Shown here one piece after another: positions 1-64,000 of a stretch of 64,000 nt of DNA. Position 1 is the first letter of the stretch. The number at the start of each line of letters is the position of its first letter. The stretch covers positions 6,944,001 through 7,008,000 of the forward strand of contig NZ_CP108046.1 of NCBI RefSeq assembly GCF_041435115.1, written 5' to 3'. Origin of the DNA: Streptomyces sp. NBC_00289 (lineage in GTDB: Bacteria; Actinomycetota; Actinomycetes; Streptomycetales; Streptomycetaceae). Made by a program: the position numbers and the translations under genes. The notes beneath the pieces are model-generated. The model saw only the letters and a list, made by a program, of their open reading frames with translations. It was not told where the DNA came from and did no database searches.

Positions 1-1
1 C

Positions 2-1012
2 CTGCGCCCGCGCGAGCGGATCCTCGCCGAGTGCGACATCGTGCTGCTGCCCAAACCGATGCACGACGACATCGCCGAGCTCCGCGAGGGCCAGGTGCTG
101 TGGGGGTGGCCGCACTGTGTGCAGGACGAGAAGATGACCCAGATCGGCATCGATCGACGGCTGACCCTGATCGCCTGGGAAGCCATGAACCACTGGACCT
201 CAACGGGCGCCTTCAGCGTCCACGTGTTCCACAAGAACAACGAGCTCGCCGGATACTGCTCGGTGCTGCACGCCCTCCAGCTCGGCGGGCTGACCGGCCA
301 CTACGGCCGCCGCCTGCGCGCGGTGGTCATCAGCTTCGGTGCCACCGCGCGCGGGGCGGTCACCGGCCTGGGTGCCATGGGGGTCACCGACGTCACGGTG
401 CTCACCCAGCGCGCCGCCGCGGCGGTGGCCTCACCGATGCCCTCGGTCGTGATGGCCCACTTTGAGGAGCAGGAGGACGATCCGTCGCGCCTGCGGGCAG
501 TCACCGCGGCCGGTTCGATGCCGCTGGCGGAGTACCTGGCCGGGTTCGACGTCATCGTCAACTGCGTCCTCCAGGACACCGACGCACCGCTCATGTTCGT
601 CACCGACGAGGAACTCGCCCTGTTCCGGCCGGGCACCTTCTTCGTCGACGTCGCCTGCGACGAGGGCATGGGCTTCGAATGGGCCCGCCCGACCACCTTC
701 GGCGAGCCCATGCCCACGGTGGGAGCGGGCTGCCACTACTACGCGGTGGATCACAGCCCGTCCCACCTGTGGAACTCCGCCACCTGGGAGATCAGCGAGG
801 CGCTCCTTCCCTACCTGCGCAAGGTCATGAGCGGCCCCGGGGCATGGGACACCGACATCACGGTGAGGAAGGCCATCGAGATCCGCGACGGCGTCGTCCA
901 GAACCCGAAGATCCTCTCCTTCCAGCACCGGTCAGCCACCTACCCCCACCCGCCCGAGGACCCGGCGCCCGCTCTCGACTCGCTGCCGCACTCCGCCGGG
1001 CAGCCGGCCTGA
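2..1012 (+). CDS. N5-(carboxyethyl)ornithine synthase-like / alanine dehydrogenase family protein, 5' truncated
   Basis: The reading frame is open from base 2, so the true start lies left of the window and about 336 residues are visible. The N-terminal stretch KPMHDDIAELREGQVLWGW and the following HCVQ...D...T.IAWE pattern match the alanine dehydrogenase/PNT fold, closest to N5-(carboxyethyl)ornithine synthase, which joins pyruvate to the ornithine side-chain amine with NAD(P)H. The RAVVISFGATARGAVTGLGAMG segment is the dinucleotide-binding region, with a less classical glycine pattern than most Rossmann folds. The C-terminal part holds the family's FVDVACDEGMGFEWA block. The tail after about residue 300 is Pro-rich and probably disordered. 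The family is confident from pattern recall; substrate assignment to ornithine is inference. The next gene, on the opposite strand, converges 12 bases away. Confidence 0.75.
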   Translation: MRPRERILAECDIVLLPKPMHDDIAELREGQVLWGWPHCVQDEKMTQIGIDRRLTLIAWEAMNHWTSTGAFSVHVFHKNNELAGYCSVLHALQLGGLTGHYGRRLRAVVISFGATARGAVTGLGAMGVTDVTVLTQRAAAAVASPMPSVVMAHFEEQEDDPSRLRAVTAAGSMPLAEYLAGFDVIVNCVLQDTDAPLMFVTDEELALFRPGTFFVDVACDEGMGFEWARPTTFGEPMPTVGAGCHYYAVDHSPSHLWNSATWEISEALLPYLRKVMSGPGAWDTDITVRKAIEIRDGVVQNPKILSFQHRSATYPHPPEDPAPALDSLPHSAGQPA

Positions 1013-1024
1013 CACATCGCACCG

Positions 1025-1768
1025 TCAGTTGCCGCCGGCTGCCTTGAACATGTAGTTCTCGGACTTCTCGCGGCTGATGTTCCAGTACGAGACGAGGGGG
1101 TTGTCGTCGATGTTGAGGAAGTCGGCCTCGTCGGGCAGCGCGGCCTCGATCGGCCCGCTGTCCGCATCGGCGTTGGAGACGCGGCCCTGGAGGCTGACGG
1201 TCATCGTCTCCACGGCCTCGGTCGGCACGCCGATGCGGAAGAGGAGCATGCCCGCGTACGCCTTCTCGCCCGGCCCGATCGTGGCTCCCTTCATCTCGGA
1301 CTCCATCGGGCCGACCTGGTCCTCACGCCCGTCGTCGAAGCGGACGACCGGGTAGCGGTAGAGGGCGCATTCCTTGTTCCCGGTGTTGGTGGCCGTGAGG
1401 AGGAGGTGCCGGGCCTGGTCATGTGCGTAGAGCGTCGTGGTGATCGAGATGTCGGCGGCGCGGCAGGTGGCGGTGGCGGTCCCGCCGCCTGTGCTGCCCG
1501 AACCGCCGGAGTTCCCCGAGCCGCCGCCTGAGTCCTGCGAGCTGTCGTCCGTGGCGGTGTCCTCGCCGCCCGTGCCGGCGTTCTCGCCGTCCGAGCCGGT
1601 GTCCTCGCCGCCGGGCTGGGTGGAGACGGTCGCGCTCGGAGTGGCGGACGGGGTGGTGCCTGTGCCGTTGTTCGTGCCGCCCGGCTCGCAGGCCGTGGCG
1701 GAGAGGAGGGCGGTGAGGGCCGCGGCTCCCAGGGCGTGGGCCTTCCAGCCCCTGTGTGCGGTACGCAT
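1025..1768 (-). CDS. DUF4232 domain lipoprotein
   Basis: This 247-residue protein starts at the ATG at 1768, preceded by GGGGGATCACC; an upstream in-frame start at 1849 would push the signal peptide inside the protein, so it was rejected. Residues 1-27 form a signal peptide with a lipobox-like end, LLSATAC, suggesting a lipid-anchored surface protein. A Gly/Ser/Thr/Asp-rich linker of about 75 residues follows. The last 120 residues match the DUF4232 beta-sandwich, with its opening Cys (CRAADIS), the TNTGNKEC strand pair and a GPGEKAYAG turn. Function of DUF4232 is unknown; many Streptomyces paralogues are surface lipoproteins. It stands alone between convergent and same-strand neighbours. Confidence 0.82.
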   Translation of the reverse strand: MRTAHRGWKAHALGAAALTALLSATACEPGGTNNGTGTTPSATPSATVSTQPGGEDTGSDGENAGTGGEDTATDDSSQDSGGGSGNSGGSGSTGGGTATATCRAADISITTTLYAHDQARHLLLTATNTGNKECALYRYPVVRFDDGREDQVGPMESEMKGATIGPGEKAYAGMLLFRIGVPTEAVETMTVSLQGRVSNADADSGPIEAALPDEADFLNIDDNPLVSYWNISREKSENYMFKAAGGN

Positions 1769-1991
1769 GGTGATCCCCCGTGTGCAGTCGTTGACCGGCA
1801 CCCCGGTTGTCCGCCGCGTCTGTGGGACTCGACGACTTCCCGTGTGCACCGGTGCATCGACAGCAAGCTAGCCGGAAGGGCCGGTCCCTCTCGCCCAACG
1901 AGGGGTTGAACCGCGCCTGCAACCACAGTGGTCGTCGGTGTACCACCAGGGGTGTAGTGCGGTCAGGTCTCGGTCCGCATCCGGAGCTCCG

Positions 1992-2675
1992 TCAGGGGGT
2001 CTCCGTACCCCAGGTCGCGGGGCCGCGGGAGATCAGTCCGGTCTCGTACGCGAAGACGACCGCCTGGGCCCGGCTGTTCAGCATGAGCTTGCTCATGCAG
2101 CGGTGGACGTGTGTCTTGATGGTCGCCGTGCTGAGCACGAGTCGCTGGGCGATGTCGGAGTTGGACATGCCCGCTCCGACCAGCTCGAGGACCTCCAGCT
2201 CCCTGGGGGTCAGGTTCTCCAGCCCGGAGTGCGGCTCGGGTACGGCGGGGCGGGGGGTGTAGGTCTCGATGAGCCCTTTGATCACAGGGGCGCTGAACAG
2301 CATGTCGCCGGCGTGGACGGTGTCGATGGCGGCGAGCAGCCGCTCCGGCGGGGTGTCCTTGAGCAAGAAGCCGCAGGCGCCGACCTTCAGCGCGCCGTGG
2401 ACGTACTCGTCGAGATCGAAGGTCGTCAGGACGAGGATCTTGGGCGGCGGGGTCGACGCCTGGGAGAGGATCCGCTCGGTCGCGGTGATCCCGTTGACCC
2501 CCGGCATCCGGATGTCCATCAATATGACGTCTGGTCTGGTCCTCGCGGCCAGCTCGATCGCCTCCTCACCGTCCTGCGCCTCCCCGACGACCTCGATCCC
2601 CGGTGCGGCCCGCAGGAGCGCGACGAGTCCCGAACGGATGAGGAACTGGTCGTCTGCGACGAGCACTGTGGGCAT
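1992..2675 (-). CDS. NarL/LuxR-family two-component response regulator
   Basis: A 227-residue response regulator starting at the ATG at 2675 with a strong GAGGAGGGG site. The receiver domain (residues 1-120) has the acidic pair VADDQ, the phospho-acceptor in VILMDIRMPG, the T in VLTTFDLDEYV and the K in LLKDTPPE. The C-terminal HTH_LuxR domain reads LTPRELEVLELVGAGMSNSDIAQ with the VKTH-like STATIKTHVHR recognition helix. It is therefore a DNA-binding regulator activated by phosphorylation. Its partner kinase should sit directly upstream, but that region holds only a decayed remnant (2726-3128), so this regulator is either orphaned or driven by a non-cognate kinase. Confidence 0.93.
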   Translation of the reverse strand: MPTVLVADDQFLIRSGLVALLRAAPGIEVVGEAQDGEEAIELAARTRPDVILMDIRMPGVNGITATERILSQASTPPPKILVLTTFDLDEYVHGALKVGACGFLLKDTPPERLLAAIDTVHAGDMLFSAPVIKGLIETYTPRPAVPEPHSGLENLTPRELEVLELVGAGMSNSDIAQRLVLSTATIKTHVHRCMSKLMLNSRAQAVVFAYETGLISRGPATWGTETP

Positions 2676-2725
2676 GCGGGATTTCCCCTCCTCGCGGCTG
2701 TCCGGCCGGGGGCCGGGACACTTCC

Positions 2726-3128
2726 TCACCTGTCGCGGGCCACGGGAACGGTCGGTTCCACCTCGAACCCGCCCTGTGGGCCGGGGCCGGCGGTCACCGT
2801 CCCGCCGTAGATCCCGAAACGCTCGCGCATGCCGATCAAACCATGGGCGGCGGTCCCCGCGGTGGCGCCGGACAGAACCGGCTTCTGTCCGTCGTCGGTC
2901 ACGTTCGAAGAGGTGCGGCCGCCGACCGCCCGGCTTCTTCCGGACGTTGGGGCTGTTGAGCAGGGCGCCGATGCCAAGGACGGAGATGAACAGGGGGTAC
3001 CACGCGAGCGTCCAGCGTGTGAGCGGTGAGTCGAGCGAGGAGACGGGCGCGAGGAGGCGGGGCGTCGGCCCCTCGTTCTCCCCGCGCTTCCCTTCGCGCC
3101 TGGTCACACTGCCCGAGGCGACGGACAC
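2726..3128 (-). pseudogene. Remnant of a NarL-type sensor histidine kinase
   Basis: The region upstream of the response regulator does not encode an intact kinase. Bases 2726 to about 2905 encode, in one frame, the C-terminal end of a HATPase_c domain: the G1-like TDDGQ box, then HGLIGMRERF, then GGTVTAGPGPQGGFEVE. Further upstream, in another frame around 2940-3060, a short membrane segment (LAWYPLFISVLGIGALL) looks like the start of such a kinase. The dimerisation domain with its phosphorylated His, the N box and most membrane helices are absent, so about 300 residues are missing. Internal deletion plus frameshift is the simplest reading. The N-terminal part is less certain than the C-terminal ATPase fragment. 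Confidence 0.68.
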
Positions 3129-3218
3129 CGAGTATCCGTGAAGTCACGCAAATCGGTTACGTAAGATCGTCGTTCGGGAGGCCCCGACGGCCGTGTGGCC
3201 GGGGCGGTGAGGGGGGAC

Positions 3219-6074
3219 GTGACTCCGCTGGTGAGCCGACGCGCCGAGTTGGAGCGCCTGGACGAGGTGCTCGACCGGACACTCGGAAGGGACGGCGCTT
3301 CGGCCGTCGTGGACCTCGCAGGGGCGGCGGGCATCGGGAAGAGCCGGCTCATGTCCGAGTTCTGCCGGCGGGCGCGGGACCGGGGGATGACGGTGCTGCG
3401 GGGCCGGGCCACGGAGTACGAACAGCACATCCCGTACCAGCCGTTCAACGACGCGCTCGCCGACCACGACCTGGAACTGACCGATCCGGACGGCGTCGGG
3501 GACGGGCGCCGTGGCGACCGGTTCGGGCTGCACCGGTCCGTCGCGAGGCTGCTCGCACGGATCGCGGGGGACGGGCCCGGGCTCGTCGTGGCCCTGGACG
3601 ACCTGCACTGGGCGGACCCGGCGTCCCTGGAACTCGTCGACCACCTCGTCCGCCATCCCCCGCACGCCCCCGTCGTGATCGTCGTGGGCCGCCGGGACCG
3701 CCAGACCACGGCGTCCCTCGCCGCCGCCCTCGCCCGCGGCATCGACCTGGGTACGGTCCTCCGGCTGGACCTCGGACCGCTCAGCGAGCGCGCGTGCGTC
3801 GAGGTCCTGGCTCCCGGACTGGCCCCGGACATGCCGCCCGGCCGGGTCGCCGAGCTGTACGCCGCCAGCGACGGCAATCCGCTGTACTTCCTCGCCCTCC
3901 TTCAGGCCGGACAGACCGGACAGGACCCGGGGCACGGATCGCCACGGCACGTCACCGGGCTCGGCTCCGTCCTGCTGGACGAACTGACGCCGCTGACCCC
4001 CGCGCAGCGCCGTACGGCCGAGGCGGTGGCCGTCCTCGGCGACCACGGCACCGCCGCCCTGCTGGCCGTGGTCACCGGCCAGGAGCAGGCCGACGTCGAC
4101 GCGGATCTGGAGGCGCTGGCCGGCCGGGATCTGCTGCGCCACGGTCCCGGCGGTCGGTGGACACTGCGCCACCCGGTACTGCGGGCACTTGTGCACGAGG
4201 GCACCGACCCGCTGTCGCGTGTCCGTCTGCACCGCCTGGCCGCGGCCGGACTGGCCGCCGCCGGCGCCCCCGCCACCGAACGCGCCCACCACGTCGAGCG
4301 GTCACTGACCGGCTGGGACCCGGAGGCCGTCGCCGTACTGGACGAAGCGGCCGAGCGGTACGCCACCACCGCGCCCGCGAGCAGTGCCCACTGGCTGGGC
4401 GTCGCCCTCGCCAACCTGCCCGACCATCCGCGACACACCACGCTGCGCCGCGATCTGATGCTGCGGCGGGCCCGCGCCCTGGGCGTCTGCGGAGGACTGA
4501 AGGAGAGCCGGGACCTGCTGCACGACGTGATCTCCATGTCGCCGCCGGGCGAGAGGGGGGCGGCGGGCGTGCGGGCCTCCGCCGTGACGCTGTGCGCACT
4601 GATGGAGCGTCAACTGGGGCGCTATGCCGAGGCGGTCGCGCTGCTCCGCCGTGAGCTCTCCCGAACGCCGGGCCCGCCTCCCGTCGAAGCCGTCGAACTC
4701 GGCCTGGAACTGGGCTCGTCCGCGCCGCACGCCACCGCCTACCCCGAGGTGCGGGCCGAGGTGGCCCGCACCCTCGACCTGGCCCGGTCGCTGGGCGACG
4801 AGGTCGCCGAGGCGGGAGCGCTCGCGATCTCCGCCCTCGGAGAGACGTACGAAGGCGAGATGTCCGCCGCGCGGGAGGCCACCGACCGGGCGGCGGCACT
4901 CGTCGACGCACTGACGGATCACGACCTCGCGCGACTGTGCGAGCCGCTGGCCCGCCTCGGCTGGGCGGAGGCGTTCCTGGAGCGGTACGCCGACGCCGAA
5001 CGGCACGCCGACCGCGGCCTGGCCATCGCCCGGCGTGGCGGTCAGCTCCACGTCCTGCCGCACCTGCTGCTGTGCAAGGCGCAGGTCCACATACAGACCC
5101 TCCGGCTCGACTCGGCCGGGGAACTCGCGGACGAGGCCGAGACGATCGCCCGCGGCATCGGCAGCGACGAACTGCTCGTGTTCGTCCTCGCCAACAAGGC
5201 GTACGCCCAGATGTACGCGTGTCCGTCCGACGACCGGACCCCGTTGGCGGTGGCCGAGGAGGCCGTCGCGGCGGCCGGTACGCGCATGAACTGGTGGGCG
5301 TCCATCGCCTGGTGCATGCTCGGCCATGCGGCGATCCACGCCGGCGACCCGCAGCGCGCCCGGGCCGCCGTTCTCCGCGGGGGAGGCGATGACCTGGAGG
5401 GACTCCACCCGTCCATGCGCCCGCTCATCCTGGAGATCCTGGTGACCTCCGCCGTCATGACCGGCGACACGGACTCCGCCACGACGTGGGCGGAACGGGC
5501 CCGCGAGGAGGCGAAGCGACTGGACCTGTCGTCGCAGTGGGCCTCGGCCCTGCGCAGCACCGCCCACTGCCGGGTCGCCGACGGTGACACGGCGGCGGCG
5601 GCCGAGCTGTTCGAGGAGGCCGCGGAGGAGGCGGCTCGCGGGGGCGCGGTCCTGTGGGAGGCGTTCGGTCTGCTGCTCGGCGCGACCCTGACCGGCGCCG
5701 CAGGTCACCCGGACCGTGCCGGCGCCATGTGGGAACGTGCCCGGCAACTGGCCGCGACCGGCGGTGCCCGTCTGTTGACCGGGCTGGCGGACGAGATCCG
5801 CCCCGCCGTGTTCGGTACGTCGGCGGCCGGTGGCCTGTCCGCGGCCGGGAGGGCGTCTCTCACCCCTCGCGAACAGGAGATCGCCGCGCTGGTCGCCGAG
5901 GGGCTGACCACTCCCGCCATCGCGGCCCGGCTCTATCTCAGCCCCCGCACGGTCGAGTCCCACCTCGGCCGCATCTACCGCAAGACCGGCGTCACGTCGC
6001 GGGCCGCCCTCGCCGTCCTCCAGGCCCGCTCCGAGCTGGGCGACGGGACGAGCCGGGGTACGCGGACCGACTGA
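3219..6074 (+). CDS. Large ATP-binding LuxR-family (LAL) transcriptional regulator
   Basis: A 951-residue LAL regulator. The GTG at 3219 is chosen because GAGG at 3209-3212 is well spaced; an upstream in-frame GTG at 3195 lacks a site. The N-terminal AAA/STAND ATPase starts VSRRAELERL and has a Walker A motif (GAAGIGKSRL, about residue 35) and a Walker B motif (VVALDDLHWAD, about residue 130). The middle 500 residues are helical and TPR-like, rich in Ala and Glu. The C-terminal 65 residues are an HTH_LuxR domain: LTPREQEIAALVAEGLTTPAIA followed by SPRTVESHLGRIYRKTGV. LAL proteins are usually pathway activators for secondary metabolism or carbon use, with the ATPase acting as a ligand-gated switch. 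The target is unknown. It runs divergently from the decayed kinase gene. Confidence 0.93.
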   Translation: MTPLVSRRAELERLDEVLDRTLGRDGASAVVDLAGAAGIGKSRLMSEFCRRARDRGMTVLRGRATEYEQHIPYQPFNDALADHDLELTDPDGVGDGRRGDRFGLHRSVARLLARIAGDGPGLVVALDDLHWADPASLELVDHLVRHPPHAPVVIVVGRRDRQTTASLAAALARGIDLGTVLRLDLGPLSERACVEVLAPGLAPDMPPGRVAELYAASDGNPLYFLALLQAGQTGQDPGHGSPRHVTGLGSVLLDELTPLTPAQRRTAEAVAVLGDHGTAALLAVVTGQEQADVDADLEALAGRDLLRHGPGGRWTLRHPVLRALVHEGTDPLSRVRLHRLAAAGLAAAGAPATERAHHVERSLTGWDPEAVAVLDEAAERYATTAPASSAHWLGVALANLPDHPRHTTLRRDLMLRRARALGVCGGLKESRDLLHDVISMSPPGERGAAGVRASAVTLCALMERQLGRYAEAVALLRRELSRTPGPPPVEAVELGLELGSSAPHATAYPEVRAEVARTLDLARSLGDEVAEAGALAISALGETYEGEMSAAREATDRAAALVDALTDHDLARLCEPLARLGWAEAFLERYADAERHADRGLAIARRGGQLHVLPHLLLCKAQVHIQTLRLDSAGELADEAETIARGIGSDELLVFVLANKAYAQMYACPSDDRTPLAVAEEAVAAAGTRMNWWASIAWCMLGHAAIHAGDPQRARAAVLRGGGDDLEGLHPSMRPLILEILVTSAVMTGDTDSATTWAERAREEAKRLDLSSQWASALRSTAHCRVADGDTAAAAELFEEAAEEAARGGAVLWEAFGLLLGATLTGAAGHPDRAGAMWERARQLAATGGARLLTGLADEIRPAVFGTSAAGGLSAAGRASLTPREQEIAALVAEGLTTPAIAARLYLSPRTVESHLGRIYRKTGVTSRAALAVLQARSELGDGTSRGTRTD

Positions 6075-6136
6075 GGCGCGGTGACGGCCGCAAGGGGGCG
6101 CAGGTCTGGGAGCAGGAGCAACAGGGGCGGGGCGGG

Positions 6137-6706
6137 TCAGGCGTGAGGGGAGTGGTTGTCGGCCGAGTCCCAGTACGGGGCCCAGGTCGGGAAGGACTCG
6201 GGGAGTTGGCGGGCGCCCAGCGGGTCGCTGCCGTCGTTCACGCCGGTGCCGTTCGCGGGTCTGGTCAGTGCGTCGGCCAGGTACCAGCGGTGGAACTTCC
6301 GCCGCCGGAAGCACCACTCGCCGTCCACGCGCAGGTAGTCGTCCCAGTACTGCAGTTCCCCGACCTCCCACTGGCCCGTCGAGGGCCGTTCGAGCTGGTC
6401 CCGGCAGTAGACGACGCCTCGGGCACGGTCCGCGTCGTCGAAGTCCACGATGTGGTTGGTCACCTGGTGGATCGTGGTTCTCGAGGCCCGCATGGCCTCG
6501 GTGTACCAGCGATGCAGTGCCGCGCGGCCGAACTCCTCGCGTCCCACCCGCACGTCGGGCACGAACAGGTCCGCGACGGCGTCCATGTCCCGTGAGTCGA
6601 GTGCCAGCGCGTACCGGTAGGGGAGTTGGCGGATCTCGGCCAGCGACTCCATGCGGTCGAGCCGCTCCTCGACCGTCGTCGGCGTCCAGGGTCCAAGTCG
6701 GCCCAT
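6137..6706 (-). CDS. SnoaL-like / NTF2-fold domain protein
   Basis: A 189-residue protein starting at ATG 6706 with GGGAGGAG at good distance. The cone-shaped SnoaL-like (NTF2) fold is suggested by the opening helix pair EERLDRMESLAEIRQLPYRYALALDSRDMDAVADLF, seen here at about residues 13-48, then TIHQVTNHIVDF and the YWDDYLRVDGEWCFRRRKFHRWYL strand run. This family includes scytalone-dehydratase-like and ring-hydroxylating dioxygenase beta-type proteins that act on small hydrophobic substrates; the specific reaction cannot be told from sequence. It ends 62 bases from the LAL gene and is convergent with it. No partner oxygenase or polyketide synthase lies next to it. Confidence 0.8.
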   Translation of the reverse strand: MGRLGPWTPTTVEERLDRMESLAEIRQLPYRYALALDSRDMDAVADLFVPDVRVGREEFGRAALHRWYTEAMRASRTTIHQVTNHIVDFDDADRARGVVYCRDQLERPSTGQWEVGELQYWDDYLRVDGEWCFRRRKFHRWYLADALTRPANGTGVNDGSDPLGARQLPESFPTWAPYWDSADNHSPHA

Positions 6707-6833
6707 GCTCGTCTCCTCCCGGGTGCCGGCGCGTGTCGCCACCACGATCACAGCGCACTTACAGATGAATAAATTAACTCATTTGATGGGTCCATGGGTG
6801 AACTCGTTCGGGCCGCCGTCCGCATTCGACGGG

Positions 6834-7907
6834 TCAGGGCGTCAGGATGATCTTGCCGGGGGTGGTGCGGGAGGAGGATTCGGCCAGTTCCATCGCCGCG
6901 GCCGCCTCGGCCAGCGGGAAGCGGGCGGCGATCTGCGCGGTGAGCACGCCGTCGCGCAGCAGGTTGAGGACGTGGGTGAGGTCGGTGCGGGTCCGGGCCC
7001 GGAACGCCTCGCGCCTGGCCGAGTCCGGCTTGCCGGAGCCCGCCCAGATGTCGTAGAAGCTCGCGTGTCGGCCCGTGGGCAGGTGGTTCCAGAACGCCAG
7101 CTTGGCCAGCAGGGGCAGGAAGTCGAGCAGGACCGGGCGGGTGTCGTCGAGCGCGGCCGCGATGCTGTACGAGACCAGCGTGCCGGTGCGGTTGAGCAGT
7201 CGGTAGGAGAGGGTGACGCTCGCGCCGCCGAGGTGGTCGAACACGGCGTCCACGCCGTCGGGGGCCAGCGCGCGGACGCGGGCGGCCAGGTCGGGGTCGC
7301 GGTAGTCGATCGGCTCCACGCCGAGTGCGCGCAGCGCCTCGTGATGGCGTGGAGCTGCCGTGCCGATCACGTGGGCGCCGGCGTTCCGGGCGAGCTGGAC
7401 CAGGATCGAGCCCACGCCCCCGGCGGCGCCCGTCACCAGGACGGTCTGCCCGGCCCGCACCTTCGCCTTGGTGTGGAGCATCTGGTAGGCGGTCAGGCCG
7501 TTGACGATCAGCGTCTCCGCCTCGTCCGGGTCGATGCCGTCGGGTACGTCCACCAGGTCGGCGGCGGCCAGCAGTACGGCCGTGGCCCAGCCGCCGGTCT
7601 TGGTCAGCGCGGCGACCCGGCGGCCGACGAGGGCGCGGTCCACGCCGGGGCCGACGGCCTCGACGACGCCCACGAGGTCGTAGCCGGGAACGAACGGGAA
7701 GGCGGGCTGGCCGTAGTAGCGGCCCCGGCGCATCGCGCTCTCCGCGAAGGACACCGCGGTCGACTCGACCCGCACCAGCGCCTGGCCGGCGGCGGGTGCC
7801 GGCAGTGAGCGCCATACCCGTCGCAGGCTGGTCGGGGCGACCTTGCCCGGCAGCACCATCTCGGCGGCGGTCGTGGTGCCCTCGGTGGTGGCGTCCAACT
7901 CGGTCAT
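6834..7907 (-). CDS. Medium-chain reductase / zinc-free quinone oxidoreductase family protein
   Basis: A 357-residue MDR-superfamily oxidoreductase, starting at ATG 7907 after a TTGAGGAG site. The GroES-like N-terminal domain (to about residue 150) has VESTAVSFAESAMRRG and PFVPGYDLVGVVEAVG but no catalytic-zinc Cys/His set, which points to the quinone-reductase branch. The Rossmann part has VLVTGAAGGVGSILVQLAR, giving NADP binding, and FDHLGG further on. It probably reduces quinones or activated alkenes in the cytoplasm. The divergent TetR gene at 8058 shares its promoter region, which holds an inverted repeat, so the pair looks like an inducible detoxification unit. The inducer is unknown. 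Confidence 0.88.
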   Translation of the reverse strand: MTELDATTEGTTTAAEMVLPGKVAPTSLRRVWRSLPAPAAGQALVRVESTAVSFAESAMRRGRYYGQPAFPFVPGYDLVGVVEAVGPGVDRALVGRRVAALTKTGGWATAVLLAAADLVDVPDGIDPDEAETLIVNGLTAYQMLHTKAKVRAGQTVLVTGAAGGVGSILVQLARNAGAHVIGTAAPRHHEALRALGVEPIDYRDPDLAARVRALAPDGVDAVFDHLGGASVTLSYRLLNRTGTLVSYSIAAALDDTRPVLLDFLPLLAKLAFWNHLPTGRHASFYDIWAGSGKPDSARREAFRARTRTDLTHVLNLLRDGVLTAQIAARFPLAEAAAAMELAESSSRTTPGKIILTP

Positions 7908-7945
7908 GGTCGACTCCTCAAGCAGTTGCGACCCTGCGTCGCTCT

Positions 7946-7960
7946 GTTAATGACCGTAAC
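7946..7960. promoter_or_regulatory. Candidate TetR operator (GTTA-N7-TAAC)
   Basis: An inverted repeat, GTTA at 7946-7949 and TAAC at 7957-7960 separated by 7 bases, lies 39 bases upstream of the oxidoreductase start in the shared region with the divergent TetR gene. Its position suits repression of the oxidoreductase. The arms are short, so this is a prediction from placement and symmetry. Confidence 0.4.
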
Positions 7961-8045
7961 TATGTGTCTGGCCGTCAGGGATGTCAAGCGAAAGCGCTAC
8001 GGGTCGTAACGGATGACGGGGGCTGCCCGAAGTTCGACGGGCCCT

Positions 8046-8051
8046 TACGAT
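8046..8051 (+). promoter_or_regulatory. Likely -10 element of a leaderless TetR transcript
   Basis: TACGAT (within TTACGAT) ends six bases before the ATG at 8058, placing the transcription start at or next to the A of the start codon. No ribosome-binding site is visible. This is the usual arrangement for leaderless actinomycete mRNAs. No convincing -35 hexamer was found. Confidence 0.5.
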
Positions 8052-8057
8052 GTGACT

Positions 8058-8759
8058 ATGACTAACCCACCGCAGACCATGAGCAGGCGCGAGCGGCTTC
8101 GGGCGCAGACCCTCCAGGAGATCGAGGACACGTCGTTCGCGATCATCGACGCGGACGGCGTCCACGCGCTGTCGATCGCGGCGCTGGCCCGGGGCATGGC
8201 GATGTCCGCACCGGCCGTCTACCGCTACTTCCCGTCGCGCGACGCGCTGGTGGCGCACCTGGTCACGCTCTCCTACCAGCAGCTCGTGGCGGCGATGAGC
8301 CAGGCGGTGGAAGGGAGCAGGCGGGCGCCCCGCGCGCGGGTACGGCTGCTGGTCGCCGCCTACCGTGACTGGGCCCTGCGGTACCGGCGGCGCTACGGGA
8401 TGCTGTTCGGTGAGCAGGCCGGGGACCTGCCCGGCGACGTCACCGGACAGACCCCGCTGGACCAGGCGATGGCCCTGCTCATCGACCTGCTGACGGCCGT
8501 GCAGGGCACTTCGCCGGCCGACCGTGGCAGCGGCGACCGAACACTCGACGGCCAGCTTCGGCAGTGGGCCCGCTCCCAGCAGCGGCCGGACACCCCACCC
8601 CGCGCCGCCCGCGCCGCCATCCTGATCTGGTCGCGGGTGCACGGGATCGTGAGCCTCGAGCTCACCGGCGTCTTCGACAACCACCCCCTGGAGGCGCAGC
8701 GGCTGATCGATTCCGAGATCGACAGCGCCGTCCGGTCACTGGAACCGGACGACTCCTAG
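8058..8759 (+). CDS. TetR/AcrR-family regulator (WHG-type C-terminal domain)
   Basis: A 233-residue TetR-family repressor. ATG 8058 is preferred over an upstream in-frame ATG at 8013 because conserved sequence starts just after it and a -10 element abuts it. The N-terminal helix-turn-helix spans about residues 15-60, with IAALARGMAMSAPAVYRYFPSRDALVAHL as its recognition and anchoring helices. The C-terminal ligand-binding part contains the WSRVHGIVSLEL block typical of the WHG subgroup. Divergent from the quinone oxidoreductase gene, which it probably controls along with itself through the operator-like repeat between them. The ligand cannot be inferred. Confidence 0.9.
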   Translation: MTNPPQTMSRRERLRAQTLQEIEDTSFAIIDADGVHALSIAALARGMAMSAPAVYRYFPSRDALVAHLVTLSYQQLVAAMSQAVEGSRRAPRARVRLLVAAYRDWALRYRRRYGMLFGEQAGDLPGDVTGQTPLDQAMALLIDLLTAVQGTSPADRGSGDRTLDGQLRQWARSQQRPDTPPRAARAAILIWSRVHGIVSLELTGVFDNHPLEAQRLIDSEIDSAVRSLEPDDS

Positions 8760-8808
8760 ACCCTTGCTGGATCAGGCCGGCCTCGGCGGGGGTCCGGCAC
8801 GGCGACGC

Positions 8809-10521
8809 TCACGAGGAGCCGCGCAGCGCGGTCCAGGTCTCATGGCCCACGATGCCGTCGGCGTCCAGTCCCTTGTCGCTCTGGAAGCCGCGCACCGCGG
8901 ACTCCGTTCCGGGGCCGAATTCGCCGTCCACGCCGCTGCCTCCCACGCTGTAGCCGCGCTTCGTCAGCATGCACTGCACTTGCAGGACGTGTTCTCCGCT
9001 GTCCCCTGGGCGGGTGCGTCCGTTGCCGGAGTAGTAGGTGCAGTCGGAGATCCAGGGCGGGGTCGCGGGTTCCGAGGGTGTGTCGCTGGGGGTCGGAGTG
9101 ACGTCGGTGGAGGTGCCGGCGGAGGCGGCCGGAGCGGAGGCGGCGTCGGGTCGGCCGCCGGTCGCGGCCCCGGAGACCTCGGGACGTGTCGGGTCGTGGT
9201 CCGGGCCGGTCGCGGTGCCGACGCTCTTGCCGGACGTGCCCTCGGCGGATGTCCCGTCCGAGGGTCCGGGCGTCGGAGCGGCCGTGGGATCGCCGGGTGC
9301 GGCGGCGAGCGAGGCCGTTCGGCCGGTCGCCGGGGAGTGGGCGGTGGCGGGGGCGTCCGGGCGGGTGAGGACGAAGGCCGTCACGGCCACCGCGCAGACG
9401 GCGATGCCGGCGGCGGCAATCAGCGCCGCCTTCCTCCGGGTCCGGGCACGGGGCTTTTCCGCCGGACGTAACGGCTCCGGAGAGGCCACCTCCGGCCGGG
9501 CGTCCGGGGCGCGTAAGCGGGCCTTCCGTTCGGCGGGGAGGCGGTGCAGCACCTCGTACGCCCGCTGCCGGGCCAGCACCTTGGCCCCCAGCGGCTCGGC
9601 CCAGCCGGCCGTCTCGGTGGGTGCCACGGCCCGTGCCCCGGCCGCCTCGACGAGGTCCTGCGGGGTGGGCCGGCGCCCGGGCTCCTTGGCCAGACAGGCG
9701 GACAGCAGCGAGCCGAGCTCCGCGTCCGCCGCCGATATCTCGCCGAGCAGCTCCGGATCCGGTTCCTCGAACGCCACCCGGTGCATCACGTCCACGCCCG
9801 TGCCGTCGCCGAACGGAGCCCGCCCCGCGGCCGCGTAGACCAGCGTTCCGGCCAGCGAGAACACATCCGACGCCGTGTCGGACCTGCCCGTCCGCAGGTG
9901 CTCCGGCGACATGTAGGCCGGAGTGCCGACCCGGTTGCCCGTACCGGTGATCGCGCTCGCGTCCACGGCCTTCGAGATGCCGAAGTCGATCACATGGGCG
10001 CCCCGGACGGACAGCAGGACGTTGGACGGCTTCAGGTCGCGGTGCACGATCTCCGCGGCGGCGAGGTCGGCGAGCGCACGCCCCAGTTCGGCCGTCAGCC
10101 GCCAGACCGTCGCCGTGTCGAGGGCGCCGTCCTCCCGTACGGCCTCCGTCAGATCGAGCCCCGGGATGTACTCGGTGGCCATCCACAGCACCGCGTCCCG
10201 GAACCCCGTGCCGCTCAGTCTCGGCGTGTGCGGGGTGCGGAGCCGGGCGTGCACCGACGCCTCGCGCTCGAAGCGGTGCCGGAACCTGGCGTCCTCCGCG
10301 TACTCCGGCCTGATCACCTTCAACGCGACCAGACCCGGGCTGCCGTCCACGGGACGGGCCAGATAGACCCGCCCCATACCGCCGCTGCCGAGCAGGGCCA
10401 GCGGCACATATGGGCCCACCTGCGCCGGGTCACCGGAGTGCAGGGGTGAGGCGCCGGTCCGCCGCAGCGCGGCGGCCTCGCTCGTCGCCGGTTCCGGCGG
10501 CACCGGCCGCAGTTCTGACAC
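8809..10521 (-). CDS. Transmembrane Ser/Thr protein kinase with extracellular peptidoglycan-binding domain
   Basis: A 570-residue Hanks-type kinase starting at GTG 10521 after GGGGGATCC. The cytoplasmic kinase domain (about residues 38-290) has the glycine loop LLGSGGMGRVY, the ATP-binding Lys in VALKVI (about 68), the catalytic loop VHRDLKPSNVLL (Asp about 162) and DFGIS (about 179), so it should be active. Residues around 385-410 form one membrane helix after RTRRK. A Ser/Thr/Pro/Gly-rich stalk of about 90 residues follows. The outer C-terminus is a PG_binding_1 domain (SGEHVLQVQCMLTKRGYSV ... DGIVGHETWTAL). The layout implies sensing of cell-wall structure and signalling inward, as for PknB with PASTA repeats but with a different sensor. 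The next gene cluster is a sortase system, also at the cell wall. Confidence 0.93.
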   Translation of the reverse strand: MSELRPVPPEPATSEAAALRRTGASPLHSGDPAQVGPYVPLALLGSGGMGRVYLARPVDGSPGLVALKVIRPEYAEDARFRHRFEREASVHARLRTPHTPRLSGTGFRDAVLWMATEYIPGLDLTEAVREDGALDTATVWRLTAELGRALADLAAAEIVHRDLKPSNVLLSVRGAHVIDFGISKAVDASAITGTGNRVGTPAYMSPEHLRTGRSDTASDVFSLAGTLVYAAAGRAPFGDGTGVDVMHRVAFEEPDPELLGEISAADAELGSLLSACLAKEPGRRPTPQDLVEAAGARAVAPTETAGWAEPLGAKVLARQRAYEVLHRLPAERKARLRAPDARPEVASPEPLRPAEKPRARTRRKAALIAAAGIAVCAVAVTAFVLTRPDAPATAHSPATGRTASLAAAPGDPTAAPTPGPSDGTSAEGTSGKSVGTATGPDHDPTRPEVSGAATGGRPDAASAPAASAGTSTDVTPTPSDTPSEPATPPWISDCTYYSGNGRTRPGDSGEHVLQVQCMLTKRGYSVGGSGVDGEFGPGTESAVRGFQSDKGLDADGIVGHETWTALRGSS

Positions 10522-10604
10522 GGATCCCCCGAAATGCTTCACGTCGTACGCCAGTTCGCCACGAAGAGGAGACGAGGCTAACCCAGCGCTGCCGTAAGTT
10601 CCGG

Positions 10605-10627
10605 GGTTCCCGGCGCTTCCGGGTACC
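10605..10627 (-). terminator. Hairpin downstream of the sortase gene
   Basis: GGTTCCCGG at 10605-10613 and CCGGGTACC at 10619-10627 pair in 8 of 9 positions around a 5-base loop, 36-58 bases past the sortase stop on its strand. There is no strong U tract, which is usual for Streptomyces terminators. Confidence 0.45.
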
Positions 10628-10662
10628 TCGATTCCGCGTGTTCTCACGGTCGAACAAGCGGG

Positions 10663-11307
10663 TCAGTTCAACGTGGCGTAGACGATGAGGTTGTTCACCG
10701 GGTGGCCCTGGGCGTCGAAGTCGCCGTCGCAGGTGATCAGTCGGAGCGCGTGGTCCTCGGTCGGGCCGTAGACCTTCTCGGTGGGGAAGGAGTTCTTGCT
10801 GACGCTCTCGGTGGCTGTGACGGTGAAGTGCGAGGCCTTCCCCCGGTCGTCGGTGACGGTGATGTCCGCGCCCTTGTCGATCTTCTTCAGGTCGTGGAAC
10901 ACGGCCTTGCCGAAGCGGGTGTCGTTGTGGCCGATGATGACGGCGGCACCGGCCTGACCGGGCACCGCACCTCCGGTGTACCAGCCGGCGGTCATCCCCT
11001 TCTCGGCCGGCGGGACCTCGACGGTCCTGTCCGCGTTGAGGCCGAGTTCCATCAGCGAGCTGCTCACCCCGATCGACGGGACGGCGACCCTGGCGGGGGC
11101 CGCGACCCGCCCGGCCCGCGGAGCTTCGGGGGAGGCGGTGCCCCTGGCGGCGGCGGGAGCGGGGTCGGCCGCGTCGTGGCCGGCCGGGGCGGGTGCCGTG
11201 GACGAGCAGCCGGTGAGTACGGCGAGGGTCAACGGGACGACGAGCGCGAGGCGGGCGAGGGCCGGCGGGGTGCCGTAGCGCCGTACCGGACGGGGTGCAG
11301 GGGACAA
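10663..11307 (-). CDS. Class F sortase with lipobox-like signal
   Basis: A 214-residue sortase-family protein. The N-terminus is a signal sequence ending VLTGCSS, which fits a lipobox, so the enzyme may be lipid-anchored outside the membrane. The sortase barrel spans about residues 75-212: VAVPSIGVSSSLMELGL opens it, the catalytic His sits in IIGHNDT, and the catalytic Cys in LITCDGDF, followed by the final strand NNLIVYATL. I do not see an obvious Arg just before that last strand, where many sortases have one. Class F sortases attach proteins to the cell wall in actinobacteria. The likely substrate gene lies directly upstream at 11402-11815, separated by a strong hairpin that may lower sortase output relative to substrate. 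Confidence 0.88.
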   Translation of the reverse strand: MSPAPRPVRRYGTPPALARLALVVPLTLAVLTGCSSTAPAPAGHDAADPAPAAARGTASPEAPRAGRVAAPARVAVPSIGVSSSLMELGLNADRTVEVPPAEKGMTAGWYTGGAVPGQAGAAVIIGHNDTRFGKAVFHDLKKIDKGADITVTDDRGKASHFTVTATESVSKNSFPTEKVYGPTEDHALRLITCDGDFDAQGHPVNNLIVYATLN

Positions 11308-11341
11308 GGCGGGCTCCAGGGCAGGACCGGGTGAAGACGCG

Positions 11342-11371
11342 GTGGCGTCGCCCGGTGAGGGGCGACGCCAC
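11342..11371 (-). terminator. Perfect 12-bp hairpin between the substrate and sortase genes
   Basis: GTGGCGTCGCCC at 11342-11353 and GGGCGACGCCAC at 11360-11371 are perfect complements with a 6-base loop. It lies 31 bases after the stop of the small surface-protein gene and about 35 bases before the sortase start, both on the minus strand. It could be a partial terminator or an mRNA stability element setting unequal expression. Confidence 0.6.
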
Positions 11372-11401
11372 TGATGTGCGGGTCGAAGGTGTGGCGGCGG
11401 G

Positions 11402-11815
11402 TCAGCCGTTACGGCGCCCGGCCGCTCGGCGGCGCAGTACGAAGGTGCCGGCGCCGGCGAGCAGCAGTGCGCCGGTGGCCGAACCGACGAGGGGGGCGAC
11501 GTCGCTGTCGTCCGCCGGGGCCTCGCCCGCGGCGACGCCGCCGCGCGGGGTGTCGTCCTTGCCCGATCCCGCCTTGATGGCCTCGAGCTTCTTGAGCTCC
11601 TCGGGCGACAGGCTCTTCGAGGCCGAGGCCCTCTTGGCGGCCTCGGCCCGCTTCCGGTCGGCGGCGGCCTTCTGCGAGGCGGTCGGCTTGTCGGTCGCGG
11701 ACGCGGACGGCGCGGCGCTCGGGTCGTCGGCGACGGCGGCGGTGGCCGGCACGAGCAGCGCGCCGGCCGCGACGGCGGTCAGCACGGCGAGACGCAGGGT
11801 GAGATGGCGGGACAT
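11402..11815 (-). CDS. Small exported protein with C-terminal membrane anchor, likely sortase substrate
   Basis: A 137-residue protein with a clear signal peptide (LAVLTAVAAGALLVPATAAVA), an Ala/Lys/Ser-rich middle (about 30-80) likely to be a coiled or extended stalk, and a C-terminal sorting-like tail: a hydrophobic helix (VGSATGALLLAGAGTFVL) followed by RRRAAGRRNG. The tail architecture is that of a sortase substrate, but no LPXTG is present. Instead TPRGGVAAGE precedes the helix, a pattern I recall from small proteins encoded beside class F sortases in Streptomyces. It sits directly upstream of the class F sortase gene on the same strand. Its role is unknown; the substrate assignment is inference from context and tail architecture. 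Confidence 0.75.
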   Translation of the reverse strand: MSRHLTLRLAVLTAVAAGALLVPATAAVADDPSAAPSASATDKPTASQKAAADRKRAEAAKRASASKSLSPEELKKLEAIKAGSGKDDTPRGGVAAGEAPADDSDVAPLVGSATGALLLAGAGTFVLRRRAAGRRNG

Positions 11816-11977
11816 GTATCGCTCCAGTTCCGGCCCGGCCTTGGTGGTACCTGGATGCCTAGCCGCACCAGGTTCCGGGCATGGGGCAAGACTGGAGACA
11901 GCTTGTGAGGAAGCTGTCAGAAAGCCATGGTCGTCGCATGGTGGCCGGAAGCGGTGGAGCGGTCCGCGGCCGTACCT

Positions 11978-14089
11978 CTACGTCGTGTCGTCGCCGGGCT
12001 CCCGGGCCGTACCGCCGCCCGGTCCGCCGGCCGTGGTGTCGCCCGGCGAGGCCGGCAGGTGGAGGGTGAAGACCGAGCCCCGGCCCTCGACGCTCGTCAC
12101 GCTCGCCGTCCCGCCGTGGGCCTCGGCGAGCTTCAGGACGATCGCCAGACCGAGGCCGCTGCCGCCGGTGCTCCGGTTGCGGGACTTCTCCGCCCGCCAG
12201 AAGCGGTCGAACACATGGGGAACGTCGTCGGCCGGGATACCGCTGCCGGTGTCGGCCACTTCCACGGCGACCGTCTCCGCGGCGGTGCCGGCGGCTGGGG
12301 CGGTCCCGGCAGCCCCGGCGGTCCCCGGGGCTTCGGTGTCCGTGGGACCGGGACCGGAGACGTACGAGCGCAGTGTCACCCGGCCGCCGGAGGACGTGTG
12401 ACGTACCGCGTTGGAGACCAGGTTGCTGACGGCCTGGCGCAGCCGCACCGGGTCGGCGTCGAGCAGGGGCGGCGCGGGCGTGCCGGGTGGCGCCGCGGCG
12501 ACCGACAGCGTGACGCCCGCGGTCTCCGCCAGCGCCTGGTGCGCCGCGACGACCTGGCCCAGCAGGTCGTCGACGCGTACGGGCTCCAGGTGCAGGCGCA
12601 ACGCCCCCGCGTCGGCCGCCCCCAGGTCCTGGAGGTCGTCGATGATGTGCTGAAGCTGCACGGCCTCCTCCAGGAGCGAGGAGACGAACACCGGGTCCGG
12701 CTCGGCCAGACCGTCCTGCGCCGCCTCCAGCCAGCCACGGATGTTGCTCAGCGGGGTCCGCAGTTCGTGGGCGACGTCGCTGACCATCACCTTGCGCTGC
12801 TCCTCGAGCCGGGCGCGGTGCACGGCCATGTCGTTGAAGGCCGCCGCGAGCCGCCCGATCTCGTTGTCCGGGCCGACCGGCACGGGCACCGGGCCCAGAC
12901 CGTCCCGCATCCGCTGGGCGGCGCCGGTGAGCGCGTGCAACGGACGTACCAGCCGGGCCCCGGCGATCATCGACGCGCCGACGGTGAGGGCGAGGACGAG
13001 AGCCGTGACGCCGGCGATGCGCGCGGTGTTGCCCGGCGAGAGGTCGAAACCCGGCACGCTGACGGCACCCGGGTCGTCGATGAACAGCAGCGCGGGCGCG
13101 GCGACATAGGAGGTGAGCTGTTCGCGGCGGGCGCTGCCGACACAGGAGGCGACGGCCCGGTCGTACGCGCTGTCGCGGGGCGCGGTCACACGCTCGGGGG
13201 CCTTGCGCGCCGCGGCCGCCTTCTGCTCGGCCGCCTTCTGCGCGGCGGTCCTCGCGAGGCCCGACTTCTCCTCGGCCAGGTCGTATCCGGTCCCGGAGTC
13301 CGCCGCGTCCTGCGCGTAGCCGCGGTCCCAGGACAGGTCCAGGTTCAGGTGCACGCCCGCGCGGCCCTGGCGTTTCAGGCAGGCGTCGGCCAGTCGGTCG
13401 AGGGCACGCAGCGCCTTCCGCTCGGTCGGGGTGGCTGCCGGCGGTTCGACAGCCAGGCACTTCAGTTCCATGAGGCGGTCGTTGTCGTTGCTCACGAACT
13501 GGATACGGGGCCGTCCGCTCGGGCTCTCGACGACGTCCGCGGCGATGCCCACCTTGCTCAGGCAGGCCATGCCCTCGGTGGTGATCCGCCGCAGCTGGGC
13601 CCGTTCGGTCGCGGGCAGCAGGAACGGCCCGACGGCGCGCGGATCGACGCGGTCCGTGCCGGCGGCGGCCTCAGGCACCAGCACGGGATCGACGGAGAGC
13701 GGGTCGACGACCGCCGAGGCCTGCGGGGGCAGCGGCGCGACGGACGAGGCGGCCGCGGAGCCGGCGCCGGAAGAGTCGAAGAGCGGCCGCCGGTCCTGGG
13801 TGGTCAGCACGATCCGGCGCTGGGACTGGCGGGCCAGCTTCCGCACGGTGGCGTCGGCGCCCTCCCAGCCGGGATGGGTGGCCGCGTACCCCAGCAGGGT
13901 GTTGTAGATCTTGGCGTCGGCGCTGAGGTTCTGACCCTGCTCCTGGCGGATCGCGCCGGAGGTCGTCTGTACGGCGAGCCAGGCGGTGGCGGCGACCGAG
14001 CAGGAGGCCACCAGCGCCGACACGGTCAGCAGCCGGCCGAGCAGGCTCCGGCGCAGCGGCAGCCGTACCCCCCGGTCACGACGACGCAT
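11978..14089 (-). CDS. Sensor histidine kinase with large extracytoplasmic domain and HAMP
   Basis: A 703-residue membrane kinase. One helix near residues 17-40 and a second near 330-350 (IAGVTALVLALTVGASMIAGA) bracket an external sensor of roughly 290 residues with no recognised fold and several Cys residues. HAMP follows (RLVRPLHALTGAAQRMRDG), then HisKA with the phosphorylated His in SDVAHELRTPLSN (about residue 438), and a HATPase_c domain with VSNLVSNAVRH (N box), VADTGSGIP (G1) and GSGLGLAIV (G2). The C-terminal tail is Gly/Thr-rich. It overlaps the upstream response regulator gene by 14 bases, so the two are translationally coupled. The long external part suggests an envelope signal. 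Confidence 0.93.
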   Translation of the reverse strand: MRRRDRGVRLPLRRSLLGRLLTVSALVASCSVAATAWLAVQTTSGAIRQEQGQNLSADAKIYNTLLGYAATHPGWEGADATVRKLARQSQRRIVLTTQDRRPLFDSSGAGSAAASSVAPLPPQASAVVDPLSVDPVLVPEAAAGTDRVDPRAVGPFLLPATERAQLRRITTEGMACLSKVGIAADVVESPSGRPRIQFVSNDNDRLMELKCLAVEPPAATPTERKALRALDRLADACLKRQGRAGVHLNLDLSWDRGYAQDAADSGTGYDLAEEKSGLARTAAQKAAEQKAAAARKAPERVTAPRDSAYDRAVASCVGSARREQLTSYVAAPALLFIDDPGAVSVPGFDLSPGNTARIAGVTALVLALTVGASMIAGARLVRPLHALTGAAQRMRDGLGPVPVPVGPDNEIGRLAAAFNDMAVHRARLEEQRKVMVSDVAHELRTPLSNIRGWLEAAQDGLAEPDPVFVSSLLEEAVQLQHIIDDLQDLGAADAGALRLHLEPVRVDDLLGQVVAAHQALAETAGVTLSVAAAPPGTPAPPLLDADPVRLRQAVSNLVSNAVRHTSSGGRVTLRSYVSGPGPTDTEAPGTAGAAGTAPAAGTAAETVAVEVADTGSGIPADDVPHVFDRFWRAEKSRNRSTGGSGLGLAIVLKLAEAHGGTASVTSVEGRGSVFTLHLPASPGDTTAGGPGGGTAREPGDDTT

Positions 14090-14819
14090 GCCGTACGTTC
14101 CTCGTGGGGTCCGTCAGTTTGTACCCGACGCCGAAGACGGTGAGGAGCCGGTCCGGGCGCCGCGGGGCCCGTTCGATCTTCTTGCGCAGATGCATGACGT
14201 GCACGTCCACGGTGCGGCGGCTGATGTACTTGTCGAAGCCGTGCAGCTCCTCCAGGAGCCGCTGTCTGGTGAAGACCCGGTCGGGTTCCGCCGCCATCGC
14301 GGCGAGGATACGGAACTCGCCGGGCGTGCACTCGACCGGAGTCCCCTCGACCGACACCTCGTGCCGGGCCGGATCGACCCTGAGCGTGCCCACCGTCAAC
14401 GCCTCGTCCTCCACGGCGGCGGGAGGCGGGACCGGGACGGGCCCGGCGGCACGCCGGTTGCGGCGCAGCAGGGTACGCACCCGGGCCACCAGCTCACGTG
14501 GGCTGAACGGCTTGGTCATGTAGTCGTCCGCGCCGAGGTCCAGACCGAGCAGCAGATCGTCCTCGGTACTGCGGGCCGTCAGCATCAGCACCGGCATCTC
14601 CCGGCGCTCGGCGCGCAGGATCCGCACCACGTCGAGGCCGTCGGCCCGGGGCATCATCACATCGAGGACGAGCAGGTCGGGCTCGCTGCGCCGCACCTCG
14701 TCGAGTGCCGCGCGTCCGTCCTCGACGACCGTGACCGTGTGCCCCTCGTGCTCCAGATAGCGGCGCACCAGTTCGGCCTGCTTCGCGTCGTCTTCGGCGA
14801 CCATGATGTTTGCGTACAC
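14076..14819 (-). CDS. OmpR/PhoB-family response regulator
   Basis: A 247-residue regulator. The receiver (residues 1-120) has the acidic pair AEDD, phospho-acceptor Asp in LLVLDVMMP, Thr in LMLTARST and Lys in YMTKPFSP. The winged helix (about 140-240) shows VECTPGEFRILAAMA and SRRTVDVHVMHLRKKI, standard for Trans_reg_C. The first codon is GTG at 14819; ATG at 14804 is possible, but a -10 element (TACGAT at 14827-14832) directs transcription to start at the GTG, implying a leaderless mRNA. A Pro-rich linker joins the two domains. Partner kinase is the overlapping downstream gene; together they form an envelope-sensing two-component pair. Confidence 0.94.
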   Translation of the reverse strand: MYANIMVAEDDAKQAELVRRYLEHEGHTVTVVEDGRAALDEVRRSEPDLLVLDVMMPRADGLDVVRILRAERREMPVLMLTARSTEDDLLLGLDLGADDYMTKPFSPRELVARVRTLLRRNRRAAGPVPVPPPAAVEDEALTVGTLRVDPARHEVSVEGTPVECTPGEFRILAAMAAEPDRVFTRQRLLEELHGFDKYISRRTVDVHVMHLRKKIERAPRRPDRLLTVFGVGYKLTDPTRNVRHASS

Positions 14820-14826
14820 ACGGAGG

Positions 14827-14832
14827 ATCGTA
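14827..14832 (-). promoter_or_regulatory. Likely -10 element of a leaderless response-regulator transcript
   Basis: On the minus strand TTACGAT ends seven bases before the GTG at 14819. The same heptamer stands at the same distance before the TetR start at 8058. No ribosome-binding site is visible before the GTG, consistent with leaderless translation. Confidence 0.45.
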
Positions 14833-14993
14833 ACGAGCGTGTGTTCGGAGGCGCGGTAACTGGCCTTTCGGCGGCGGAAGTTCGACGCGAGTACGGCGGA
14901 GGACCGCGGGGGTCCGCGTGGAGCGGGCGGGACGGACGGGGGCTGGTCGAAGGGTGCGCGAAGGGGGCGGTCCGACGCCCCGGCCCGGTCGGG

Positions 14994-15527
14994 TCAGGCC
15001 TGGAACTCGGTGAGGTCGATGTGGTGGATGTGCAGCGGGAAGCCGTACACCGGGTGGGTCGTGTCGTGGTCCAGCGTCATGCCGAGCTTGCGGATGACGT
15101 TCTCGGAGGCGTCGTCGCCCGGCCGGCTGATGCTGATGACGCGATCGAGACCGCGGTCCTGGAGGGCGAACTCCAGCGTGGCCTGGGCGGCTTCGGACCC
15201 GTACCCCTGGCCCCAGAACTGTGAGCCGAGCTGCCAGCTGATCGCCACGGCGGGCAGCACCTCCGGCAGGAACTCGGGCACGGACAGGCCCACGCAGCCG
15301 GCCAGTTCGCCGGAGCCCAACAGCTCGACGGCGAAGAGACCGAAGCCCTCCTCGTCCCACTCCTCCTCCCACCGTTCGATGGCCTCGGCGGTCTGCTCCA
15401 GGTCGCGGACCGAACCGTCGTCGATCCAGCGCATGACCTGCTCGTCCGCGGTGATGTCCGCCATCGGCACGAGGTCGTCGTCGTCCCAGCGGCGGAGCAG
15501 GAGGCGGGGCGTGCGGATCTCGGTCAT
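14994..15527 (-). CDS. GNAT family N-acetyltransferase (Acetyltransf_3 / RimJ-like)
   Basis: A 177-residue acetyltransferase starting at ATG 15527. The frame stays open far upstream, but conserved sequence begins at TEIRTPRLLLRRW, the standard opening of the RimJ/RimL-type GNAT subgroup. The acetyl-CoA binding motif A is QFWGQGYGSEAA, preceded by the strand AVAISWQLG, and the closing block ISRPGDDASENVIRKLGM is typical. It probably transfers an acetyl group to a protein N-terminus or small amine; the substrate is unknown. It stands alone, divergent from the TetR gene at 15682. Confidence 0.88.
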   Translation of the reverse strand: MTEIRTPRLLLRRWDDDDLVPMADITADEQVMRWIDDGSVRDLEQTAEAIERWEEEWDEEGFGLFAVELLGSGELAGCVGLSVPEFLPEVLPAVAISWQLGSQFWGQGYGSEAAQATLEFALQDRGLDRVISISRPGDDASENVIRKLGMTLDHDTTHPVYGFPLHIHHIDLTEFQA

Positions 15528-15681
15528 GGCGCCCATCCTGCCCAAGGTGAGGGCCTCACCCCTAATCGGCGCCCGCGGGCCGGGCGCTCGCACGGGCGGC
15601 GGACCGGATCGGGAGACGTGCCCCCGTGTCAAAATGGACGTGCCCTCCGCCGTTTCCCGTACTGACCCTTCGAGGTGCTCC

Positions 15682-16341
15682 GTGACCAAGCCCGTGGCCC
15701 GCGAGCCGATGCGACGCAATTCGCGGTCCAACCGGGCGCGCATCCTGGCCACGGCCCGCCAGGAACTGGGCCGGAACCCCGACGTCACCCTGGAGGAGCT
15801 GGCACGGGCCGCCGGGGTCGTACGACGCACGCTCTTCGGGCACTTTCCCGGGCGCGCGGCACTTCTGGAGGCCCTCGCCGAGGAGGCCGCGGACACCATC
15901 CGGGGCACGGTCGCGGCCGGGACGACGACGGAGCCCGCCGAGCGGGCGCTCGCGCACTTCGTGTTCTCCCTGTGGCCCGTGGGGGACCGCTACCGGATGC
16001 TCCTCGCACTGGCCCGGCGGGATCTCGGCGCCGAACGCGTCGCGGAGGTTCTGGCGCCGGCCCGCGAGCGGGCCACGGCCATCCTGGAGCGAGGGCAGCG
16101 CGACGGCGTCTTCCACTCGCATCTGCCGCCCGCGGTGCTGAGTGCCGGCCTGGAGGCCATGACGGTCGCCCTGCTGGAGGAGGTCAACACCGGGGCGCTG
16201 GTCGAGGACGACGGAAGCCGGGCCGCGGTCGCCACGCTCATCGCCGCCGGGGTGCCGGAGAAGCGGGCGAGCGCGGTGGTCGACGAGGTCGCATCGACGG
16301 CGGTCCCGGCCGCGACGCCGCCGACCACCGCCGACGCCTGA
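15682..16341 (+). CDS. TetR-family transcriptional regulator
   Basis: A 219-residue regulator starting at GTG 15682 with GAGGTG nine bases upstream; an upstream ATG at 15634 has no site. The HTH spans about residues 17-62: RARILATARQELG, then LEELARAAGVVRRTLFGHFPGRAALLEAL. The C-terminal domain is helical and Ala-rich, with an extended Ala/Thr/Pro tail. It is divergent from the GNAT gene at 14994-15527, so that gene is a plausible target, but no clear operator was recognised in the 154-base gap. Confidence 0.87.
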   Translation: MTKPVAREPMRRNSRSNRARILATARQELGRNPDVTLEELARAAGVVRRTLFGHFPGRAALLEALAEEAADTIRGTVAAGTTTEPAERALAHFVFSLWPVGDRYRMLLALARRDLGAERVAEVLAPARERATAILERGQRDGVFHSHLPPAVLSAGLEAMTVALLEEVNTGALVEDDGSRAAVATLIAAGVPEKRASAVVDEVASTAVPAATPPTTADA

Positions 16342-16385
16342 GCGGACCGTTGGCCCTCGTCCGGCTTTCGAAAAAGCGCTGCCGC

Positions 16386-16544
16386 CTACTTCTGCTCGCT
16401 GTCCTGCGAGTCGGCGTCCGTGTCGTCGCGGTCGCCCTCCGCCTGGGACGGGGTGGGGTGGGGTGGGGCGGGGTGGTCGGTGCGGTTTCGGGTATCGGGT
16501 TCGTCGGGCTCGCCCTCGGCCTGGGACGGGGTGTGGTCGCTCAT
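16386..16544 (-). CDS. Small acidic hydrophilic protein (52 aa) with a duplicated motif
   Basis: A 52-residue protein, ATG at 16544 overlapping the upstream stop codon as ATGA, with an excellent AGGAGGAGG site located inside the end of the upstream gene. Half the residues are Asp, Glu, Pro or Ser; there are no hydrophobic segments, so it is probably disordered. The heptad TPSQAEG occurs twice, at about residues 5-11 and 31-37, and the matching DNA is almost identical, pointing to an internal duplication. The coupling and strong ribosome site argue that it is real, although no family was recognised. It is convergent with the TetR gene ending at 16341. Confidence 0.6.
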   Translation of the reverse strand: MSDHTPSQAEGEPDEPDTRNRTDHPAPPHPTPSQAEGDRDDTDADSQDSEQK

Positions 16545-17098
16545 CGTGCTGCCTCCTCCTGAAGGCGTCGGCCGGCGGTCGGTCCGAACGTCTTCGTGGT
16601 CTGGTACCGGTGCAGCTCCTCCAGCCTGCCCAGCTGGTCGTGGGCCCGTTCGAGCAGGCGGTCCAGCTGTCCGGCGTCGAGGCGTTCCTCGTGGTCGGTC
16701 AGGCGGCGCAGGGTCTCCCAGCAGGCGGCCTTGCCGGTCACGCCGGTGCGCAGCACCTCCAGCTCCACCAGCGGGGTGAGCGGCGAGCGGCGTACCAGAC
16801 GGCCGTTGCTCTTCAGGCGGCCCGCCTTCTCGGCCAGGCTGCCCGCGACGACCTTGTACCGGCGTACGGGGATGTCGAGCCGGCGCATGATCTCCAGGAG
16901 GCTCGCCCGGTCCTCGGCGATCTCCTCGGCGAGTCGCCCCACGACCGCCGCGAGGGCCGGATCCGGCTCGGCCTCGGCCACGTACCGGACTCGCTCGACG
17001 CCCGCCGTGGCGCCGGCGAGGTGGTCGTTGAGGTAGATGCCCAGCAGATCGGTACGGGTGTCCTCCGTGTCCGGCTGGTCTTCCGGGCGGTCCTGCAT
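16541..17098 (-). CDS. Conserved hypothetical all-helical protein
   Basis: A 185-residue cytoplasmic protein with no signal or membrane segment. The sequence is strongly helical and rich in Leu, Arg and Glu: LLGIYLNDHLAGATAGVERV, EEIAEDRASLLEIMRRL, and a long final helix region DAGQLDRLLERAHDQLGRLEELHRYQ. The pattern suggests a four-helix bundle, resembling ferritin-like hypothetical proteins, but the di-iron ExxH ligand pairs are not evident, so I do not assign that fold firmly. It is translationally coupled to the small acidic protein gene downstream. The function is unknown. Confidence 0.72.
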   Translation of the reverse strand: MQDRPEDQPDTEDTRTDLLGIYLNDHLAGATAGVERVRYVAEAEPDPALAAVVGRLAEEIAEDRASLLEIMRRLDIPVRRYKVVAGSLAEKAGRLKSNGRLVRRSPLTPLVELEVLRTGVTGKAACWETLRRLTDHEERLDAGQLDRLLERAHDQLGRLEELHRYQTTKTFGPTAGRRLQEEAAR

Positions 17099-17627
17099 CG
17101 GATGATCCCCTCGTCGTGACGGGCGGCCGGACGACGTCGAGCGGCGGCCCTCGACCGTGCGCCGTCATCCACCGTCGGCTGCCGTCGGCGCCTTCTGCGA
17201 GCTCGGGGCGCCCGTCGGTGGCGGTGGTGGACCCGCGGCTTCGGCCGTCGGATGGCTGGCACCGACCGAGTCACCCTTATCGGCCCCGCCACACCTCGGC
17301 CGCGCCACACCTCGGCGCTGCCGCACCTCGGCTCCGCCGTACCTCGGCCGCGCGCACCACCGGGCCGACTCGCGACCACAGGAAGGACCACAGCGCGTGG
17401 CGTAACTGCCCGAGCTCGTCCCGCGGCACGTCCAGGTGTTCGGCGTTCTCCGGGCACCCCGCGGAGGCGGCGGACGGCTGCGGCAGCGGGGCGGTGCGGT
17501 CGATCCGCATGACTGCGCGAGTCGCCTGCCCGGCGTCCGGCGTAGTACACATGTTCCGGGGAATGAGGAAAAACCGTGGAGACGGGTGTGAACTGCCGGG
17601 CTCGGGCAGGGGGAGTGGGGAGACGGA
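17099..17627. other. Gene-poor interval of 529 bases with tandem repeats
   Basis: No convincing gene lies between the hypothetical gene ending its start at 17098 and the STAS gene at 17628. The interval holds four 16-bp tandem repeats at 17288-17351. A minus-strand frame at 17277-17510 could encode 77 residues (MRIDRTAPLPQ...), but its end runs through the repeats and it has a poor ribosome site, so it is left unannotated. Confidence 0.6.
17288..17351. repeat. Four tandem 16-bp repeats
   Basis: Four head-to-tail units at 17288, 17304, 17320 and 17336 share GCC(A/G)(C/T)ACCTCGGC followed by three variable bases. Units one and two share the first 13 bases. They lie in a gene-poor gap, so they could be binding sites or a slipped-strand expansion. 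Confidence 0.85.
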
Positions 17628-17981
17628 GTGGGTAACCGGTATCAGGCCCTGTCCGGGGCCGTCGCTGTGACCCCGGCACTGAGCGTGTCGCCGCTCACCG
17701 GGCGGAGCGGTCTGCGGGTGGCCGGAGAGGTCGGCCTCGCGACACAGGTGATCTGGGAGCGCGCGCTGGAGCGGGCCGTGCGCGAGGACGAAGACGTGTA
17801 CCACTTGGAGTTGTCTGCCGTGACTTTCGTCGATGTCGCGGGCGCCGGTGCGCTCGCGGCCGCCGCTCAGCGGCTCGAGGACGGTCGGCGTATCGTGCTG
17901 AACCGGCCTCCGGCCACCCTGCAACGGGTACTGGAGATGTTCTGGCCCGAACTGGCGGCGATCGAGGTGTCGATGTCATGA
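17628..17981 (+). CDS. STAS-domain anti-sigma factor antagonist-like protein
   Basis: A 117-residue single-domain STAS protein. GTG 17628 is preceded by GGGGAG at suitable spacing. The fold is indicated by the strand GLRVAGEVGLATQVIWERAL, then VYHLELSAVTFVDVAGAGALAAAA, where the conserved loop that carries the phosphorylatable Ser in SpoIIAA-type antagonists reads VDVAGAGA: the usual D-S-S/T is replaced by D-V-A. Phosphoregulation at that site therefore looks lost. It overlaps the MEDS/ATPase gene by four bases (ATGA), so the two proteins are probably made in equal amounts and interact. Confidence 0.85.
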   Translation: MGNRYQALSGAVAVTPALSVSPLTGRSGLRVAGEVGLATQVIWERALERAVREDEDVYHLELSAVTFVDVAGAGALAAAAQRLEDGRRIVLNRPPATLQRVLEMFWPELAAIEVSMS

Positions 17982-18997
17982 GTGCCGCGGCGCACCCCTT
18001 CGAGGCCTTCGACTCCTCCGAGCCCGGCGTCCCGGGCGGCTCCGACCTGCCGAGCGACCCTGTCGAGCCGAGCGACTCCGCCGACCCCTTCCTCCATCCC
18101 GCCCTGTTCTACGAGGACGAGCGGGAGTACGTCGCCGGGACCGTCTCCTTCGTCCGGGCCGGCCTGGCGGCCGGCGACCCCGTGGCGGTGGCGGTGCCCG
18201 GGGAGAACCTCCGGCTCATCCAGGACGAGCTGGGCGACGCCGCCGACGGCGTGCGGTGGCTGGACATGCGGGAGGCCGGGCGCAACCCGGGCCGGATCAT
18301 CCCCGGGGTGCTGCGCGCCTTCGCCGACGCCCAGCCGGCCGGCCGCCGGGCGCGGATCATCGGCGAGCCGATCTGGGCCGGCCGGACGGAGACCGAGTAC
18401 CCGGCCTGCGTCCAGCACGAGGCCCTGATCAACGCGGCCTTCCGGGGCCGCACGGTCAGCATCCTGTGCCCCTACGACACCCGGCGCCTCGACCCCCGCG
18501 TGATCGCCGACGCCCACGCCACCCATCCCACCCTGGTCCTCTCCTCCGGGCTGGAGCAGGACAGCACCGCGTACGACCCCGCGGACGTCGTCGCCCGCTA
18601 CAACGAGCCGCTGCCGCCCGTGACGGACGCGCTGTCGTTGTCGTACGACGCGGAGTCGCTCTCGCGGGCCCGGCACATCGCCACCGACGAGGGCGCCCGG
18701 CTCGGGCTCGCGGGCACCCGGCTGCAGGACCTGACGCTGGTCACCGCGGAGCTGACCACCAACAGCGTGGTGCACGGCGGCGGTTCGGGCACGCTGCGGG
18801 TGTGGGCCGAGGACGGGTACGTGCTGTGCGAGGTGCGCGACAAGGGGCGGCTCGCCGATCTGCTCGCCGGGCGCCGGCCCCCCGCCCGTGACCAGCGGGG
18901 CGGCCGCGGGCTGCTCCTGGTCAACCTGGTGACCGACCTGGTGCGCGTGCACACGGACGAGGACGGCACCACCGTGAGGTGCTGGTTCGCCCGCTGA
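17978..18997 (+). CDS. MEDS sensory domain plus HATPase anti-sigma-type regulatory protein
   Basis: A 339-residue protein. After a 37-residue acidic Ser/Pro-rich start, residues 40-200 match the MEDS (DcmR-like) sensory domain: HPALFYEDEREYVAGTVSFVRAGLAAGDPVAV is its opening, and WAGRTETEYPACVQHEALIN and LCPYDTRRLD are conserved blocks. Residues 210-339 are an HATPase_c domain of the SpoIIAB/RsbW type, with LTLVTAELTTNSVVHGG (N box) and RGGRGLLLVNLVTDLV (G2). There is no HisKA domain, so it is not a conventional histidine kinase. The STAS partner encoded just upstream suggests a partner-switching module controlling a sigma factor. Confidence 0.88.
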   Translation: MSAAAHPFEAFDSSEPGVPGGSDLPSDPVEPSDSADPFLHPALFYEDEREYVAGTVSFVRAGLAAGDPVAVAVPGENLRLIQDELGDAADGVRWLDMREAGRNPGRIIPGVLRAFADAQPAGRRARIIGEPIWAGRTETEYPACVQHEALINAAFRGRTVSILCPYDTRRLDPRVIADAHATHPTLVLSSGLEQDSTAYDPADVVARYNEPLPPVTDALSLSYDAESLSRARHIATDEGARLGLAGTRLQDLTLVTAELTTNSVVHGGGSGTLRVWAEDGYVLCEVRDKGRLADLLAGRRPPARDQRGGRGLLLVNLVTDLVRVHTDEDGTTVRCWFAR

Positions 18998-19025
18998 CAG
19001 CCCGACTCGCGGGGGCCCGACTCGT

Positions 19026-19043
19026 GCCGGCGGGGACGCCGGC
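19026..19043. terminator. Hairpin between convergent genes
   Basis: GCCGGCG at 19026-19032 and CGCCGGC at 19037-19043 form a perfect 7-bp stem with a GGGA loop, between the MEDS gene stop (18997) and the mbl-like stop (19054). It could terminate both transcripts. Confidence 0.5.
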
Positions 19044-19053
19044 CGGCCCCGGT

Positions 19054-20091
19054 TCAGGTGGACAGCGGGGTCAGTACCAGGGGCTCGATCCTGCCCTCCA
19101 GCATGGCGCCCAGGCCCTGCACGGCGCACACGTCGGGCCGTTCGGCGATGTGCACCGGCATGCCGGTGGCGTGCCGCAGCATCTGGTCGAGGCCGGGGAG
19201 CAGGGCGCTGCCGCCGACCATCATGATCCCGCGGTCGGCGAGGTCGGCCACCAGGTCGGGCGGGCAGTCCCGCAGCACTCTGCCGATGCCGTCGAGTACG
19301 GCGGTCAGCGGGGTCTCGATGGCGTCGCGGACGGCGGCGGTGTCGACCCGCACCGAACGGGCGAGGCCGGTGGCCACGTCCCGCCCGTGGATCTCCGTGG
19401 AGGCGGGGCCCAGCGGGGTGAGCCCGTTGCCGGAGAGGGCGAGTTGCAGCGGCCGTACGGACTGGCTGGGCAGCATCAGTTCGTGTTCGTGGCGCAGGTG
19501 CTGCACGATCGCGTGGTCGACGGCCTCGCCGCCGACGGGGATGCGTTCGGCGGTCACGATGGACCCGAGGGACAGGACGGCGACCTGGGTCGCGGCAGCC
19601 CCGCACACCATGATCATGGTGGCCTCGGGGCGCTCGACGGGCAGTCCGCAGCCGACGGCGGCGGCGATCAGGGTGTCGACGAGCTCGACCCGGCGCGCTC
19701 CGAGTCCGACGAGCGTCTCGATCGCGGCGCGCTGGGCCAGCGGGTCGGCGTCGTGCGGGGTGCAGGCGGCCGCCCGCAGCCGGGGCTTGCGGCGCAGCGA
19801 GCGGCGGATCTTGTCGCCGAGCAGGTGGCGCAGCATGCGCTGCGCCATCTCGATGTCGACGACCGTGCCGCCGGAGACGGGCCTCACCACGCGGATGTAG
19901 TGGGGCGTGCGCCCGGTCATCTTCTCGGCGAACTCGCCCACCGCGATCAGCGCGCCGGTACGGGTGTTCACGGCGGCGGCCGACGGCTGGTCGACGACGA
20001 GCCCGGCGCCCTTCACGTACACCCGTGTCCTCGCCGCTCCCAGGTCGACGGCGAAGTGGCAGCGGCGCAGCTGTTCCAGACTGGCGGTCAT
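19054..20091 (-). CDS. mbl: MreB/Mbl-family actin-like protein
   Basis: A 345-residue actin-fold protein. The first phosphate-binding loop reads AVDLGAARTRVYVKGAG, with DLGA in place of the usual DLGT, and the second is MIMVCGAAATQVAVLSLG, where the usual D-I-G-G-G-T is replaced by VCGAAAT. The adenosine motif IMMVGGSALLPGLDQML is close to normal. VVRPVSGGTVVDIEMAQRML is a recognisable MreB block. The altered phosphate loops suggest weak or absent ATP hydrolysis. Streptomyces carry a short Mbl involved in spore-wall assembly; the gene order here, with matB and a SAV_2336-type gene, fits that gene as I recall it. It lies 162 bases downstream of the SAV_2336-type gene on the same strand. Confidence 0.83.
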   Translation of the reverse strand: MTASLEQLRRCHFAVDLGAARTRVYVKGAGLVVDQPSAAAVNTRTGALIAVGEFAEKMTGRTPHYIRVVRPVSGGTVVDIEMAQRMLRHLLGDKIRRSLRRKPRLRAAACTPHDADPLAQRAAIETLVGLGARRVELVDTLIAAAVGCGLPVERPEATMIMVCGAAATQVAVLSLGSIVTAERIPVGGEAVDHAIVQHLRHEHELMLPSQSVRPLQLALSGNGLTPLGPASTEIHGRDVATGLARSVRVDTAAVRDAIETPLTAVLDGIGRVLRDCPPDLVADLADRGIMMVGGSALLPGLDQMLRHATGMPVHIAERPDVCAVQGLGAMLEGRIEPLVLTPLST

Positions 20092-20253
20092 GGCAGGTCC
20101 TCCCGAGTGCGCAGACCGTGGGGGCCGCCGAGCGGCGGGCCTCTTGGGAATCGTGCGGGGGCGGGGAGACGGGCGCGCGCTGAGGAGGGCCGGGCGGGGG
20201 GCCGCTGAATGGGGGCTTTGCCTGCCGTATCCCTTGTAAGGCTCAGGTAAAGG

Positions 20254-23200
20254 TCAAAGGGAACGGGCGGCTTCGAGCAGCGGAGCCAGCGAGGGGACCG
20301 TGACCTCGCAGCCGGCCTCGCGCAGGCGCTGGTCGATGGTGGGATTGCGGGCGAGGCCGATGAAGTGCACGCCGAGCTGCTGGGCGGCGGTGAGTTCGGC
20401 GACCGTGGAGCCGATCAGTACACCCGTCGGCGCCGGCACGCCGGGCGAACGCAGGGCGCGCAGCAGGCAGTCGGGGTGGGGCATCAGCAGTTCCAGGTTC
20501 TCGCTGCGGGCGTGGATGCCGTCCAGCGGGAGCCGGTAGGGCTCCAGATAGCGTTGTACGGCCTGTTCGCAGACGTCCGTGACCACGGCGACCCGGCGCC
20601 CGGAGTGGTGCAGCGTGCGGACGAGGGCGATGGAGTTGTGGGTCGTGGGCGCGTCCGGGACGGCCGTCAGTTCCAGTTGGTCGAGGCGATCCCGCAGGAG
20701 GGGCGCGAGGTCGTCGTGGGCGAAGGCGCGGAGCACCTCCAGCGGGTGCACGAACACCTCACGCCCCGTCGGCCCGTCCTTCGAGGCCCGGTGTTCGGCG
20801 GCGACGGCGAGCAGGTCGAGGGCGGCCTCGCGTGCGGCGTGGGCCGAGAACAGGCGGGTGACGGGCCCGTCGAAGCCGAGCAGCACGGCCTCGGCGTCGG
20901 CGAGGAGGTCCGACGGCGGGCGCGGTGAGGGAGCCGACCGCTGCGGCGCCGGTGGCGGTGCCCCCTCCGTGGTCAGCTGGACCGCGTAGGTCACCGACAG
21001 GCCCGGTACCGGCCATTTGCCCAGCCCCGCGTTCACCGACCGCTGGGCCGCGCCCGCGCGGCGCAGCGGATGGCGGCGGGTGATGCGCGCGGCCGCCTCC
21101 AGCAGATGGTCGAGCAGCCGCTCGGAGACCCGGGTGGTCTCGCTCCGGACGAAGGCGACCGGATCGTCCACGTGCCAGGACAGCTCGACCGCGGCGGCGA
21201 AGGCGCCCTTGCCGGAACTCGGCAGGGACACGCTGTGGAAGGCCTGGTGGGTGGTGAGGTCGACCTCGTAGTACGTGGTCGGCCGCGGCGGCCGGATGCC
21301 GTGCGGCTGGGCGGGGTTGAGCAGCGTGAGCGGGCCGTCGGGCTGGGTGTGGACGATGGCGGTGCGGCCGGGTGCGGGGATGCCCAGGGCGCCGAGATCG
21401 TGACTGATGTAGGGACCCCGCACCAGGTCCCGTTCCTCGGCGTCCGGGCCGGAGTCCGACAGCGGGCAGTACCAGGCGACCGGCGGGCCGTCCGGCGCGT
21501 CGTGGTGCAGCGGCTGGAAGCGCGGCGAGGCGAGGGCGGCGGAACTGGCGGCGAACTCCTCGTACCAGGCGGGGGAGACGACCACCACGACGTCGGCGGC
21601 CGACCGCTCCCGCACCGCGAGCACCTCCGGCGGTACGGCGGGGTCCTCCGTGTCGTCGGCGAACAGCGGCGTGTGCCAGAACGTCACCCGGAACCGCGGC
21701 GGGTCCGGCAGCCCGGCCAGGGCCTCGACGAGCCCCCGCATGACCGCCACCAGCACGGGCAGGACGTAGGCGCCGGGCTCGGCGAGCACGACGTAGCCGT
21801 TGTCGCGGACGTGGATCTCGCGGGGGGTGAGGGCGGCCCGGTCGAGGATCTGGTGCACCGCGTATTCGAGGGTGATCCGGGCCTCGGGACGGCCGGTGAG
21901 GTCGTCGGCCTCGAAGACGACGACCGGGCGCAGCTGCCCGGCCGGGGCGGGCCGGGGGGCGGGCGGTCCTCCCTCGCGTGCGAGGGCGTGCAGACGGCGG
22001 AAGTCCTCGCGGTCCGGATACTCCTGGACCAGGCCGGTCAGGTCCGCCGCCGCCTGCTCGAACCGGCGCAGTTCCAGGTCGAGTTCGGCGCGGGTGGCGC
22101 AGAGGGAGAGACGGAGCCGGAGCAGCCGGGTGCGGGCGGTGTCCGCGGCCGGACCGGGGACGCCGTCGAGGGCAGGCCCGCGCCAGAGGCCGAGGGCCTC
22201 GCCCACGTGGGCGCGGGCGGCCTCGGTGTTCCCCGCGGCGCGCTCCGCCTCGGCCCGCTCGGCGAGTTGCCGGCAGTGCGGTACGTCCACGAAGTCCGCG
22301 CTGGTGTGCAGGGCGTAGCCGTCGGGAAGGGCGGCCAGGACACCGGGGCCCAGGGCGTTGCGCAGCCGGGACGCGTAGGTGCCCAGGAGGCCGGCGGATC
22401 GGTCCGGGGCCGCCGCCGCCCGGCCCCAGATCCCCTCGGTGAGCTCCGCACGCGTCACCGTGCGGCCGTGCCGCAGCAGGAGCATGCACAGCATGGCCTG
22501 TTCCTGCGGGGAGCCGGTGGCGACGGGGTGGCCGGTGCCCCGGCTGACGGAGGGCGGGCCGAGGAGGGTGTAGCGGAGCGGGGTGTGGGCGGATCGGGCC
22601 AGGGAGAGGGGGCCGGGATCGCGCAGGTCGTGCAGGTTCTGCTGGAGCTGATCGGCGGGGTCCGGGGACATCAACCGGTTGAGGATCCTCGCGTACGGGT
22701 TCCGCAGGCCGGCCGGAAGGGCGATGAGCCGGTCGGCGGTGACGCGCAGCCCGGACTTGGCCGGCACGCCCGACGCCAGGTGGAAGAGCAGCCCGCCGAG
22801 CGCCCGGAGATCGTCCCCCGGCCCGGCCCGCTCGTCTCCGAGGTCGAAGAGGGTCAGCTTGACCGTTCCGTCGGGCAGCAGCATCACGCGGGGCATGCCG
22901 AGGCCGCCGTGCGGGACGCCGGCCTCGTGCATGGCCTCCAGACCGCTCGCGAGCTGCGCGCCCAGCGACACCAGAAGCGGCGCCGGAAGCCGGTAACCAC
23001 CGGTGGACGCGAGAGAGTTGAGGGGGATGCCGTCGAGGTGCTCCATGACGAGGTACCGGGTGTCGTCCTCGACTCCGTAGTCGTGGACGGCCACCACGTT
23101 CGGGTGGTCGAGGGCTGCCAGGGCCTCGGCGGCCCGGAGGAAGGCCCGGCGGCGCTCGGGGGTGCTCGGCGCGAGGTGGAGCCGTACCGCCACTGGCTCC

Positions 23201-24963
23201 CCCCGCTCGACGTCCTCGGCCCGCCACAGGGAACTGCTGCCGCCGCGCTGTTCCCCCAGCCGATAGCGGTCACGAAGCGCCGGACGCCGGTCCGGTGACT
23301 CCGGTGACTCCGGTGACTCCGGTGACTCCGGCGAGTCCGAAGAATCCGGGGAATCCTGGGAATCCAGCGAGTCCGGTGACGGACCCCCCAGCCGTTGTAC
23401 GCTCTCCGGCCGAACCGTGGCGAACGCCTCGTCCGGCGTCCCTGTCTCCGTGCCGGACGCCGACGGGGTCGAGGCCCGGAACTCGCCGCGGGCCCGCCCG
23501 GCCCGGGTGTCGATCAACCCGCCCACCCGGTCGAGGAGTTCGGTGGTGCGGCTGCGGGCGGTGCGGGGCAGGCCGCGCAGCAGCAGGTCCCGTACGCCGG
23601 GCCGGAACGCGTAGGAGCCGGCCGGTCCGGGGACGCTGGTGAGCATGCCGCTGAGGATCACCTCGGCCAGGTGCCGGGGACGCGGGTCCGGCTCCAGGGC
23701 GGCGTGGACCAGACGCATGACCGGCAGGTCGGGGCGGCCCACCGCGAGGTGCCCGGCGAGGCGGAACGCCTCCGGGGAGGCGGTCGCGCGGAACCGGAGC
23801 ACCAGTTCCTCGGCGGACAGCCGGCCTATGTCGGTGCGCTCGTCGGAGGCGGCGGGCGGACGGCCCAACAGGGCGACGGCGGACGGGAAGCCGCTGCCCC
23901 CGGGCGCCGCGAGCAGTGCGGCCCAGTTCGCCAGCCACCGCGGCCCCGGCTCCAGCACGGGAAGCGGGACCCGGCCTTCGGACCCGGCCTCCCGCTCGGC
24001 CAGGACGTCCCGCTCGTACGGCTCGAACGTGAGCGCCGCCGACGGAGCCGCCGGGTGAGGCGCCGTCAGCCGGCCCGGTGTCGTCGGCAGAGCGGTGTCC
24101 CGCCACAGGTGCTCGGGGAGCGGCTGTACGACGGCCAGGGGCATCCGGCGTGCCCAGCGGCGCAGGGTGTCGTACCAGAGGGTGCCCGCGGGACCCTCCC
24201 GCCACTGCGGGCCCATGCAGTCGCTGACCAGGAGGGTGACGGTACGGCCGTCGGCGGGGCTGTGCGCGCCCTGGCCGCGGACCGTGCCGTCGGGGCAGGC
24301 CCGGTACGGGGTCACCGTGCGGAAGACGCCCGACTGGGCCAGGGCGGTGTGCAGTTCGTGGATCAGGGGGCGCCAGACGGGCATCGTGGGCCCGTCGTCG
24401 TACACCAGGTTGAGGCGCAGCCAGCGCTCCCGCGCGGGACGCATGACCGGCAGCCACCACTCGGGGGCGGCGCCGAGGCGGGCGATGCGGTCGGCGGTGG
24501 CACGTTCGTCCAGTTCGTGGCCCTGGGGTGCGTCGACGCGGCGCTTGAGCGGACGCAGGGAACGTTGCAGCCCCAGGGGGTGGCGCAGCATCGGGGGCGC
24601 GGGGGCGAGCAGGGAGGTGTGGGGCCGGGCCGTGGCGTCGGGGGGCCGCTGGGCGGGCAGGTGCAGCGGGGCGCGGGGCGGCCGGGGCGGCGGGTCGTGC
24701 GGCTGCCCGGGCGGGGGTGTGGACCGGGCGTCGGCGGGCGGGGGCGGCGGCTGTTCGGCGGCTTCGGGCGGTCGTACGTCCTCGGGGCGGGGGTCCGGGG
24801 CGGGCGGCGCCGCGGGGTCGGCCGCCGGGGACTCCATGTGGCGGGCCAGCCACAGGAGTTCGGCGAGTTCCAGCGGGGTGGGGCGGACGCCCGAGCCCGC
24901 CTCGGCCAGGACCTGGGCGAGGCGGATCAGGGCTTCCGGGGAGCCGGGCCGCTCAGAAGGCAT
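20254..24963 (-). CDS. SAV_2336-type multidomain protein: vWA-like, pseudokinase, AfsR/BTAD-like and pseudo-HAD domains
   Basis: A 1,569-residue cytoplasmic protein. Residues 1-43 are the short helical SAV_2336 N-terminus, and 45-130 are Pro-rich. About 175-300 is vWA-like: the metal-site equivalent reads NLVYDDGPTMP and a later strand TLLVSDCMG. Residues 530-558 are an SPE/SPD repeat. Residues 565-770 are a protein-kinase fold with catalytic losses: VAVR (Arg594) replaces the ATP-binding Lys, the HRD loop is PHGGLGMPR (Gly687 for Asp), while DLG remains. Residues 795-1000 are a winged helix plus BTAD region as in AfsR/SARP proteins. Residues 1010-1330 match no fold I recognise. Residues 1352-1567 are HAD-like, but motif I is LLGFDGPV with Gly for the nucleophile Asp, and the GDS motif is GST. 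The gene overlaps the MoxR gene by 11 bases. Confidence 0.82.
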   Translation of the reverse strand: MPSERPGSPEALIRLAQVLAEAGSGVRPTPLELAELLWLARHMESPAADPAAPPAPDPRPEDVRPPEAAEQPPPPPADARSTPPPGQPHDPPPRPPRAPLHLPAQRPPDATARPHTSLLAPAPPMLRHPLGLQRSLRPLKRRVDAPQGHELDERATADRIARLGAAPEWWLPVMRPARERWLRLNLVYDDGPTMPVWRPLIHELHTALAQSGVFRTVTPYRACPDGTVRGQGAHSPADGRTVTLLVSDCMGPQWREGPAGTLWYDTLRRWARRMPLAVVQPLPEHLWRDTALPTTPGRLTAPHPAAPSAALTFEPYERDVLAEREAGSEGRVPLPVLEPGPRWLANWAALLAAPGGSGFPSAVALLGRPPAASDERTDIGRLSAEELVLRFRATASPEAFRLAGHLAVGRPDLPVMRLVHAALEPDPRPRHLAEVILSGMLTSVPGPAGSYAFRPGVRDLLLRGLPRTARSRTTELLDRVGGLIDTRAGRARGEFRASTPSASGTETGTPDEAFATVRPESVQRLGGPSPDSLDSQDSPDSSDSPESPESPESPESPDRRPALRDRYRLGEQRGGSSSLWRAEDVERGEPVAVRLHLAPSTPERRRAFLRAAEALAALDHPNVVAVHDYGVEDDTRYLVMEHLDGIPLNSLASTGGYRLPAPLLVSLGAQLASGLEAMHEAGVPHGGLGMPRVMLLPDGTVKLTLFDLGDERAGPGDDLRALGGLLFHLASGVPAKSGLRVTADRLIALPAGLRNPYARILNRLMSPDPADQLQQNLHDLRDPGPLSLARSAHTPLRYTLLGPPSVSRGTGHPVATGSPQEQAMLCMLLLRHGRTVTRAELTEGIWGRAAAAPDRSAGLLGTYASRLRNALGPGVLAALPDGYALHTSADFVDVPHCRQLAERAEAERAAGNTEAARAHVGEALGLWRGPALDGVPGPAADTARTRLLRLRLSLCATRAELDLELRRFEQAAADLTGLVQEYPDREDFRRLHALAREGGPPAPRPAPAGQLRPVVVFEADDLTGRPEARITLEYAVHQILDRAALTPREIHVRDNGYVVLAEPGAYVLPVLVAVMRGLVEALAGLPDPPRFRVTFWHTPLFADDTEDPAVPPEVLAVRERSAADVVVVVSPAWYEEFAASSAALASPRFQPLHHDAPDGPPVAWYCPLSDSGPDAEERDLVRGPYISHDLGALGIPAPGRTAIVHTQPDGPLTLLNPAQPHGIRPPRPTTYYEVDLTTHQAFHSVSLPSSGKGAFAAAVELSWHVDDPVAFVRSETTRVSERLLDHLLEAAARITRRHPLRRAGAAQRSVNAGLGKWPVPGLSVTYAVQLTTEGAPPPAPQRSAPSPRPPSDLLADAEAVLLGFDGPVTRLFSAHAAREAALDLLAVAAEHRASKDGPTGREVFVHPLEVLRAFAHDDLAPLLRDRLDQLELTAVPDAPTTHNSIALVRTLHHSGRRVAVVTDVCEQAVQRYLEPYRLPLDGIHARSENLELLMPHPDCLLRALRSPGVPAPTGVLIGSTVAELTAAQQLGVHFIGLARNPTIDQRLREAGCEVTVPSLAPLLEAARSL
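23292..23381. repeat. Ten 9-bp in-frame tandem repeats coding for SPE/SPD
   Basis: Ten consecutive 9-base units follow each other from 23292, the first four identical (CCGGTGACT), the rest degenerate. Being a multiple of three, they expand or shrink the Ser-Pro-acidic linker between the N-terminal module and the kinase-like domain of the SAV_2336-type protein without breaking the frame. Confidence 0.9.
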
Positions 24964-25972
24964 CGGCCTGCGGGGTCTCGCCCAGGTACGGCATCAGTTG
25001 TTCCGCCAGCTCGTCGAGGGACTCGGTGCCGAGGTCGGAGGAACGGGCCAGGTAGATCGCGTTGAGGAGCTGGTCGGTGGCCAGGTCGCCGCCGCCCACC
25101 CGGGACAGGAAGCGGGTGATCAGGGTCTGCGCGTAGGCGTCGGGCTCCTCGTCGAAGTGGGCGCGGACGATGGCGGCGAGGTGGCCGTCCTCGGGCTGCC
25201 GCAGGCGCAGGGTGACACAGCGGCGCAGGAAGGCGGGCGGGAACTCGCGCTCGCCGTTGCTGGTGAGGACGACGAACGGGAAGGCACGGCAGCGGACCCG
25301 GCCGCCGGCCACCGGGACCCGCTCGTCGGCGCCGTCGATCATCACCTCCGCCGTGGGGGTGCGGCGAGCGGTGCGGACCAGCTCCGGGATCTCGTACTGG
25401 CCCTCCTCCAGGACGTTGAGGAGGTCGTTCGGCAGGTCCAGGTCGCTCTTGTCGATCTCGTCGATGAGCAGGGCACGGGGACGGGCGTAGGGCAGGAGGG
25501 CGGTGCCCAGGGGGCCCAGCCGCAGATGGTCCTCGATGCCGGTCTCGGGGGTGCCGTCGGCGGTGCGCGCGGGGCTCTGGCGTGCCGCGTACAGCCGGGA
25601 CAGCGGGTCGTACTGGTAGAGGCCGTCGTGCAGGGTGCTGCGGCTGGTGACGTTCCAGCGCAGCACCGGGCCGAGGCGCAGCTCGCGGGCGACGGCGTAG
25701 ACCAGCGAGGACTTCCCGGTGCCGGGCGGGCCCGTCACCAGCAGCGGGCGGCGCAGGTAGAGCGCCGCGTTGACGAGCTGGACGGTCTGCGGTGTGGCCC
25801 GGTACGTCTCGGCGCGGTGGGTGCGGTCGGGTGAGGTGGCGGCGCCGTCGCCGTCCTGCGGCAGGCCGAGCACCGGGGTGCCCTCGAAGGCACGCCAGGG
25901 CGGAGGCGGGGGCAGCCGGCTGATGCCGTCGTGCGGCTCGCTGGTGCCGGTGTAGACGGGCCACAAGGGCAT
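24953..25972 (-). CDS. MoxR-type AAA+ ATPase
   Basis: A 339-residue AAA+ ATPase with GGAGAG before ATG 25972. After a 60-residue lead, Walker A is LLVTGPPGTGKSSL (about 81-88), Walker B is LLIDEIDKSD (about 168-175), sensor 1 is FVVLTSNGE (about 235-241), and FLRRC carries the arginine finger. The remaining 90 residues form the lid domain. MoxR ATPases act as chaperones for vWA-domain proteins, remodelling them by ATP hydrolysis. Here the vWA-like partner is presumably the N-terminal region of the overlapping downstream SAV_2336-type protein, and the upstream gene encodes the trypsin-VMAP-C protein. This supports a ternary vWA-MoxR-VMAP module. Confidence 0.92.
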   Translation of the reverse strand: MPLWPVYTGTSEPHDGISRLPPPPPWRAFEGTPVLGLPQDGDGAATSPDRTHRAETYRATPQTVQLVNAALYLRRPLLVTGPPGTGKSSLVYAVARELRLGPVLRWNVTSRSTLHDGLYQYDPLSRLYAARQSPARTADGTPETGIEDHLRLGPLGTALLPYARPRALLIDEIDKSDLDLPNDLLNVLEEGQYEIPELVRTARRTPTAEVMIDGADERVPVAGGRVRCRAFPFVVLTSNGEREFPPAFLRRCVTLRLRQPEDGHLAAIVRAHFDEEPDAYAQTLITRFLSRVGGGDLATDQLLNAIYLARSSDLGTESLDELAEQLMPYLGETPQADAF

Positions 25973-26005
25973 GGATCTTCTCTCCGTGGGGGCGGTCGGC
26001 TCGGC

Positions 26006-27670
26006 TCAGGCGACGGGTGAGTGGAGGCTGGCGGCGGGCTCCGGGAAACAGCGCGGGTCGTCCCACAGGAGCTGGAGGTCCTTCGCCCAGTGCCGGTCGG
26101 GTTCGTCGTCGGCCGCCGCGGTCTCCCGCAACGCCATGACGTGGCGCGGTAGTTCGGTGGGCGGGACGCCGGTGAGGGAGCCGGCGAGCTCGTCGAGGAA
26201 CGTGGTGCCGGAGCAGGGGCCGCCGTGCCGGTCGGTGTCGGGGCAGCCGGTGCGCGGCCACAGCAGGACCGGCACCGGGGTGTTGAGGCCGACCTCGAAG
26301 TGCGGCTGGGCGGTGGCGGGCGGGAAGGCGAAACCCGCCAGGTCGGCGTCGTCGTCGCGCAGCCGCTTGCGCAGGCTCGGCGGCCGCTCCGGGACGCCGC
26401 AGTCGACGCGGTGCAGCCGCGCCCCGGGACAGGTGTCCAGCTTCTGCCACTTCTTGGCCAGCTGGTGGCGCAGCCGGCCGCTGCGGTGCCGGGAGCGGTC
26501 CACGACGACGAGCGGATAGGCGCAGCCCAGCGGGGTGGAGTCGTCGACACCGCACTCCCAGTGCGCCACCGGTTCGTTCAGCCAGTCGCGGGGCAGCACG
26601 AACGTGATCAACTCGTCGGCGTCCGGCGCGAGCTGGGTGAACGCCTCGTCGATGCGCTCCTGGACGTACGTCCGTACGGCGCCGCGCGGCAGGCGGTGCG
26701 AGCCGACCCGGCGCCGCTGCCCGTCGCGGTACGCGGACACCTCGACGGTGACCTGGTCGGCACCGGCGCCGCTGTGGTCGAGCTCGACCAGGATCGGGGA
26801 CCAGGAAGCGGCGGCGGGCGGCACCGGCCCCGCGTCCAGCGCCTCCCGGAGCCGGTCGGCGAACCGGGTCACCGCCTCACCCTCCGGAACCTCCCACTGC
26901 ACGTACCCGGCCGCCGCCCCGAGCGAGGCGAAGCCGCCCTCCGGCAGCGGCGGTCCGAAAGGGCCCACGGCGTCGACGTACAGCCGGTTCGGATCGCAGT
27001 CCGCCCCCTCGGCCACCGCCCGGCGCACCAGCGTGTAGAGCCGGCGCACCGCGTCCGGACCGTGGTCGGGCGTGGGGACCAGGGCGCCCAGCTCGGGCCA
27101 GTGGCGGGCCATGACCTGGGTGGGCAGCATCCGGCCGACCCGGCCGTCCCGCGTGCCCGCGATCGTCGTCACCATGCCGACCACCCTGCCGTCCGCGAGG
27201 GCGACCGCCGCGCCGCTGAACCCCGGTGCCAGGGCCTGTCCGTGGGCCGTGGCGGCCTCCAGCTGTCGCCACTCGTCCGAGACCAGCGCGCCGGGCACGG
27301 CCTGGTACCGGGCGAGCATGCCCTCGTCGTAGCCCTGGGGAAAGCCGTACGCGACCAGGGTGGGCGCGGGTTCGCCGAGCTCGGCGCCGGGTGGCGCGAA
27401 CGTGGCCGGTTCCAGGGGGACTTCGTGGTCCAGTTCGAGGACGGCCAGGTCGCCGGGGTCGGCCGCGTCGCCCGACCAGCCGCCGTGCACGGCGACGGTG
27501 GCGGACAGCGGGCCGAGCTCCCGGTGGTTCGGGAACGTCACCGTCACCGCCGACGTGTCGCTCCACCGGACGACGTGGGCGCAGGTGAGGACTCGGTGCG
27601 CGGAGATCAGGAAGCCCGCACCGACCTCGTTCCCGCAGACGATCCGGGCGTGCCAGGCTGCGTCGCTCAT
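26006..27670 (-). CDS. Trypsin-like serine protease fused to a VMAP-C-type domain
   Basis: A 554-residue protein without signal peptide, so cytoplasmic. Residues 1-185 are a trypsin-like domain with a complete triad: His32 in VLTCAHVV, Asp74 in GDLAVLEL and Ser152 in APGFSGAAV. The middle part is poorly conserved to my eye. The last 250 residues match the VMAP-C region of vWA-MoxR-associated proteins: ITFVLPRDWLNEPVAHW, LGCAYPLVVVDRSRH, a Trp/Lys segment KKWQKLD, and near the end LQLLWDDPRCFPEP. In such systems the protease is a candidate effector or self-activating switch. It overlaps the Trypco1 gene by four bases and precedes the MoxR gene by 33. Confidence 0.87.
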   Translation of the reverse strand: MSDAAWHARIVCGNEVGAGFLISAHRVLTCAHVVRWSDTSAVTVTFPNHRELGPLSATVAVHGGWSGDAADPGDLAVLELDHEVPLEPATFAPPGAELGEPAPTLVAYGFPQGYDEGMLARYQAVPGALVSDEWRQLEAATAHGQALAPGFSGAAVALADGRVVGMVTTIAGTRDGRVGRMLPTQVMARHWPELGALVPTPDHGPDAVRRLYTLVRRAVAEGADCDPNRLYVDAVGPFGPPLPEGGFASLGAAAGYVQWEVPEGEAVTRFADRLREALDAGPVPPAAASWSPILVELDHSGAGADQVTVEVSAYRDGQRRRVGSHRLPRGAVRTYVQERIDEAFTQLAPDADELITFVLPRDWLNEPVAHWECGVDDSTPLGCAYPLVVVDRSRHRSGRLRHQLAKKWQKLDTCPGARLHRVDCGVPERPPSLRKRLRDDDADLAGFAFPPATAQPHFEVGLNTPVPVLLWPRTGCPDTDRHGGPCSGTTFLDELAGSLTGVPPTELPRHVMALRETAAADDEPDRHWAKDLQLLWDDPRCFPEPAASLHSPVA

Positions 27671-28017
27671 GACGGGCCGGCGGCCTCCGGCTCCGCCGTG
27701 GCGCGTCCCGGTGACCAGCTGAGCTTCACCACCAGATGGCCTTCCGCCGAACCTTTCGCGATGACCGCCCCGGCCTCCGCGCTCAGCTTCACGCCGAACT
27801 CCAGCTCCACGGAGTCCGGCTGGAGCGCGCCGTCCCGGAAGACGCGCAGCGCCGACTCGGCCGCCGCCCGGACGCCGTCCAGCGCACCCTCGAAGGTGCG
27901 CGTCGCCTGGAGGGGCGCGTCGCCGCGCGACACCATGCGGGCGCCGGGCTCCTCGTCGACGCCCTCCACGACGACCAGCGCGCCGTCCTCCGTCTTGAAC
28001 TGCGTTAACCCGTCCAT
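27667..28017 (-). CDS. Trypco1 (CU044_2847) family protein
   Basis: A 116-residue protein. ATG 28017 is chosen because GGGGGAG lies upstream and homologous sequence begins there. The signature is a single beta-rich domain, opening with GALVVVEGVDE and ending VELEFGVKLSAEAGAVIAKG followed by HLVVKLSW, which I recognise as the trypsin-co-occurring domain 1 found beside trypsin-like genes. It ends with a Pro/Ala/Glu tail. The four-base ATGA overlap with the protease gene fits a protein that binds or restrains the protease. It is the first gene of the cassette; a TAACAAT element near 28075 may be its -10 box. Confidence 0.83.
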   Translation of the reverse strand: MDGLTQFKTEDGALVVVEGVDEEPGARMVSRGDAPLQATRTFEGALDGVRAAAESALRVFRDGALQPDSVELEFGVKLSAEAGAVIAKGSAEGHLVVKLSWSPGRATAEPEAAGPS

Positions 28018-28201
28018 GAACCGGTTGCTCCCCCGTGCGGTTGACCAGTGCCGGGTGACTCCGGCGACCTCCATTGTTACGGACGGTGCTGGGTGGTGTC
28101 CCGGGTTCGCGCCCGCGGACCGTCCTGGGCCCGCGTGCCCGGGCCTCTCGGCCGGGCGGAAACCGGCCACCCCGCGTGGCGCTCGCGCACCCGGGTCCGT
28201 C

Positions 28202-29569
28202 TCACCCCACGTCACCGGTCATGACGCCCCGGATCACGCCCAGTTCCACCAGGTCCTGCGGACGGATGTGCAGGTGGTCCGCGGTCGCCTCCACCTCGTT
28301 GGGCGGCCGCTTGAGGATCGCGGCCGCCAGCTCGGGGGCGATGACGGAGAAGTAACTGTCGGATGTGGCCCAGGTGTTGCCCGGCGCCGCGAGGGCGAGG
28401 GCGCCGCCCGAGCCGCCCTCGCCGATCACCAGGGTGGTGACCGGTGTGCGTGCCGCCGCCACCGCGCCGAACAGGTCCGCGATCGCGGCGCCCGCACCCT
28501 GCCGCTCGGCCTCCGCGTCGTTGGCCGCGCCCGGGGTGTCCACCAGGGTCAGCACCGGGATGCCGAGCCGGTCCGCGAGGCGGATCAGCCGGGCGGCGGT
28601 GCGGTAGCCGGCGGGCCGGGTGGCGGACCCCGTCTGGGCGGCGTACGCGACGGTCCGCCCCTCGTGCTCGCCGAAACCGCAGAGCATCCCGGCGTCGGTG
28701 CCGCCGCACCGGTCGCCGTCGATCGCCTCCCGGTGGGTGAAGTAGGCGTCCAGGTACCGCTCGGCCCGCGGCCGCATGGAGGAGCGGGCACGCTGGACGG
28801 CCTCCCATCCGGTGGCGGGGAGGCCGGTGCCCGCGGTCGCTTCGCTCACCCCGGCGCCGAGTGCGGCCGGGGGCGGGGCCGGGGTGCGGGAGGGGGACGC
28901 CAGCAGCCGTAGCCAACGCCCCAGCGTCTTCCGGAGGTTCTCCGGCCGTACGACGGCGTCGGCCGCCCCCGCCGCCACCTGCGCCTCCGCCGTGTACGCG
29001 GCCGGGTCCGCGTCCGGCGGCCGGACCCGGGAACCCGCGAAGCCGACCTGGGCGCCGGGCAGGGCGAGGACGACGTCGGCGCCCGCGCCGAGTGTGGCCC
29101 AGCCGCCGCCCGTCGTCGGGTCGCGCAGCACCGCGAGCTGCGGGAGACCGGCCTCCCGGGTGAGGACGGACTGCCGTGCCACCCGCTGGAGCTGGGTGAG
29201 GGCCAGCATGCCCTCCTGCATCCGGCTGCCGCCGGTGGCGACCAACGGGACGACGGGCAGGCGGTGTTCACGGGCGTGGGTGTACGCCGCCTCCAGTCGG
29301 TCGCCGGTGCGTTCGCCGAGGGAGCCGCCCAGGAAGCCGAACTCGAAGGCGATCAGTACGGCCCGGGTGCCCCCGACGTCCGCCGTGCCGCAGACGACGG
29401 ACTCCGTCTCGCCGGTGCGCCCGGCCGCGCGGGTGCGGGAGGCGTCGTAGCCCGGCCAGGAGAGCGGGCCGTCGGGCCCGGAGTCCCGTGCGGGGTACGG
29501 GAGTTCGGCGAAGGTCGAGTCGTCGGTGACGAGGGCGAGGATCTCGCGGGCGGAGTGGCGGTCAGTCAT
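28202..29569 (-). CDS. Fused acetyl-CoA carboxylase-type carboxyltransferase (beta-alpha)
   Basis: A 455-residue protein with both carboxyltransferase halves in one chain. The beta-like half (about 60-215) has FEFGFLGGSLGERTG and the acyl-CoA cradle ATGGSRMQEGMLAL; the alpha-like half (about 265-450) has AYAAQTGSATRPAGYRTAARLIRLADRL, then VDTPGAANDAEAERQG and VIGEGGSGGALALAA. The zinc ribbon of AccD is missing. It should transfer carboxyl groups from biotin to acetyl-CoA or a related acyl-CoA, provided that a biotinylated subunit is encoded elsewhere. The gene overlaps matB by eight bases, so both are in one operon that can produce malonyl-CoA by two routes. Confidence 0.88.
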   Translation of the reverse strand: MTDRHSAREILALVTDDSTFAELPYPARDSGPDGPLSWPGYDASRTRAAGRTGETESVVCGTADVGGTRAVLIAFEFGFLGGSLGERTGDRLEAAYTHAREHRLPVVPLVATGGSRMQEGMLALTQLQRVARQSVLTREAGLPQLAVLRDPTTGGGWATLGAGADVVLALPGAQVGFAGSRVRPPDADPAAYTAEAQVAAGAADAVVRPENLRKTLGRWLRLLASPSRTPAPPPAALGAGVSEATAGTGLPATGWEAVQRARSSMRPRAERYLDAYFTHREAIDGDRCGGTDAGMLCGFGEHEGRTVAYAAQTGSATRPAGYRTAARLIRLADRLGIPVLTLVDTPGAANDAEAERQGAGAAIADLFGAVAAARTPVTTLVIGEGGSGGALALAAPGNTWATSDSYFSVIAPELAAAILKRPPNEVEATADHLHIRPQDLVELGVIRGVMTGDVG

Positions 29570-31046
29570 GGCTCAGCGCCCGCTTCACGATCTTGCCCAT
29601 GTCGTTGCGGGGGAGGGCGTCGAGATGGTGGACGACCCGGGGCCGCTTGTGCGGGGCGAGACGGCCGGCCACATGGTCAGCCAACTCCGCGGCCGACGGC
29701 GGTTTCTCCGGGTCCTCCGGGACGATCCAGGCGACGATCCGCTCACCCAGGTCGGCGTCCGGCTCACCGGTGACGGCGGCCTCCCGCACCCCCGGATGCT
29801 CCAGGAGCGCGTTCTCGATCTCACCTGCCCCGATCTTGTAACCCCCGCTCTTGATCAGGTCGGTGGCCTTGCGGCCGACGATCCGGACGTATCCGTCGGG
29901 ATCGCGCACCGCCATGTCCCCGGTGCGGAACCAGCCGTCGGCGGTGAAGGCGGCCGTCGTCGCGTCGGGCCGGTTGAGGTACCCGGTGAACAGGTTGGGC
30001 CCGCGCACCTGGATCTCGCCCACCGTCTCGCCGTCGTACGACGTGATCGGCGCCCCGTCCTCCTCCACCAGCCGCAGCTCCACGCCGGGCAGCGGCACGC
30101 CCACGGTGCCGGCACGGGGCTCCCCGTCGGCGCGGACGCTGGTGTTCATGAGGGTCTCCGTCATGCCGTACCGCTCGATCACCCGCCGTCCGGTCGCCGC
30201 CGTGATGCGTTCGTGGTCGTGCACCGGCAGGGCGGCCGACCCGGAGACGAGCAGGCGCGCGCGGCCCAGCGCGGCCGCCAACTCCGGCTCCGAGGACAGG
30301 GCTTGGGCGATCCGGTGGTACATCGTCGGCACCCCGAACAGCATGGTCGCGCCCGCGTTCAGCTCGCGCGCCACGCCCTCGGTGTCGAACCGGCCCAGAT
30401 GACGTACCGAACCGCCGCGCCGCAGCGGGCCGAGGACGCCCAGCACCAGGCCGTGCACATGGAACAGCGGCAGCCCGTGCACGAGCACGTCGTCGCCGGT
30501 CCACTGCCAGGCGTCGGCGAGCGCGTCCAGGGTGGCGGCGACCGCCCGCCGGGGCAGGACGGCGCCCTTGGGCGGCCCGGTGGTGCCGGAGGTGTAGACG
30601 ACCAGCGCGGGGTCCAGGTCGCCGGCGGTCCGGTCGTCGGGGATGGTACCGGTGGCCCGCACGTCCACGTCGACCCGTGCGAAGTCCCGCACAGCAGGCG
30701 GGAGTTCGTCGCCGGGGGCCGCCAGCACCGCCGTCGGTGCACTGTCGGACAGAATGTGCCCGAGCTCCTTCTCGCCCGACTTCGGGTTCAACGGCACGGC
30801 GGCCACCCCGGCGAGCAGCGCGCCGACGACCCCGACGGCCGTCTCCAGCGAGGGCGTCGCCCAGACGGCGACCCTCACCCGCTCCCGACTTCGCTCCTGC
30901 GGGGGGACCCCCGCGGCCCCGCGGACCCGGTCACCGACGGCCCCGGCCGCCGCCGCGAGCTGCGCGTAGGTCAGCGACCGATCGCCGAACCGCAGGGCCA
31001 CCAGGTCACCCGGATCGCTGGTCAGGGCCGGAAAAAGGGAGGTCAC
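29562..31046 (-). CDS. matB: Malonyl-CoA synthetase (MatB-type acyl-CoA synthetase)
   Basis: A 494-residue ANL-superfamily ligase. GTG 31046 is chosen over the longer frame (to 31124) because GAGGAG precedes it and the family sequence begins there. The AMP-binding P-loop is VVYTSGTTGPPKG, A5 is VIERYGMTETLM, and A7/A8 are GWFRTGDMAV and YVRIVGRKATDLIKSGGYKIGAGEIE; the adenylation Lys is in the final NDMGKIVKR. MatB enzymes ligate CoA to malonate or methylmalonate, supplying extender units for fatty-acid and polyketide synthesis. S. coelicolor MatB is SCO2444 as I recall. The downstream carboxyltransferase overlaps it. Confidence 0.9.
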   Translation of the reverse strand: MTSLFPALTSDPGDLVALRFGDRSLTYAQLAAAAGAVGDRVRGAAGVPPQERSRERVRVAVWATPSLETAVGVVGALLAGVAAVPLNPKSGEKELGHILSDSAPTAVLAAPGDELPPAVRDFARVDVDVRATGTIPDDRTAGDLDPALVVYTSGTTGPPKGAVLPRRAVAATLDALADAWQWTGDDVLVHGLPLFHVHGLVLGVLGPLRRGGSVRHLGRFDTEGVARELNAGATMLFGVPTMYHRIAQALSSEPELAAALGRARLLVSGSAALPVHDHERITAATGRRVIERYGMTETLMNTSVRADGEPRAGTVGVPLPGVELRLVEEDGAPITSYDGETVGEIQVRGPNLFTGYLNRPDATTAAFTADGWFRTGDMAVRDPDGYVRIVGRKATDLIKSGGYKIGAGEIENALLEHPGVREAAVTGEPDADLGERIVAWIVPEDPEKPPSAAELADHVAGRLAPHKRPRVVHHLDALPRNDMGKIVKRALSHD

Positions 31047-31073
31047 GCGGCGCACTCCTCGAGGTCGGAACCT

Positions 31074-31091
31074 GGAACAACACACCGTTCC
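31074..31091. promoter_or_regulatory. Inverted repeat upstream of matB
   Basis: GGAAC at 31074-31078 and GTTCC at 31087-31091, 8 bases apart, lie 28-45 bases before the matB start. A weak promoter (TTGGAC, 16 bases, TAGGAA, on the minus strand) overlaps. This could be an operator, but no regulator was linked to it. Confidence 0.35.
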
Positions 31092-31190
31092 TACACCAGC
31101 GCGCGCGTTGTCCAACGCCGTCACGACTTGATCCTCGTCACGTCACGCTCAGGTCCGGCCCCGACGGGGGGTGCCGGTTTCTCGGCCGTC

Positions 31191-31233
31191 CCCCTGCGGA
31201 ACGGCCGCGCACCACCCGTCCGCTCCGCAGGGG
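31191..31233 (-). terminator. Stem-loop after the MerR-PP2C gene
   Basis: CCCCTGCGGA at 31191-31200 and TCCGCAGGGG at 31224-31233 are perfect 10-base complements with a 23-base loop, 11 bases past the MerR-PP2C stop and before matB. It probably separates the two transcripts. Confidence 0.6.
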
Positions 31234-31243
31234 TCAGGTCGGG

Positions 31244-32308
31244 TCAGGCCGCCGTCTCCACCACGTCGGCCACCACGCAGGTGACGTTGTCCGGGCCGCC
31301 GGCCTCGTTCGCCGTGTCGGTCAGGGTGCGGGCCGCGTCGTCCGGTGCCGGGACGTCCGACAGGAGTTGCCGGATGCGGTCGTCGGGGACGACGTTCGAC
31401 AGGCCGTCCGAGCACAGGAGGTAGCGGTCGCCGGGGCGGGCGTCGTGCAGGCGGAGGTCCGGAGGCGCCGAGGTGCCGTCGCCGGTCAGCGCCTTGAGGA
31501 GCAGGGCCGGCCGGGGGTGGGTCGCGGCCTCCGCCGCCGTCAGCCGGCCCTCGTCGATCATCGACTGGAGCACGGTGTGGTCGTGGGTGATCCGGAACAG
31601 CCCGCCCTCGCGCAGCAGATACGCGCGCGAGTCGCCGATGTGGACCAGCGCGAGCCCGGAGCCCGTCCACAGCAGGGCGGTCAGTGTGGTGCCCGCCTCG
31701 GTCTCACCCCGGGCCGCGTCCCGTACCGCCTCGGTCGCGCCCCGCACCGCGTCCTGGAGGACGTTGAGGACGTCCCCGGCCGGGAGTTCCCGTGTGTCCA
31801 GGAACCTCAGCGCCTCCACGGCGGCGCTGCTCGCGGGCCCGCCCGCGGGACCGTATCCGTCGGCGACGGCGAGCAGTCGCCCGCCCGCGTACGCCGTGTC
31901 CTGGTTGGCGGGGCGGACCCGGCCCCGGTCCGAGTGGGCGGAGTAGCGCAGTTCCAGCATGCTGGTGTCCTTCCTCGGTGCTGCCATCAGTTCATGGACG
32001 AGGAACGCGGCGAGATCCCGCCGGGCCGCCGTCTCCGCCTCGACCCGCGCCCAGTAGGCGCGGACCTCCCGGGCGGCGGCGGCCGGTTCGAGGGCGCAGA
32101 CGTCACGGATGCGGGCCAGCGGCATCCCGAGCCGCCGCAGCCACGCCACCAGACGGGCCCGCTCCAGTTGCTCGACCGTGTAGTACCGGTATCCGGTGTC
32201 CGGGTCGACCCGCGTGGGCGGCAGCAGCTCCAGCTCGTCGTACAGCCGCAGCGCCTTGGGTGACAGCCGGGACGCTCTCGCGAAGGCGCCGATCGTCAGC
32301 CACTCCAT
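31244..32308 (-). CDS. MerR-family DNA-binding domain fused to a PP2C Ser/Thr phosphatase
   Basis: A 354-residue fusion. ATG 32308 with GGAG is the start. Residues 1-110 are a MerR-type winged helix: LTIGAFARASRLSPKALRLYDELELLPP and GYRYYTVEQLERARLVAWL, with a short coiled dimerisation helix. Residues 118-352 are a PP2C phosphatase with metal-site motifs SDRGRVRPANQD, VADGYGPAGG, HIGDSRAYLL, LLCSDGLSNVV and GGPDNVTCVVAD. The DGMGG motif is DGYGP, but the four metal-binding Asp positions are present, so it may be active. The upstream promoter has the 19-base spacer typical of MerR targets, so the protein probably regulates itself and couples phosphatase state to transcription. Confidence 0.92.
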   Translation of the reverse strand: MEWLTIGAFARASRLSPKALRLYDELELLPPTRVDPDTGYRYYTVEQLERARLVAWLRRLGMPLARIRDVCALEPAAAAREVRAYWARVEAETAARRDLAAFLVHELMAAPRKDTSMLELRYSAHSDRGRVRPANQDTAYAGGRLLAVADGYGPAGGPASSAAVEALRFLDTRELPAGDVLNVLQDAVRGATEAVRDAARGETEAGTTLTALLWTGSGLALVHIGDSRAYLLREGGLFRITHDHTVLQSMIDEGRLTAAEAATHPRPALLLKALTGDGTSAPPDLRLHDARPGDRYLLCSDGLSNVVPDDRIRQLLSDVPAPDDAARTLTDTANEAGGPDNVTCVVADVVETAA

Positions 32309-32365
32309 GTGCACTCCGTCCTGTTCCGTGTTGGCCGTTCCCGGCGCCGCGGTTCCTCGCCACCG

Positions 32366-32396
32366 ATGCTGGGGCTTCACCGAAGGGGAAGGTCAA
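32366..32396 (-). promoter_or_regulatory. MerR-type promoter with 19-bp spacer and dyad
   Basis: On the minus strand, TTGACC (32396-32391) and CAGCAT (32371-32366) are separated by 19 bases, two more than normal. The spacer carries a dyad, CTTC...GAAG, where MerR-family activators bind and twist DNA. It stands 58 bases upstream of the MerR-PP2C start. Autoregulation is the natural inference. Confidence 0.7.
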
Positions 32397-32475
32397 ACGG
32401 GTTGTCGTGGTTGCGGGGGCGGCGGTTAGCCTGCCGGGACACCCGGCCGTACGACCGACCCCGAATGGAGCCCCC

Positions 32476-33354
32476 GTGCCCCGAGTCGCCCTTGTCACCT
32501 ACGACCCCCGCCCGGAGCCCAGCAGGGACGCGGACCTCCCCGTGCTGCTGCGGGCCCTGCGGGAGGCAGGGGCCGAGGCGGACGCGGTGTGCTGGGACGA
32601 CGCCGACGCGGACTGGGCCGCCTACGACCTCGCCGTCATCCGCTCCACCTGGGACTACAGCTGGCGGGCGGCCGAGTTCGCGGCGTGGGCGGAGCGGTGC
32701 GGCAAGGCGACGCGGCTCGCGAACCCCGCCGGAGTGGTGCGCTGGAACACCGACAAGCGGTACGTCGGTGACCTCGCGGCGGCCGGGGTGCCCGTGGTCC
32801 CGACCCGCTACCTCGCCCCCGGCGACCCGGCCGACCTGCCGGACGACCACGAGTACGTCGTCAAGCCCACCTCCGGGGCGGGCGCCCGGTACGCCGCCCG
32901 CTACACGCCCGGGCAGCACGAGACGGCCGTACGGCACCTCGCGCGGATGCACGCGGAGGGGCTGACGGCGATGATCCAGCCGTACATGCGGAGCATCGAC
33001 ACCGGCGGCGAGCGGGCCCTGCAGTTCTTCGGCGGCCGGCTCCTGCACGCCAGCCGCAAACGGGCCGTCCTGTCCCCCGGCACGGCCTTCGACGCGGACA
33101 AGGTCGCCCACCCCGGCCTGGAGCGCTGGACCCCGGCCCCGGCCGAACTGGCCGTGGCGCGGGACGCCCTGGCCGCCGTACCGGACGCACCGGAGCTGCT
33201 GTACGCCCGCGTCGACCTCGTGGACGGGGAGGACGGCGCCCCGCGGGTGATGGAACTGGAGCTGGTCGAGCCGAACCTCTTCCTGTTCCTGCACCCGGAC
33301 TCGGTGCCGGCGGTCGTCACCGCGATTCTGACGGCGGCTGCCCAGGGTCGGTGA
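32476..33354 (+). CDS. ATP-grasp domain protein
   Basis: A 292-residue ATP-grasp protein. GTG 32476 has GGAG five bases upstream; longer starts extend into the divergent gene. It opens with VALVTYDPRPEPSRDADLPVLLRAL, then AVIRSTWDYSWR, ANPAGVVRWNTDKRYVGDLAAAGV, the lysine-bearing YVVKPTSGAGARYAARY and the metal-binding end RVMELELVEPNLFLFL, where the last Glu-x-Asn coordinates magnesium. This arrangement matches the DcsG/RimK-like subgroup, which ligates an amine to a carboxylate with ATP; D-cycloserine biosynthesis DcsG is one member. The substrate is unknown. It is divergent from the MerR-PP2C gene and overlaps the convergent gene after it by 38 bases. Confidence 0.85.
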   Translation: MPRVALVTYDPRPEPSRDADLPVLLRALREAGAEADAVCWDDADADWAAYDLAVIRSTWDYSWRAAEFAAWAERCGKATRLANPAGVVRWNTDKRYVGDLAAAGVPVVPTRYLAPGDPADLPDDHEYVVKPTSGAGARYAARYTPGQHETAVRHLARMHAEGLTAMIQPYMRSIDTGGERALQFFGGRLLHASRKRAVLSPGTAFDADKVAHPGLERWTPAPAELAVARDALAAVPDAPELLYARVDLVDGEDGAPRVMELELVEPNLFLFLHPDSVPAVVTAILTAAAQGR

Positions 33355-34000
33355 CGGAGTCGTCCGTGGAGTCGGTCGCGGGGACGGGGACGGGGCCGAC
33401 CGCCGTGCGTTGCAGCAGCCCCCAGGTGAACTCGGCGGCGACCTTGCGCCGGACACCGTCCGCGTCCGGTGCCGTGAACGCCAGACCCCAGCGGGTCGGG
33501 GCCGTGCCCTCCAGGGGCCGGGCGGGAGCGAAGGCGCGGGCGGCCTCGTCGACCACGCAGGACCAGGGGGTCAGGTCCTCCAGGGTGCGCAATTCGGGGG
33601 CCGGGGCGCCCGGCGCGCGGACCAGCCACTCGTTCCAGACCACGCCGTTCGGCGCGACCAGCACCTCGAAGCGCAGATCCGGCCAGAGGGAGAGCGGCCA
33701 CTGCCGGGCCTCGCACTCCAGGTCGCCGATCGTCCGGGCGGTCACCGACTCGGGCGGGCCGAGGACCGAGCGGTAGCGCGAGGCGGCCGCCCTCGCGCGC
33801 GGGGAACGGAGCATCGCCTGCCACCGCTTGTTCGCCTCACGCATGTCCGCGAGCGAGGCGCCGAGCCCGCGGCGGGCGTCGTCCACCAGGTCGGGGTTGT
33901 GGTCGGCCATGCGACGGAGCAGGACGAGTTGGAAATCGCGGGGAGTGAAGGGACCGGCGGTTCCGGCGGGGCGTTTCGCGGAGGGCGGCATGGGAACCAT
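33317..34000 (-). CDS. Hypothetical protein (227 aa)
   Basis: I do not recognise a family. The protein is soluble and Arg/Ala-rich. Residues 18-70 look helical (FQLVLLRRMADHNPDLVDDARR), and 85-190 contain several Trp-rich strands (ARQWPLSLWPDLRFEVLVAPNGVVWNEWLV, TPWSCVVDEAARAF, TRWGLAFTAPD). The tail is Ser/Asp/Pro-rich and disordered. ATG 34000 or 33991 could be the start; neither has a good ribosome site. Codon bias with GC-rich third positions supports real coding. Its last 38 bases overlap the convergent ATP-grasp gene. Confidence 0.65.
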   Translation of the reverse strand: MVPMPPSAKRPAGTAGPFTPRDFQLVLLRRMADHNPDLVDDARRGLGASLADMREANKRWQAMLRSPRARAAASRYRSVLGPPESVTARTIGDLECEARQWPLSLWPDLRFEVLVAPNGVVWNEWLVRAPGAPAPELRTLEDLTPWSCVVDEAARAFAPARPLEGTAPTRWGLAFTAPDADGVRRKVAAEFTWGLLQRTAVGPVPVPATDSTDDSVTDPGQPPSESR

Positions 34001-34102
34001 CGTCGCCCACGGCCCCTGGTCGCGCGCCGCCTCCCCTGGACGGGGCCCCGCTCCGTGGTGCTCCGTCCGGGTGCCTCGGCCGTGCCGGGACGGCGGCCAC
34101 CC

Positions 34103-34921
34103 TCAGCCCTTCGACACCGGCGCGCCCTCCGGCTCGGCGGGGGCGCCCGGACGGCGGCCGTCCGGGAGGAAGAGCACCGAGTTGACGTAGCGCGGACGGC
34201 TGCGGAAGGGCAGGACGCGGCGCAGCAGGCCGGCGGACGCGACGTGCGCGGTGCGCGCCTGGTGGGCCTCCAGCGGGAAGCGGGCGAGCGGCACCCAGGT
34301 GTCGCCGGGCAGCACCCAGCCGGAGTACCCCAGCAGCGCGAGGTGGGTCACCACGGGGGCGATCGGCTGGATGCGGGCCTCCAGTTCGACGAAGAGGGCG
34401 GGGCGGTCGCGGGCCAGGAGTGCCGTCGCGCCCCGCAGCACCGCGAGCTCGCTGCCGTCCACGTCGATCTTGATGAAGCCGACGTCACGCAGTCCGAGGC
34501 CGTCGAGGGTGACGCGCGGGACCTGGAGCGCGTGGGCGTGGATGTCACGCCGGACCAGGGACGACACGCCCCGGTCGCCCGCGTCGCCCGGCGGCAGCCA
34601 CAGGCGGGCCGTGCCGGGGCGGTCCGCGGCGGCGGCCTGGATCACGCGGACGTTCGCCGGGGCACCGGCAGTCAGCAGCCGCGCCAGATGGGGGACCGGT
34701 TCGACGGTCACTACCCGGCGGGCGCGCGCGGACAGGCGCCGGGTCCACGGGCCGTACCAGCCGCCGACGTCGACGGCCGTGCCGCAGTCGGCCGGGCACA
34801 GGTCGGCGAGCCGGGCCAGCTCCGGTTCGAACCGCGGGTAGACGGCCACGGCGGCCGCCGCCACCAGACGGTTCGGCAGCAGCCGGGCCACCCGGGCGGC
34901 CGGCGTGGTGCGGGCCGTCAC
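34103..34921 (-). CDS. FkbM-family SAM-dependent methyltransferase
   Basis: A 272-residue methyltransferase. The SAM-binding motif I is AVDVGGWYGPWTRRL (about residue 48), the acidic end of strand 2 is VVTVEPVPHL, and the FkbM signature is FIKIDVDGSELAVLRGA with ALFVELE after it. FkbM enzymes usually O-methylate sugars or polyketides. The N-terminal 30 residues are hydrophobic and Arg-rich, hinting at membrane association. It is the last gene of the long minus-strand operon, overlapping the Trm112-like gene by four bases, so it is probably one of three sugar methyltransferases in a glycan pathway. Confidence 0.88.
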   Translation of the reverse strand: MTARTTPAARVARLLPNRLVAAAAVAVYPRFEPELARLADLCPADCGTAVDVGGWYGPWTRRLSARARRVVTVEPVPHLARLLTAGAPANVRVIQAAAADRPGTARLWLPPGDAGDRGVSSLVRRDIHAHALQVPRVTLDGLGLRDVGFIKIDVDGSELAVLRGATALLARDRPALFVELEARIQPIAPVVTHLALLGYSGWVLPGDTWVPLARFPLEAHQARTAHVASAGLLRRVLPFRSRPRYVNSVLFLPDGRRPGAPAEPEGAPVSKG

Positions 34922-35187
34922 GGGCTCATCCGTTTGAGGAGGTCCTCGTGTTCGTCGTCCGAGACCTGCTCCCCGGAGGAGGGCAGGAGTTGCGGGATGC
35001 CGTCGAGGATCGGGTAGCGGCGGCGCAGGCGCGGGTTGTAGAGGGCCTCGGCCGTGGCCGGTCCGTCGGGGTCGTCCGGTCCAGCCGGTCCAGCCGGTGT
35101 GTTCGGTTCGTCCGGGGCGAGGAGGTGCAGTGGTCCCTTGTCGAGCGGGCAGGCCAAAATCTTCAGCAGTGGGTCGTCCGGGTTCAC
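34918..35187 (-). CDS. Trm112-like small protein
   Basis: An 89-residue protein beginning LLKILACPLDKGPLHLL and continuing, after an Ala/Pro/Asp-rich insert of about 20 residues, with LYNPRLRRRYPILDGIPQLLPS. That is the Trm112 zinc-ribbon-like pattern, here with a single Cys (CPLD), so zinc binding is doubtful. Trm112 partners activate SAM methyltransferases; here it sits between a membrane transporter and an FkbM gene and may stabilise one of the operon's three methyltransferases. It is joined to both neighbours by four-base ATGA overlaps. Confidence 0.85.
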   Translation of the reverse strand: MNPDDPLLKILACPLDKGPLHLLAPDEPNTPAGPAGPDDPDGPATAEALYNPRLRRRYPILDGIPQLLPSSGEQVSDDEHEDLLKRMSP

Positions 35188-36101
35188 GGTGGCGTCAACT
35201 CCTCGGTGACGGGGGCGGGTTCAGGCGCGGAGTCGTGCCTGGGCATGGCCAGCAGGACGGTCACGGCGAGCGCGGTGCCCGCCAGCCGCAGTGCCAGCCG
35301 CAGCGGGTCGTGCGGCAGCGCCTCGCCGAACGAGAGCGTGCCGAGCACCGCCGTGAACAGACAGGTCACCGTCGTGCACACGGGCACGATCAGGGAGGCC
35401 CGGCAGCGCTGCAGCGCCGCCTGCGACATGACCAGGCCGAACGCGCCGGTGAACAGCAGGAGGTACGGGTACGGGGAGCGGAGCACGGCAAGCAGCGCAC
35501 CGGCCGGATCGCCGCCGCTCAGGTAGGTGGAGACGCCCTTGATGGCGAGCGAGCTGACGCCGTAGAGCAGGCCCACCGCCACGCCGTACTCCACCCCCGT
35601 GGTCGGCACCCGGTGGCGGTGCCGGGAGCGGCGCTCGGCCGCCCCGTACAGCCACACGCCCGCCGCCAGCGACGGCACGCAGACCAGCAGGATCAGCGGG
35701 TACGGGGCGTCGCGCCCCGCCGTGTCGGAGCCTTCCCGCAGGGACAGGACGACCATGAGCAGCGCGGCCAGGATCGCGGCCAGCGCGTACCGCTCCCGGC
35801 CGGTGGTCTCCTCGCCCAGCAACCGGGCGGAGAGCAGCACCAGCAGTACCAGGCCGGAGACGAAGATGCCCTGGGCGGCGGCGATCGGCAGCGTGCGGTA
35901 GACGGCGAGCTGCGCGCCGAAACCGGAGGCGAGAGCGAGTGACCCGCCGAGCCACAGGGGGCTGCGCAGCACGAGTCCGAGCAGCCGGGCGGGTTGCCGG
36001 ATGCTGACTTCCGGCAGGGCCGCGAGCGCCCGTTTCTCCAGCACGAACCCGGTGCTGTAGAGCACGTTCGCCAGCAGGGCCGCGGTCACTCCCCACCACA
36101 T
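35184..36101 (-). CDS. DMT/EamA-like membrane protein
   Basis: A 305-residue integral membrane protein with about nine or ten helices, for example LLANVLYSTGFVLEKRALAAL, IFVSGLVLLVLLSARLL and LRLALRLAGTALAVTVLLAM. The arrangement, with an internal repeat and helices of 18-22 residues, suits the drug/metabolite transporter superfamily. The motif TGFVLEKRALAALP near the start matches actinobacterial proteins of this type. In an operon for surface glycan assembly it is a candidate flippase for a lipid-linked intermediate, which is inference. It overlaps the Trm112-like gene by four bases and starts 12 bases after the methyltransferase stop. Confidence 0.82.
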   Translation of the reverse strand: MWWGVTAALLANVLYSTGFVLEKRALAALPEVSIRQPARLLGLVLRSPLWLGGSLALASGFGAQLAVYRTLPIAAAQGIFVSGLVLLVLLSARLLGEETTGRERYALAAILAALLMVVLSLREGSDTAGRDAPYPLILLVCVPSLAAGVWLYGAAERRSRHRHRVPTTGVEYGVAVGLLYGVSSLAIKGVSTYLSGGDPAGALLAVLRSPYPYLLLFTGAFGLVMSQAALQRCRASLIVPVCTTVTCLFTAVLGTLSFGEALPHDPLRLALRLAGTALAVTVLLAMPRHDSAPEPAPVTEELTPP

Positions 36102-36113
36102 GCGCCGGGCCCC

Positions 36114-36851
36114 CTAGGTCTTCCGTGCGTGCAGCAGCAGGATCGACGCGAGCTGCGGTCTGGCGCAGGCCAGCCGGTCGAGCGGGCGCAGCGGGCGCGG
36201 CACGCCGTGGAAGGGGGCCCCTTCGAGCCGTACGACCTCGAAGCCGGCCGCGGCGACGAACTCCCGCAGCGCGCGGGCCGTGTAGAGCCGCAGGTGCCCC
36301 ACGACCTCCCGGCCCGGCCGGCCGTGGATCGCGCGCAGGCTGACCTCGGAGAAGACGGGCTGCACACCGGCCAGCAGCAGGGCGCGGTTGTACCAGGCGG
36401 CCAGGTTCGGCGTGGACAGCATGAGGTGGCCTCCCGGGCGCAGTACGCGGCGGAGTTCGTCGAGGGCGGCGTCCGGGTCGACGAGGTGCTCGATCACCTC
36501 GCTGAACAGCACGGCGTCCACCGAGCCGGATCCGAACGGCAGCCCCCCGCCCCCGAGTTCACCGCGCACCGCGTGCGCCAGGCGGGTCCGGGCGCGGCTG
36601 AGCGCGTCCTGCGACCAGTCGACGCCGACGAGGCGGTGGCCGGACAGCAGGGGGGCGGCGGTCGCGGCGGCGGTGCCGTCGCCGCAGCCGATGTCGAGAA
36701 TCGTGCGCGGTGTCCGGCCGGCCGGGCCGAGGGCGGCGGCCAGCATGCGGGCCTGGCGGAGGCTGCGCGGGGTGCCGGAGGCGACGGGGACGGCCGGGTT
36801 CTCGTAGAAGTCGCGCAGTCCGGTGCGCCGGACGGGGGCGGTGGCCGTCAC
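36114..36851 (-). CDS. Class I SAM-dependent methyltransferase
   Basis: A 245-residue methyltransferase from GTG 36851, which overlaps the upstream stop as GTGA and has a GGAGGTGA site. Motif I is ILDIGCGDGTAAAT, motif II LVGVDWSQDAL, motif IV VDAVLFSEVIEHLVDP and motif VI RVLRPGGHLMLSTPNLAAW, as in Methyltransf_11/23 enzymes. The acceptor is unknown; neighbouring glycosyltransferase and acyltransferase genes suggest a sugar or glycolipid. The frame stays open upstream to 37109 but conserved sequence begins near LRDFYENPAVPV. Confidence 0.88.
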   Translation of the reverse strand: MTATAPVRRTGLRDFYENPAVPVASGTPRSLRQARMLAAALGPAGRTPRTILDIGCGDGTAAATAAPLLSGHRLVGVDWSQDALSRARTRLAHAVRGELGGGGLPFGSGSVDAVLFSEVIEHLVDPDAALDELRRVLRPGGHLMLSTPNLAAWYNRALLLAGVQPVFSEVSLRAIHGRPGREVVGHLRLYTARALREFVAAAGFEVVRLEGAPFHGVPRPLRPLDRLACARPQLASILLLHARKT

Positions 36852-38200
36852 GGGGTCACCTCCGTCGCGTGCAGGTGGTGCTCGAACAGGTCCCTCAGGT
36901 GCGCGCCGTCGTCGGGTCCGAGCAGGGCGCACGACCAGCGCAGGGCGAGATGCAGCCGGCCGGCGGTGGAAGCGGTGGTGACGGTGAGGCCGCGGGGCAT
37001 CCGGGCGGGGGCCGAGAACCACACCGCGAGCGCGCGGCCGGCCTCCTCGCCGAAGTCCAGCGCGTACGGGACGCGGCCGATGTTGCTGAGCAGCGTGGTG
37101 GACGTCCACGGCGCGGCCGCGCGACGCAGACCCCGGGTGAGCGCGGCCCGCCAGGCCACCGGGGTGACCGGGGTGGTGAGCAGGGCGGCGCCGTGCCCGA
37201 GCTGGGGACGGGGGAGGGCCTTGAGGGCGCGGGTACGGGTCGCCGTACGGCCCAGGAGCGCGGGCATGCCGTCCGGGGCGCCGGCCAACTCCTCAGGCGC
37301 GAAGGTGACTTCCACCAGGCGGGTGCCGTTGCCGATGGGCATGTCCGCGTCGCGCGGGCGGTCGTCCACGGGCATAGTGATGCGCAGGGGGCGGGGACGG
37401 GCGCCGTGTTCCCGGTTCCAGTGGGCGATCGTCAGCGCGGTGGTGACCATGAGCTGGTCGTTCACCGTGTACGGGGAGCCCTTGGGGCGGTGGGGGAGGG
37501 CGAGTTCGGTGACCAGGAGGCCGTTGCCCGGGATGGTCCCCGGGGTGCCGGGGGCGACCCGGGCGGGCGGCGACCAGTTGGACGGGGCGTCCACGGGTTC
37601 CTGGGGCGCGTCGGGAGGGCGTACGGGTGGTGCGGTGGGCGCGTTGTCCCTGCCGCCGTAGAGCTCCGCGGCCGTGGCCAGGACACGGAGGCAGGCCGGA
37701 CCGTCGAGGGCGGTGTGGTTGATGGTGAGGAAGAGGACCGTGCCGTGCGGCCGTCGACCGGTCGCGCCGACGGCGGGCGGCCTCGTCGGTCCGCCACCGC
37801 CGGCCAGGCCCGTGGCCTCGTTGCCCGCCACCTCCACCACCTCGAGCCGTATCGGTGGTGACGTCGACAGGGGCGGTGCGCCGGTCAGTGCCCGTGTCCT
37901 CGCGTCCCGCAGGGCGTTCGGTCCCGGCGGTGCGAAGCGGATGACCTCCACGTCCGGCTCCGCCGTGAGTTCCCACTCGTAGCGGCGCCGGTACCAGGGG
38001 CCGGGTGCCTCGCGCATGAGGACGCGCGGGTGGCGGTGGAGGGCCTCGGTGAACGCCTTGCGGAGGCGGGGCGCGTCCAGCGGGCCGGGGAGGTGGATCT
38101 CGATGTGGACGGTCTCCGGCTCCTCCTCCTGCATGCAGTGCCGTGCCACCTCGTCCACCACCGGGAACGGAACACGTACCGGCTGCCCAGCCGCGGTCAT
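36848..38200 (-). CDS. Condensation-domain-like acyltransferase
   Basis: A 450-residue stand-alone protein of the CoA-dependent acyltransferase / NRPS condensation superfamily. The catalytic HHxxxDG-type site reads FLTINHTALDGPACL, the second His retained and the first replaced by Asn, as is common in non-NRPS members. The N-terminal lobe has VHIEIHLPGPLDAPRLRKAF and the C-terminal lobe has VTTALTIAHWNREHG, then SNIGRVP. There is no carrier or adenylation domain. Related stand-alone enzymes such as PapA types acylate lipids and sugars, so it may esterify the glycan made by this operon. Overlaps neighbours by four bases each side. Confidence 0.83.
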   Translation of the reverse strand: MTAAGQPVRVPFPVVDEVARHCMQEEEPETVHIEIHLPGPLDAPRLRKAFTEALHRHPRVLMREAPGPWYRRRYEWELTAEPDVEVIRFAPPGPNALRDARTRALTGAPPLSTSPPIRLEVVEVAGNEATGLAGGGGPTRPPAVGATGRRPHGTVLFLTINHTALDGPACLRVLATAAELYGGRDNAPTAPPVRPPDAPQEPVDAPSNWSPPARVAPGTPGTIPGNGLLVTELALPHRPKGSPYTVNDQLMVTTALTIAHWNREHGARPRPLRITMPVDDRPRDADMPIGNGTRLVEVTFAPEELAGAPDGMPALLGRTATRTRALKALPRPQLGHGAALLTTPVTPVAWRAALTRGLRRAAAPWTSTTLLSNIGRVPYALDFGEEAGRALAVWFSAPARMPRGLTVTTASTAGRLHLALRWSCALLGPDDGAHLRDLFEHHLHATEVTP

Positions 38201-41200
38201 ACGCCCTCACCCCTCTCCTCCGGGCGCGGATACGGGTTCGGGTTCGGGTAGGGGCGCGAATCCGGGTGCGGGTACGGGTGCGGATCCGGCTTCCTCTCCG
38301 GCTCCGGTGCCGACCCGGGCCCAGGCTCGGGCGACGGCTCCCGCACGCTCACCACCGCCGCGAACAGGCCGATCAGCGCGAGGAGTTGAGCGGTGTGCCC
38401 GAACGCCCCGCCGCTCGCGGCCACCGGCTCCCCGGCCCCGGTCGCCGCCGCGATCCCCGCGCCGGCGAGGGCGGCGAGCGCGATCGGGACGAGCAGGGTG
38501 TGCCGCCGGTACGCGAGCAGGGCCAGGGCCGGTACCAGCAGGGCGAGCCATCCGGCGATCACCGCGCCCACCAGCGTGAGCGCCACCGTGCCGAGCCACA
38601 GGCCGGGCGGCGGCGGGAGCGGCTGCGGCTTGTCGGGGTTCGGGGCGCGCCGCCGCCACACGACCAGGCCCACCAGGACGACCAGGCCCGCTCCGCCGCC
38701 GATCAGCCCGGCCTTGTACGTCGTCGAGGGGTCGTAGGAGAGCTTGACCGTGCCGCCGGCTCCGGCCGGTATCCGCCAGCCCTGCTGCCAGCCGTCCAGC
38801 CGCAGCGGCGTGAGTTCCCGGCCGTTCAGTGTCGCCCGCCAGCCGTCGTTGTAGTTCTCGTACGTCGTCAGGTAGGTGGCCGGGCCCGAGCCGACGCTCA
38901 GCTCGCGGCGGTCGCCGAGCCAGTCCCGGACGCGCAGCTCACGGGCGCCCGGGGCGGGTTCGGTGAGCGTGCCGCGGGTCAGCGTGACGTCGGTGAGGGC
39001 CAGCGGGCCGGTGTCGCCGGCCTCCAGCCGGTGTGTGCCCGAGCCCAGCGACAACGCGCTGTCGGCGCGCCTGCCCTGGCAGACCGTCACCTCGACCCGG
39101 CGGCGTTCCGTGAGGTCCCGGACGGTCCCCCGCGCACCGGTCCGGTACAGCTTGCCGTCCACCGCCAGCACCGGGCCCTGCCCGCAGGGCAGCGAGAACC
39201 TCCGGGTGCCCTTCGGCTGCGGCGTGCGGTACTGGTCCTGGAGGGCGGGGAGGTACGCCTCCGTGAGGCCCACCGGGAGTTGCAGGTCCTCGTCCGCCAC
39301 CGGGTTGTGCAGCGTCAGCGCGGCGGTCCTGGTGATCGTGATGTCCAGCCGGTCCGTGATGATCGGGTCGAAGCGGACCACGCCGTTCTCGTCGGCGCCG
39401 GCGATCGTGGCGCCGTCGGGGGAGCTGATGTGCACCTCGGTGGGGCGGGTCGACAGGCCGCCCGCCGGGGCCAGCACCACTTCGCCGATCGGCTGCCTGA
39501 CGTCCCACCGCAGGTGGATCGTCGGGCGGTCGCCGGCGATCCAGGCCGTGGTCAGATCGCCGTCGGTGAGGTTGCGTGCCGACAGGCCGGCGCCGAGACC
39601 CGCCGTCGAGTCAGCGGTCGCGGTCACCCGGCTCCGCTGGTCGGGCGCGGCTTGGTAGAGCAGCTTGTCGAGGGCCTCGCCCGGCACCGGTACCGCGCTG
39701 GCCCGCACCTCGTACGTCCCCGCCGTGGCCGTCGAGAAGCGGCGGTGCAGGCCCGTCTCGGTGCCGGTCGGGGAGAGCCCGGTGGGGTCGGGCGTGCGGT
39801 GCAGGGAGACGAGGGTGGCTTCGGCGCCGGCCGCGTCGTCCGTGTCCGTGGGCAGTCGCAGCAGGCGGGTCACCTGCACGTCAGGCAGGCCGATCTCGGC
39901 GAAGCCCGCACCGGTCAGGCCGGAGCGGCGGGCCACCGAGTCGACGATCGTCAGCTTCATCCAACGTGTCTCACCAGGCGGCGACTTGATGGCCTGGGTC
40001 ATGCCGTCGGGGCGGAGGAAACTCGTCGCCGTCCCCTTCTCCGTCTCCACCCGCACCCGGGTCGGCGCCGACCGCACGCTCTGCTGCGGCAGCGGGGTGA
40101 CCTTGACCGACGACGGCATGTCGTACCCGCCGCCGGCGAAGGCGATCCGCAGCCACTGGCCGTTCGCCGAACCCGGCGCGCCCTCCGCCCACGCGGTGTC
40201 CGGGTCGCCGTCGAAGGCGTTCACCGGGTCGAACTGCGGCAGGTGGAACAGCCAGTTGCCGTAGGAGGACGCCGTGACGGAGCGGGCGCCGCGCAACTCG
40301 GCGACCGTCTGGTGGCCGATTCCCTCGGTGGGCAGGATCTGGTGCGGCTTCGCGCCCGCGTCCTGGGCGGCGTCCGGCGCGTTGCGCTCGTCGCGGGTGT
40401 ACGGGTACGAGGTGTTCGCGCCGACCAGGCCGAACCGCGTGTCCGCTCGGCGCAGGCCGTCGCCGGCCACCTGGAGCGGCGGGGAGCCGACCCCGGGATG
40501 GTTGTCGCCGGTCAGCACCGTGGGACGGCCGCGGAGTTCGGAGGCCGGCGGCAGCAGCGCCTCCGGGCCACCGGAGACCACGGCGGTGTCGGCGACCGGC
40601 GCCAGCCCGGCCTGCCCCGGCCGTGGCGTGTCGGCGGGCGGCCGGTAGATCTCCACGGCACGCTGCCGCGGGTACAGGCCCTCGACCTGGAGCGGGGTGT
40701 CGTGGGCGATCCGGCCGCCGGTCATGACCGGGCCGAGGCCCTTCGTCCGGACGTAGCCGGACTGTTCCAGGGCCCGCTTCACGGTGGTGGTCGGGACGTA
40801 GCCGATCTGGTCGGGGTCGAGGTCGTTGCGGACGACGACGTAGTGGATGCCGGCCCGGCTCAGATAGTCCGCCAGCCCCGGAACCTGGCCGCCGCTCGCC
40901 AGGGCCTGCTCGACCGCGTCCATGGCCCGCCGGTTGCCCGGAGTGCCGAACGGCACGTAGTCGCGCTGCGCCCAGCGGGACTCGGCGAGGACGTCGAGGG
41001 GCTGGTCCACGGGCGAGCCCCAGGTGTAGAGGCCGTGGGCGGTGGCCGGGACGAGCAGGGCGCGGGAGTCGGGGGAGAACTTCTCCAGCCAGCCCGCGGT
41101 GGCCTGCCAGTACGTGGGGAGCTTCTGGAAGGAGCCCGGGTTCAGGATGGAGCCGTTGAGGTAGGGCCACAAAAGACCGGGCAGGATCACGACCGCCGCG

Positions 41201-42453
41201 ACCAGCGGAGCGAACCGCCGGCCGCGCACCGCGCGTGCCCCGCGCGGCTCGGCCGCCACGCCCACCAGGTGGGCGAGGCCCAGAACCAGTGCGAGGGCCG
41301 TGCCCACCTGGAACTTGTAGATGTTGCGGAAGGGCACCAGCCAGCCGTCCAGCCAGTCCCGCACCACCCCGTGGAAGGGGGCACCGAAGGCGCCGCCGTA
41401 CCCGGCGAGCAGGAGCAGCGCCGTCGTGAGGACGGTCAGCACCAGCCAGCGGCGCTCCGGCAGGTCCCGTCTGGCCAGGCCCGCGAGGCCCAGTCCCGCC
41501 GCGAGCGCCGAGCAGACGGTCACGATCACCGAGGACGCGACCGTCCAGCCGGCCGGCAGCCACGCCTCGCCGAAGTGCAGATAGGCGACCCAGTTCCCGG
41601 CGCCCCGCAGTGCCTCCGTCGCCGACATCGTCTCCGTCGTGGTCCGCGCGCTCTCCACGTACGGCAGGAAGTTCTCCCCGTACACACCGAGCAGCAGCAG
41701 CGGTATCCACCACCAGGCCGTCGCCACCAGCACGGCCGGCACCCACCAGGCGATCAGCTTGCGCGGCCGGGGGCCGGGCGGGCGGGAGAGGAGATGGAGG
41801 CCGACCGGGAGCAGGGCGGCGAGCGTCGAGCCCGCGTTGACGCCGCCCATGAACGGGACGACGAGCGCCGAACGCAGGGCCGCGACGCGGGCGCTGTACC
41901 GGTCGTCGGTCAGCGGCAGCAGCACCCACGGCAGGAAGGCGCCGGGCAGCGCCGCCGCCGAGGTCGAGCCGACGACGACGGTGAACACCGGCCACAGCGC
42001 GTACGCCACGGCGGCGAGCAGCCGGGAGGCGCCGCTGCCGATCCGCAGCCGCTCGGCCAGCCTGAGCGCCCCCCAGAAGGCGACCGAGACGACCAGTGAC
42101 AGCCACAGCCGCTCCGCCAGCCACACCGGCAGATGCAGGGCCACCTCGCACAGCCAGTAGAACGGCAGCATCGGCCACAGATAGCCGGCGTACTGGTCCT
42201 GGATGCCGCCGAAGGAGCCCTGGTCGTGCCACAACTGGCCGAGGTCGGCAAGGAACCGCCCCGGGTCGACGGTGACGCCGAGCTTGGTGTCGAAGGTCTG
42301 CCGGCCCGGGTGCGCCGCCAGGAACAGCACGAACACCACGGCCCAGAAACCCAGCAGCCAGCGCCGGGACCGCGGGCCCTCCGGCGGGCCAACCATGACC
42401 GCGGTGGCGGGGACGGCTGACGGAGGAGGGGCCTGGACCGTGGACGTCGTCAT
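38197..42453 (-). CDS. AftD-like alpha-(1->3)-arabinofuranosyltransferase family membrane protein
   Basis: A 1,418-residue GT-C-type enzyme. ATG 42453 overlaps the upstream stop as ATGA, so it is preferred to longer starts. The N-terminus (about 30-460) has roughly ten membrane helices, beginning LLGFWAVVFVLFLA, with acidic loops such as FDTKLGVTVDPGRFL and GGIQDQYAGYLWPM facing outward. About 460-1290 is a large extracytoplasmic beta-rich part with carbohydrate-binding-like repeats. Further helices lie near the C-terminus (GLIGGGAGLVVLVGLVV and others), then a disordered tail rich in PxPYP/N. Mycobacterial AftD adds arabinofuranose from a polyprenyl donor to arabinogalactan and lipoarabinomannan. 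Streptomyces lack those polymers, so the acceptor here is unknown. Confidence 0.85.
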   Translation of the reverse strand: MTTSTVQAPPPSAVPATAVMVGPPEGPRSRRWLLGFWAVVFVLFLAAHPGRQTFDTKLGVTVDPGRFLADLGQLWHDQGSFGGIQDQYAGYLWPMLPFYWLCEVALHLPVWLAERLWLSLVVSVAFWGALRLAERLRIGSGASRLLAAVAYALWPVFTVVVGSTSAAALPGAFLPWVLLPLTDDRYSARVAALRSALVVPFMGGVNAGSTLAALLPVGLHLLSRPPGPRPRKLIAWWVPAVLVATAWWWIPLLLLGVYGENFLPYVESARTTTETMSATEALRGAGNWVAYLHFGEAWLPAGWTVASSVIVTVCSALAAGLGLAGLARRDLPERRWLVLTVLTTALLLLAGYGGAFGAPFHGVVRDWLDGWLVPFRNIYKFQVGTALALVLGLAHLVGVAAEPRGARAVRGRRFAPLVAAVVILPGLLWPYLNGSILNPGSFQKLPTYWQATAGWLEKFSPDSRALLVPATAHGLYTWGSPVDQPLDVLAESRWAQRDYVPFGTPGNRRAMDAVEQALASGGQVPGLADYLSRAGIHYVVVRNDLDPDQIGYVPTTTVKRALEQSGYVRTKGLGPVMTGGRIAHDTPLQVEGLYPRQRAVEIYRPPADTPRPGQAGLAPVADTAVVSGGPEALLPPASELRGRPTVLTGDNHPGVGSPPLQVAGDGLRRADTRFGLVGANTSYPYTRDERNAPDAAQDAGAKPHQILPTEGIGHQTVAELRGARSVTASSYGNWLFHLPQFDPVNAFDGDPDTAWAEGAPGSANGQWLRIAFAGGGYDMPSSVKVTPLPQQSVRSAPTRVRVETEKGTATSFLRPDGMTQAIKSPPGETRWMKLTIVDSVARRSGLTGAGFAEIGLPDVQVTRLLRLPTDTDDAAGAEATLVSLHRTPDPTGLSPTGTETGLHRRFSTATAGTYEVRASAVPVPGEALDKLLYQAAPDQRSRVTATADSTAGLGAGLSARNLTDGDLTTAWIAGDRPTIHLRWDVRQPIGEVVLAPAGGLSTRPTEVHISSPDGATIAGADENGVVRFDPIITDRLDITITRTAALTLHNPVADEDLQLPVGLTEAYLPALQDQYRTPQPKGTRRFSLPCGQGPVLAVDGKLYRTGARGTVRDLTERRRVEVTVCQGRRADSALSLGSGTHRLEAGDTGPLALTDVTLTRGTLTEPAPGARELRVRDWLGDRRELSVGSGPATYLTTYENYNDGWRATLNGRELTPLRLDGWQQGWRIPAGAGGTVKLSYDPSTTYKAGLIGGGAGLVVLVGLVVWRRRAPNPDKPQPLPPPPGLWLGTVALTLVGAVIAGWLALLVPALALLAYRRHTLLVPIALAALAGAGIAAATGAGEPVAASGGAFGHTAQLLALIGLFAAVVSVREPSPEPGPGSAPEPERKPDPHPYPHPDSRPYPNPNPYPRPEERGEGV

Positions 42454-43337
42454 GGTGGACACCGCCGGAGGATGAGGAGGAGGTTCCAGGTGGCCAGCTC
42501 GCGGATGCCGGGCGCCTTGACGACGGTCTCCACGAGGAACGGCCAGTAGCGGGAGCGCGCCGAGACGACCGTGACGTCGTCGCGGGCGCGCACCAGCCGC
42601 AGGGTGGGCCCGATGTGCACGGCGAACAGGTTCTCGCCGAGGGTGTGCTTGGCGGCCCTTCCGGTACGGCGCCGATAGCGGGCGCGGGCCCGCTCGGCAC
42701 CCAGGTAGTGCCAGGGCGCCCACTCGTGACCGCCCCAGGGGGACAGCCAGTTGGTGAACGACACGTAGATCAGCCCGCCGGGCCGGGTCACCCGGGCCAG
42801 TTCGCTGAGGAAGGTCTGCGGGTCGGCCACGTGCTCGAGCACGTTGGAGGAGAAGGTGACGTCGGCGACCCCGTCGGGGAGGGGCAGCAGATAGCCGTCG
42901 GCGATCACCGTCCCGCCGGGCGGCTTCGGGCCGAGTTCCCGCGGGTCCGGCTCGAAGAGGTGGGCGTGGGCGCCGCGGCGCCGGAACTCCTCGGTGAAGC
43001 AGCCGCTGCCGCCGCCGACGTCCACCACGGTGCGGCCGGCGACCGGGCCGTCGTAGGACTCGACCTGGTCGACGGCGTCCCGGGCCAGCAGCGTGTAGCA
43101 GGACTCCGGGTCGTCCTGCTCGTGCAGGAAGGCGCGGAAGAGGGTGAGCGACCGGCGGAAGGAGGGGTCCTTCATGGGGCTCCGGCGCTGTGCGGCGTCC
43201 CGGAAGGGGCGCGGGGCCGTGGCGGGTGTCGCTCCGCCCCCGCTCCCGGCGTCGCCCGTGCGGGGGCACCCCCGCCGTGGGCGTGGTCGGACCCGCAGGC
43301 GCAGGACGGCGTCCTTGAGGCGGCGCGCGGGCATCAT
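42450..43337 (-). CDS. Class I SAM-dependent methyltransferase
   Basis: A 295-residue methyltransferase starting at ATG 43337, which overlaps the glycosyltransferase stop as ATGA; an internal ATG at SPMKDPSF is an alternative. Motif I is VVDVGGGSGCFTEEF, motif II HAHLFEPDP, then YLLPLPDGVADVTFSSNVLEHVADP and RVTRPGGLIYVSF. The C-terminal third (TNWLSPWGGHEWAPWHYLG and WPFLVETVVKAPG) is peculiar to this subgroup and rich in aromatics, hinting at membrane or glycan contact. It lies between a GT4 gene and the AftD-like gene, so methylation of a glycan or lipid-linked sugar is likely. Confidence 0.87.
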   Translation of the reverse strand: MMPARRLKDAVLRLRVRPRPRRGCPRTGDAGSGGGATPATAPRPFRDAAQRRSPMKDPSFRRSLTLFRAFLHEQDDPESCYTLLARDAVDQVESYDGPVAGRTVVDVGGGSGCFTEEFRRRGAHAHLFEPDPRELGPKPPGGTVIADGYLLPLPDGVADVTFSSNVLEHVADPQTFLSELARVTRPGGLIYVSFTNWLSPWGGHEWAPWHYLGAERARARYRRRTGRAAKHTLGENLFAVHIGPTLRLVRARDDVTVVSARSRYWPFLVETVVKAPGIRELATWNLLLILRRCPP

Positions 43338-44518
43338 GGCGCCGGGTTCCGCACCGCCTCGGCGGCCACCGCGCGGAACTGTCCGACCGTACGGTCCCAG
43401 CGGTAGCGCGCCGCGCGCTCGCGGGCCGCCTTGCCCATCAGCTCGCGGCGGTGCGCGGACAGGGCGAGCGTGCACCAGGCCGCAGCGAAGGACGATTCGC
43501 CGTGGGCGAGGACCCCTGTCTCGCCGTCCGCCACGGAGTCACGCAGTCCGGGCACGTCGAAGGCGACGGCCGGGGTCTCGCGCGCGGCCGCCTCGGTGAC
43601 CACCAGGCCCCAGCCCTCCACCGCCGAGGGATGCAGCAGCAGCCAGGCCGCGCACAGCAGACGGTGCTTCTCCGCCTCGGAGACATGGCCGGTGAACTCG
43701 ACGCCGGGTCCGGCGAGCCGTTCGAGCCGCTCGCGTTCCGGCCCGTCGCCGACGATCAGCAGCCGGCCACCGGTCACCGGGCGGACCCGCTCCCACAGTC
43801 TGAGCAGGAGGTCGATCCGCTTGTACTCGACGAGCCTGCCCACCGCCAGGAACAGCGGCTCGGGCGAACGGTCCGCCCGGGGGCCCGGTTCCTCGACGCC
43901 GTTGTGCACGACGCGGATGCGCTCGCGTTCGACGCCGATCGCGCGCAGCGCCTGGGCCGTCGACGGCGACACGGCGACCAGCAGACGCCGGTGCCGGGTA
44001 CCGGCCAGCGCCCAGTGTTCGAGTCTTCGGCCGATCCGGGCGGCCGGCGTCAGCGGACCGCCGAACCGCATCCGCCACAGGTCGGTGTGGACGTGGTTGA
44101 CCAGGCACAGGGTCGGGCCGTGGTGCCACAGGGGCGCGAGGTACGGCATTCCGTCGCAGACCTCGACCAGCAGGTCGCAGTCGCCGACGCGGCGGCCGAA
44201 GGCGGAGCGGGCGCGCAGGTAGTGGCCCAGTTCGCCGCCCGCCGACACGACGCGGTAGGCGCGTTCGGGGACACCGTCCGGTCGGGTGGAACCGGCCGCC
44301 GGAAGGGCGGGGCCGCCGTGCAGCAGGGTCACCTGGTGACCGAGCCGGGTCAGGCCGTCGGCCAGCCGGTCGACCAGCAGCTCGGAGCCGCCGGCGGCCG
44401 GACTGCGCAGGTCACGATGGGCGAGAAAGACGATACGGCGCGGTGGGGGGAGCGCCGGAAGGTGCTGCGGCGCCCGGGGAAACGCGGCGCGCAGCGAAGA
44501 CGGCACGTGCTGGGGCAT
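43334..44518 (-). CDS. GT4-family glycosyltransferase
   Basis: A 394-residue GT-B enzyme starting at ATG 44518 with GGAG. The N-terminal Rossmann lobe opens with RRIVFLAHRDLRSPAAGGSELLVDRLADGL. The C-terminal lobe has LFLAVGRLVEYKRIDLLLRLW and the GT4 acidic pair in AVEGWGLVVTEAAA (EX7E), which binds the nucleotide-sugar. It is a retaining cytoplasmic transferase, typically using UDP- or GDP-sugars. As the first gene of the operon it probably makes the lipid-linked or acceptor sugar that the downstream enzymes elaborate. The DUF3068 gene lies 227 bases upstream on the same strand. Confidence 0.9.
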   Translation of the reverse strand: MPQHVPSSLRAAFPRAPQHLPALPPPRRIVFLAHRDLRSPAAGGSELLVDRLADGLTRLGHQVTLLHGGPALPAAGSTRPDGVPERAYRVVSAGGELGHYLRARSAFGRRVGDCDLLVEVCDGMPYLAPLWHHGPTLCLVNHVHTDLWRMRFGGPLTPAARIGRRLEHWALAGTRHRRLLVAVSPSTAQALRAIGVERERIRVVHNGVEEPGPRADRSPEPLFLAVGRLVEYKRIDLLLRLWERVRPVTGGRLLIVGDGPERERLERLAGPGVEFTGHVSEAEKHRLLCAAWLLLHPSAVEGWGLVVTEAAARETPAVAFDVPGLRDSVADGETGVLAHGESSFAAAWCTLALSAHRRELMGKAARERAARYRWDRTVGQFRAVAAEAVRNPAP

Positions 44519-44745
44519 GCGTGCTCCAACTCGTCTCGGGGTGCGGAACTCAGCGTGGGGGGACAGGGCACGGTGCGGAGTCGGGCGGACTCGCGGTGCG
44601 GATTTCTGTGGGGTGTCCGAGCTTTTCCTGGGAGGGGGATGTGGACCGGTTGTGTCCGGGTGGGATGGGACAGTTTTCGCCCACGGGTTCGTGACGGCTA
44701 CTCACCGGCGTGACAAGTTCGGGCTTTGTTGTAGCTGACGTCACG

Positions 44746-45723
44746 TCACATCGTGAGCGTGGTCCCGGATGTCCCGGACGTTTCCGGACGCTTCCTCCCG
44801 CGTGCCACCAAAACGCTCCCCACGGTCGCCAGGACGAATCCGGTCACAGCGGCACCGATCGGCAACGTCTCGCTCACCATGCGCAGCTGACCGCTCTCGT
44901 CCTTCGCCAGCTCGACCTGGTCCTTCTGGGTGTCCTCGGTGAACGCGAGCTTCCGGCTGTCCAGCAGCACCACCGCGTCCTTCTTCGCGCCGGGGGCGCG
45001 CAGCGTGCGGCGCGGACCCACCTGCGCGTAGACCACACGGCCCGTGCGCTGGTCGACCACCAGCTCGATGCCGTGGTTGGAGTACCACTCCTCGGCCAGC
45101 ACCTGCGGCCGGTTCGGCCGCTTGACGATGCTGCCCGGCACCAGCCGGGTGTCGATCCTCGTCGGGGCGACGGTCCCGGTGAACCGGTAACCCGTGTACC
45201 CCTGCACCTTCCTGGTACCCGCGTATCGCAGAGTGACCGTGGAACCGAGGGAATTGTCCCACCACTGGTAGGAGTGTCTGCGCACGTCGAACGGGAACTT
45301 CAGGTAGGCGTCGCCCTCGAAGTACGGGTTCTCGCGGCAGCAGTGCACCGGTTCGTTGGTGCGGCGGTCGGTGACCCAGCGGTTGGGGAAGAACTCCAGC
45401 GCGTCGTGCGGATCGGCCGCCGGCAGCGAGTCGTCCGTGTCGACGGTCGTCGTCACGTCCCACACCGCGCGCCCGCTGCGCTCGCTGTCCTCGACGTCCC
45501 CGCGGACCTGCTGCGTGACCGTGATCCGCCGGTCGTGCACGGTCTCGATCTCCGCGGTGTCGAAGTAACTGCCGGTGCCGGAGTAGACGGCGGTGGTGTC
45601 GATGTCGATGGGGTTCACCGCGGCGCGCGGCGTCACGTACCACGCGAGCAGCGGCGCCAGGACCAGCAGAAACGTGCCGAGACCCAGCAGTATCAGCGAA
45701 AGGGGTGAGGTTGTACGGCGCAT
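44746..45723 (-). CDS. DUF3068 membrane-anchored protein
   Basis: A 325-residue protein matching DUF3068 (PorA-like family). An N-terminal helix (LSLILLGLGTFLLVLAPLLAWYV) and a C-terminal helix (IGAAVTGFVLATVGSVLVA) bracket an extracytoplasmic domain of about 265 residues with strands such as ITVTQQVRGDV, YFEGDAYLKFPFDVR and VKRPNRPQVLAEEWYSNHG. A double Cys (HCCREN) sits near residue 127. A strong promoter precedes it (45778-45806). It is the nearest gene upstream of the glycan operon on the same strand, so it may act in the same envelope process; that link is inference. Confidence 0.82.
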   Translation of the reverse strand: MRRTTSPLSLILLGLGTFLLVLAPLLAWYVTPRAAVNPIDIDTTAVYSGTGSYFDTAEIETVHDRRITVTQQVRGDVEDSERSGRAVWDVTTTVDTDDSLPAADPHDALEFFPNRWVTDRRTNEPVHCCRENPYFEGDAYLKFPFDVRRHSYQWWDNSLGSTVTLRYAGTRKVQGYTGYRFTGTVAPTRIDTRLVPGSIVKRPNRPQVLAEEWYSNHGIELVVDQRTGRVVYAQVGPRRTLRAPGAKKDAVVLLDSRKLAFTEDTQKDQVELAKDESGQLRMVSETLPIGAAVTGFVLATVGSVLVARGRKRPETSGTSGTTLTM

Positions 45724-45777
45724 CCGGGCACTCCAGGGCGTGGGATGACGGAGCTCGGGCCGCTCTATGGGCCGGGA

Positions 45778-45806
45778 ACCGTAGGCGGCTCTTGACGGAG
45801 TGTCAA
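45778..45806 (-). promoter_or_regulatory. Near-consensus vegetative promoter of the DUF3068 gene
   Basis: On the minus strand, TTGACA (45806-45801) and TACGGT (45783-45778) are 17 bases apart. TTGACA forms one arm of a palindrome (TTGAC-N5-GTCAA, 45792-45806), which could also be an operator. The start codon is 55 bases past the -10 box. Confidence 0.75.
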
Positions 45807-45887
45807 TGTCTGCCGAGACTGGGGTCGACGGGCAGGGGCCGGGCGCCGGGGTGAGGACGACCTCCGTACAGAGAGGCTGACCCTGCG

Positions 45888-46040
45888 ATGTCCAGACTGC
45901 TCGCCGTCGTACTCACCGTCGCGCTGGCCGCCGCCCTCGCCGTGGGTGCCGCGTTCGGTATCGTCGCCCTGCTCGAGGCCACGCCCGACCAGCCCGACAC
46001 CCCCCTGATCACGTACGAGCAAGCAGACCAGGGGAGTTGA
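45888..46040 (+). CDS. Small single-helix membrane protein, DUF2613-like
   Basis: A 50-residue protein from ATG 45888, with GAGAGG some distance upstream. Its N-terminal half is one long hydrophobic helix (VVLTVALAAALAVGAAFGIVALL), then a short acidic tail ending TPLITYEQADQGS. It resembles DUF2613, a family of tiny single-helix proteins of actinobacteria. The PucR gene starts four bases after its stop, so the two are cotranscribed. The function is unknown. Confidence 0.72.
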   Translation: MSRLLAVVLTVALAAALAVGAAFGIVALLEATPDQPDTPLITYEQADQGS

Positions 46041-46043
46041 GCG

Positions 46044-47318
46044 GTGACGAGCCGCAACAGCGCCCCCGCGACCGACCAGGCGCCGCGCTCCCGCCCGCCG
46101 GCCGCCGCCCACCGCTCCGCCTGGCACGACGTGCCCCGCCTCCAGGTGCGCCGGTTCGCGGCGATCGCCATGGCCGAGGCGCCCGCGCTCGCCGAGGAGA
46201 TCCTGCGCGAGATCCGCCGCGAGTACCCGCACCTGCCCGCGGTCCTCGACGAGTCGGGCGAGCCGATGGCACTGGTGGGCATCCGGCGAGCGATCGAGGT
46301 CTTCGTCCAGCACCTGGAGACCGCCGAGGGCCGCCCGACCGTACCGCCCGGCGTCTTCCAGGAGTTCGGCCGCGGCGAGGGCCTGGGCGGCCGCAGCCTC
46401 GACTCGCTCCAGGCCATCTACCGCATGGGCGTACGGCTGGCCTGGCGCCGCTTCGCCGAGATCGGACAGCGCGTCGAGATCCCGCCGCCGGCGATGTACG
46501 AACTGGTCGACGCGGGCTACGAGTACCTCGACGGCCTCGTCGACCAGTCCGTACGCGGCTACGCGGAGGCGGCCGCCCGGCAGGCCGGAGAACGGCTGCG
46601 GTTGCAGCGCCGGCTGACGGAACTGCTGCTCGCCGAACACCATCGGGGCGACCCCGCCGACGCGGTCACCGAACGGGCCGCCCGCATCGGCTGGACGCTG
46701 CCGCGGAAGGTCGCGGTGGGCGTGCTGCTGCGCCCGGCGCGGGAGGCGGTGGCGCCCGCGGTCGGGCAGGGCGTGCTGCTTGACCTGGAGTACGAGCGGC
46801 CCCGCATGGTCGTGCCCGAGCCGGACGCCGCCGGCCGCCCCGAACTGCTGCACCGGGCACTGACCGGCTGGGCGGGCGCCATCGGACCGCCGGTGCCGCT
46901 GGCCGACGCCGCGAAGTCGCTTCGGTGGGCCGAGGCGGCCGTTCACCTGATGGAGCGCGGGCTGCTGCCGGCCGGAGAGGTCCTGTACTGCACCGAGCAC
47001 ACCGAGGCGCTGGTGCTCCTCCAGCCCCAGGAGCTGATCGACGACCTGTCCCACCGCTGTCTGGCCCCGCTCACCCGCTGCGGGCCCACGCACGGGCGGC
47101 GGCTCGCGGAAACACTCCTCGCCTGGCTGGAGACGCGCGGCGGGGCGCCGGAGGTGGCCGCGCGGCTGGGCGTCCACCCGCAGACCGTCCGCTACCGCCT
47201 GCGCCAGATCCGCGAACTGTGGGGCGACGAGATCGACGACCCGGACCGCCGCTTCGAACTGGAACTGGTGCTCAGGGCCCAGCGGCTGCGCGGAACACTG
47301 GGGGACAGCCGGGGCTAG
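46044..47318 (+). CDS. PucR-family helix-turn-helix regulator
   Basis: A 424-residue regulator from GTG 46044. The N-terminal 220 residues are helical, with the RsbRD-like block VEVFVQHLE-like segment VFVQHLETAEGRP and QAIYRMGVRLAWRRFAEIGQ. The C-terminal 60 residues hold the PucR-type HTH_30: TLLAWLETRGGAPEVAARLGVHPQTVRYRLRQIRELW. Such proteins respond to nitrogen or purine status or, in Streptomyces, developmental cues. Only four bases separate it from the small membrane protein gene. A ligand-binding GGDEF-like CdaR domain may be in the middle but is not certain. Confidence 0.87.
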   Translation: MTSRNSAPATDQAPRSRPPAAAHRSAWHDVPRLQVRRFAAIAMAEAPALAEEILREIRREYPHLPAVLDESGEPMALVGIRRAIEVFVQHLETAEGRPTVPPGVFQEFGRGEGLGGRSLDSLQAIYRMGVRLAWRRFAEIGQRVEIPPPAMYELVDAGYEYLDGLVDQSVRGYAEAAARQAGERLRLQRRLTELLLAEHHRGDPADAVTERAARIGWTLPRKVAVGVLLRPAREAVAPAVGQGVLLDLEYERPRMVVPEPDAAGRPELLHRALTGWAGAIGPPVPLADAAKSLRWAEAAVHLMERGLLPAGEVLYCTEHTEALVLLQPQELIDDLSHRCLAPLTRCGPTHGRRLAETLLAWLETRGGAPEVAARLGVHPQTVRYRLRQIRELWGDEIDDPDRRFELELVLRAQRLRGTLGDSRG

Positions 47319-47429
47319 GCGGGCCGGTCGGCCCGGCCGGGCGTCACCGGTGGGGCGGCCACCCCCGTGCGAACCGGCCCAAAACCACCCCTGACTCACC
47401 CGGAGTCACAGGTGGTACACGCCAGCCCA

Positions 47430-47499
47430 TTGCCCGGACATACCACTATGACTAGCCTGTGTTCGTCATGCCGATCGTCTGTTGAAATTTCGAACACAG
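47430..47499 (+). promoter_or_regulatory. IclR-gene promoter with overlapping inverted repeat
   Basis: TTGCCC (47430-47435) and TAGCCT (47453-47458) are separated by 17 bases, a good vegetative promoter. A 9-bp perfect inverted repeat, CTGTGTTCG at 47457-47465 and CGAACACAG at 47491-47499, starts at the -10 box and spans the expected start. GAAATTTC at 47484-47491 is a second small palindrome. This looks like an autoregulatory operator. Confidence 0.6.
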
Positions 47500-47529
47500 A
47501 CGCCTTAAACCCAAGGGAGGGGGCCGGTC

Positions 47530-48303
47530 GTGGGACGCCTAGTACCTGCCGTGACCCGGGCTCTCGACATTCTCGAGCTCTTCCTCGACGGGGACGGGAC
47601 GCTCTCCGCCCCCGACATCGTGCGGCGGCTCCAGCTCCCGCGCACCACCGTGCACGAGCTGGTCACCACACTCGCCGCCCGGTCGTACATCGTCCAGGTG
47701 CCCGGTCAGCCCGGACGCTACCGGCTCGGAGTGCGCCCGTACCAGCTCGGCAGCCGTTACGCCGAGCAGCTCGACCTCGCCGCCGAGGGCCAGCAGGTCG
47801 CCCGCTCGGTCGCCGAGACCTGCGACGAGACGGTGCACGTCGCGATACTCGAGGGCACCGACGTCATCTACATCGCCAAGGTCGACTCCACCCACGCGGT
47901 GCGCATGGTGTCCGCGGCCGGCCGCCGGCTGCCCGCCCACTGCACCTCCGTCGGCAAGATGCTGCTCGCCTCGCTCCCGGCGCCGGAACTGACCGCCCGC
48001 ATCCCGGACGACAGCACGCTGATCGCGATGACCCCGAACAGCATCACCGACCCGGGCGCGCTGCGCGAGGCCCTGGCCGAGATCCGTCAGCGGGGCATCG
48101 CGGTCGAGCGCCGCGAGTCCAACCCGGACGTCTCCTGCGTGGCCGCCCCGGTGCACGACCGCACCGGCCGGGTCGTCGCCGCGCTGTCCATCTCGGTACC
48201 CATGATCCGCTGGAGCGACGACCGCCGCATCGAGCTGGAGCAGCTCGCCGCCAAGGGCGCGGTCGAGCTGTCGGAGCGCCTCGGTCACCGGAGCGTGGGA
48301 TGA
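47530..48303 (+). CDS. IclR-family transcriptional regulator
   Basis: A 257-residue IclR regulator starting at GTG 47530 after AAGGGAGG. The winged helix (about 5-70) reads VTRALDILELFLDGDGTLSAPDIVRRLQLPRTTVHELVTTL, with RYRLGVRPYQLG as the wing. The effector domain (about 80-250) has the conserved ETVHVAILEGTDVIYIAKVDS, RLPAHCTSVGKMLLA and the C-terminal VSCVAAPVHDRTGRVVAALSISVP. It is coupled by an ATGA overlap to an SMP-30 lactonase gene, so it probably controls sugar-acid or sugar-lactone use. The promoter region contains a matching inverted repeat. Confidence 0.93.
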   Translation: MGRLVPAVTRALDILELFLDGDGTLSAPDIVRRLQLPRTTVHELVTTLAARSYIVQVPGQPGRYRLGVRPYQLGSRYAEQLDLAAEGQQVARSVAETCDETVHVAILEGTDVIYIAKVDSTHAVRMVSAAGRRLPAHCTSVGKMLLASLPAPELTARIPDDSTLIAMTPNSITDPGALREALAEIRQRGIAVERRESNPDVSCVAAPVHDRTGRVVAALSISVPMIRWSDDRRIELEQLAAKGAVELSERLGHRSVG

Positions 48304-49142
48304 CCTACGAAGTGGCGATACGGGCCGAGGCGGCCCTCGGCGAGGGCCCGACCTGGGACGCGGTCGCCGGGCGGCTCCTGTGGATCGACATCCTCGGCTC
48401 CCGGGTGCACACCTACGACCCGGCGTCCGGCCGTCGCACGGTCCGGACGACCGACCAGCACGTGGGCGCGGCCAAGCCGCGCGCGGGCGGCGGGCTCGTC
48501 CTCAACCTCCGGGACGGGGTGGGCCTGCTCGACCCGGACGAATCCTTCCGGTGGCTGCACCGCGACCCCGTCCCCGGCCGCCGCGCCAACGACGCCGCCG
48601 TCGCGCCCGACGGCACGCTGTGGACCGGCACCATGCGCTACGACGAGGCACCGGGCGGCGGCACCCTCTCCCGCGTCACCGGCGACGGCTCGGTCGAGGT
48701 CGTCCTCGACGACGTGGCCGTCAGCAACGGCACGGGGTGGAGCCCCGACGGCCGGCTGATGTACTACATCGACTCGCCGACGCGCCGCGTCGACGTCTTC
48801 GACTTCGTGGACGGACGGCCCGTCGACCGGCGCCCGCTCGCGCGGATCGAGGACGGCGCGGGCTTCCCCGACGGACTCACCGTCGACGCCGACGGATGCG
48901 TGTGGGTGGCGCTGTGGGAGGGCGGCGCGGTGCGCCGCTACACCCCGGACGGCGAGCTGGACCGGGTGATCGACCTGCCGGTGCCACGGATCACCGCGTG
49001 CGCGTTCGGCGGCGCCGACCTCACCGACCTGTACATCACCACGGCCCGCACGGACCTCCGGTCCCCGCACCCGCTGGCGGGATCGGTGCTCGTACTCCCC
49101 GGAGCGGGCAAGGGCCTGACCCAGCCGCCTTTCACGGGCTGA
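48300..49142 (+). CDS. SMP-30/gluconolactonase-family sugar lactonase
   Basis: A 280-residue six-bladed beta-propeller enzyme. ATG 48300 overlaps the IclR stop. The metal-site Glu is in ALGEGPTWD, the Asn in RRANDAAVAPDGTLWTGTM, and the second set in GWSPDGRLMYYIDSPTRRVDVFDF and GFPDGLTVDADGCVWVALW. These match divalent-metal lactonases of the gluconolactonase/regucalcin family, which open sugar lactones. The C-terminal ITACAFGGADLTDLYITTA block is typical. With IclR upstream it forms a small sugar-acid catabolic unit; the other pathway genes lie elsewhere. Confidence 0.92.
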   Translation: MTYEVAIRAEAALGEGPTWDAVAGRLLWIDILGSRVHTYDPASGRRTVRTTDQHVGAAKPRAGGGLVLNLRDGVGLLDPDESFRWLHRDPVPGRRANDAAVAPDGTLWTGTMRYDEAPGGGTLSRVTGDGSVEVVLDDVAVSNGTGWSPDGRLMYYIDSPTRRVDVFDFVDGRPVDRRPLARIEDGAGFPDGLTVDADGCVWVALWEGGAVRRYTPDGELDRVIDLPVPRITACAFGGADLTDLYITTARTDLRSPHPLAGSVLVLPGAGKGLTQPPFTG

Positions 49143-49164
49143 ACGCGGCACACCCCCCGACGCG

Positions 49165-49700
49165 GGGAGCCCCTTCGGCGACTGCGCGGCATCGGGTCGC
49201 GCGGCATCGGGTCACGCGGCCCCGGCGGGTGGGCGCCCACGACGACCGCGCGGCGCCGAGCCCCGGGTCCGCGCGTGCCTGTGACTGTCCAGCGGTGCCG
49301 GGCCGGCGAGGGGCTCCGGCCCGCCCGGGAGCGCCTACGGCGGTCCCGTCGCGCGGCATCGGATGTGCGCGGCCCCGGCGGGTGGGCGCCCAGGGCGGCC
49401 GCGCGGCGCCGAGCCCCGGGTGCCTGTGACTGCCCAGTGGTGCCGGGCCCCGAGGGGTTCCGGCCCGCCCGGGAGCGCCTACGGCGGTCGCGTCGCGCCG
49501 GGCCTCGCGGTCCCCGCCCGGTGCGCGCTTCCGGCGATCGCCCCCGCGAGTGCCTGTGACTGCCCCCCCGGTGCCGGGCCCCGTGGGCCTCGCGGTTTCC
49601 GCCCGGCGGGCGCCTACGGCGACCGCGTGGCGTCGGGCTTCGTGGACCCGGCGGGTGAGCGCCTGGGGCGCCGAGCTCCCGGCCCGCGAGGGCCTACGGC
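49165..49700. repeat. Degenerate large tandem repeats (about 130-153 bp period) in a gene-free gap
   Basis: The 551 bases between the lactonase stop and the monooxygenase stop hold three copies of a unit starting GTGCCTGTGACTG at 49275, 49420 and 49550. An additional partial copy at 49216-49268 matches 49369-49421 with only a few differences. Conserved sub-blocks are GAGCGCCTACGGCG and GCGCCGAGCCCCGGG. No credible gene crosses the region. Confidence 0.8.
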
Positions 49701-51088
49701 AAGCCCGCCGCCTTGCGTTCTTCCGGTGTCAGGGGTGGTTCCGACAGGGGTGGTTTGAGGGGGCCGAGCGCCGCGGCCAGCAGGACGCGCGGAGCGAGCA
49801 GTACCTCCGCTCCGCGCTCCAGCGACATCACGTCCGTCACCTTTCGGGCGATCCGCCCGTTGCCGGTGGCCGTGAGGGTCAGACGGTCGATGTAGGCCGC
49901 CAGCAGCCGCTCCCACCGGGAGGGTCCGTCCTGGGTCGCCCCGGGGAAGAACACGTCCTGGCCGACGGCGAGGTCCCACGCCGCCCCGGCCGGCCGGGCG
50001 ACCGCCTTCTGCACCCGCCGCGACAGTCCGGGCGAACCCCAGCCATGACGCCGTACGACGTCCCGCAGAACCACCGCCTCCTGTGCCGCGACCGACATGC
50101 CGTGACCGTAGGCGGGGTTGAAGGCGGCCAGCGCGTCGCCGACGACGGCGAAGTTCTCCGGCCAGGCCGGCATCCGCTCGTAGAAGTGACGGCGGTTGGC
50201 GGTCGTGCGGGTGAACGCCACCTCGGGCACCGGCTCGGCGCGGTCCATCAGCTCGGCCAGGATCGGATGCCGTAGCTCCTCGCGCGCGTACCGGTCGAAG
50301 TCGGCGGGGTCGGCGGAGGGTTCGCCGCCGCGCGTGCCGAGCAGGGTGACCAGCCACTGTCCGTCCTCGACGGGCATGAGGACGCCACCGCGGCCGGGCT
50401 CGCCCGAGCGCGGATCGGCCATCACGGTGACCACCGGGAAGCCGTCCCTGGCCGCCTCCGGCGCCCGGTGCAGGCGGCTCGCGTACGCCAGACCCGAGTC
50501 GACCTCCCGCCGGTCGGGTTCGGGCAGCCCGAGCCCCGTCAGCCACCGCGCGGCACGGGACGTACGCCCGGTGGCGTCGACGACGAGACCGGCGACGAGG
50601 GTGCGTTCGGTGTCGTCGTGCGCCCGGATCCGGACTCCGGTGACGGCGGCGTCCGTACCCTCCAGGCCGAGCACCTCCGCCCGGTCGACCAGCTCCACCC
50701 GGTCGTCCGCGAGCACCTGGGCCCGCACGGTCGCGTCCAGCAGGTCCCGGCCGCACAGCAGCATGAAGTGCGACTCGGCCCAGCGCCGGTACCAGCCCTT
50801 CGGCGACAGAGCCACCATGTCGGTGGTGACCGGCAGCCGGTGCGCGCCCGCCTCCCGCAACCGCCCGGTGACACCGGGCAGCAGCTCCTCCAGCGCCCGC
50901 GCACCGCCCGACCACAGCTGGTGCACGTGCCGGGCCTGCGGCAGTCCCCGGCGCGGCTCCGGCCCGGCGGGCAGCGCGTCGCGCTCGACCACGACGACAC
51001 GGTCGGCGACCGAGGTCAGGGCACGGGCGGCGAGCATGCCGGCGAGGGAGCCGCCGAGGACGACGGCGGTGGTGGGGCGGTCACTCAT
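49694..51088 (-). CDS. FAD-dependent monooxygenase
   Basis: A 464-residue flavoprotein starting at ATG 51088. The N-terminal dinucleotide-binding motif is VVLGGSLAGMLAARALT, the second FAD motif VVDATGRTSRAARWLTGL and the third FAVVGDALAAFNPAYGHGMSVAA. This is the p-hydroxybenzoate-hydroxylase-like fold used to hydroxylate small organics. The expected class A glycine triplet GxGxxG is altered to GGSLAG. It is the last gene of a three-gene operon with an ImmA/IrrE-like protease and a MAB_1171c membrane protein, overlapping the latter by eight bases. The substrate is unknown. Confidence 0.9.
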   Translation of the reverse strand: MSDRPTTAVVLGGSLAGMLAARALTSVADRVVVVERDALPAGPEPRRGLPQARHVHQLWSGGARALEELLPGVTGRLREAGAHRLPVTTDMVALSPKGWYRRWAESHFMLLCGRDLLDATVRAQVLADDRVELVDRAEVLGLEGTDAAVTGVRIRAHDDTERTLVAGLVVDATGRTSRAARWLTGLGLPEPDRREVDSGLAYASRLHRAPEAARDGFPVVTVMADPRSGEPGRGGVLMPVEDGQWLVTLLGTRGGEPSADPADFDRYAREELRHPILAELMDRAEPVPEVAFTRTTANRRHFYERMPAWPENFAVVGDALAAFNPAYGHGMSVAAQEAVVLRDVVRRHGWGSPGLSRRVQKAVARPAGAAWDLAVGQDVFFPGATQDGPSRWERLLAAYIDRLTLTATGNGRIARKVTDVMSLERGAEVLLAPRVLLAAALGPLKPPLSEPPLTPEERKAAGLP

Positions 51089-52325
51089 GTACGGGCACGC
51101 TCTCTGCGGGGGCGGCCGCACGGGTGCGCACCGCCGCGATCTCGTCGGGGTGGCGGAGGGCTCGGGACAGGGCCGCGATCTCCTGGAGCAGGTCCGTGGT
51201 GTCGGGGTCGCCGCAGCCGTCGCCGTCCGGCGCGCGCCGCCCGGCCTCCACCGCGTCCTGGACGGCCACGGCGGCCGCGAGCGCCTTCGCCCGGTCCGGC
51301 TCGAAGCCGAGGGCGAGCGCGGCGTCGTACGCCTGCCTGCGCCGGTCCTCGTCGAGATGCCGGGCCAGGGGCAGCAGGACGTCCCGGATGAACGTCTCCC
51401 TGCGGATCAGGCGCAGTTCGGGCGTGGCGTGCAGGACGAAGGGCACGCCGCCGCCGTCGACGGCCCGCATCAGCACGTACAGCGGCCGCAGTTGGTGGTG
51501 GGCGAGCCGGACGCGCCAGCGGTCGTGCAGGTACTGGCCGGCGTGCGGAAGGATGAAGCCCACGGCGATGAGGATGGCGGACAGACACGCCACCGGCGGG
51601 GCCAGGTCCGTGCTCAGCCAGTCCGGGGCGTGGCCGGTCCACCGGGCCACGACGGCGGTGAGCTTGGCGGCGTCGAAGACCAGGTTCATCGCGTAGCCGA
51701 CGCCCAGCAGTTTCAGGCCCCAGCGCAGCCAGGCGTCGAGCCCGTCGGTGCGGACCCAGTTCCAGATCAGCCGGGAGGTGATCAGCACGGCCACCGTGTG
51801 CGCGAGCAGGTAGAGCAGGATCTCCTCGCGCATGAAGGGCGTCGAGGCGTAGTACGTGTCCAGGTCCCGGACCCGCTCGACGGGCGCGTCCGCGGCGGCG
51901 AACAGCACCCACAGGGCGACGATCACACCCGAGTACAGCGTGATCACCCACCGCATGGCTCGGCGGGTGGCGGCCGTGCGGTCGGACAGACCGTTGCGCC
52001 AGGCGATGATCAGCAGCAGACAGGACCCGCAGAAGGCGGTGAGCAGGGAGTACACCAGGGGAGCCGCGATGTTCGGCACGCCGGTGACCCGGTTGGTCCA
52101 GGCGATCGTGGTGGGGGCCGCGAACACGAACACGGAGCAGGCCAGCAGCAGCAGTCCGCCGACCGCGCGCAGCAACGGGTCCTTCCACAGCCTGATGATG
52201 GTGGGCAGCTTGATCACCAGGGCCGAGGTGAGGATCGCGGCCGGGATCCAGAAGGAGATGTAGAACTCGTCGAGGACTCCGGCGGGGCTGAGCGCCAGGC
52301 CGCCGAGACCGTGGGCGGCTGTCAC
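51081..52325 (-). CDS. MAB_1171c-family multi-helix membrane protein (putative transporter)
   Basis: A 414-residue protein from GTG 52325, overlapping the protease stop as GTGA. About seven or eight helices fill residues 15-260, for example AILTSALVIKL, LLLLACSVFVFA, WVITLYSGVIVALWVLFA and ACLSAILIAVGFILPHAGQYL. The soluble C-terminal part is helical (RRQAYDAALALGFEPDRAKALAAAVAVQ). The family is labelled a putative transporter from context only. It is part of an ImmA/IrrE-monooxygenase operon, so it may be the target or sensor of the protease. Confidence 0.85.
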   Translation of the reverse strand: MTAAHGLGGLALSPAGVLDEFYISFWIPAAILTSALVIKLPTIIRLWKDPLLRAVGGLLLLACSVFVFAAPTTIAWTNRVTGVPNIAAPLVYSLLTAFCGSCLLLIIAWRNGLSDRTAATRRAMRWVITLYSGVIVALWVLFAAADAPVERVRDLDTYYASTPFMREEILLYLLAHTVAVLITSRLIWNWVRTDGLDAWLRWGLKLLGVGYAMNLVFDAAKLTAVVARWTGHAPDWLSTDLAPPVACLSAILIAVGFILPHAGQYLHDRWRVRLAHHQLRPLYVLMRAVDGGGVPFVLHATPELRLIRRETFIRDVLLPLARHLDEDRRRQAYDAALALGFEPDRAKALAAAVAVQDAVEAGRRAPDGDGCGDPDTTDLLQEIAALSRALRHPDEIAAVRTRAAAPAESVPVHE

Positions 52326-52927
52326 CGGGTCGTCCCTCCGCGTCCGCGGTAGCCGAGGGCCCGCTGCAGCGGGTCGGGCGGCGGGTGTGCCGCTCCGCCG
52401 GACAGGAGGGCCCGGCAGGCGGTGGCCAGCCGGTGGCCGAAGTCGTCGGCCTCGGCCTCGTCCCGCTGGCGGGAGCCGTCCCGGGCGGCGACGGTCAGGG
52501 CGACGCCCTTCCAGTCCGGCTGGTCGGCGAGCGCGTGGGCGGCCGCCGTGCCGGCCCGGTGGTGATGGCCGTGTCCCGCGTGCATGTGCCACAACTCGTG
52601 TCCGAGGATGACCACTTGCTGTACGGCCTCGGCTCGCTCCTCGACGATGACCAGGTCGAAGTCCTGGAACTCCACCCACAGACCGGTCACTTCGATCTCG
52701 TCCGGGAACCGCTCGAAGCGCAGCTCGACGGGCCGTCCACCGCGGCGCGCGCTCATCTCCTCGCACAGCGCCCGGCACAACTCCCGTACGTCCGACGGTG
52801 GCCGGGGTCTCGCCCGCAGCGCCGCGGCGAGGTCGGCCGCGAGGCCACGCATCGCCGAGGCGCCCTGGGGGCGCCGCAGCGATGCGGCGATCCGGGCCGC
52901 CGTCACCCGCGCGCCCGCGATGTCCAT
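52322..52927 (-). CDS. ImmA/IrrE-like zinc metallopeptidase
   Basis: A 201-residue cytoplasmic protein starting at ATG 52927 with GGGGGAAG. The zinc motif HExxH is in VVILGHELWHMHAGHGHHH, and the third ligand is likely the Glu of DEAEADDFGHRL. This matches ImmA/IrrE proteases, which cleave repressors in response to stress or phage induction. It is the first gene of the operon. In related clusters a helix-turn-helix (XRE) gene normally sits in front as the cleavage target, but none is present here: the next gene upstream is a divergent arabinofuranosidase. Confidence 0.85.
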   Translation of the reverse strand: MDIAGARVTAARIAASLRRPQGASAMRGLAADLAAALRARPRPPSDVRELCRALCEEMSARRGGRPVELRFERFPDEIEVTGLWVEFQDFDLVIVEERAEAVQQVVILGHELWHMHAGHGHHHRAGTAAAHALADQPDWKGVALTVAARDGSRQRDEAEADDFGHRLATACRALLSGGAAHPPPDPLQRALGYRGRGGTTR

Positions 52928-53124
52928 CGCTTCCCCCGTTCACATCCACCGCCGCCCAGCAGGTCGTTCGAGAGTACGCGTCCGGATGTGTTCGCGTCAT
53001 GTGATCCGGCGACCGTTGTTCAACGGGGAACGAACCCGAAACGATCACTGGGGGGACGGTAATCGGTCATCCGCCACACGCCGTTTTCCGCGCCGTCCGG
53101 GCACCCCGACTTCCGTCCGCCCCA

Positions 53125-53175
53125 TTGACGTGCGGGCGCCGCGAAATCTACGGTCCGTTCGAAGTTGCGGGCAAC
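53125..53175 (+). promoter_or_regulatory. GH51 promoter with adjoining palindromic operator
   Basis: TTGACG (53125-53130) and TACGGT (53149-53154) are 18 bases apart. Right after, near the expected start, lies a perfect palindrome GTTGC-GG-GCAAC (53164-53175), suited to a LacI- or GntR-type repressor. The gene begins 146 bases past the -10 box. No regulator gene is adjacent. Confidence 0.65.
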
Positions 53176-53203
53176 ACTCGAAATCTCGAACAGTTCCGGC
53201 CGT

Positions 53204-53285
53204 GCACGACCACGCACGACCACGCACGGCCAAGCAGGACCCGCACGCGAATCCGCATCCCCGAGACGAACCCGAACCCGAACCC
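53204..53285 (+). repeat. Short repeats in the GH51 leader
   Basis: GCACGACCAC occurs twice at 53204 and 53214 with a degenerate third copy at 53224, and GAACCC occurs three times at 53268, 53274 and 53280. They form an unusually long, unstructured C/A-rich leader before the arabinofuranosidase start. Confidence 0.7.
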
Positions 53286-53299
53286 CCCGGAAGGAAAAG

Positions 53300-54835
53300 A
53301 TGCGCACCGCCCGCTTCACCCTCGACCCCGCCTTCACCGTCGGCGAGGTCAACCCCCGGCTCTTCGGTTCCTTCGTCGAACACCTCGGCCGCTGCGTCTA
53401 CACGGGCGTCTTCGAGCCGGGCCACCCCGCCGCCGACGAGGCCGGTCTGCGCACGGACGTACTGGAGCTGGTCCGCGAACTCGGCGTCACCACCGTCCGC
53501 TACCCCGGCGGCAACTTCGTCTCCGGCTACAAGTGGGAGGACTCCGTCGGCCCCGCCGAGGGCCGCCCCCGCCGCCTGGACCTGGCCTGGCGCTCCACGG
53601 AGACCAACCGCTTCGGCCTCTCCGAGTACATCGACTTCCTCAGGAAGGTCGGCCCCCAGGCCGAGCCCATGATGGCGGTCAACCTCGGCACCCGCGGCGT
53701 CGCCGAGGCACTGGAGCTCCAGGAGTACGCCAACCACCCCGGCGGCACCGCGCTCTCCGAACAGCGCGTCGCGCACGGCGACAAGGAGCCCTTCGGCATC
53801 CGCCTCTGGTGCCTCGGCAACGAGATGGACGGCCCCTGGCAGACCGGCCACAAGACCGCCGAGGAGTACGGCCGCGTCGCCGCCGAGACGGCCCGCGCCA
53901 TGCGCCAGATCGACCCGGGCGTCGAACTGGTCGCCTGCGGCTCCTCCAGCCAGTCCATGCCCACCTTCGCCGCGTGGGAGGCGACGGTCCTCCAGGAGAC
54001 GTACGACCTCGTCGACCACATCTCCCTGCACGCCTACTACGAGCCCGTCGACGGCGACGTCGACTCCTTCCTCGCCTCCGCCGTCGACATGGAGTCCTTC
54101 ATCGAGAACGTGGTGGCGACCTGCGACCACGTCGGCGCGCGGCTGAAGTCGAAGAAGAAGATCAACCTCTCCTTCGACGAGTGGAACGTCTGGTACCTCT
54201 CCCGCTGGGAGGAGCACGCCAGGACCGCCGACCCGGCCGACTGGCCGGAGGCCCCACGGCTGCTGGAGGACAACTACAGCGTGCTGGACGCGGTCGTGTT
54301 CGGCTCACTGCTGATCGCGCTGCTGCGGCACGCCGACCGGGTGACCGTCGCCTGCCTGGCCCAACTCGTCAACGTCATCGCCCCGATCATGACCGAGCCG
54401 GGCGGCCCGGCCTGGCGGCAGACGACGTTCTTCCCGTTCGCCCAGGCCTCCCGGTACGGCCGCGGCCAGGTCCTCGACGTCCGCGTGGACTCACCGACGT
54501 ACGAGACGAAGAAGTACGGCGAGACCGACCTGCTGCACGCCACCGCGGTGCGCGCCGAGGACGGCACGGTCACGGTGTTCGCCGTCAACCGCGGCCGTGA
54601 CGACGCGCTGCCGCTCGAAGTCGCCCTGCACGGGCTCGACCTGTCCTCCGTCGTCGAGCACACGGTGCTGGCCGACGCCGACCCGGACGCCCGCAACACC
54701 CTCGCCGAGCCCGAGCGGGTCACGCCGTACCAGGCCGAGGGCACGGGCCTGGCGGACGGCGTCCTGACCGCCGTCCTGCGACCGCTGTCCTGGAACGTCA
54801 TCCGGCTCGCCCCGGGCGACGCCCGGCCCGCGTGA
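53300..54835 (+). CDS. Alpha-L-arabinofuranosidase (GH51), cytoplasmic
   Basis: A 511-residue GH51 enzyme starting at ATG 53300 after GGAAGGAAAAG; an earlier ATG at 53165 overlaps the operator and was rejected. The TIM-barrel catalytic residues are Glu175 in LWCLGNEMDGPW (acid/base) and Glu294 in LSFDEWNVWY (nucleophile). Early blocks FGSFVEHLGRCVYTG and VTTVRYPGGNFVSGYKW are diagnostic. The C-terminal beta-sandwich ends PLSWNVIRLA. There is no signal peptide, so it acts inside the cell on imported arabino-oligosaccharides. The GH35 gene is convergent with it across a shared terminator. Confidence 0.95.
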   Translation: MRTARFTLDPAFTVGEVNPRLFGSFVEHLGRCVYTGVFEPGHPAADEAGLRTDVLELVRELGVTTVRYPGGNFVSGYKWEDSVGPAEGRPRRLDLAWRSTETNRFGLSEYIDFLRKVGPQAEPMMAVNLGTRGVAEALELQEYANHPGGTALSEQRVAHGDKEPFGIRLWCLGNEMDGPWQTGHKTAEEYGRVAAETARAMRQIDPGVELVACGSSSQSMPTFAAWEATVLQETYDLVDHISLHAYYEPVDGDVDSFLASAVDMESFIENVVATCDHVGARLKSKKKINLSFDEWNVWYLSRWEEHARTADPADWPEAPRLLEDNYSVLDAVVFGSLLIALLRHADRVTVACLAQLVNVIAPIMTEPGGPAWRQTTFFPFAQASRYGRGQVLDVRVDSPTYETKKYGETDLLHATAVRAEDGTVTVFAVNRGRDDALPLEVALHGLDLSSVVEHTVLADADPDARNTLAEPERVTPYQAEGTGLADGVLTAVLRPLSWNVIRLAPGDARPA

Positions 54836-54849
54836 CGCACGCCCCGTGG

Positions 54850-54872
54850 GGCCTCACCGCCCGGGTGAGGCC
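54850..54872. terminator. Bidirectional terminator between GH51 and GH35 genes
   Basis: GGCCTCACC at 54850-54858 and GGTGAGGCC at 54864-54872 form a perfect 9-bp stem with a 5-base loop, overlapping the stop codon of the GH35 gene and 15 bases after the GH51 stop. It serves both convergent genes. Confidence 0.7.
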
Positions 54873-57859
54873 ACCGGGGTCACCGGCACTCCGCCGGCCG
54901 CGTGGCCCAGCAGGGTCAGCCGTACCTGTCCCGGGCCCGACTGTGTGGTCCCGTCCGACAGGACCGCAAGGGCCAGTGTGTTGACGCCACGTGTGCGCAG
55001 GATCCCGTTCGGCAGGACGAAGGTGTGCTGGGGCCCCACATCGTTGATGTACTGGCCCAGGTTCCAGCCGTTCAGGAAGATCTGCGCGCGGTAGGCGCGT
55101 TCCGGACCGTCGACGAGGATCAGCCCGACCGAGGCGTCGATGCCCGCGTCCACGGCCAGCCGGAACGTGGTGCGGTACCAGGTCACCCCCTGCCGGCGGT
55201 CGGACCGCGGCAGCTCGACGGTGTCCCAGTCGCTGTCGCCGAAGCCCGGCAGGTGCCAGCCCTCCCGCTCCCCGTACAGCCCGCCGTTGTTCAGCGGTCC
55301 GCGCACCGGGTCGGCCGCCGCCTCGCCCTGGAGGCGCCAGCTCACCTCGGGAGAGGCGCCCTTGAAGGTGACCGCCGTCAGCCCGCGAGCGGCCTTGTGG
55401 GTGTCGAGCGCCTTGCCGTCCTGGTCGTGCTGCATCCGCCGGACGAGCACGGACAGGACGTGGGAGTCACGGGCGCCACGCCCGTCCGCCGCCTTCTCGC
55501 GCAGTTCCTCCCGCAGCCTCTCCGGCACCGCCAGAGTGGCCTTCGCCGCCCAACTTCCGCGCTCCACCGTGCTCTTGTCCGGCACGGGCATGCGGTGGGT
55601 GCCCAGCGGCTCCCCGTCCAGCCACGCCATGAGCAGCCCCTGCGTGCCCGTGCTGTAGGCGAGCGAGACCGACTCCACGTCGGTCACGTCCGCGGAGAAG
55701 TGCCCCCGGTACCAGACGTCCCCGTAGTGGAAGCCGTAGTCGTCCGCGAACAGGACGGGCTGCCCCTCGGGCACCGGGGTCGTGCTGTACGACGTCCTCC
55801 TGTCGGCGGCCTTCCACCGCGAGTCGTCGAAGTCCGGCGCCGACTCCGGGTTCTCCGTCCGCCGCCGCCAGCCGCCGTCCAGCGAGGGCAGGGTCACCGG
55901 CCCGGCGCCGGGCAGCAGTTGCAGGCTCAGCAGGCTGCTGGAGGCGCTGACCCGGGTGCCCAGCACGCGCGTGTTCCAGGTGACCTGGTCGATCCCGCGC
56001 GGCCCCCAGACCTCGACCCCGGTCGGCCCCGTGGTGTCGCCGGTGAGGTGGACCGTGGAGTCCTCCAGCGCGACCTCCCGCACCAGCGAGGGGCCGTACA
56101 CCAGCACCGAGCCCGACGGTGTGTCGTACGGCCACAGGCGCAGTGCGGTGGCGTCGTCGGCGAGGAGGATCAGCAACTGCCGGTCGGAGCCGCCGCCGTC
56201 GACCAGGATGCGGCTCAGTCCGCCGACGCCGAGCGGCACGGTGATGCGCAGCAGGCCCCGGTCGTACACCCAGGCGACCTCCGCGTCCAGCCGGGCCGGT
56301 GTCGGCTCCTCCGGGCACTCCAGGACGATCTGCGCCATCTCGCCGTGCCGCCCCGTGAACACGGCGACGTCCTGCCGCCCGGCGCGCAGGAACATCATCG
56401 GCTCGACGGTGGCGTACCGGAACGTCCGCTCCCCGAAGGACAGCCCCGTGGTGAGCAGCCGGGCGTCCCGGGCCGGGACGGTGACCGGCACCTCGATCCC
56501 GGCGTCCGGCAGCGGCGAGGAGACCGGCTCCTCGGAGTCGTTGCGCACGACGTAGACATGGGCGTCCGTGTCGGGGTTGACCAGGTGGTAGACCGTGAGC
56601 CGCTCGTCCGTGGCCTTCACCCGGGCCGCCCGGTCCAGCTTCGCGAAGTCCGGCACCCGCTGGAGCAGATGCCCAAGCTGGTGCATCGGGGCGAGCTTGG
56701 GCGTCTGGTTGCGCCCCTCGTCGAAGGCCGCCCCGTAGTCGTACGACGTGTAGACGACCGGCGCGGGCAGCCAGCCCCACGAGGTGCCGCCGAAGGTCAT
56801 GTAGACGTTGTGCAGGGTGATCCCGTTGGCGAGGTTCGTGAAGTGGGAGCGCCGCTCGTACGCCGCGTCCCGGGTCCGCCGTGCCTCCGCGTACCCCTTC
56901 CCCTGGAGCCCGGCCCCGCCCCACGCGTCGAACCGGCCCCCGCCGAACTCCGGCAGGAAACCGGGGGTCTTCGGGCTGGCGGTCGCCCCGCCCTTGGCCC
57001 CGCCGACACCGAAGTCCCCCCAGTCGGGCGGGGTCCGGTCCGGCGCGGGGTACCCGTCGAAGCCGTACAGCCAGCCGCCCTGTTCACCGCCGGTGTCGAA
57101 GGACCCGGGCACCCAGTTCCCGTTCGGGCCCGCGTCGTTGTGGAACAGCGGTACGTCGATCCCGTCGGCCCGCACCTTGCGGTACAGGTGGGCCATGTAG
57201 TCGCGCCCGGCCGCCCCCGTGACGTCGTACTCGTTCTCGATCTGGTAGAGCAGGACCGTGCCCTTGCCGGAGGTGAACAGGTGCCGTGCGGCGATGGTGT
57301 TCACCGCGGTCAGCCACTGGTCGACGTGCTTCAGATACGCCGGGTCGGCCGTCCGGGCCCGGCCCGCGGTGGCCGTCAGCCAGCCGGGGAAGCCGCCGCC
57401 GTCGACCTCCGCGTTGATGTACGGGCCCGGGCGCAGGACCACGTACAGACCGGTCTCGGCCGCCGTGCGCAGGAACAGGTCGAGGTCGCGGACACCGGTG
57501 AAGTCGTACGCGCCGGGCGCGGGGGAGTGGTAGTTCCAGGCCACGTAGGCGCTGACCGCGTTGTAGCCGTGGGCGCGCATCTTCTGCAGCACGTCCCGCC
57601 ACAGCGAGGGACTCGGCAGCCGGAACGGATGCATCTCGCCCGACCACAGGACCAGCCGCTTCTCGTCCACCAGCAGCGAGTACCGGTCGAAGCCGACCGT
57701 GTGCTCCCGGCCGTCGGCGCTCGGTGCGCCCGGCGCCGGGCCGGTCGGCACGGTGTGGGTCGCGTAGGCGCTGGTCGCCCCGGTGCCGCTGCCGCCCAGC
57801 GCGAGTCCGAGCGCCGTGGTGCCGGCGAGGGCGCTGAATGTACGTCTGCTGAGCTCCAA
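54854..57859 (-). CDS. Secreted beta-galactosidase (GH35), Tat substrate
   Basis: A 1,001-residue enzyme. A TTG at 57859 is chosen as start because AGGAGG lies eight bases before it and a twin-arginine signal follows at once: ELSRRTFSALAGTTALGLALG. GH35 blocks are clear: WSGEMHPFRLP, AYVAWNYHSPAPGAYDF, VVLRPGPYINAE, the acid/base Glu in QIENEYD (about 210), and the nucleophile Glu in LPEFGGG (about 304). Several beta-domains fill the C-terminal 600 residues, ending in a jelly-roll block (IFLNGWNLGQYI). It should hydrolyse terminal beta-galactosides outside the cell. Divergent Rrf2 gene lies 107 bases away. Confidence 0.93.
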   Translation of the reverse strand: MELSRRTFSALAGTTALGLALGGSGTGATSAYATHTVPTGPAPGAPSADGREHTVGFDRYSLLVDEKRLVLWSGEMHPFRLPSPSLWRDVLQKMRAHGYNAVSAYVAWNYHSPAPGAYDFTGVRDLDLFLRTAAETGLYVVLRPGPYINAEVDGGGFPGWLTATAGRARTADPAYLKHVDQWLTAVNTIAARHLFTSGKGTVLLYQIENEYDVTGAAGRDYMAHLYRKVRADGIDVPLFHNDAGPNGNWVPGSFDTGGEQGGWLYGFDGYPAPDRTPPDWGDFGVGGAKGGATASPKTPGFLPEFGGGRFDAWGGAGLQGKGYAEARRTRDAAYERRSHFTNLANGITLHNVYMTFGGTSWGWLPAPVVYTSYDYGAAFDEGRNQTPKLAPMHQLGHLLQRVPDFAKLDRAARVKATDERLTVYHLVNPDTDAHVYVVRNDSEEPVSSPLPDAGIEVPVTVPARDARLLTTGLSFGERTFRYATVEPMMFLRAGRQDVAVFTGRHGEMAQIVLECPEEPTPARLDAEVAWVYDRGLLRITVPLGVGGLSRILVDGGGSDRQLLILLADDATALRLWPYDTPSGSVLVYGPSLVREVALEDSTVHLTGDTTGPTGVEVWGPRGIDQVTWNTRVLGTRVSASSSLLSLQLLPGAGPVTLPSLDGGWRRRTENPESAPDFDDSRWKAADRRTSYSTTPVPEGQPVLFADDYGFHYGDVWYRGHFSADVTDVESVSLAYSTGTQGLLMAWLDGEPLGTHRMPVPDKSTVERGSWAAKATLAVPERLREELREKAADGRGARDSHVLSVLVRRMQHDQDGKALDTHKAARGLTAVTFKGASPEVSWRLQGEAAADPVRGPLNNGGLYGEREGWHLPGFGDSDWDTVELPRSDRRQGVTWYRTTFRLAVDAGIDASVGLILVDGPERAYRAQIFLNGWNLGQYINDVGPQHTFVLPNGILRTRGVNTLALAVLSDGTTQSGPGQVRLTLLGHAAGGVPVTPVASPGR

Positions 57860-57931
57860 GGGAGCGCCTCCTGTTGTGCCTGTCCGTTCCGCTGCGCCGC
57901 GAGGGGCGGGTGGGGTCAATGTCGGGTTGGG

Positions 57932-57962
57932 ACATTGTGCACACCCGCACGCCTCACAATGT
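57932..57962. promoter_or_regulatory. Rrf2 operator: 8-bp perfect inverted repeat over the -10 region
   Basis: ACATTGTG at 57932-57939 and CACAATGT at 57955-57962 are perfect complements 15 bases apart. The right arm contains the -10-like CACAAT, which ends six bases before the Rrf2 ATG at 57967, so the regulator would block its own leaderless transcript. The site could also affect the divergent GH35 gene. Confidence 0.7.
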
Positions 57963-57966
57963 TCAT

Positions 57967-58425
57967 ATGAGGATCTCGGCACGTGCGGACTACGCGGTAC
58001 GAGCGGTGCTGGAACTCGCCGTGCGACAGGGCGGCGAGCCGGTGAAAGCCGAGGTCGTGGCCGCTGCCCAGGACATTCCGCACAAGTTTTTGGAGGGCAT
58101 CCTCGGGGATCTCCGGCGCGGGGGCATCGTCGACAGCCGACGGGGCGGGGGCGGGGGCTACCGGCTGGCCCGGGAGGCGGCGGCGATCACGGTCGCGGAC
58201 GTGATCCGGGCCGTGGACGGGCCCATCGTCTCGGTGCGCGGCGAGCGCCCCACCGGGCTGGAGTACACCGGGTCGGCGCAGCCGCTGCTGCCGGTGTGGG
58301 TCGCCCTGCGGGCCAACGTCAGGAAGATCCTGGAGGGTGTCACGGTCGCGGACATCGCGGCGGACGCGCTGCCCGAGCCGGTACGGCTGCTGGCCGCCGA
58401 GCCGGCCTCGTGGGAGAACCCGTGA
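57967..58425 (+). CDS. Rrf2-family transcriptional regulator without cluster-binding cysteines
   Basis: A 152-residue regulator starting at ATG 57967; the frame is open to 57874 but family sequence begins with RISARADYAVRAVLELA. The winged helix continues with VVAAAQDIPHKFLEGILGDLRRGGIVDSRRGGGGGYRL. The effector half holds VIRAVDGPIVSVRGE and the final helix WVALRANVRKILEGV. IscR and NsrR use three Cys residues for an iron-sulfur cluster; this protein has none at all, so it must sense by other means, as CymR does. The strong operator over its own promoter suggests autorepression; GH35 is the divergent neighbour. Confidence 0.88.
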   Translation: MRISARADYAVRAVLELAVRQGGEPVKAEVVAAAQDIPHKFLEGILGDLRRGGIVDSRRGGGGGYRLAREAAAITVADVIRAVDGPIVSVRGERPTGLEYTGSAQPLLPVWVALRANVRKILEGVTVADIAADALPEPVRLLAAEPASWENP

Positions 58426-58508
58426 CGAGCATCACGCCGGACCGCCGCCCCTGACCATGACTTTCCTCACGGTCCCAGGGGCGGTGGCCCGTCCGTGCGT
58501 GTCCGGGA

Positions 58509-59345
58509 TCAGGCGGTGCCGACACCCACGGTGAGCGTCGCCGTGTACCCGTCCGAGACGCCGGTGCCGAGGGCCGTCAGGGTCAGCAGGCCCGAGGAGG
58601 CGCCGCCGTCGTCGTAGATGGTGTCGTCGGCCAGGGCGGTCTCCTGCGTGGTGTTGTCCGAGTACGGCGACAGGGCCTGGACCTCCTCGTTGATGTCGGG
58701 GTCGAAGAAGAGCTGGCCGGTGTGGATGACCTCGCCGCCGGTGTAGGAGTCGTCGGTGAGCGTCACGTCCGTGTGCACCCGCATATGGACGTGGACGGCC
58801 CGGGAGACGTAGTGCCCGGGCCAGACGGACGTGATGCTCGCCTGTCCGTTCGCGTCGGTCATCTGCCCGCCGCGCAGGAACGTGCCGTTGTCCTCCTCCT
58901 GGTGTCCGTTGCCGCCGACGAAGCCGGAGTACTCCCCGAGGGAGTCGCAGTGCCAGATCTCGACCAGGGCGTCGGCGAGCGGCGCGCAGTCGTCGTCCTG
59001 GTCGACCACGGTGAACGTGTACCGGACCTCCACGCCCTCCTGGTCCTCCCTGATGTCCTCGCGCACCAGCGCCCCGTCCAGCGAGTACGGACCCTCGGTG
59101 ACCTCGGCGTTCAGGGTGCAGACGCCACTGGAGGCGGACGCGGACGCGGACGCGGAGGCGGAGGCGGCGTCCGTGGTCGTCGTCGCGGTCCGGTTGTCCG
59201 CGGGGTCGGCCGAGGCGATGCCGGTGATCGCGAGGCCGCCCGCCACGGCCGCGGTGCCGCCGCCGATCAGGACGCGGCGGCGCTGGATGCCCGTGTTCCG
59301 GCGGTGCCGGCCGGGCTGTTCTTGGTGTTCCTGGTTTCCCGTCAT
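58509..59345 (-). CDS. Tat-exported intradiol ring-cleavage dioxygenase
   Basis: A 278-residue enzyme from ATG 59345. It has a twin-arginine signal (RRRVLIGGGTAAVAGGLA), then a Ser/Ala repeat linker. The dioxygenase core starts CTLNAEVTEGPYSLDG; the iron-binding Tyr and His residues lie in EIWHCDSLGEYSGF and RAVHVHMRVH, with the GQLFFDPDI block after. These secreted members cleave catechols, probably lignin-derived aromatics. It is 44% or so similar by eye to the second copy at 60319-61071, with the same order of motifs. A DUF4360 gene lies between them. No ribosome site is seen, so the mRNA may be leaderless. Confidence 0.9.
   Translation of the reverse strand: MTGNQEHQEQPGRHRRNTGIQRRRVLIGGGTAAVAGGLAITGIASADPADNRTATTTTDAASASASASASASSGVCTLNAEVTEGPYSLDGALVREDIREDQEGVEVRYTFTVVDQDDDCAPLADALVEIWHCDSLGEYSGFVGGNGHQEEDNGTFLRGGQMTDANGQASITSVWPGHYVSRAVHVHMRVHTDVTLTDDSYTGGEVIHTGQLFFDPDINEEVQALSPYSDNTTQETALADDTIYDDGGASSGLLTLTALGTGVSDGYTATLTVGVGTA
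59134..59163. repeat. Hexanucleotide microsatellite coding Ala-Ser
   Basis: Three GCGGAC and two GCGGAG units run head to tail at 59134-59163. On the coding strand they extend the alternating Ala-Ser linker after the Tat signal of the dioxygenase. The unit is a multiple of three, so copy-number change keeps the frame. Confidence 0.85.
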
Positions 59346-59391
59346 GCCGAGTGAAGGTAGGGGCGCAGCTGAGGAAAACCTTGATGTGCGG

Positions 59392-59556
59392 CTGTGAACC
59401 GCCTGGGGATGTGTCCGCCAACACCTGTTGTTTTCAACCAAGTTCGGGCGCTGTGAAATCCGCGTCTGTGAATGGCCGGAGTTCGCCCTGACCGTCCCGG
59501 GTGCGGCTCCCTACGCTGCGATCGCCCCCTCGCTTCACAGAATCCCCACAGATTCT
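59392..59556. promoter_or_regulatory. Repeated CTGTGAA motifs and an inverted repeat between dioxygenase and DUF4360 genes
   Basis: CTGTGAA occurs at 59392, 59451 and 59466, with its complement TTCACAG at 59534. The last is followed by a 6-6-6 inverted repeat, AGAATC-N6-GATTCT, at 59539-59556. In a shared 258-base divergent region these are candidate regulator sites for both genes. Confidence 0.45.
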
Positions 59557-59603
59557 CCAAAGGCCGGGGGCGCAGCCACCCCCCCAACCCACTAGGAGAG
59601 ACC

Positions 59604-60254
59604 ATGACCGGTGGACTCCTGTTGAGCGGCGCGATCGCCGCTCTTCTCACCACCGCGCTCCCCGCGCACGACCCGTCCGGCGGGTTCGAGGACCCGCCCC
59701 CGGACAAGATTGTCATCAAGGTCGCCACGGTGAACGGCTCCGGCTGTCCGCAGGGCACGGCCGCGATCGCCGTCTCCCAGGACAACACCGCCTTCACCGT
59801 GACCTACAGCGACTACCTCGCCCAGGCCGGCGGCGACTCCGCGCCCACGGCGTTCCGCAAGAACTGTCAGCTCAACCTGCTCGTCCATGTCCCGGCGGGC
59901 TTCACCTACGCCATCGCCAGCGCCGACTACCGCGGCTTCGCCGCGCTCCAGCCCGGCGCGAACGGCACCCAGAGAGCCTCGTACTACTTCCAGGGCTCTC
60001 CGAACACGGCCGCCAAGACCCATCCCTTCAACGGCCCCTACAACGACAACTGGCAGGCCACCGACACCACGGACTGGGCCCAGCTGGTCTGGGCCCCGTG
60101 CGGGGTCCAGCGCAACTTCAACATCAACACCGAACTGCGGGTGACCGCCGGCAGCCAGTCGCCCGGCAAGGTCAGCTTCATGACGATGGACTCGACCGAC
60201 GGGGACATCAGCACGGTGTACCACCTGGCGTGGCAGGAGTGCCCGGACTCCTGA
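59604..60254 (+). CDS. DUF4360 domain secreted protein
   Basis: A 216-residue protein starting at ATG 59604 with AGGAGAG. The first 20 residues are a short signal peptide ending ALPAHDP. The body matches DUF4360: IKVATVNGSGCPQGTAAIAVS, AFRKNCQLNLLVHVPAGFTYAIASADYRGFA, and the C-terminal CGVQRNFNINTELRV. Four Cys residues (in SGCP, KNCQ, APCG, QECP) probably form two disulfides. The function is unknown. The gene is flanked by two exported intradiol dioxygenase genes, one divergent and one convergent. Confidence 0.9.
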   Translation: MTGGLLLSGAIAALLTTALPAHDPSGGFEDPPPDKIVIKVATVNGSGCPQGTAAIAVSQDNTAFTVTYSDYLAQAGGDSAPTAFRKNCQLNLLVHVPAGFTYAIASADYRGFAALQPGANGTQRASYYFQGSPNTAAKTHPFNGPYNDNWQATDTTDWAQLVWAPCGVQRNFNINTELRVTAGSQSPGKVSFMTMDSTDGDISTVYHLAWQECPDS

Positions 60255-60271
60255 CCGCGGCAGCGGCCGAA

Positions 60272-60313
60272 GGCCCCGGGGGGCCGCGCGTGCGACGGCG
60301 GTTCCCCGGGGCC
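60272..60313. terminator. Hairpin between DUF4360 and dioxygenase genes
   Basis: GGCCCCGGGG at 60272-60281 and CCCCGGGGCC at 60304-60313 are 10-bp perfect complements with a 22-base loop, between convergent stops at 60254 and 60319. Confidence 0.55.
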
Positions 60314-60318
60314 CCTGC

Positions 60319-61071
60319 TCAGCTCTGCTCCACGCCCAGGGTCAGGGTGCCCGCGTAGCCCGACGAGGCCGAGCCGCCCAGCGCGGTGAGGGTGAGGAGG
60401 CCGGACGCGGCGCCTCCCTCGTCGTAGATGCCGTCCTGGGCGAGCGTGGTGCGGGTGACCGTGTTGGTCGAGTACGGCGAGAGCGCGGCGATCCTCCCGG
60501 TGATCGTCTCGTTGAAGAAGAGCTGCCCGGTGTGCAGTTCCCGGCCGCCGGTGAACGAGCCGTCCGAGGTGAGCGTGACGTTCGTGTGCACCTTGACGTG
60601 GATGTGCACGCAGCGCCCGCGGTACCAGCCGGGGTAGATCGTGGTGATGCTCGCGACGCCGCCGGAGTTCGTCAGGACACCGCCGCGCAGAAAGGTGCCG
60701 TCGTCCGGTTCGCTGTGGCCGTTGTTGCCGACGAAGCCGGAGTACTCGCCGAGGGCGTCGCAGTGCCAGATCTCCACGAGCGCGTTGCTCAGCGGGACGC
60801 AGGTGTCGTCGTCGACGACGGTGAGGGTCAGTTTGAGCGGGGCGCCGGGTTTGCCTTCGGTGACGTCGGCGCGGACGTACTGTCCGTCGAGGTAGTAGGG
60901 GCCTTCGGTCATCTCCTTCGTGAGGGTGCAGACGGCCGCCGCGGCCGGTGCCGCGTCGGCGGTGGGGGCTTCGGGCGCGGCGGCACCCACGGCCAGGGCG
61001 ACGGCCGTGGCGCCGGTGGCGATCAGTACGGTGCGGCGCCCGATCGGGGTTGCTCCTGAAGTGTCTGTCAT
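60319..61071 (-). CDS. Tat-exported intradiol ring-cleavage dioxygenase (second copy)
   Basis: A 250-residue paralogue of the 58509-59345 gene. ATG 61071 is preferred to a GTG two codons upstream. The Tat signal is GRRTVLIATGATAVALAVG. The core follows the same order: CTLTKEMTEGPYYLDGQYV, EIWHCDALGEYSGF, CVHIHVKVH with iron ligands and HTGQLFFNETI, ending LLTLTALGGSAS. It lacks the long Ser/Ala linker. Both copies end with a repeated GLLTLTALG block near the C-terminus. It is the last of a local trio with DUF4360. Confidence 0.9.
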   Translation of the reverse strand: MTDTSGATPIGRRTVLIATGATAVALAVGAAAPEAPTADAAPAAAAVCTLTKEMTEGPYYLDGQYVRADVTEGKPGAPLKLTLTVVDDDTCVPLSNALVEIWHCDALGEYSGFVGNNGHSEPDDGTFLRGGVLTNSGGVASITTIYPGWYRGRCVHIHVKVHTNVTLTSDGSFTGGRELHTGQLFFNETITGRIAALSPYSTNTVTRTTLAQDGIYDEGGAASGLLTLTALGGSASSGYAGTLTLGVEQS

Positions 61072-61134
61072 GAACACGGCACCCTAGAAACGGATGCTGT
61101 CGGTCAGCTGTCAGTCGGGCAAAGTGACAGCCCG

Positions 61135-61506
61135 TCAAGTTGCTTGCGAGACAGCCTGAACCGGCCGTGGCGCCAGGAGCCGGGCGATGCCGGCGAGGGC
61201 CGCGACCGCCTCCGCGACCAGCAGCGGATGCCCGACGAGCCACAACTGGACACCCTCGAACGGGTCGGAGTCGGTCAGTGTCGTGCGCTCCAGCAGCCAG
61301 GACGCCGAGAAAAGCAGGCCGACAACGGCCGTCCCGACGCGGAACGCCGGATAACAGGCGGTCTGGGTCAGCGGCAGCATCGGCAGCGGGACGACGAGCA
61401 GCTGGGTCAGCTCGATCGACACACCCGACGCGTTGCGGATCTTCGACCGCTTCCACCGCACCGACACGGCCCGGAGCCTGTCCTGATCCGGCCTCGGCCT
61501 CGCCAT
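61135..61506 (-). pseudogene. C-terminal fragment resembling a HupE/UreJ-type membrane protein
   Basis: The 123-residue frame from ATG 61506 has a poor ribosome site and begins in sequence with no known fold. Its core, GVSIELTQLLVVPLPMLPL, then FRVGTAVVGLLFSASWLLERT, reads like the end of HupE/UreJ_2-type proteins, whose pattern is G-V-E-x-x-Q-L...L-x-x-x-x-x...R-x-G-S-A-x-x-A...W-x-x-E-R-T. The family normally has about 350 residues and six or seven helices; only the final two or three remain. The frame stays open upstream to 61758, but the family motifs are absent there. A decayed gene is the best reading; a short real protein is possible. Confidence 0.45.
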
Positions 61507-61659
61507 CGTCCGTGACGTGGCCGAGAGCCACGGCGGCACGGTGTTCGCGGGGCCGCGCCACGGGGGCGGGGCGGAGGCCGGGTTCGGGGTGAGCGGTTCC
61601 CGGGTCTTGCGGCAGGGCCGGGGTAGCGTGGCCAGCCACAGAGCTGTGGAGGGATGTGG

Positions 61660-61956
61660 ATGGGGCTGACCGCACGCGTCAGACGACGGATCTCCGAGGA
61701 CTACCCCGAACGGGACGGACAGGTGGTCGAGGCACTGCTCACCCAACTCGTCACCCACCTGAACGACAGAGGGGACAGAGAGGACAAGGAACGGATCGCC
61801 GCCGCCACGCTCCTGTGCGGCCGGGGGCGGGTGGACCGGCTCCTCGACGCCGTGCAGTCGGCCAGAGAGGACTGGCGGGACGTCCTGGTGGGCGCGGGTC
61901 TGGCGGACGCGGACTGGTCCGACCGGATGAACACGGAGTTCGGCTTCGAGTCATGA
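61660..61956 (+). CDS. Hypothetical protein (98 aa)
   Basis: ATG 61660 is chosen because GGAGGG lies six bases upstream; ATG 61654 in the same frame has worse spacing. The protein is helical and soluble, with ARVRRRISEDYPERDGQVVEALL, then HLNDRGDREDKERIAAATLLCGRGRVDRLLDAV and a C-terminal helix RDVLVGAGLADADW. I recognise no family. Small proteins of this helical type with a single Cys are common in Streptomyces. It is divergent from the HupE-like fragment. Confidence 0.7.
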   Translation: MGLTARVRRRISEDYPERDGQVVEALLTQLVTHLNDRGDREDKERIAAATLLCGRGRVDRLLDAVQSAREDWRDVLVGAGLADADWSDRMNTEFGFES

Positions 61957-62096
61957 CCGGTCGCCGCACGAGGTGACACGGCGACCGGGGCGCGTCGGCG
62001 GGCCACCCACCGAAGCGGCGCACAGCCGCCGCCCTACGCCCCGGCCGCCGAGCGGCCTCCATACACGGTCAGCAGCCGGCCGTAGGCCGGGCGCCG

Positions 62097-63836
62097 TTAT
62101 CCCGCCTGGCCCATCCCGGCCGCGTTCGGCCAGCTCTGGGCGTTGGGCCAGCCGGTTGCCGGGGCCGGGGCCAGGTTGCCCGGGCCTCCGGGCGGGCCGG
62201 TGGTTCCCCGTACCTGGGCGGCCGTGAGGCCGCCGCGTGCCGGGACGCCGGGCGGGGTCGGGCCGGTCATCGCGGCCGCGGCCGGGATCGGTGCGGCGGC
62301 GGGAACCGGGGCCGGCATCTGCATGGGCTGCGGAGTCGGCATCTGGGTCGGCATCGGCGCGGGCGCCGGCATGGGGGCGGGCGCCGGGTAGCCGACGGGC
62401 TGCGGGGCCTCCTGGATCACGGCCGGCGCCGGCATCGGCATGCCCGCCCCGCCCGTCTGGCCCGGCTGCGGCAGCTGACCCGACTGGTTCATCTGGGCCA
62501 TCTGAGCCATCATCGCCAGCTGCGACATCTGGGCCGCCGCCGGCAGCGGCATCCCGCCGCCGGCGGCCGGGGCTGCCGCGGGGCCGGGAATGCCGGCTCC
62601 GACGGCCTGAGCGGCCAGATTGTGCATCCCGGCCCCGTTGGTGGCGCTGACCAACCGGTCCACGGCCGCCGTACCCGAGCTGTAGCTGGTCCCTGTAGCC
62701 AGCTCGGGCACGGCGGCTCCCCTCCTGGTCCCGTAGAGCACCTGTTCCAGGCCGGACACCAGGCGACGGACGTCCACCTGGGGACGCACCACGAGTCTCA
62801 GGAAGCGACTGGACGAGCCGATCTTGTTGCCGCACTCACGGACCAGGATGCGGTGCTCGGTGAGCAGCCGGTCCCGGACCACGGTGCCCTCCGCGCCCAC
62901 GGGGAGGCGGACGAAGAGGAAGTTGCCCTGCGACGGGTAGACCGTCAGACCGGGCAGCGAGGAGAGCTGGCTCGCCATGTCCAGGCGGTCGCGACGCACC
63001 TGGTGCAGGCTCTGCGCGTACTCGGCGCCGTGCTCCTTGAGCATGAAGACGACGTACTCGGCGAAGGAGTTGAGGTTCCACTTCGGGAGCATGGAGCGGA
63101 CCCGGCCCGCGAGGGAGGGGTTGGCCACCAGGTAGCCGAAACGGATGCCGTGCAGGCCGAAGTTCTTGCCGAGGCTGCGCAGCACGATGACGTTGGGCCG
63201 CAGCATGGCCTCCTGGACGACGCTCGGTTCGGCCTCGGCGTCCGCGAACTCGAGGAACGACTCGTCGATGATCACCAGGTCCAGGTCGGCCATCGCGTCC
63301 ATGAACTGCACGAGCGCGTGCTTGTGCAGGAAGCCGCCGTCGGGGTTGTTGGGGTTGCAGATGACGGCGACGCGGGTGCCCCGGGCGCGGATGAACTCGG
63401 CGTACTGGGCGAGGTCGAGGGCGAACCCGCTGGACTCCTGGAGCGGGAACATGTCGACCCGCTTGCCGGTCTCCATCGGCTGGTCGGTCCAGCGGCCGAA
63501 GGTGGGGACCGGGATGGCGAGCGACTCGCGCACCAGCAGGTGGTCGATCCAGGTGATCAGCTCCGTGGAGCCGTTGCCCATCGCCACGCACTGCGGGGGG
63601 AGCTGGAGCAGGTTGCACAGCTCGGACGTGATCGTGTCGGCGCCGCTCGGGTAGTACGTGATGATGTCCCGCAGCCGGGCCGACATCTCGTCGAACATGG
63701 CCGGGGTGGGGAAGTACGGGTTGCACGGGATGCAGAAGTCCACCGGGCCGGAGCCGTCGCCTTCACGCGTCAGCGCCGCCATCGACGGGCTGTGCGCCGC
63801 TGTGCTGCGAAACAGCGAGGTGACGTTGTCAGCCAA
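62097..63836 (-). CDS. Fold-type I PLP aminotransferase (HisC/CobD-like) with a 209-residue low-complexity tail
   Basis: A 579-residue protein starting at TTG 63836, where GGAGG lies upstream at good spacing and homologous sequence begins. Residues 1-370 are a class I/II aminotransferase: YYPSGADTITSELCNLL, GNGSTELITWIDHL, VICNPNNPDGGF, and the PLP Lys224 in RSLGKNFGLHGIRFGY, with SSRFLRLVVRP near the end. The closest groups are histidinol-phosphate aminotransferase and threonine-phosphate decarboxylase, so the reaction is uncertain. Residues 371-579 are rich in Pro, Met, Ala, Gln and Gly (for example AQMSQLAMMAQMAQ and PMPAPAPMPTQMPTPQ), presumably disordered. Two hairpins lie in its leader (63870-63918). 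Confidence 0.85.
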   Translation of the reverse strand: MADNVTSLFRSTAAHSPSMAALTREGDGSGPVDFCIPCNPYFPTPAMFDEMSARLRDIITYYPSGADTITSELCNLLQLPPQCVAMGNGSTELITWIDHLLVRESLAIPVPTFGRWTDQPMETGKRVDMFPLQESSGFALDLAQYAEFIRARGTRVAVICNPNNPDGGFLHKHALVQFMDAMADLDLVIIDESFLEFADAEAEPSVVQEAMLRPNVIVLRSLGKNFGLHGIRFGYLVANPSLAGRVRSMLPKWNLNSFAEYVVFMLKEHGAEYAQSLHQVRRDRLDMASQLSSLPGLTVYPSQGNFLFVRLPVGAEGTVVRDRLLTEHRILVRECGNKIGSSSRFLRLVVRPQVDVRRLVSGLEQVLYGTRRGAAVPELATGTSYSSGTAAVDRLVSATNGAGMHNLAAQAVGAGIPGPAAAPAAGGGMPLPAAAQMSQLAMMAQMAQMNQSGQLPQPGQTGGAGMPMPAPAVIQEAPQPVGYPAPAPMPAPAPMPTQMPTPQPMQMPAPVPAAAPIPAAAAMTGPTPPGVPARGGLTAAQVRGTTGPPGGPGNLAPAPATGWPNAQSWPNAAGMGQAG

Positions 63837-63869
63837 TTGGAGCCTCCGTAGGGGGCGGGCCCGGCGGGG

Positions 63870-63918
63870 ACGACCGGGCCCGTCGTCTGGGTGGCCCGTG
63901 CGGGGGAGCACGGGCCAC
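63870..63918 (-). promoter_or_regulatory. Two consecutive hairpins in the aminotransferase leader
   Basis: GTGGCCCGTGC (63891-63901) pairs perfectly with GCACGGGCCAC (63908-63918) across a 6-base loop. Next to it, GACGAC (about 63870) pairs with GTCGTC around CGGGCCC. Both lie 35-82 bases upstream of the TTG start on its strand, so they may act as an attenuator or RNA stability element. No ligand-binding riboswitch core was recognised. Confidence 0.55.
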
Positions 63919-63978
63919 TTCTAGATACGGAGGCGGATGTGGCGCTGTTCAACCTGTGTGAAAGTGGTGTGAGTTACG

Positions 63979-63993
63979 GAACCGAAGGTTCGG
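63979..63993. promoter_or_regulatory. Palindromic site near the window edge
   Basis: GAACC at 63979-63983 and GGTTC at 63987-63991 flank GAA, within which CCGAA-GG-TTCGG (63982-63993) is a second palindrome. It may be an operator for the aminotransferase or for a gene beyond the window. Confidence 0.4.
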
Positions 63994-64000
63994 GTTACGC

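Follow-up and report, generated by a model that had tools for sequence, protein, structure and literature searches.

The four-gene cassette at positions 20254 to 28017 (− strand) of the window, the 64,000-nucleotide stretch of Streptomyces sp. NBC_00289 DNA analysed here, is a well-formed member of the VMAP-ternary (classical MoxR-vWA-VMAP) class, which Kaur et al. (2020, eLife, PMC7159879) described as predicted conflict systems, and not a new kind of system. What is new is a recurrent chromosomal slot from which the cassette has been lost repeatedly, a core that co-evolves whilst the tail of the largest protein is exchanged, and a dedicated element upstream of the first gene; the slot, its scars and the element are not among the features met in the description of the class in that paper. 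The cassette shares with the published systems the gene order VMAP, MoxR, vWA, the VMAP-C domain, the N-terminal motifs of the MoxR protein, a trypsin domain on the VMAP protein, a neighbouring Trypco1 (or 2) gene, and a long vWA protein with a variable tail of inactive kinase, wHTH and HAD-type modules. Most of the tested features fit the published VMAP-ternary description, in line with the conflict-system reading that the preliminary description had offered, and the function stays a prediction.

Read from 28017 to 20254 on the − strand, the four genes (frames checked) encode a Trypco1 protein of 116 aa (27667..28017; Pfam Trypco1, 6.9e-28; NCBIfam CU044_2847, 8.7e-24), a protein of 554 aa with a trypsin-like peptidase, a helical middle and VMAP-C (26006..27670; Pfam VMAP-C, 4.3e-47; Trypsin_2, 1e-13), a MoxR-type AAA+ ATPase of 339 aa (24953..25972; AAA_5, 4.9e-9; bpMoxR, 6.4e-5, under its cut-off) and a SAV_2336-type multidomain protein of 1569 aa (20254..24963; NCBIfam SAV_2336_NTERM, 4.7e-134). 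The tight packing described earlier is confirmed, as the Trypco1 and trypsin-VMAP genes share 4 nt (27667-27670) and the MoxR and SAV_2336-type genes share 11 nt (24953-24963); a 33-nt gap separates the trypsin-VMAP and MoxR genes. The longest Trypco1 frame begins at a GTG at 28215, and the start at 28017 is favoured, with M1 in at least 90% of a 37-row alignment that is partly circular, the starts of the relatives having been picked near the place expected from that of the window. Its position as first gene and its 4-nt overlap fit a putative partner of the protease, a role otherwise suggested by co-occurrence; that it inhibits the protease is no more than plausible, and so is the cytoplasmic location assigned to all four proteins.

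The preliminary description credited the protease with a full triad, and this holds across the relatives. In the trypsin domain (27101..27655, −) Ser152 is present in all 119 aligned rows, His32 in 116 (the other 3 are gaps) and Asp74 in 117 (2 gaps); these motif counts, like those below, cover the window and up to 118 relatives, near-duplicates included and some genomes in both surveys. The VMAP-C domain (residues 305-539; 26054..26758, −) is matched over the full length of the Pfam model (1-226 of 226; 161 bits against a cut-off of 27). The Pfam VMAP-M model, by contrast with the VMAP-ternary systems as set out in PMC7159879, gave no match in this protein, and its predicted structure is helical at residues 184-279. 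In the AF2 model (mean pLDDT 86.6, pTM 0.51) the peptidase part resembles the structures of Rv3671c, DegS and DegP; the best 50 Foldseek matches in the PDB library are all protease structures, and the best 50 in the viral library are protease-type, polyprotein or unnamed proteins and a few others. The ATPase retains the Walker A lysine in 117 of 118 rows and the Walker B Asp-Glu pair in all 118, as it does both arginines of LRRCV, and sensor 1 is conserved too. The N-terminal motifs of VMAP-type MoxR proteins, WxhapG and PsWRxa, occur in the ATPase (P0002) as WPVYTG and PPWRAF, and the named positions hold their commonest residue in 115-118 of 118 rows.

The SAV_2336-type protein (P0001) is, beyond what the preliminary description covered, an array of a vWA-like domain, a C-terminal extension of it, a pseudokinase, an OmpR-type wHTH, a BTAD, two further modules and a degenerate HAD. 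At its N-terminus we found by eye an ExxExxW motif (residues 32-38), which differs in spacing from the published [D/E]xxx[D/E]xxxa. In the vWA-like domain (about residues 180-354; 23902..24426, −) DxGxT stands in place of DxSxS, and Asp189 and Asp248 are invariant (105 of 105 rows), each lying just after a strand in the predicted model; if the fold is that of a vWA domain, they mark the ends of strands 1 and 4. Of the similarities assumed in the preliminary description, profile searches recovered VMAP-C, Trypco1 and an AAA/MoxR-type match, whereas the Pfam vWA models found nothing in this protein; nor did the region match any PDB sequence at E≤1, or its model any structure in Foldseek at E≤0.001. 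Structural matches of the model include the MDN1 MIDAS domain and NorD, with scores under the tool's reliable range. Together, the two invariant aspartates and these middling fold matches suggest that the region may be vWA-like.

The extension that follows (residues 376-500; 23464..23838, −) is similar to the winged-helix region found in STAND NTPases. The pseudokinase (residues 560-720; 22804..23286, −; Pfam kinase, 6.7e-11) keeps the HRD aspartate in 2 of 87 rows and the VAIK lysine in 3, and in 84 of 87 a glycine precedes the position of the HRD aspartate. Next come the OmpR-type wHTH and the BTAD (residues 801-1000; 21964..22563, −; BTAD, 3.9e-20; Trans_reg_C, 9.2e-6, with 26.1 bits against a cut-off of 26.2); the term BTAD is missing from the main text of PMC7159879. 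The two modules at residues 1010-1195 and 1205-1345 (20929..21936, −) match in position the modules that Kaur et al. describe as cyclase and Band-7. Cyclase and Band-7 models matched residues 1010-1345 in none of 16 members, and a search with this segment gave 360 matches, the named ones among the 120 listed being mostly SAV_2336-type proteins. Since cyclase, Band-7 and HAD form a recurrent series (Kaur et al., PMC7159879), the two modules probably correspond to cyclase and Band-7. The array ends in the HAD-like domain (about residues 1361-1569; 20257..20883, −), for which HAD_2 scored 0.0048 (under cut-off) and a profile search matched HAD structures (best 2.6e-9); neither the motif III lysine nor the motif IV aspartate is kept in any of 81 rows. 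The kinase and HAD motif names are those we take to apply, with the columns placed by hand on the sequence of the window. With these residues lost in nearly all rows, both the kinase and the HAD are taken to be inactive, whereas the catalytic residues of the protease and the ATPase are kept.

The genes claimed as one set stay together in most relatives examined. A VMAP-C gene is present in 125 of 150 sampled congeners, and the trypsin-VMAP protein has a match at E≤1e-30 in 84 of 392. Of 140 confirmed trypsin-VMAP loci the best 80 were compared, and among these Trypco1 and MoxR genes each accompany the protease in 79 of 80 and a SAV_2336-type gene in 68 of 80; in 11 of the 12 loci that lack the latter the record ends near the cassette, the exception being L177. 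Upstream of the cassette in the window lie an accA/accD-like carboxyltransferase gene, then an AMP-ligase and a MerR-PP2C gene, and downstream, on the same strand, an MreB-family gene that we presume to be mbl-like. The usual slot of the cassette, not noted in the preliminary description, is between the accA-like and the mbl-like gene, which occur in 71 and 66 of the best 80 of 140 loci, respectively. However, in a second set of 38 cassette loci the accA-like gene was not found in seven (L079, L090, L092, L101, L102, L103 and L105), and mbl was also not found in four of these, so copies outside the slot exist and the pairing with mbl is not obligatory. Three plasmid records held partial protease matches covering 33% of the query, and no near-complete copy of the cassette was found on plasmid records. 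The identified neighbours have lipid, regulatory and cell-shape functions, none of them in defence, and PADLOC matched only the kinase, AAA and protease stretches, with Trypco1 drawing no match. These findings count against a conflict function, as does the lack of a phage link.

The slot itself can be retained where the cassette is missing. At E≤1e-140 an mbl-like gene turns up in 137 of 150 congeners; 24 of the matches, with 66-80% identity, may be other paralogues. We examined 40 mbl loci, in rough order of mbl identity, from genomes without a match to the trypsin-VMAP protein at E≤1e-30, and counted the 23 that have the accA-like gene upstream in the same orientation, leaving out the remaining 17, two of which are contig ends. 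Ten of the 23 have a gap shorter than 400 nt without a trace of the cassette, and 8 of the 23 retain fragments: Trypco1 in L107, L108, L118 and L215, pieces of the trypsin-VMAP gene in L116 and L215, and pieces of the SAV_2336-type tail in L111, L119 and L208. These fragments indicate that the cassette was lost in place several times. When presence (30 loci) and absence (22 loci) were mapped onto a tree built from the flanking proteins, in a sample drawn non-randomly, 16 changes were needed against 17.0 ± 1.8 for shuffled states, with 196 of 500 shuffles reaching 16 or fewer, and presence therefore carries no phylogenetic signal in this sample.

The core of the cassette (Trypco1, trypsin-VMAP, MoxR and the vWA-like domain) co-evolves, and the tail modules, including the dead kinase and dead HAD, are exchanged separately. 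Pairwise distances, compared over 108 rows including the window (non-redundant at 3% trypsin-VMAP distance, 47 to 107 rows per pair), correlate at 0.91 between trypsin-VMAP and vWA, 0.90 between MoxR and vWA and 0.81 between trypsin-VMAP and MoxR, but only at 0.49 between vWA and HAD and 0.43 between vWA and the putative Band-7 module. The trypsin-VMAP protein is the fastest evolving core protein (median distance ~0.445, against 0.31 for Trypco1, 0.32 for vWA and 0.24, more exactly ~0.237, for MoxR), the flanking proteins having medians of 0.18 (accA-like), 0.17 (ligase) and 0.11 (mbl). Individual loci show the exchange directly in an identity comparison with the window, in which duplicates of a genome were kept: the HAD of the window is nearest to that of L200 (81% identity), though the L200 trypsin-VMAP protein is 55% identical, whilst L127 has a trypsin-VMAP protein 84% identical to that of the window and a HAD at just 43%. 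Similarly, 18 loci with 54-56% trypsin-VMAP identity have a HAD above 65%, and 27 loci with 61-84% have one below 45%. Ten combinations of segments occur among 68 SAV_2336-type proteins, scored by similarity to the modules of the window, so that foreign modules are invisible in this count.

By our own division of the core tree there are three core classes, which change 10 times on the flank tree, against 25.4 times when shuffled (minimum 19), and twice on their own tree. If the flank tree is right, the classes were mostly inherited, with several replacements; for example, L083 and L091 have near-identical flanks (mbl 97%) yet different core classes, with trypsin-VMAP proteins at 45%. The core-flank correlations are low (trypsin-VMAP with mbl 0.24, with the accA-like protein 0.44), but so are those between flanks (mbl with ligase 0.22, mbl with the accA-like protein 0.36), and the core-flank values therefore cannot decide on vertical inheritance. 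That the classes track the flank tree fairly well (10 against 25.4 changes) would be expected of a resident locus more than of a mobile defence unit.

A conserved 17-bp element lies at 28071..28087 (−), 53 nt before the Trypco1 start. It occurs with up to 4 mismatches upstream of 71 of 80 Trypco1 genes (52 of 80 with up to 2), leaving 9 without, and with up to 3 mismatches in 4 of the 40 cassette-less loci, each time inside the slot: L107, L108 and L118 beside a leftover Trypco1, and L119 beside a leftover SAV_2336-type tail. Across 150 genomes 15 copies have no more than 1 mismatch, of which 12 are at this cassette or what is left of it and 3 at other places (assigned by comparing coordinates with the trypsin-VMAP, mbl and slot loci), as against 1 copy in the reversed-sequence control; at 3 mismatches there are 45 against 16 in the control, an excess that is hard to read. 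In the genome of the window this is the sole copy with fewer than 2 mismatches. The element is a candidate for a promoter or operator that serves practically a single target; a scan for sigma-70 promoters and terminators found none. We had considered it as a target of the wHTH of the SAV_2336-type protein itself, and rejected this, as the element is also present in L183, where no wHTH segment was found in that protein.

How these parts might work together can be put forward tentatively, and the reading that we favour, as possibly correct, is that of a VMAP-ternary system with a trypsin arm, in which the tail is bait, MoxR and vWA form an ATP-driven latch and the trypsin executes. Trypco1, made first, would bind the protease as an inhibitor or adaptor, VMAP-C would dock the protease onto the MoxR ring, and the vWA domain of the SAV_2336-type protein may bind a peptide of the protease-MoxR complex as the latch. 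The dead-enzyme tail would imitate a host kinase, a SARP/AfsR-type regulator and a phosphatase-like HAD and so serve as bait for invader factors; contact with it would be relayed through the vWA domain to MoxR, whose ATP hydrolysis would rearrange the complex and free the trypsin to cut the SAV_2336-type protein and/or host proteins, halting the hypha. A constant, active trypsin next to a changing tail with two dead enzymes fits a tail that senses or acts as bait and a trypsin that executes, although the dead modules could instead serve as scaffolds. A bolder version, which we think rather doubtful, would make the tail a swappable bait array of dead copies of host signalling proteins (kinase, SARP-type regulator, HAD and the two unassigned modules) that guards the real ones, with specificity set by module exchange in one slot, an invariant trypsin as executioner, the vWA extension as a winged-helix lever of the STAND (MalT/CED-4) type, and a one-site regulatory element belonging to the cassette. 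If true, a filamentous bacterium would here be using the guarded-decoy logic of an immune receptor.

The direction of signalling proposed here would follow Dore et al. (2024, PNAS, PMC10907252), in whose account the variable part of the vWA protein senses and the effector of the VMAP protein acts, rather than the first version of Kaur et al. (PMC7159879), in which VMAP senses and the tail is released as effector. Applied to this cassette, the latter would have a variable VMAP middle sense, MoxR and vWA rearrange, and the trypsin cut the SAV_2336-type protein to release C-terminal effectors or dominant negatives. It is the direction proposed for the class (PMC7159879, summarised in PMC10907252), and the modular tail and the fast evolution of the trypsin-VMAP protein (median ~0.445 against ~0.237 for MoxR) agree with it, as do the dead modules, which suit a dominant-negative role as well as bait. 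However, without a VMAP-M match a variable sensor region is not evident, and the inactive kinase and HAD make a released catalytic effector less likely, so we consider this direction, on balance, rather unlikely.

Outside the conflict field, the recurrence of a slot just ahead of a co-oriented mbl-like mreB (mbl in 66 of 80, accA-like in 71 of 80) and the plasmid records without a near-complete copy would agree with a resident growth or cell-wall regulator, a chaperone-protease module tuning the mbl-like gene or the synthesis of the spore envelope. We judge this improbable, since 137 of 150 congeners have an mbl-like gene whereas just 84 of 392 have a match to the trypsin-VMAP protein, cassette-less slots keep mbl, and no accA-like gene was found in 7 of 38 cassette loci, nor mbl in 4 of these. 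The three divergent core classes at one slot, the differing classes between the near-identical flanks of L083 and L091, and the fast turnover of presence and absence would also be expected of an allelic incompatibility locus for self/non-self recognition between hyphae, killing mismatched neighbours or fusion partners; yet a phage arms race predicts the same turnover and divergence, and domain scans of the cassette found no component for delivery or contact, which leaves this the least probable of the explanations considered.

VMAP-ternary systems are widespread in multicellular bacteria, and we found no experimental test of a VMAP system in the literature searched (titles and the starts of abstracts), nor any paper in searches for SAV_2336 and SCO2451. 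The cassette is compact and chromosomal, with natural empty slots, a mutable catalytic residue, exchangeable tails and a defined upstream element, which make it a test case that can separate the two published signalling directions, the tail as effector or the tail as sensor.

Among systems of related build, NorQD and Midasin share with the cassette a MoxR-kind AAA+ protein paired with a vWA partner and, to our knowledge, have neither a protease nor a swapped tail. Midasin has a role in ribosome assembly (PMC7159879) and NorQD inserts a cofactor into NO reductase (PMC9976466). Closer is the DGR-linked VMAP system of Thiohalocapsa (Dore et al. 2024, PMC10907252), where a vWA protein with a variable C-terminus lies beside MoxR and trypsin-VMAP genes and Trypco1 is named among the adapters; there the variability comes from a reverse transcriptase, whereas here it comes from module exchange. 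The genome of the window also carries two further VMAP systems (L084 and L085), each an EAD2-VMAP-M0-VMAP-C protein with an NB-ARC/TPR partner. They share VMAP-C and a SAV_2336-type partner with the cassette, but have EAD2 and VMAP-M0 in place of the trypsin and an NB-ARC/TPR tail in place of the pseudo-enzymes, and the 17-bp element was not found at either with up to 4 mismatches.

A conserved 17-bp element lies 5' of the Trypco1 gene on the minus strand (window 28071-28087), and across 150 congeners it is nearly confined to this cassette. The same genome carries two additional VMAP systems, near 5.54 and 5.80 Mb (L084 and L085), both of EAD2-VMAP-M0-VMAP-C make-up with NB-ARC/TPR partners; a search allowing up to 4 mismatches did not find the element at either locus.

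Downstream of the SAV_2336-type gene T4, 162 nt away and on the same minus strand, is an MreB-family gene (window 19054-20091), which we take to be mbl-like, and which may be co-transcribed with the cassette in cassette-bearing species. A literature search for SCO2451 gave no paper. A protein with MEDS sensor and HATPase domains is encoded convergently with the mreB-like gene (window 17978-18997, plus strand). Within T4 itself, structural comparison showed a resemblance between the C-terminal extension of the vWA (residues 376-500; window 23464-23838, minus strand) and the MalT and CED-4 winged-helix region, a kind of likeness that helical parts easily produce by chance.

In some relatives the usual cassette site, the slot between the accA-like and mbl-like genes, also holds other genes. 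In all four loci scanned, two with the cassette (L134:5717-9391; L176:5507-9148) and two without (L118:3734-7351; L111:7292-11539), the accA-like gene is separated from Trypco1 or mbl by a gene for a subtilase (S8) domain protein of ~1200-1400 aa, which is oriented opposite to the cassette. In the cassette-less slot of L107 a cytokinin-dehydrogenase-like FAD enzyme (L107:10041-11558) is flanked by a leftover Trypco1 and mbl.
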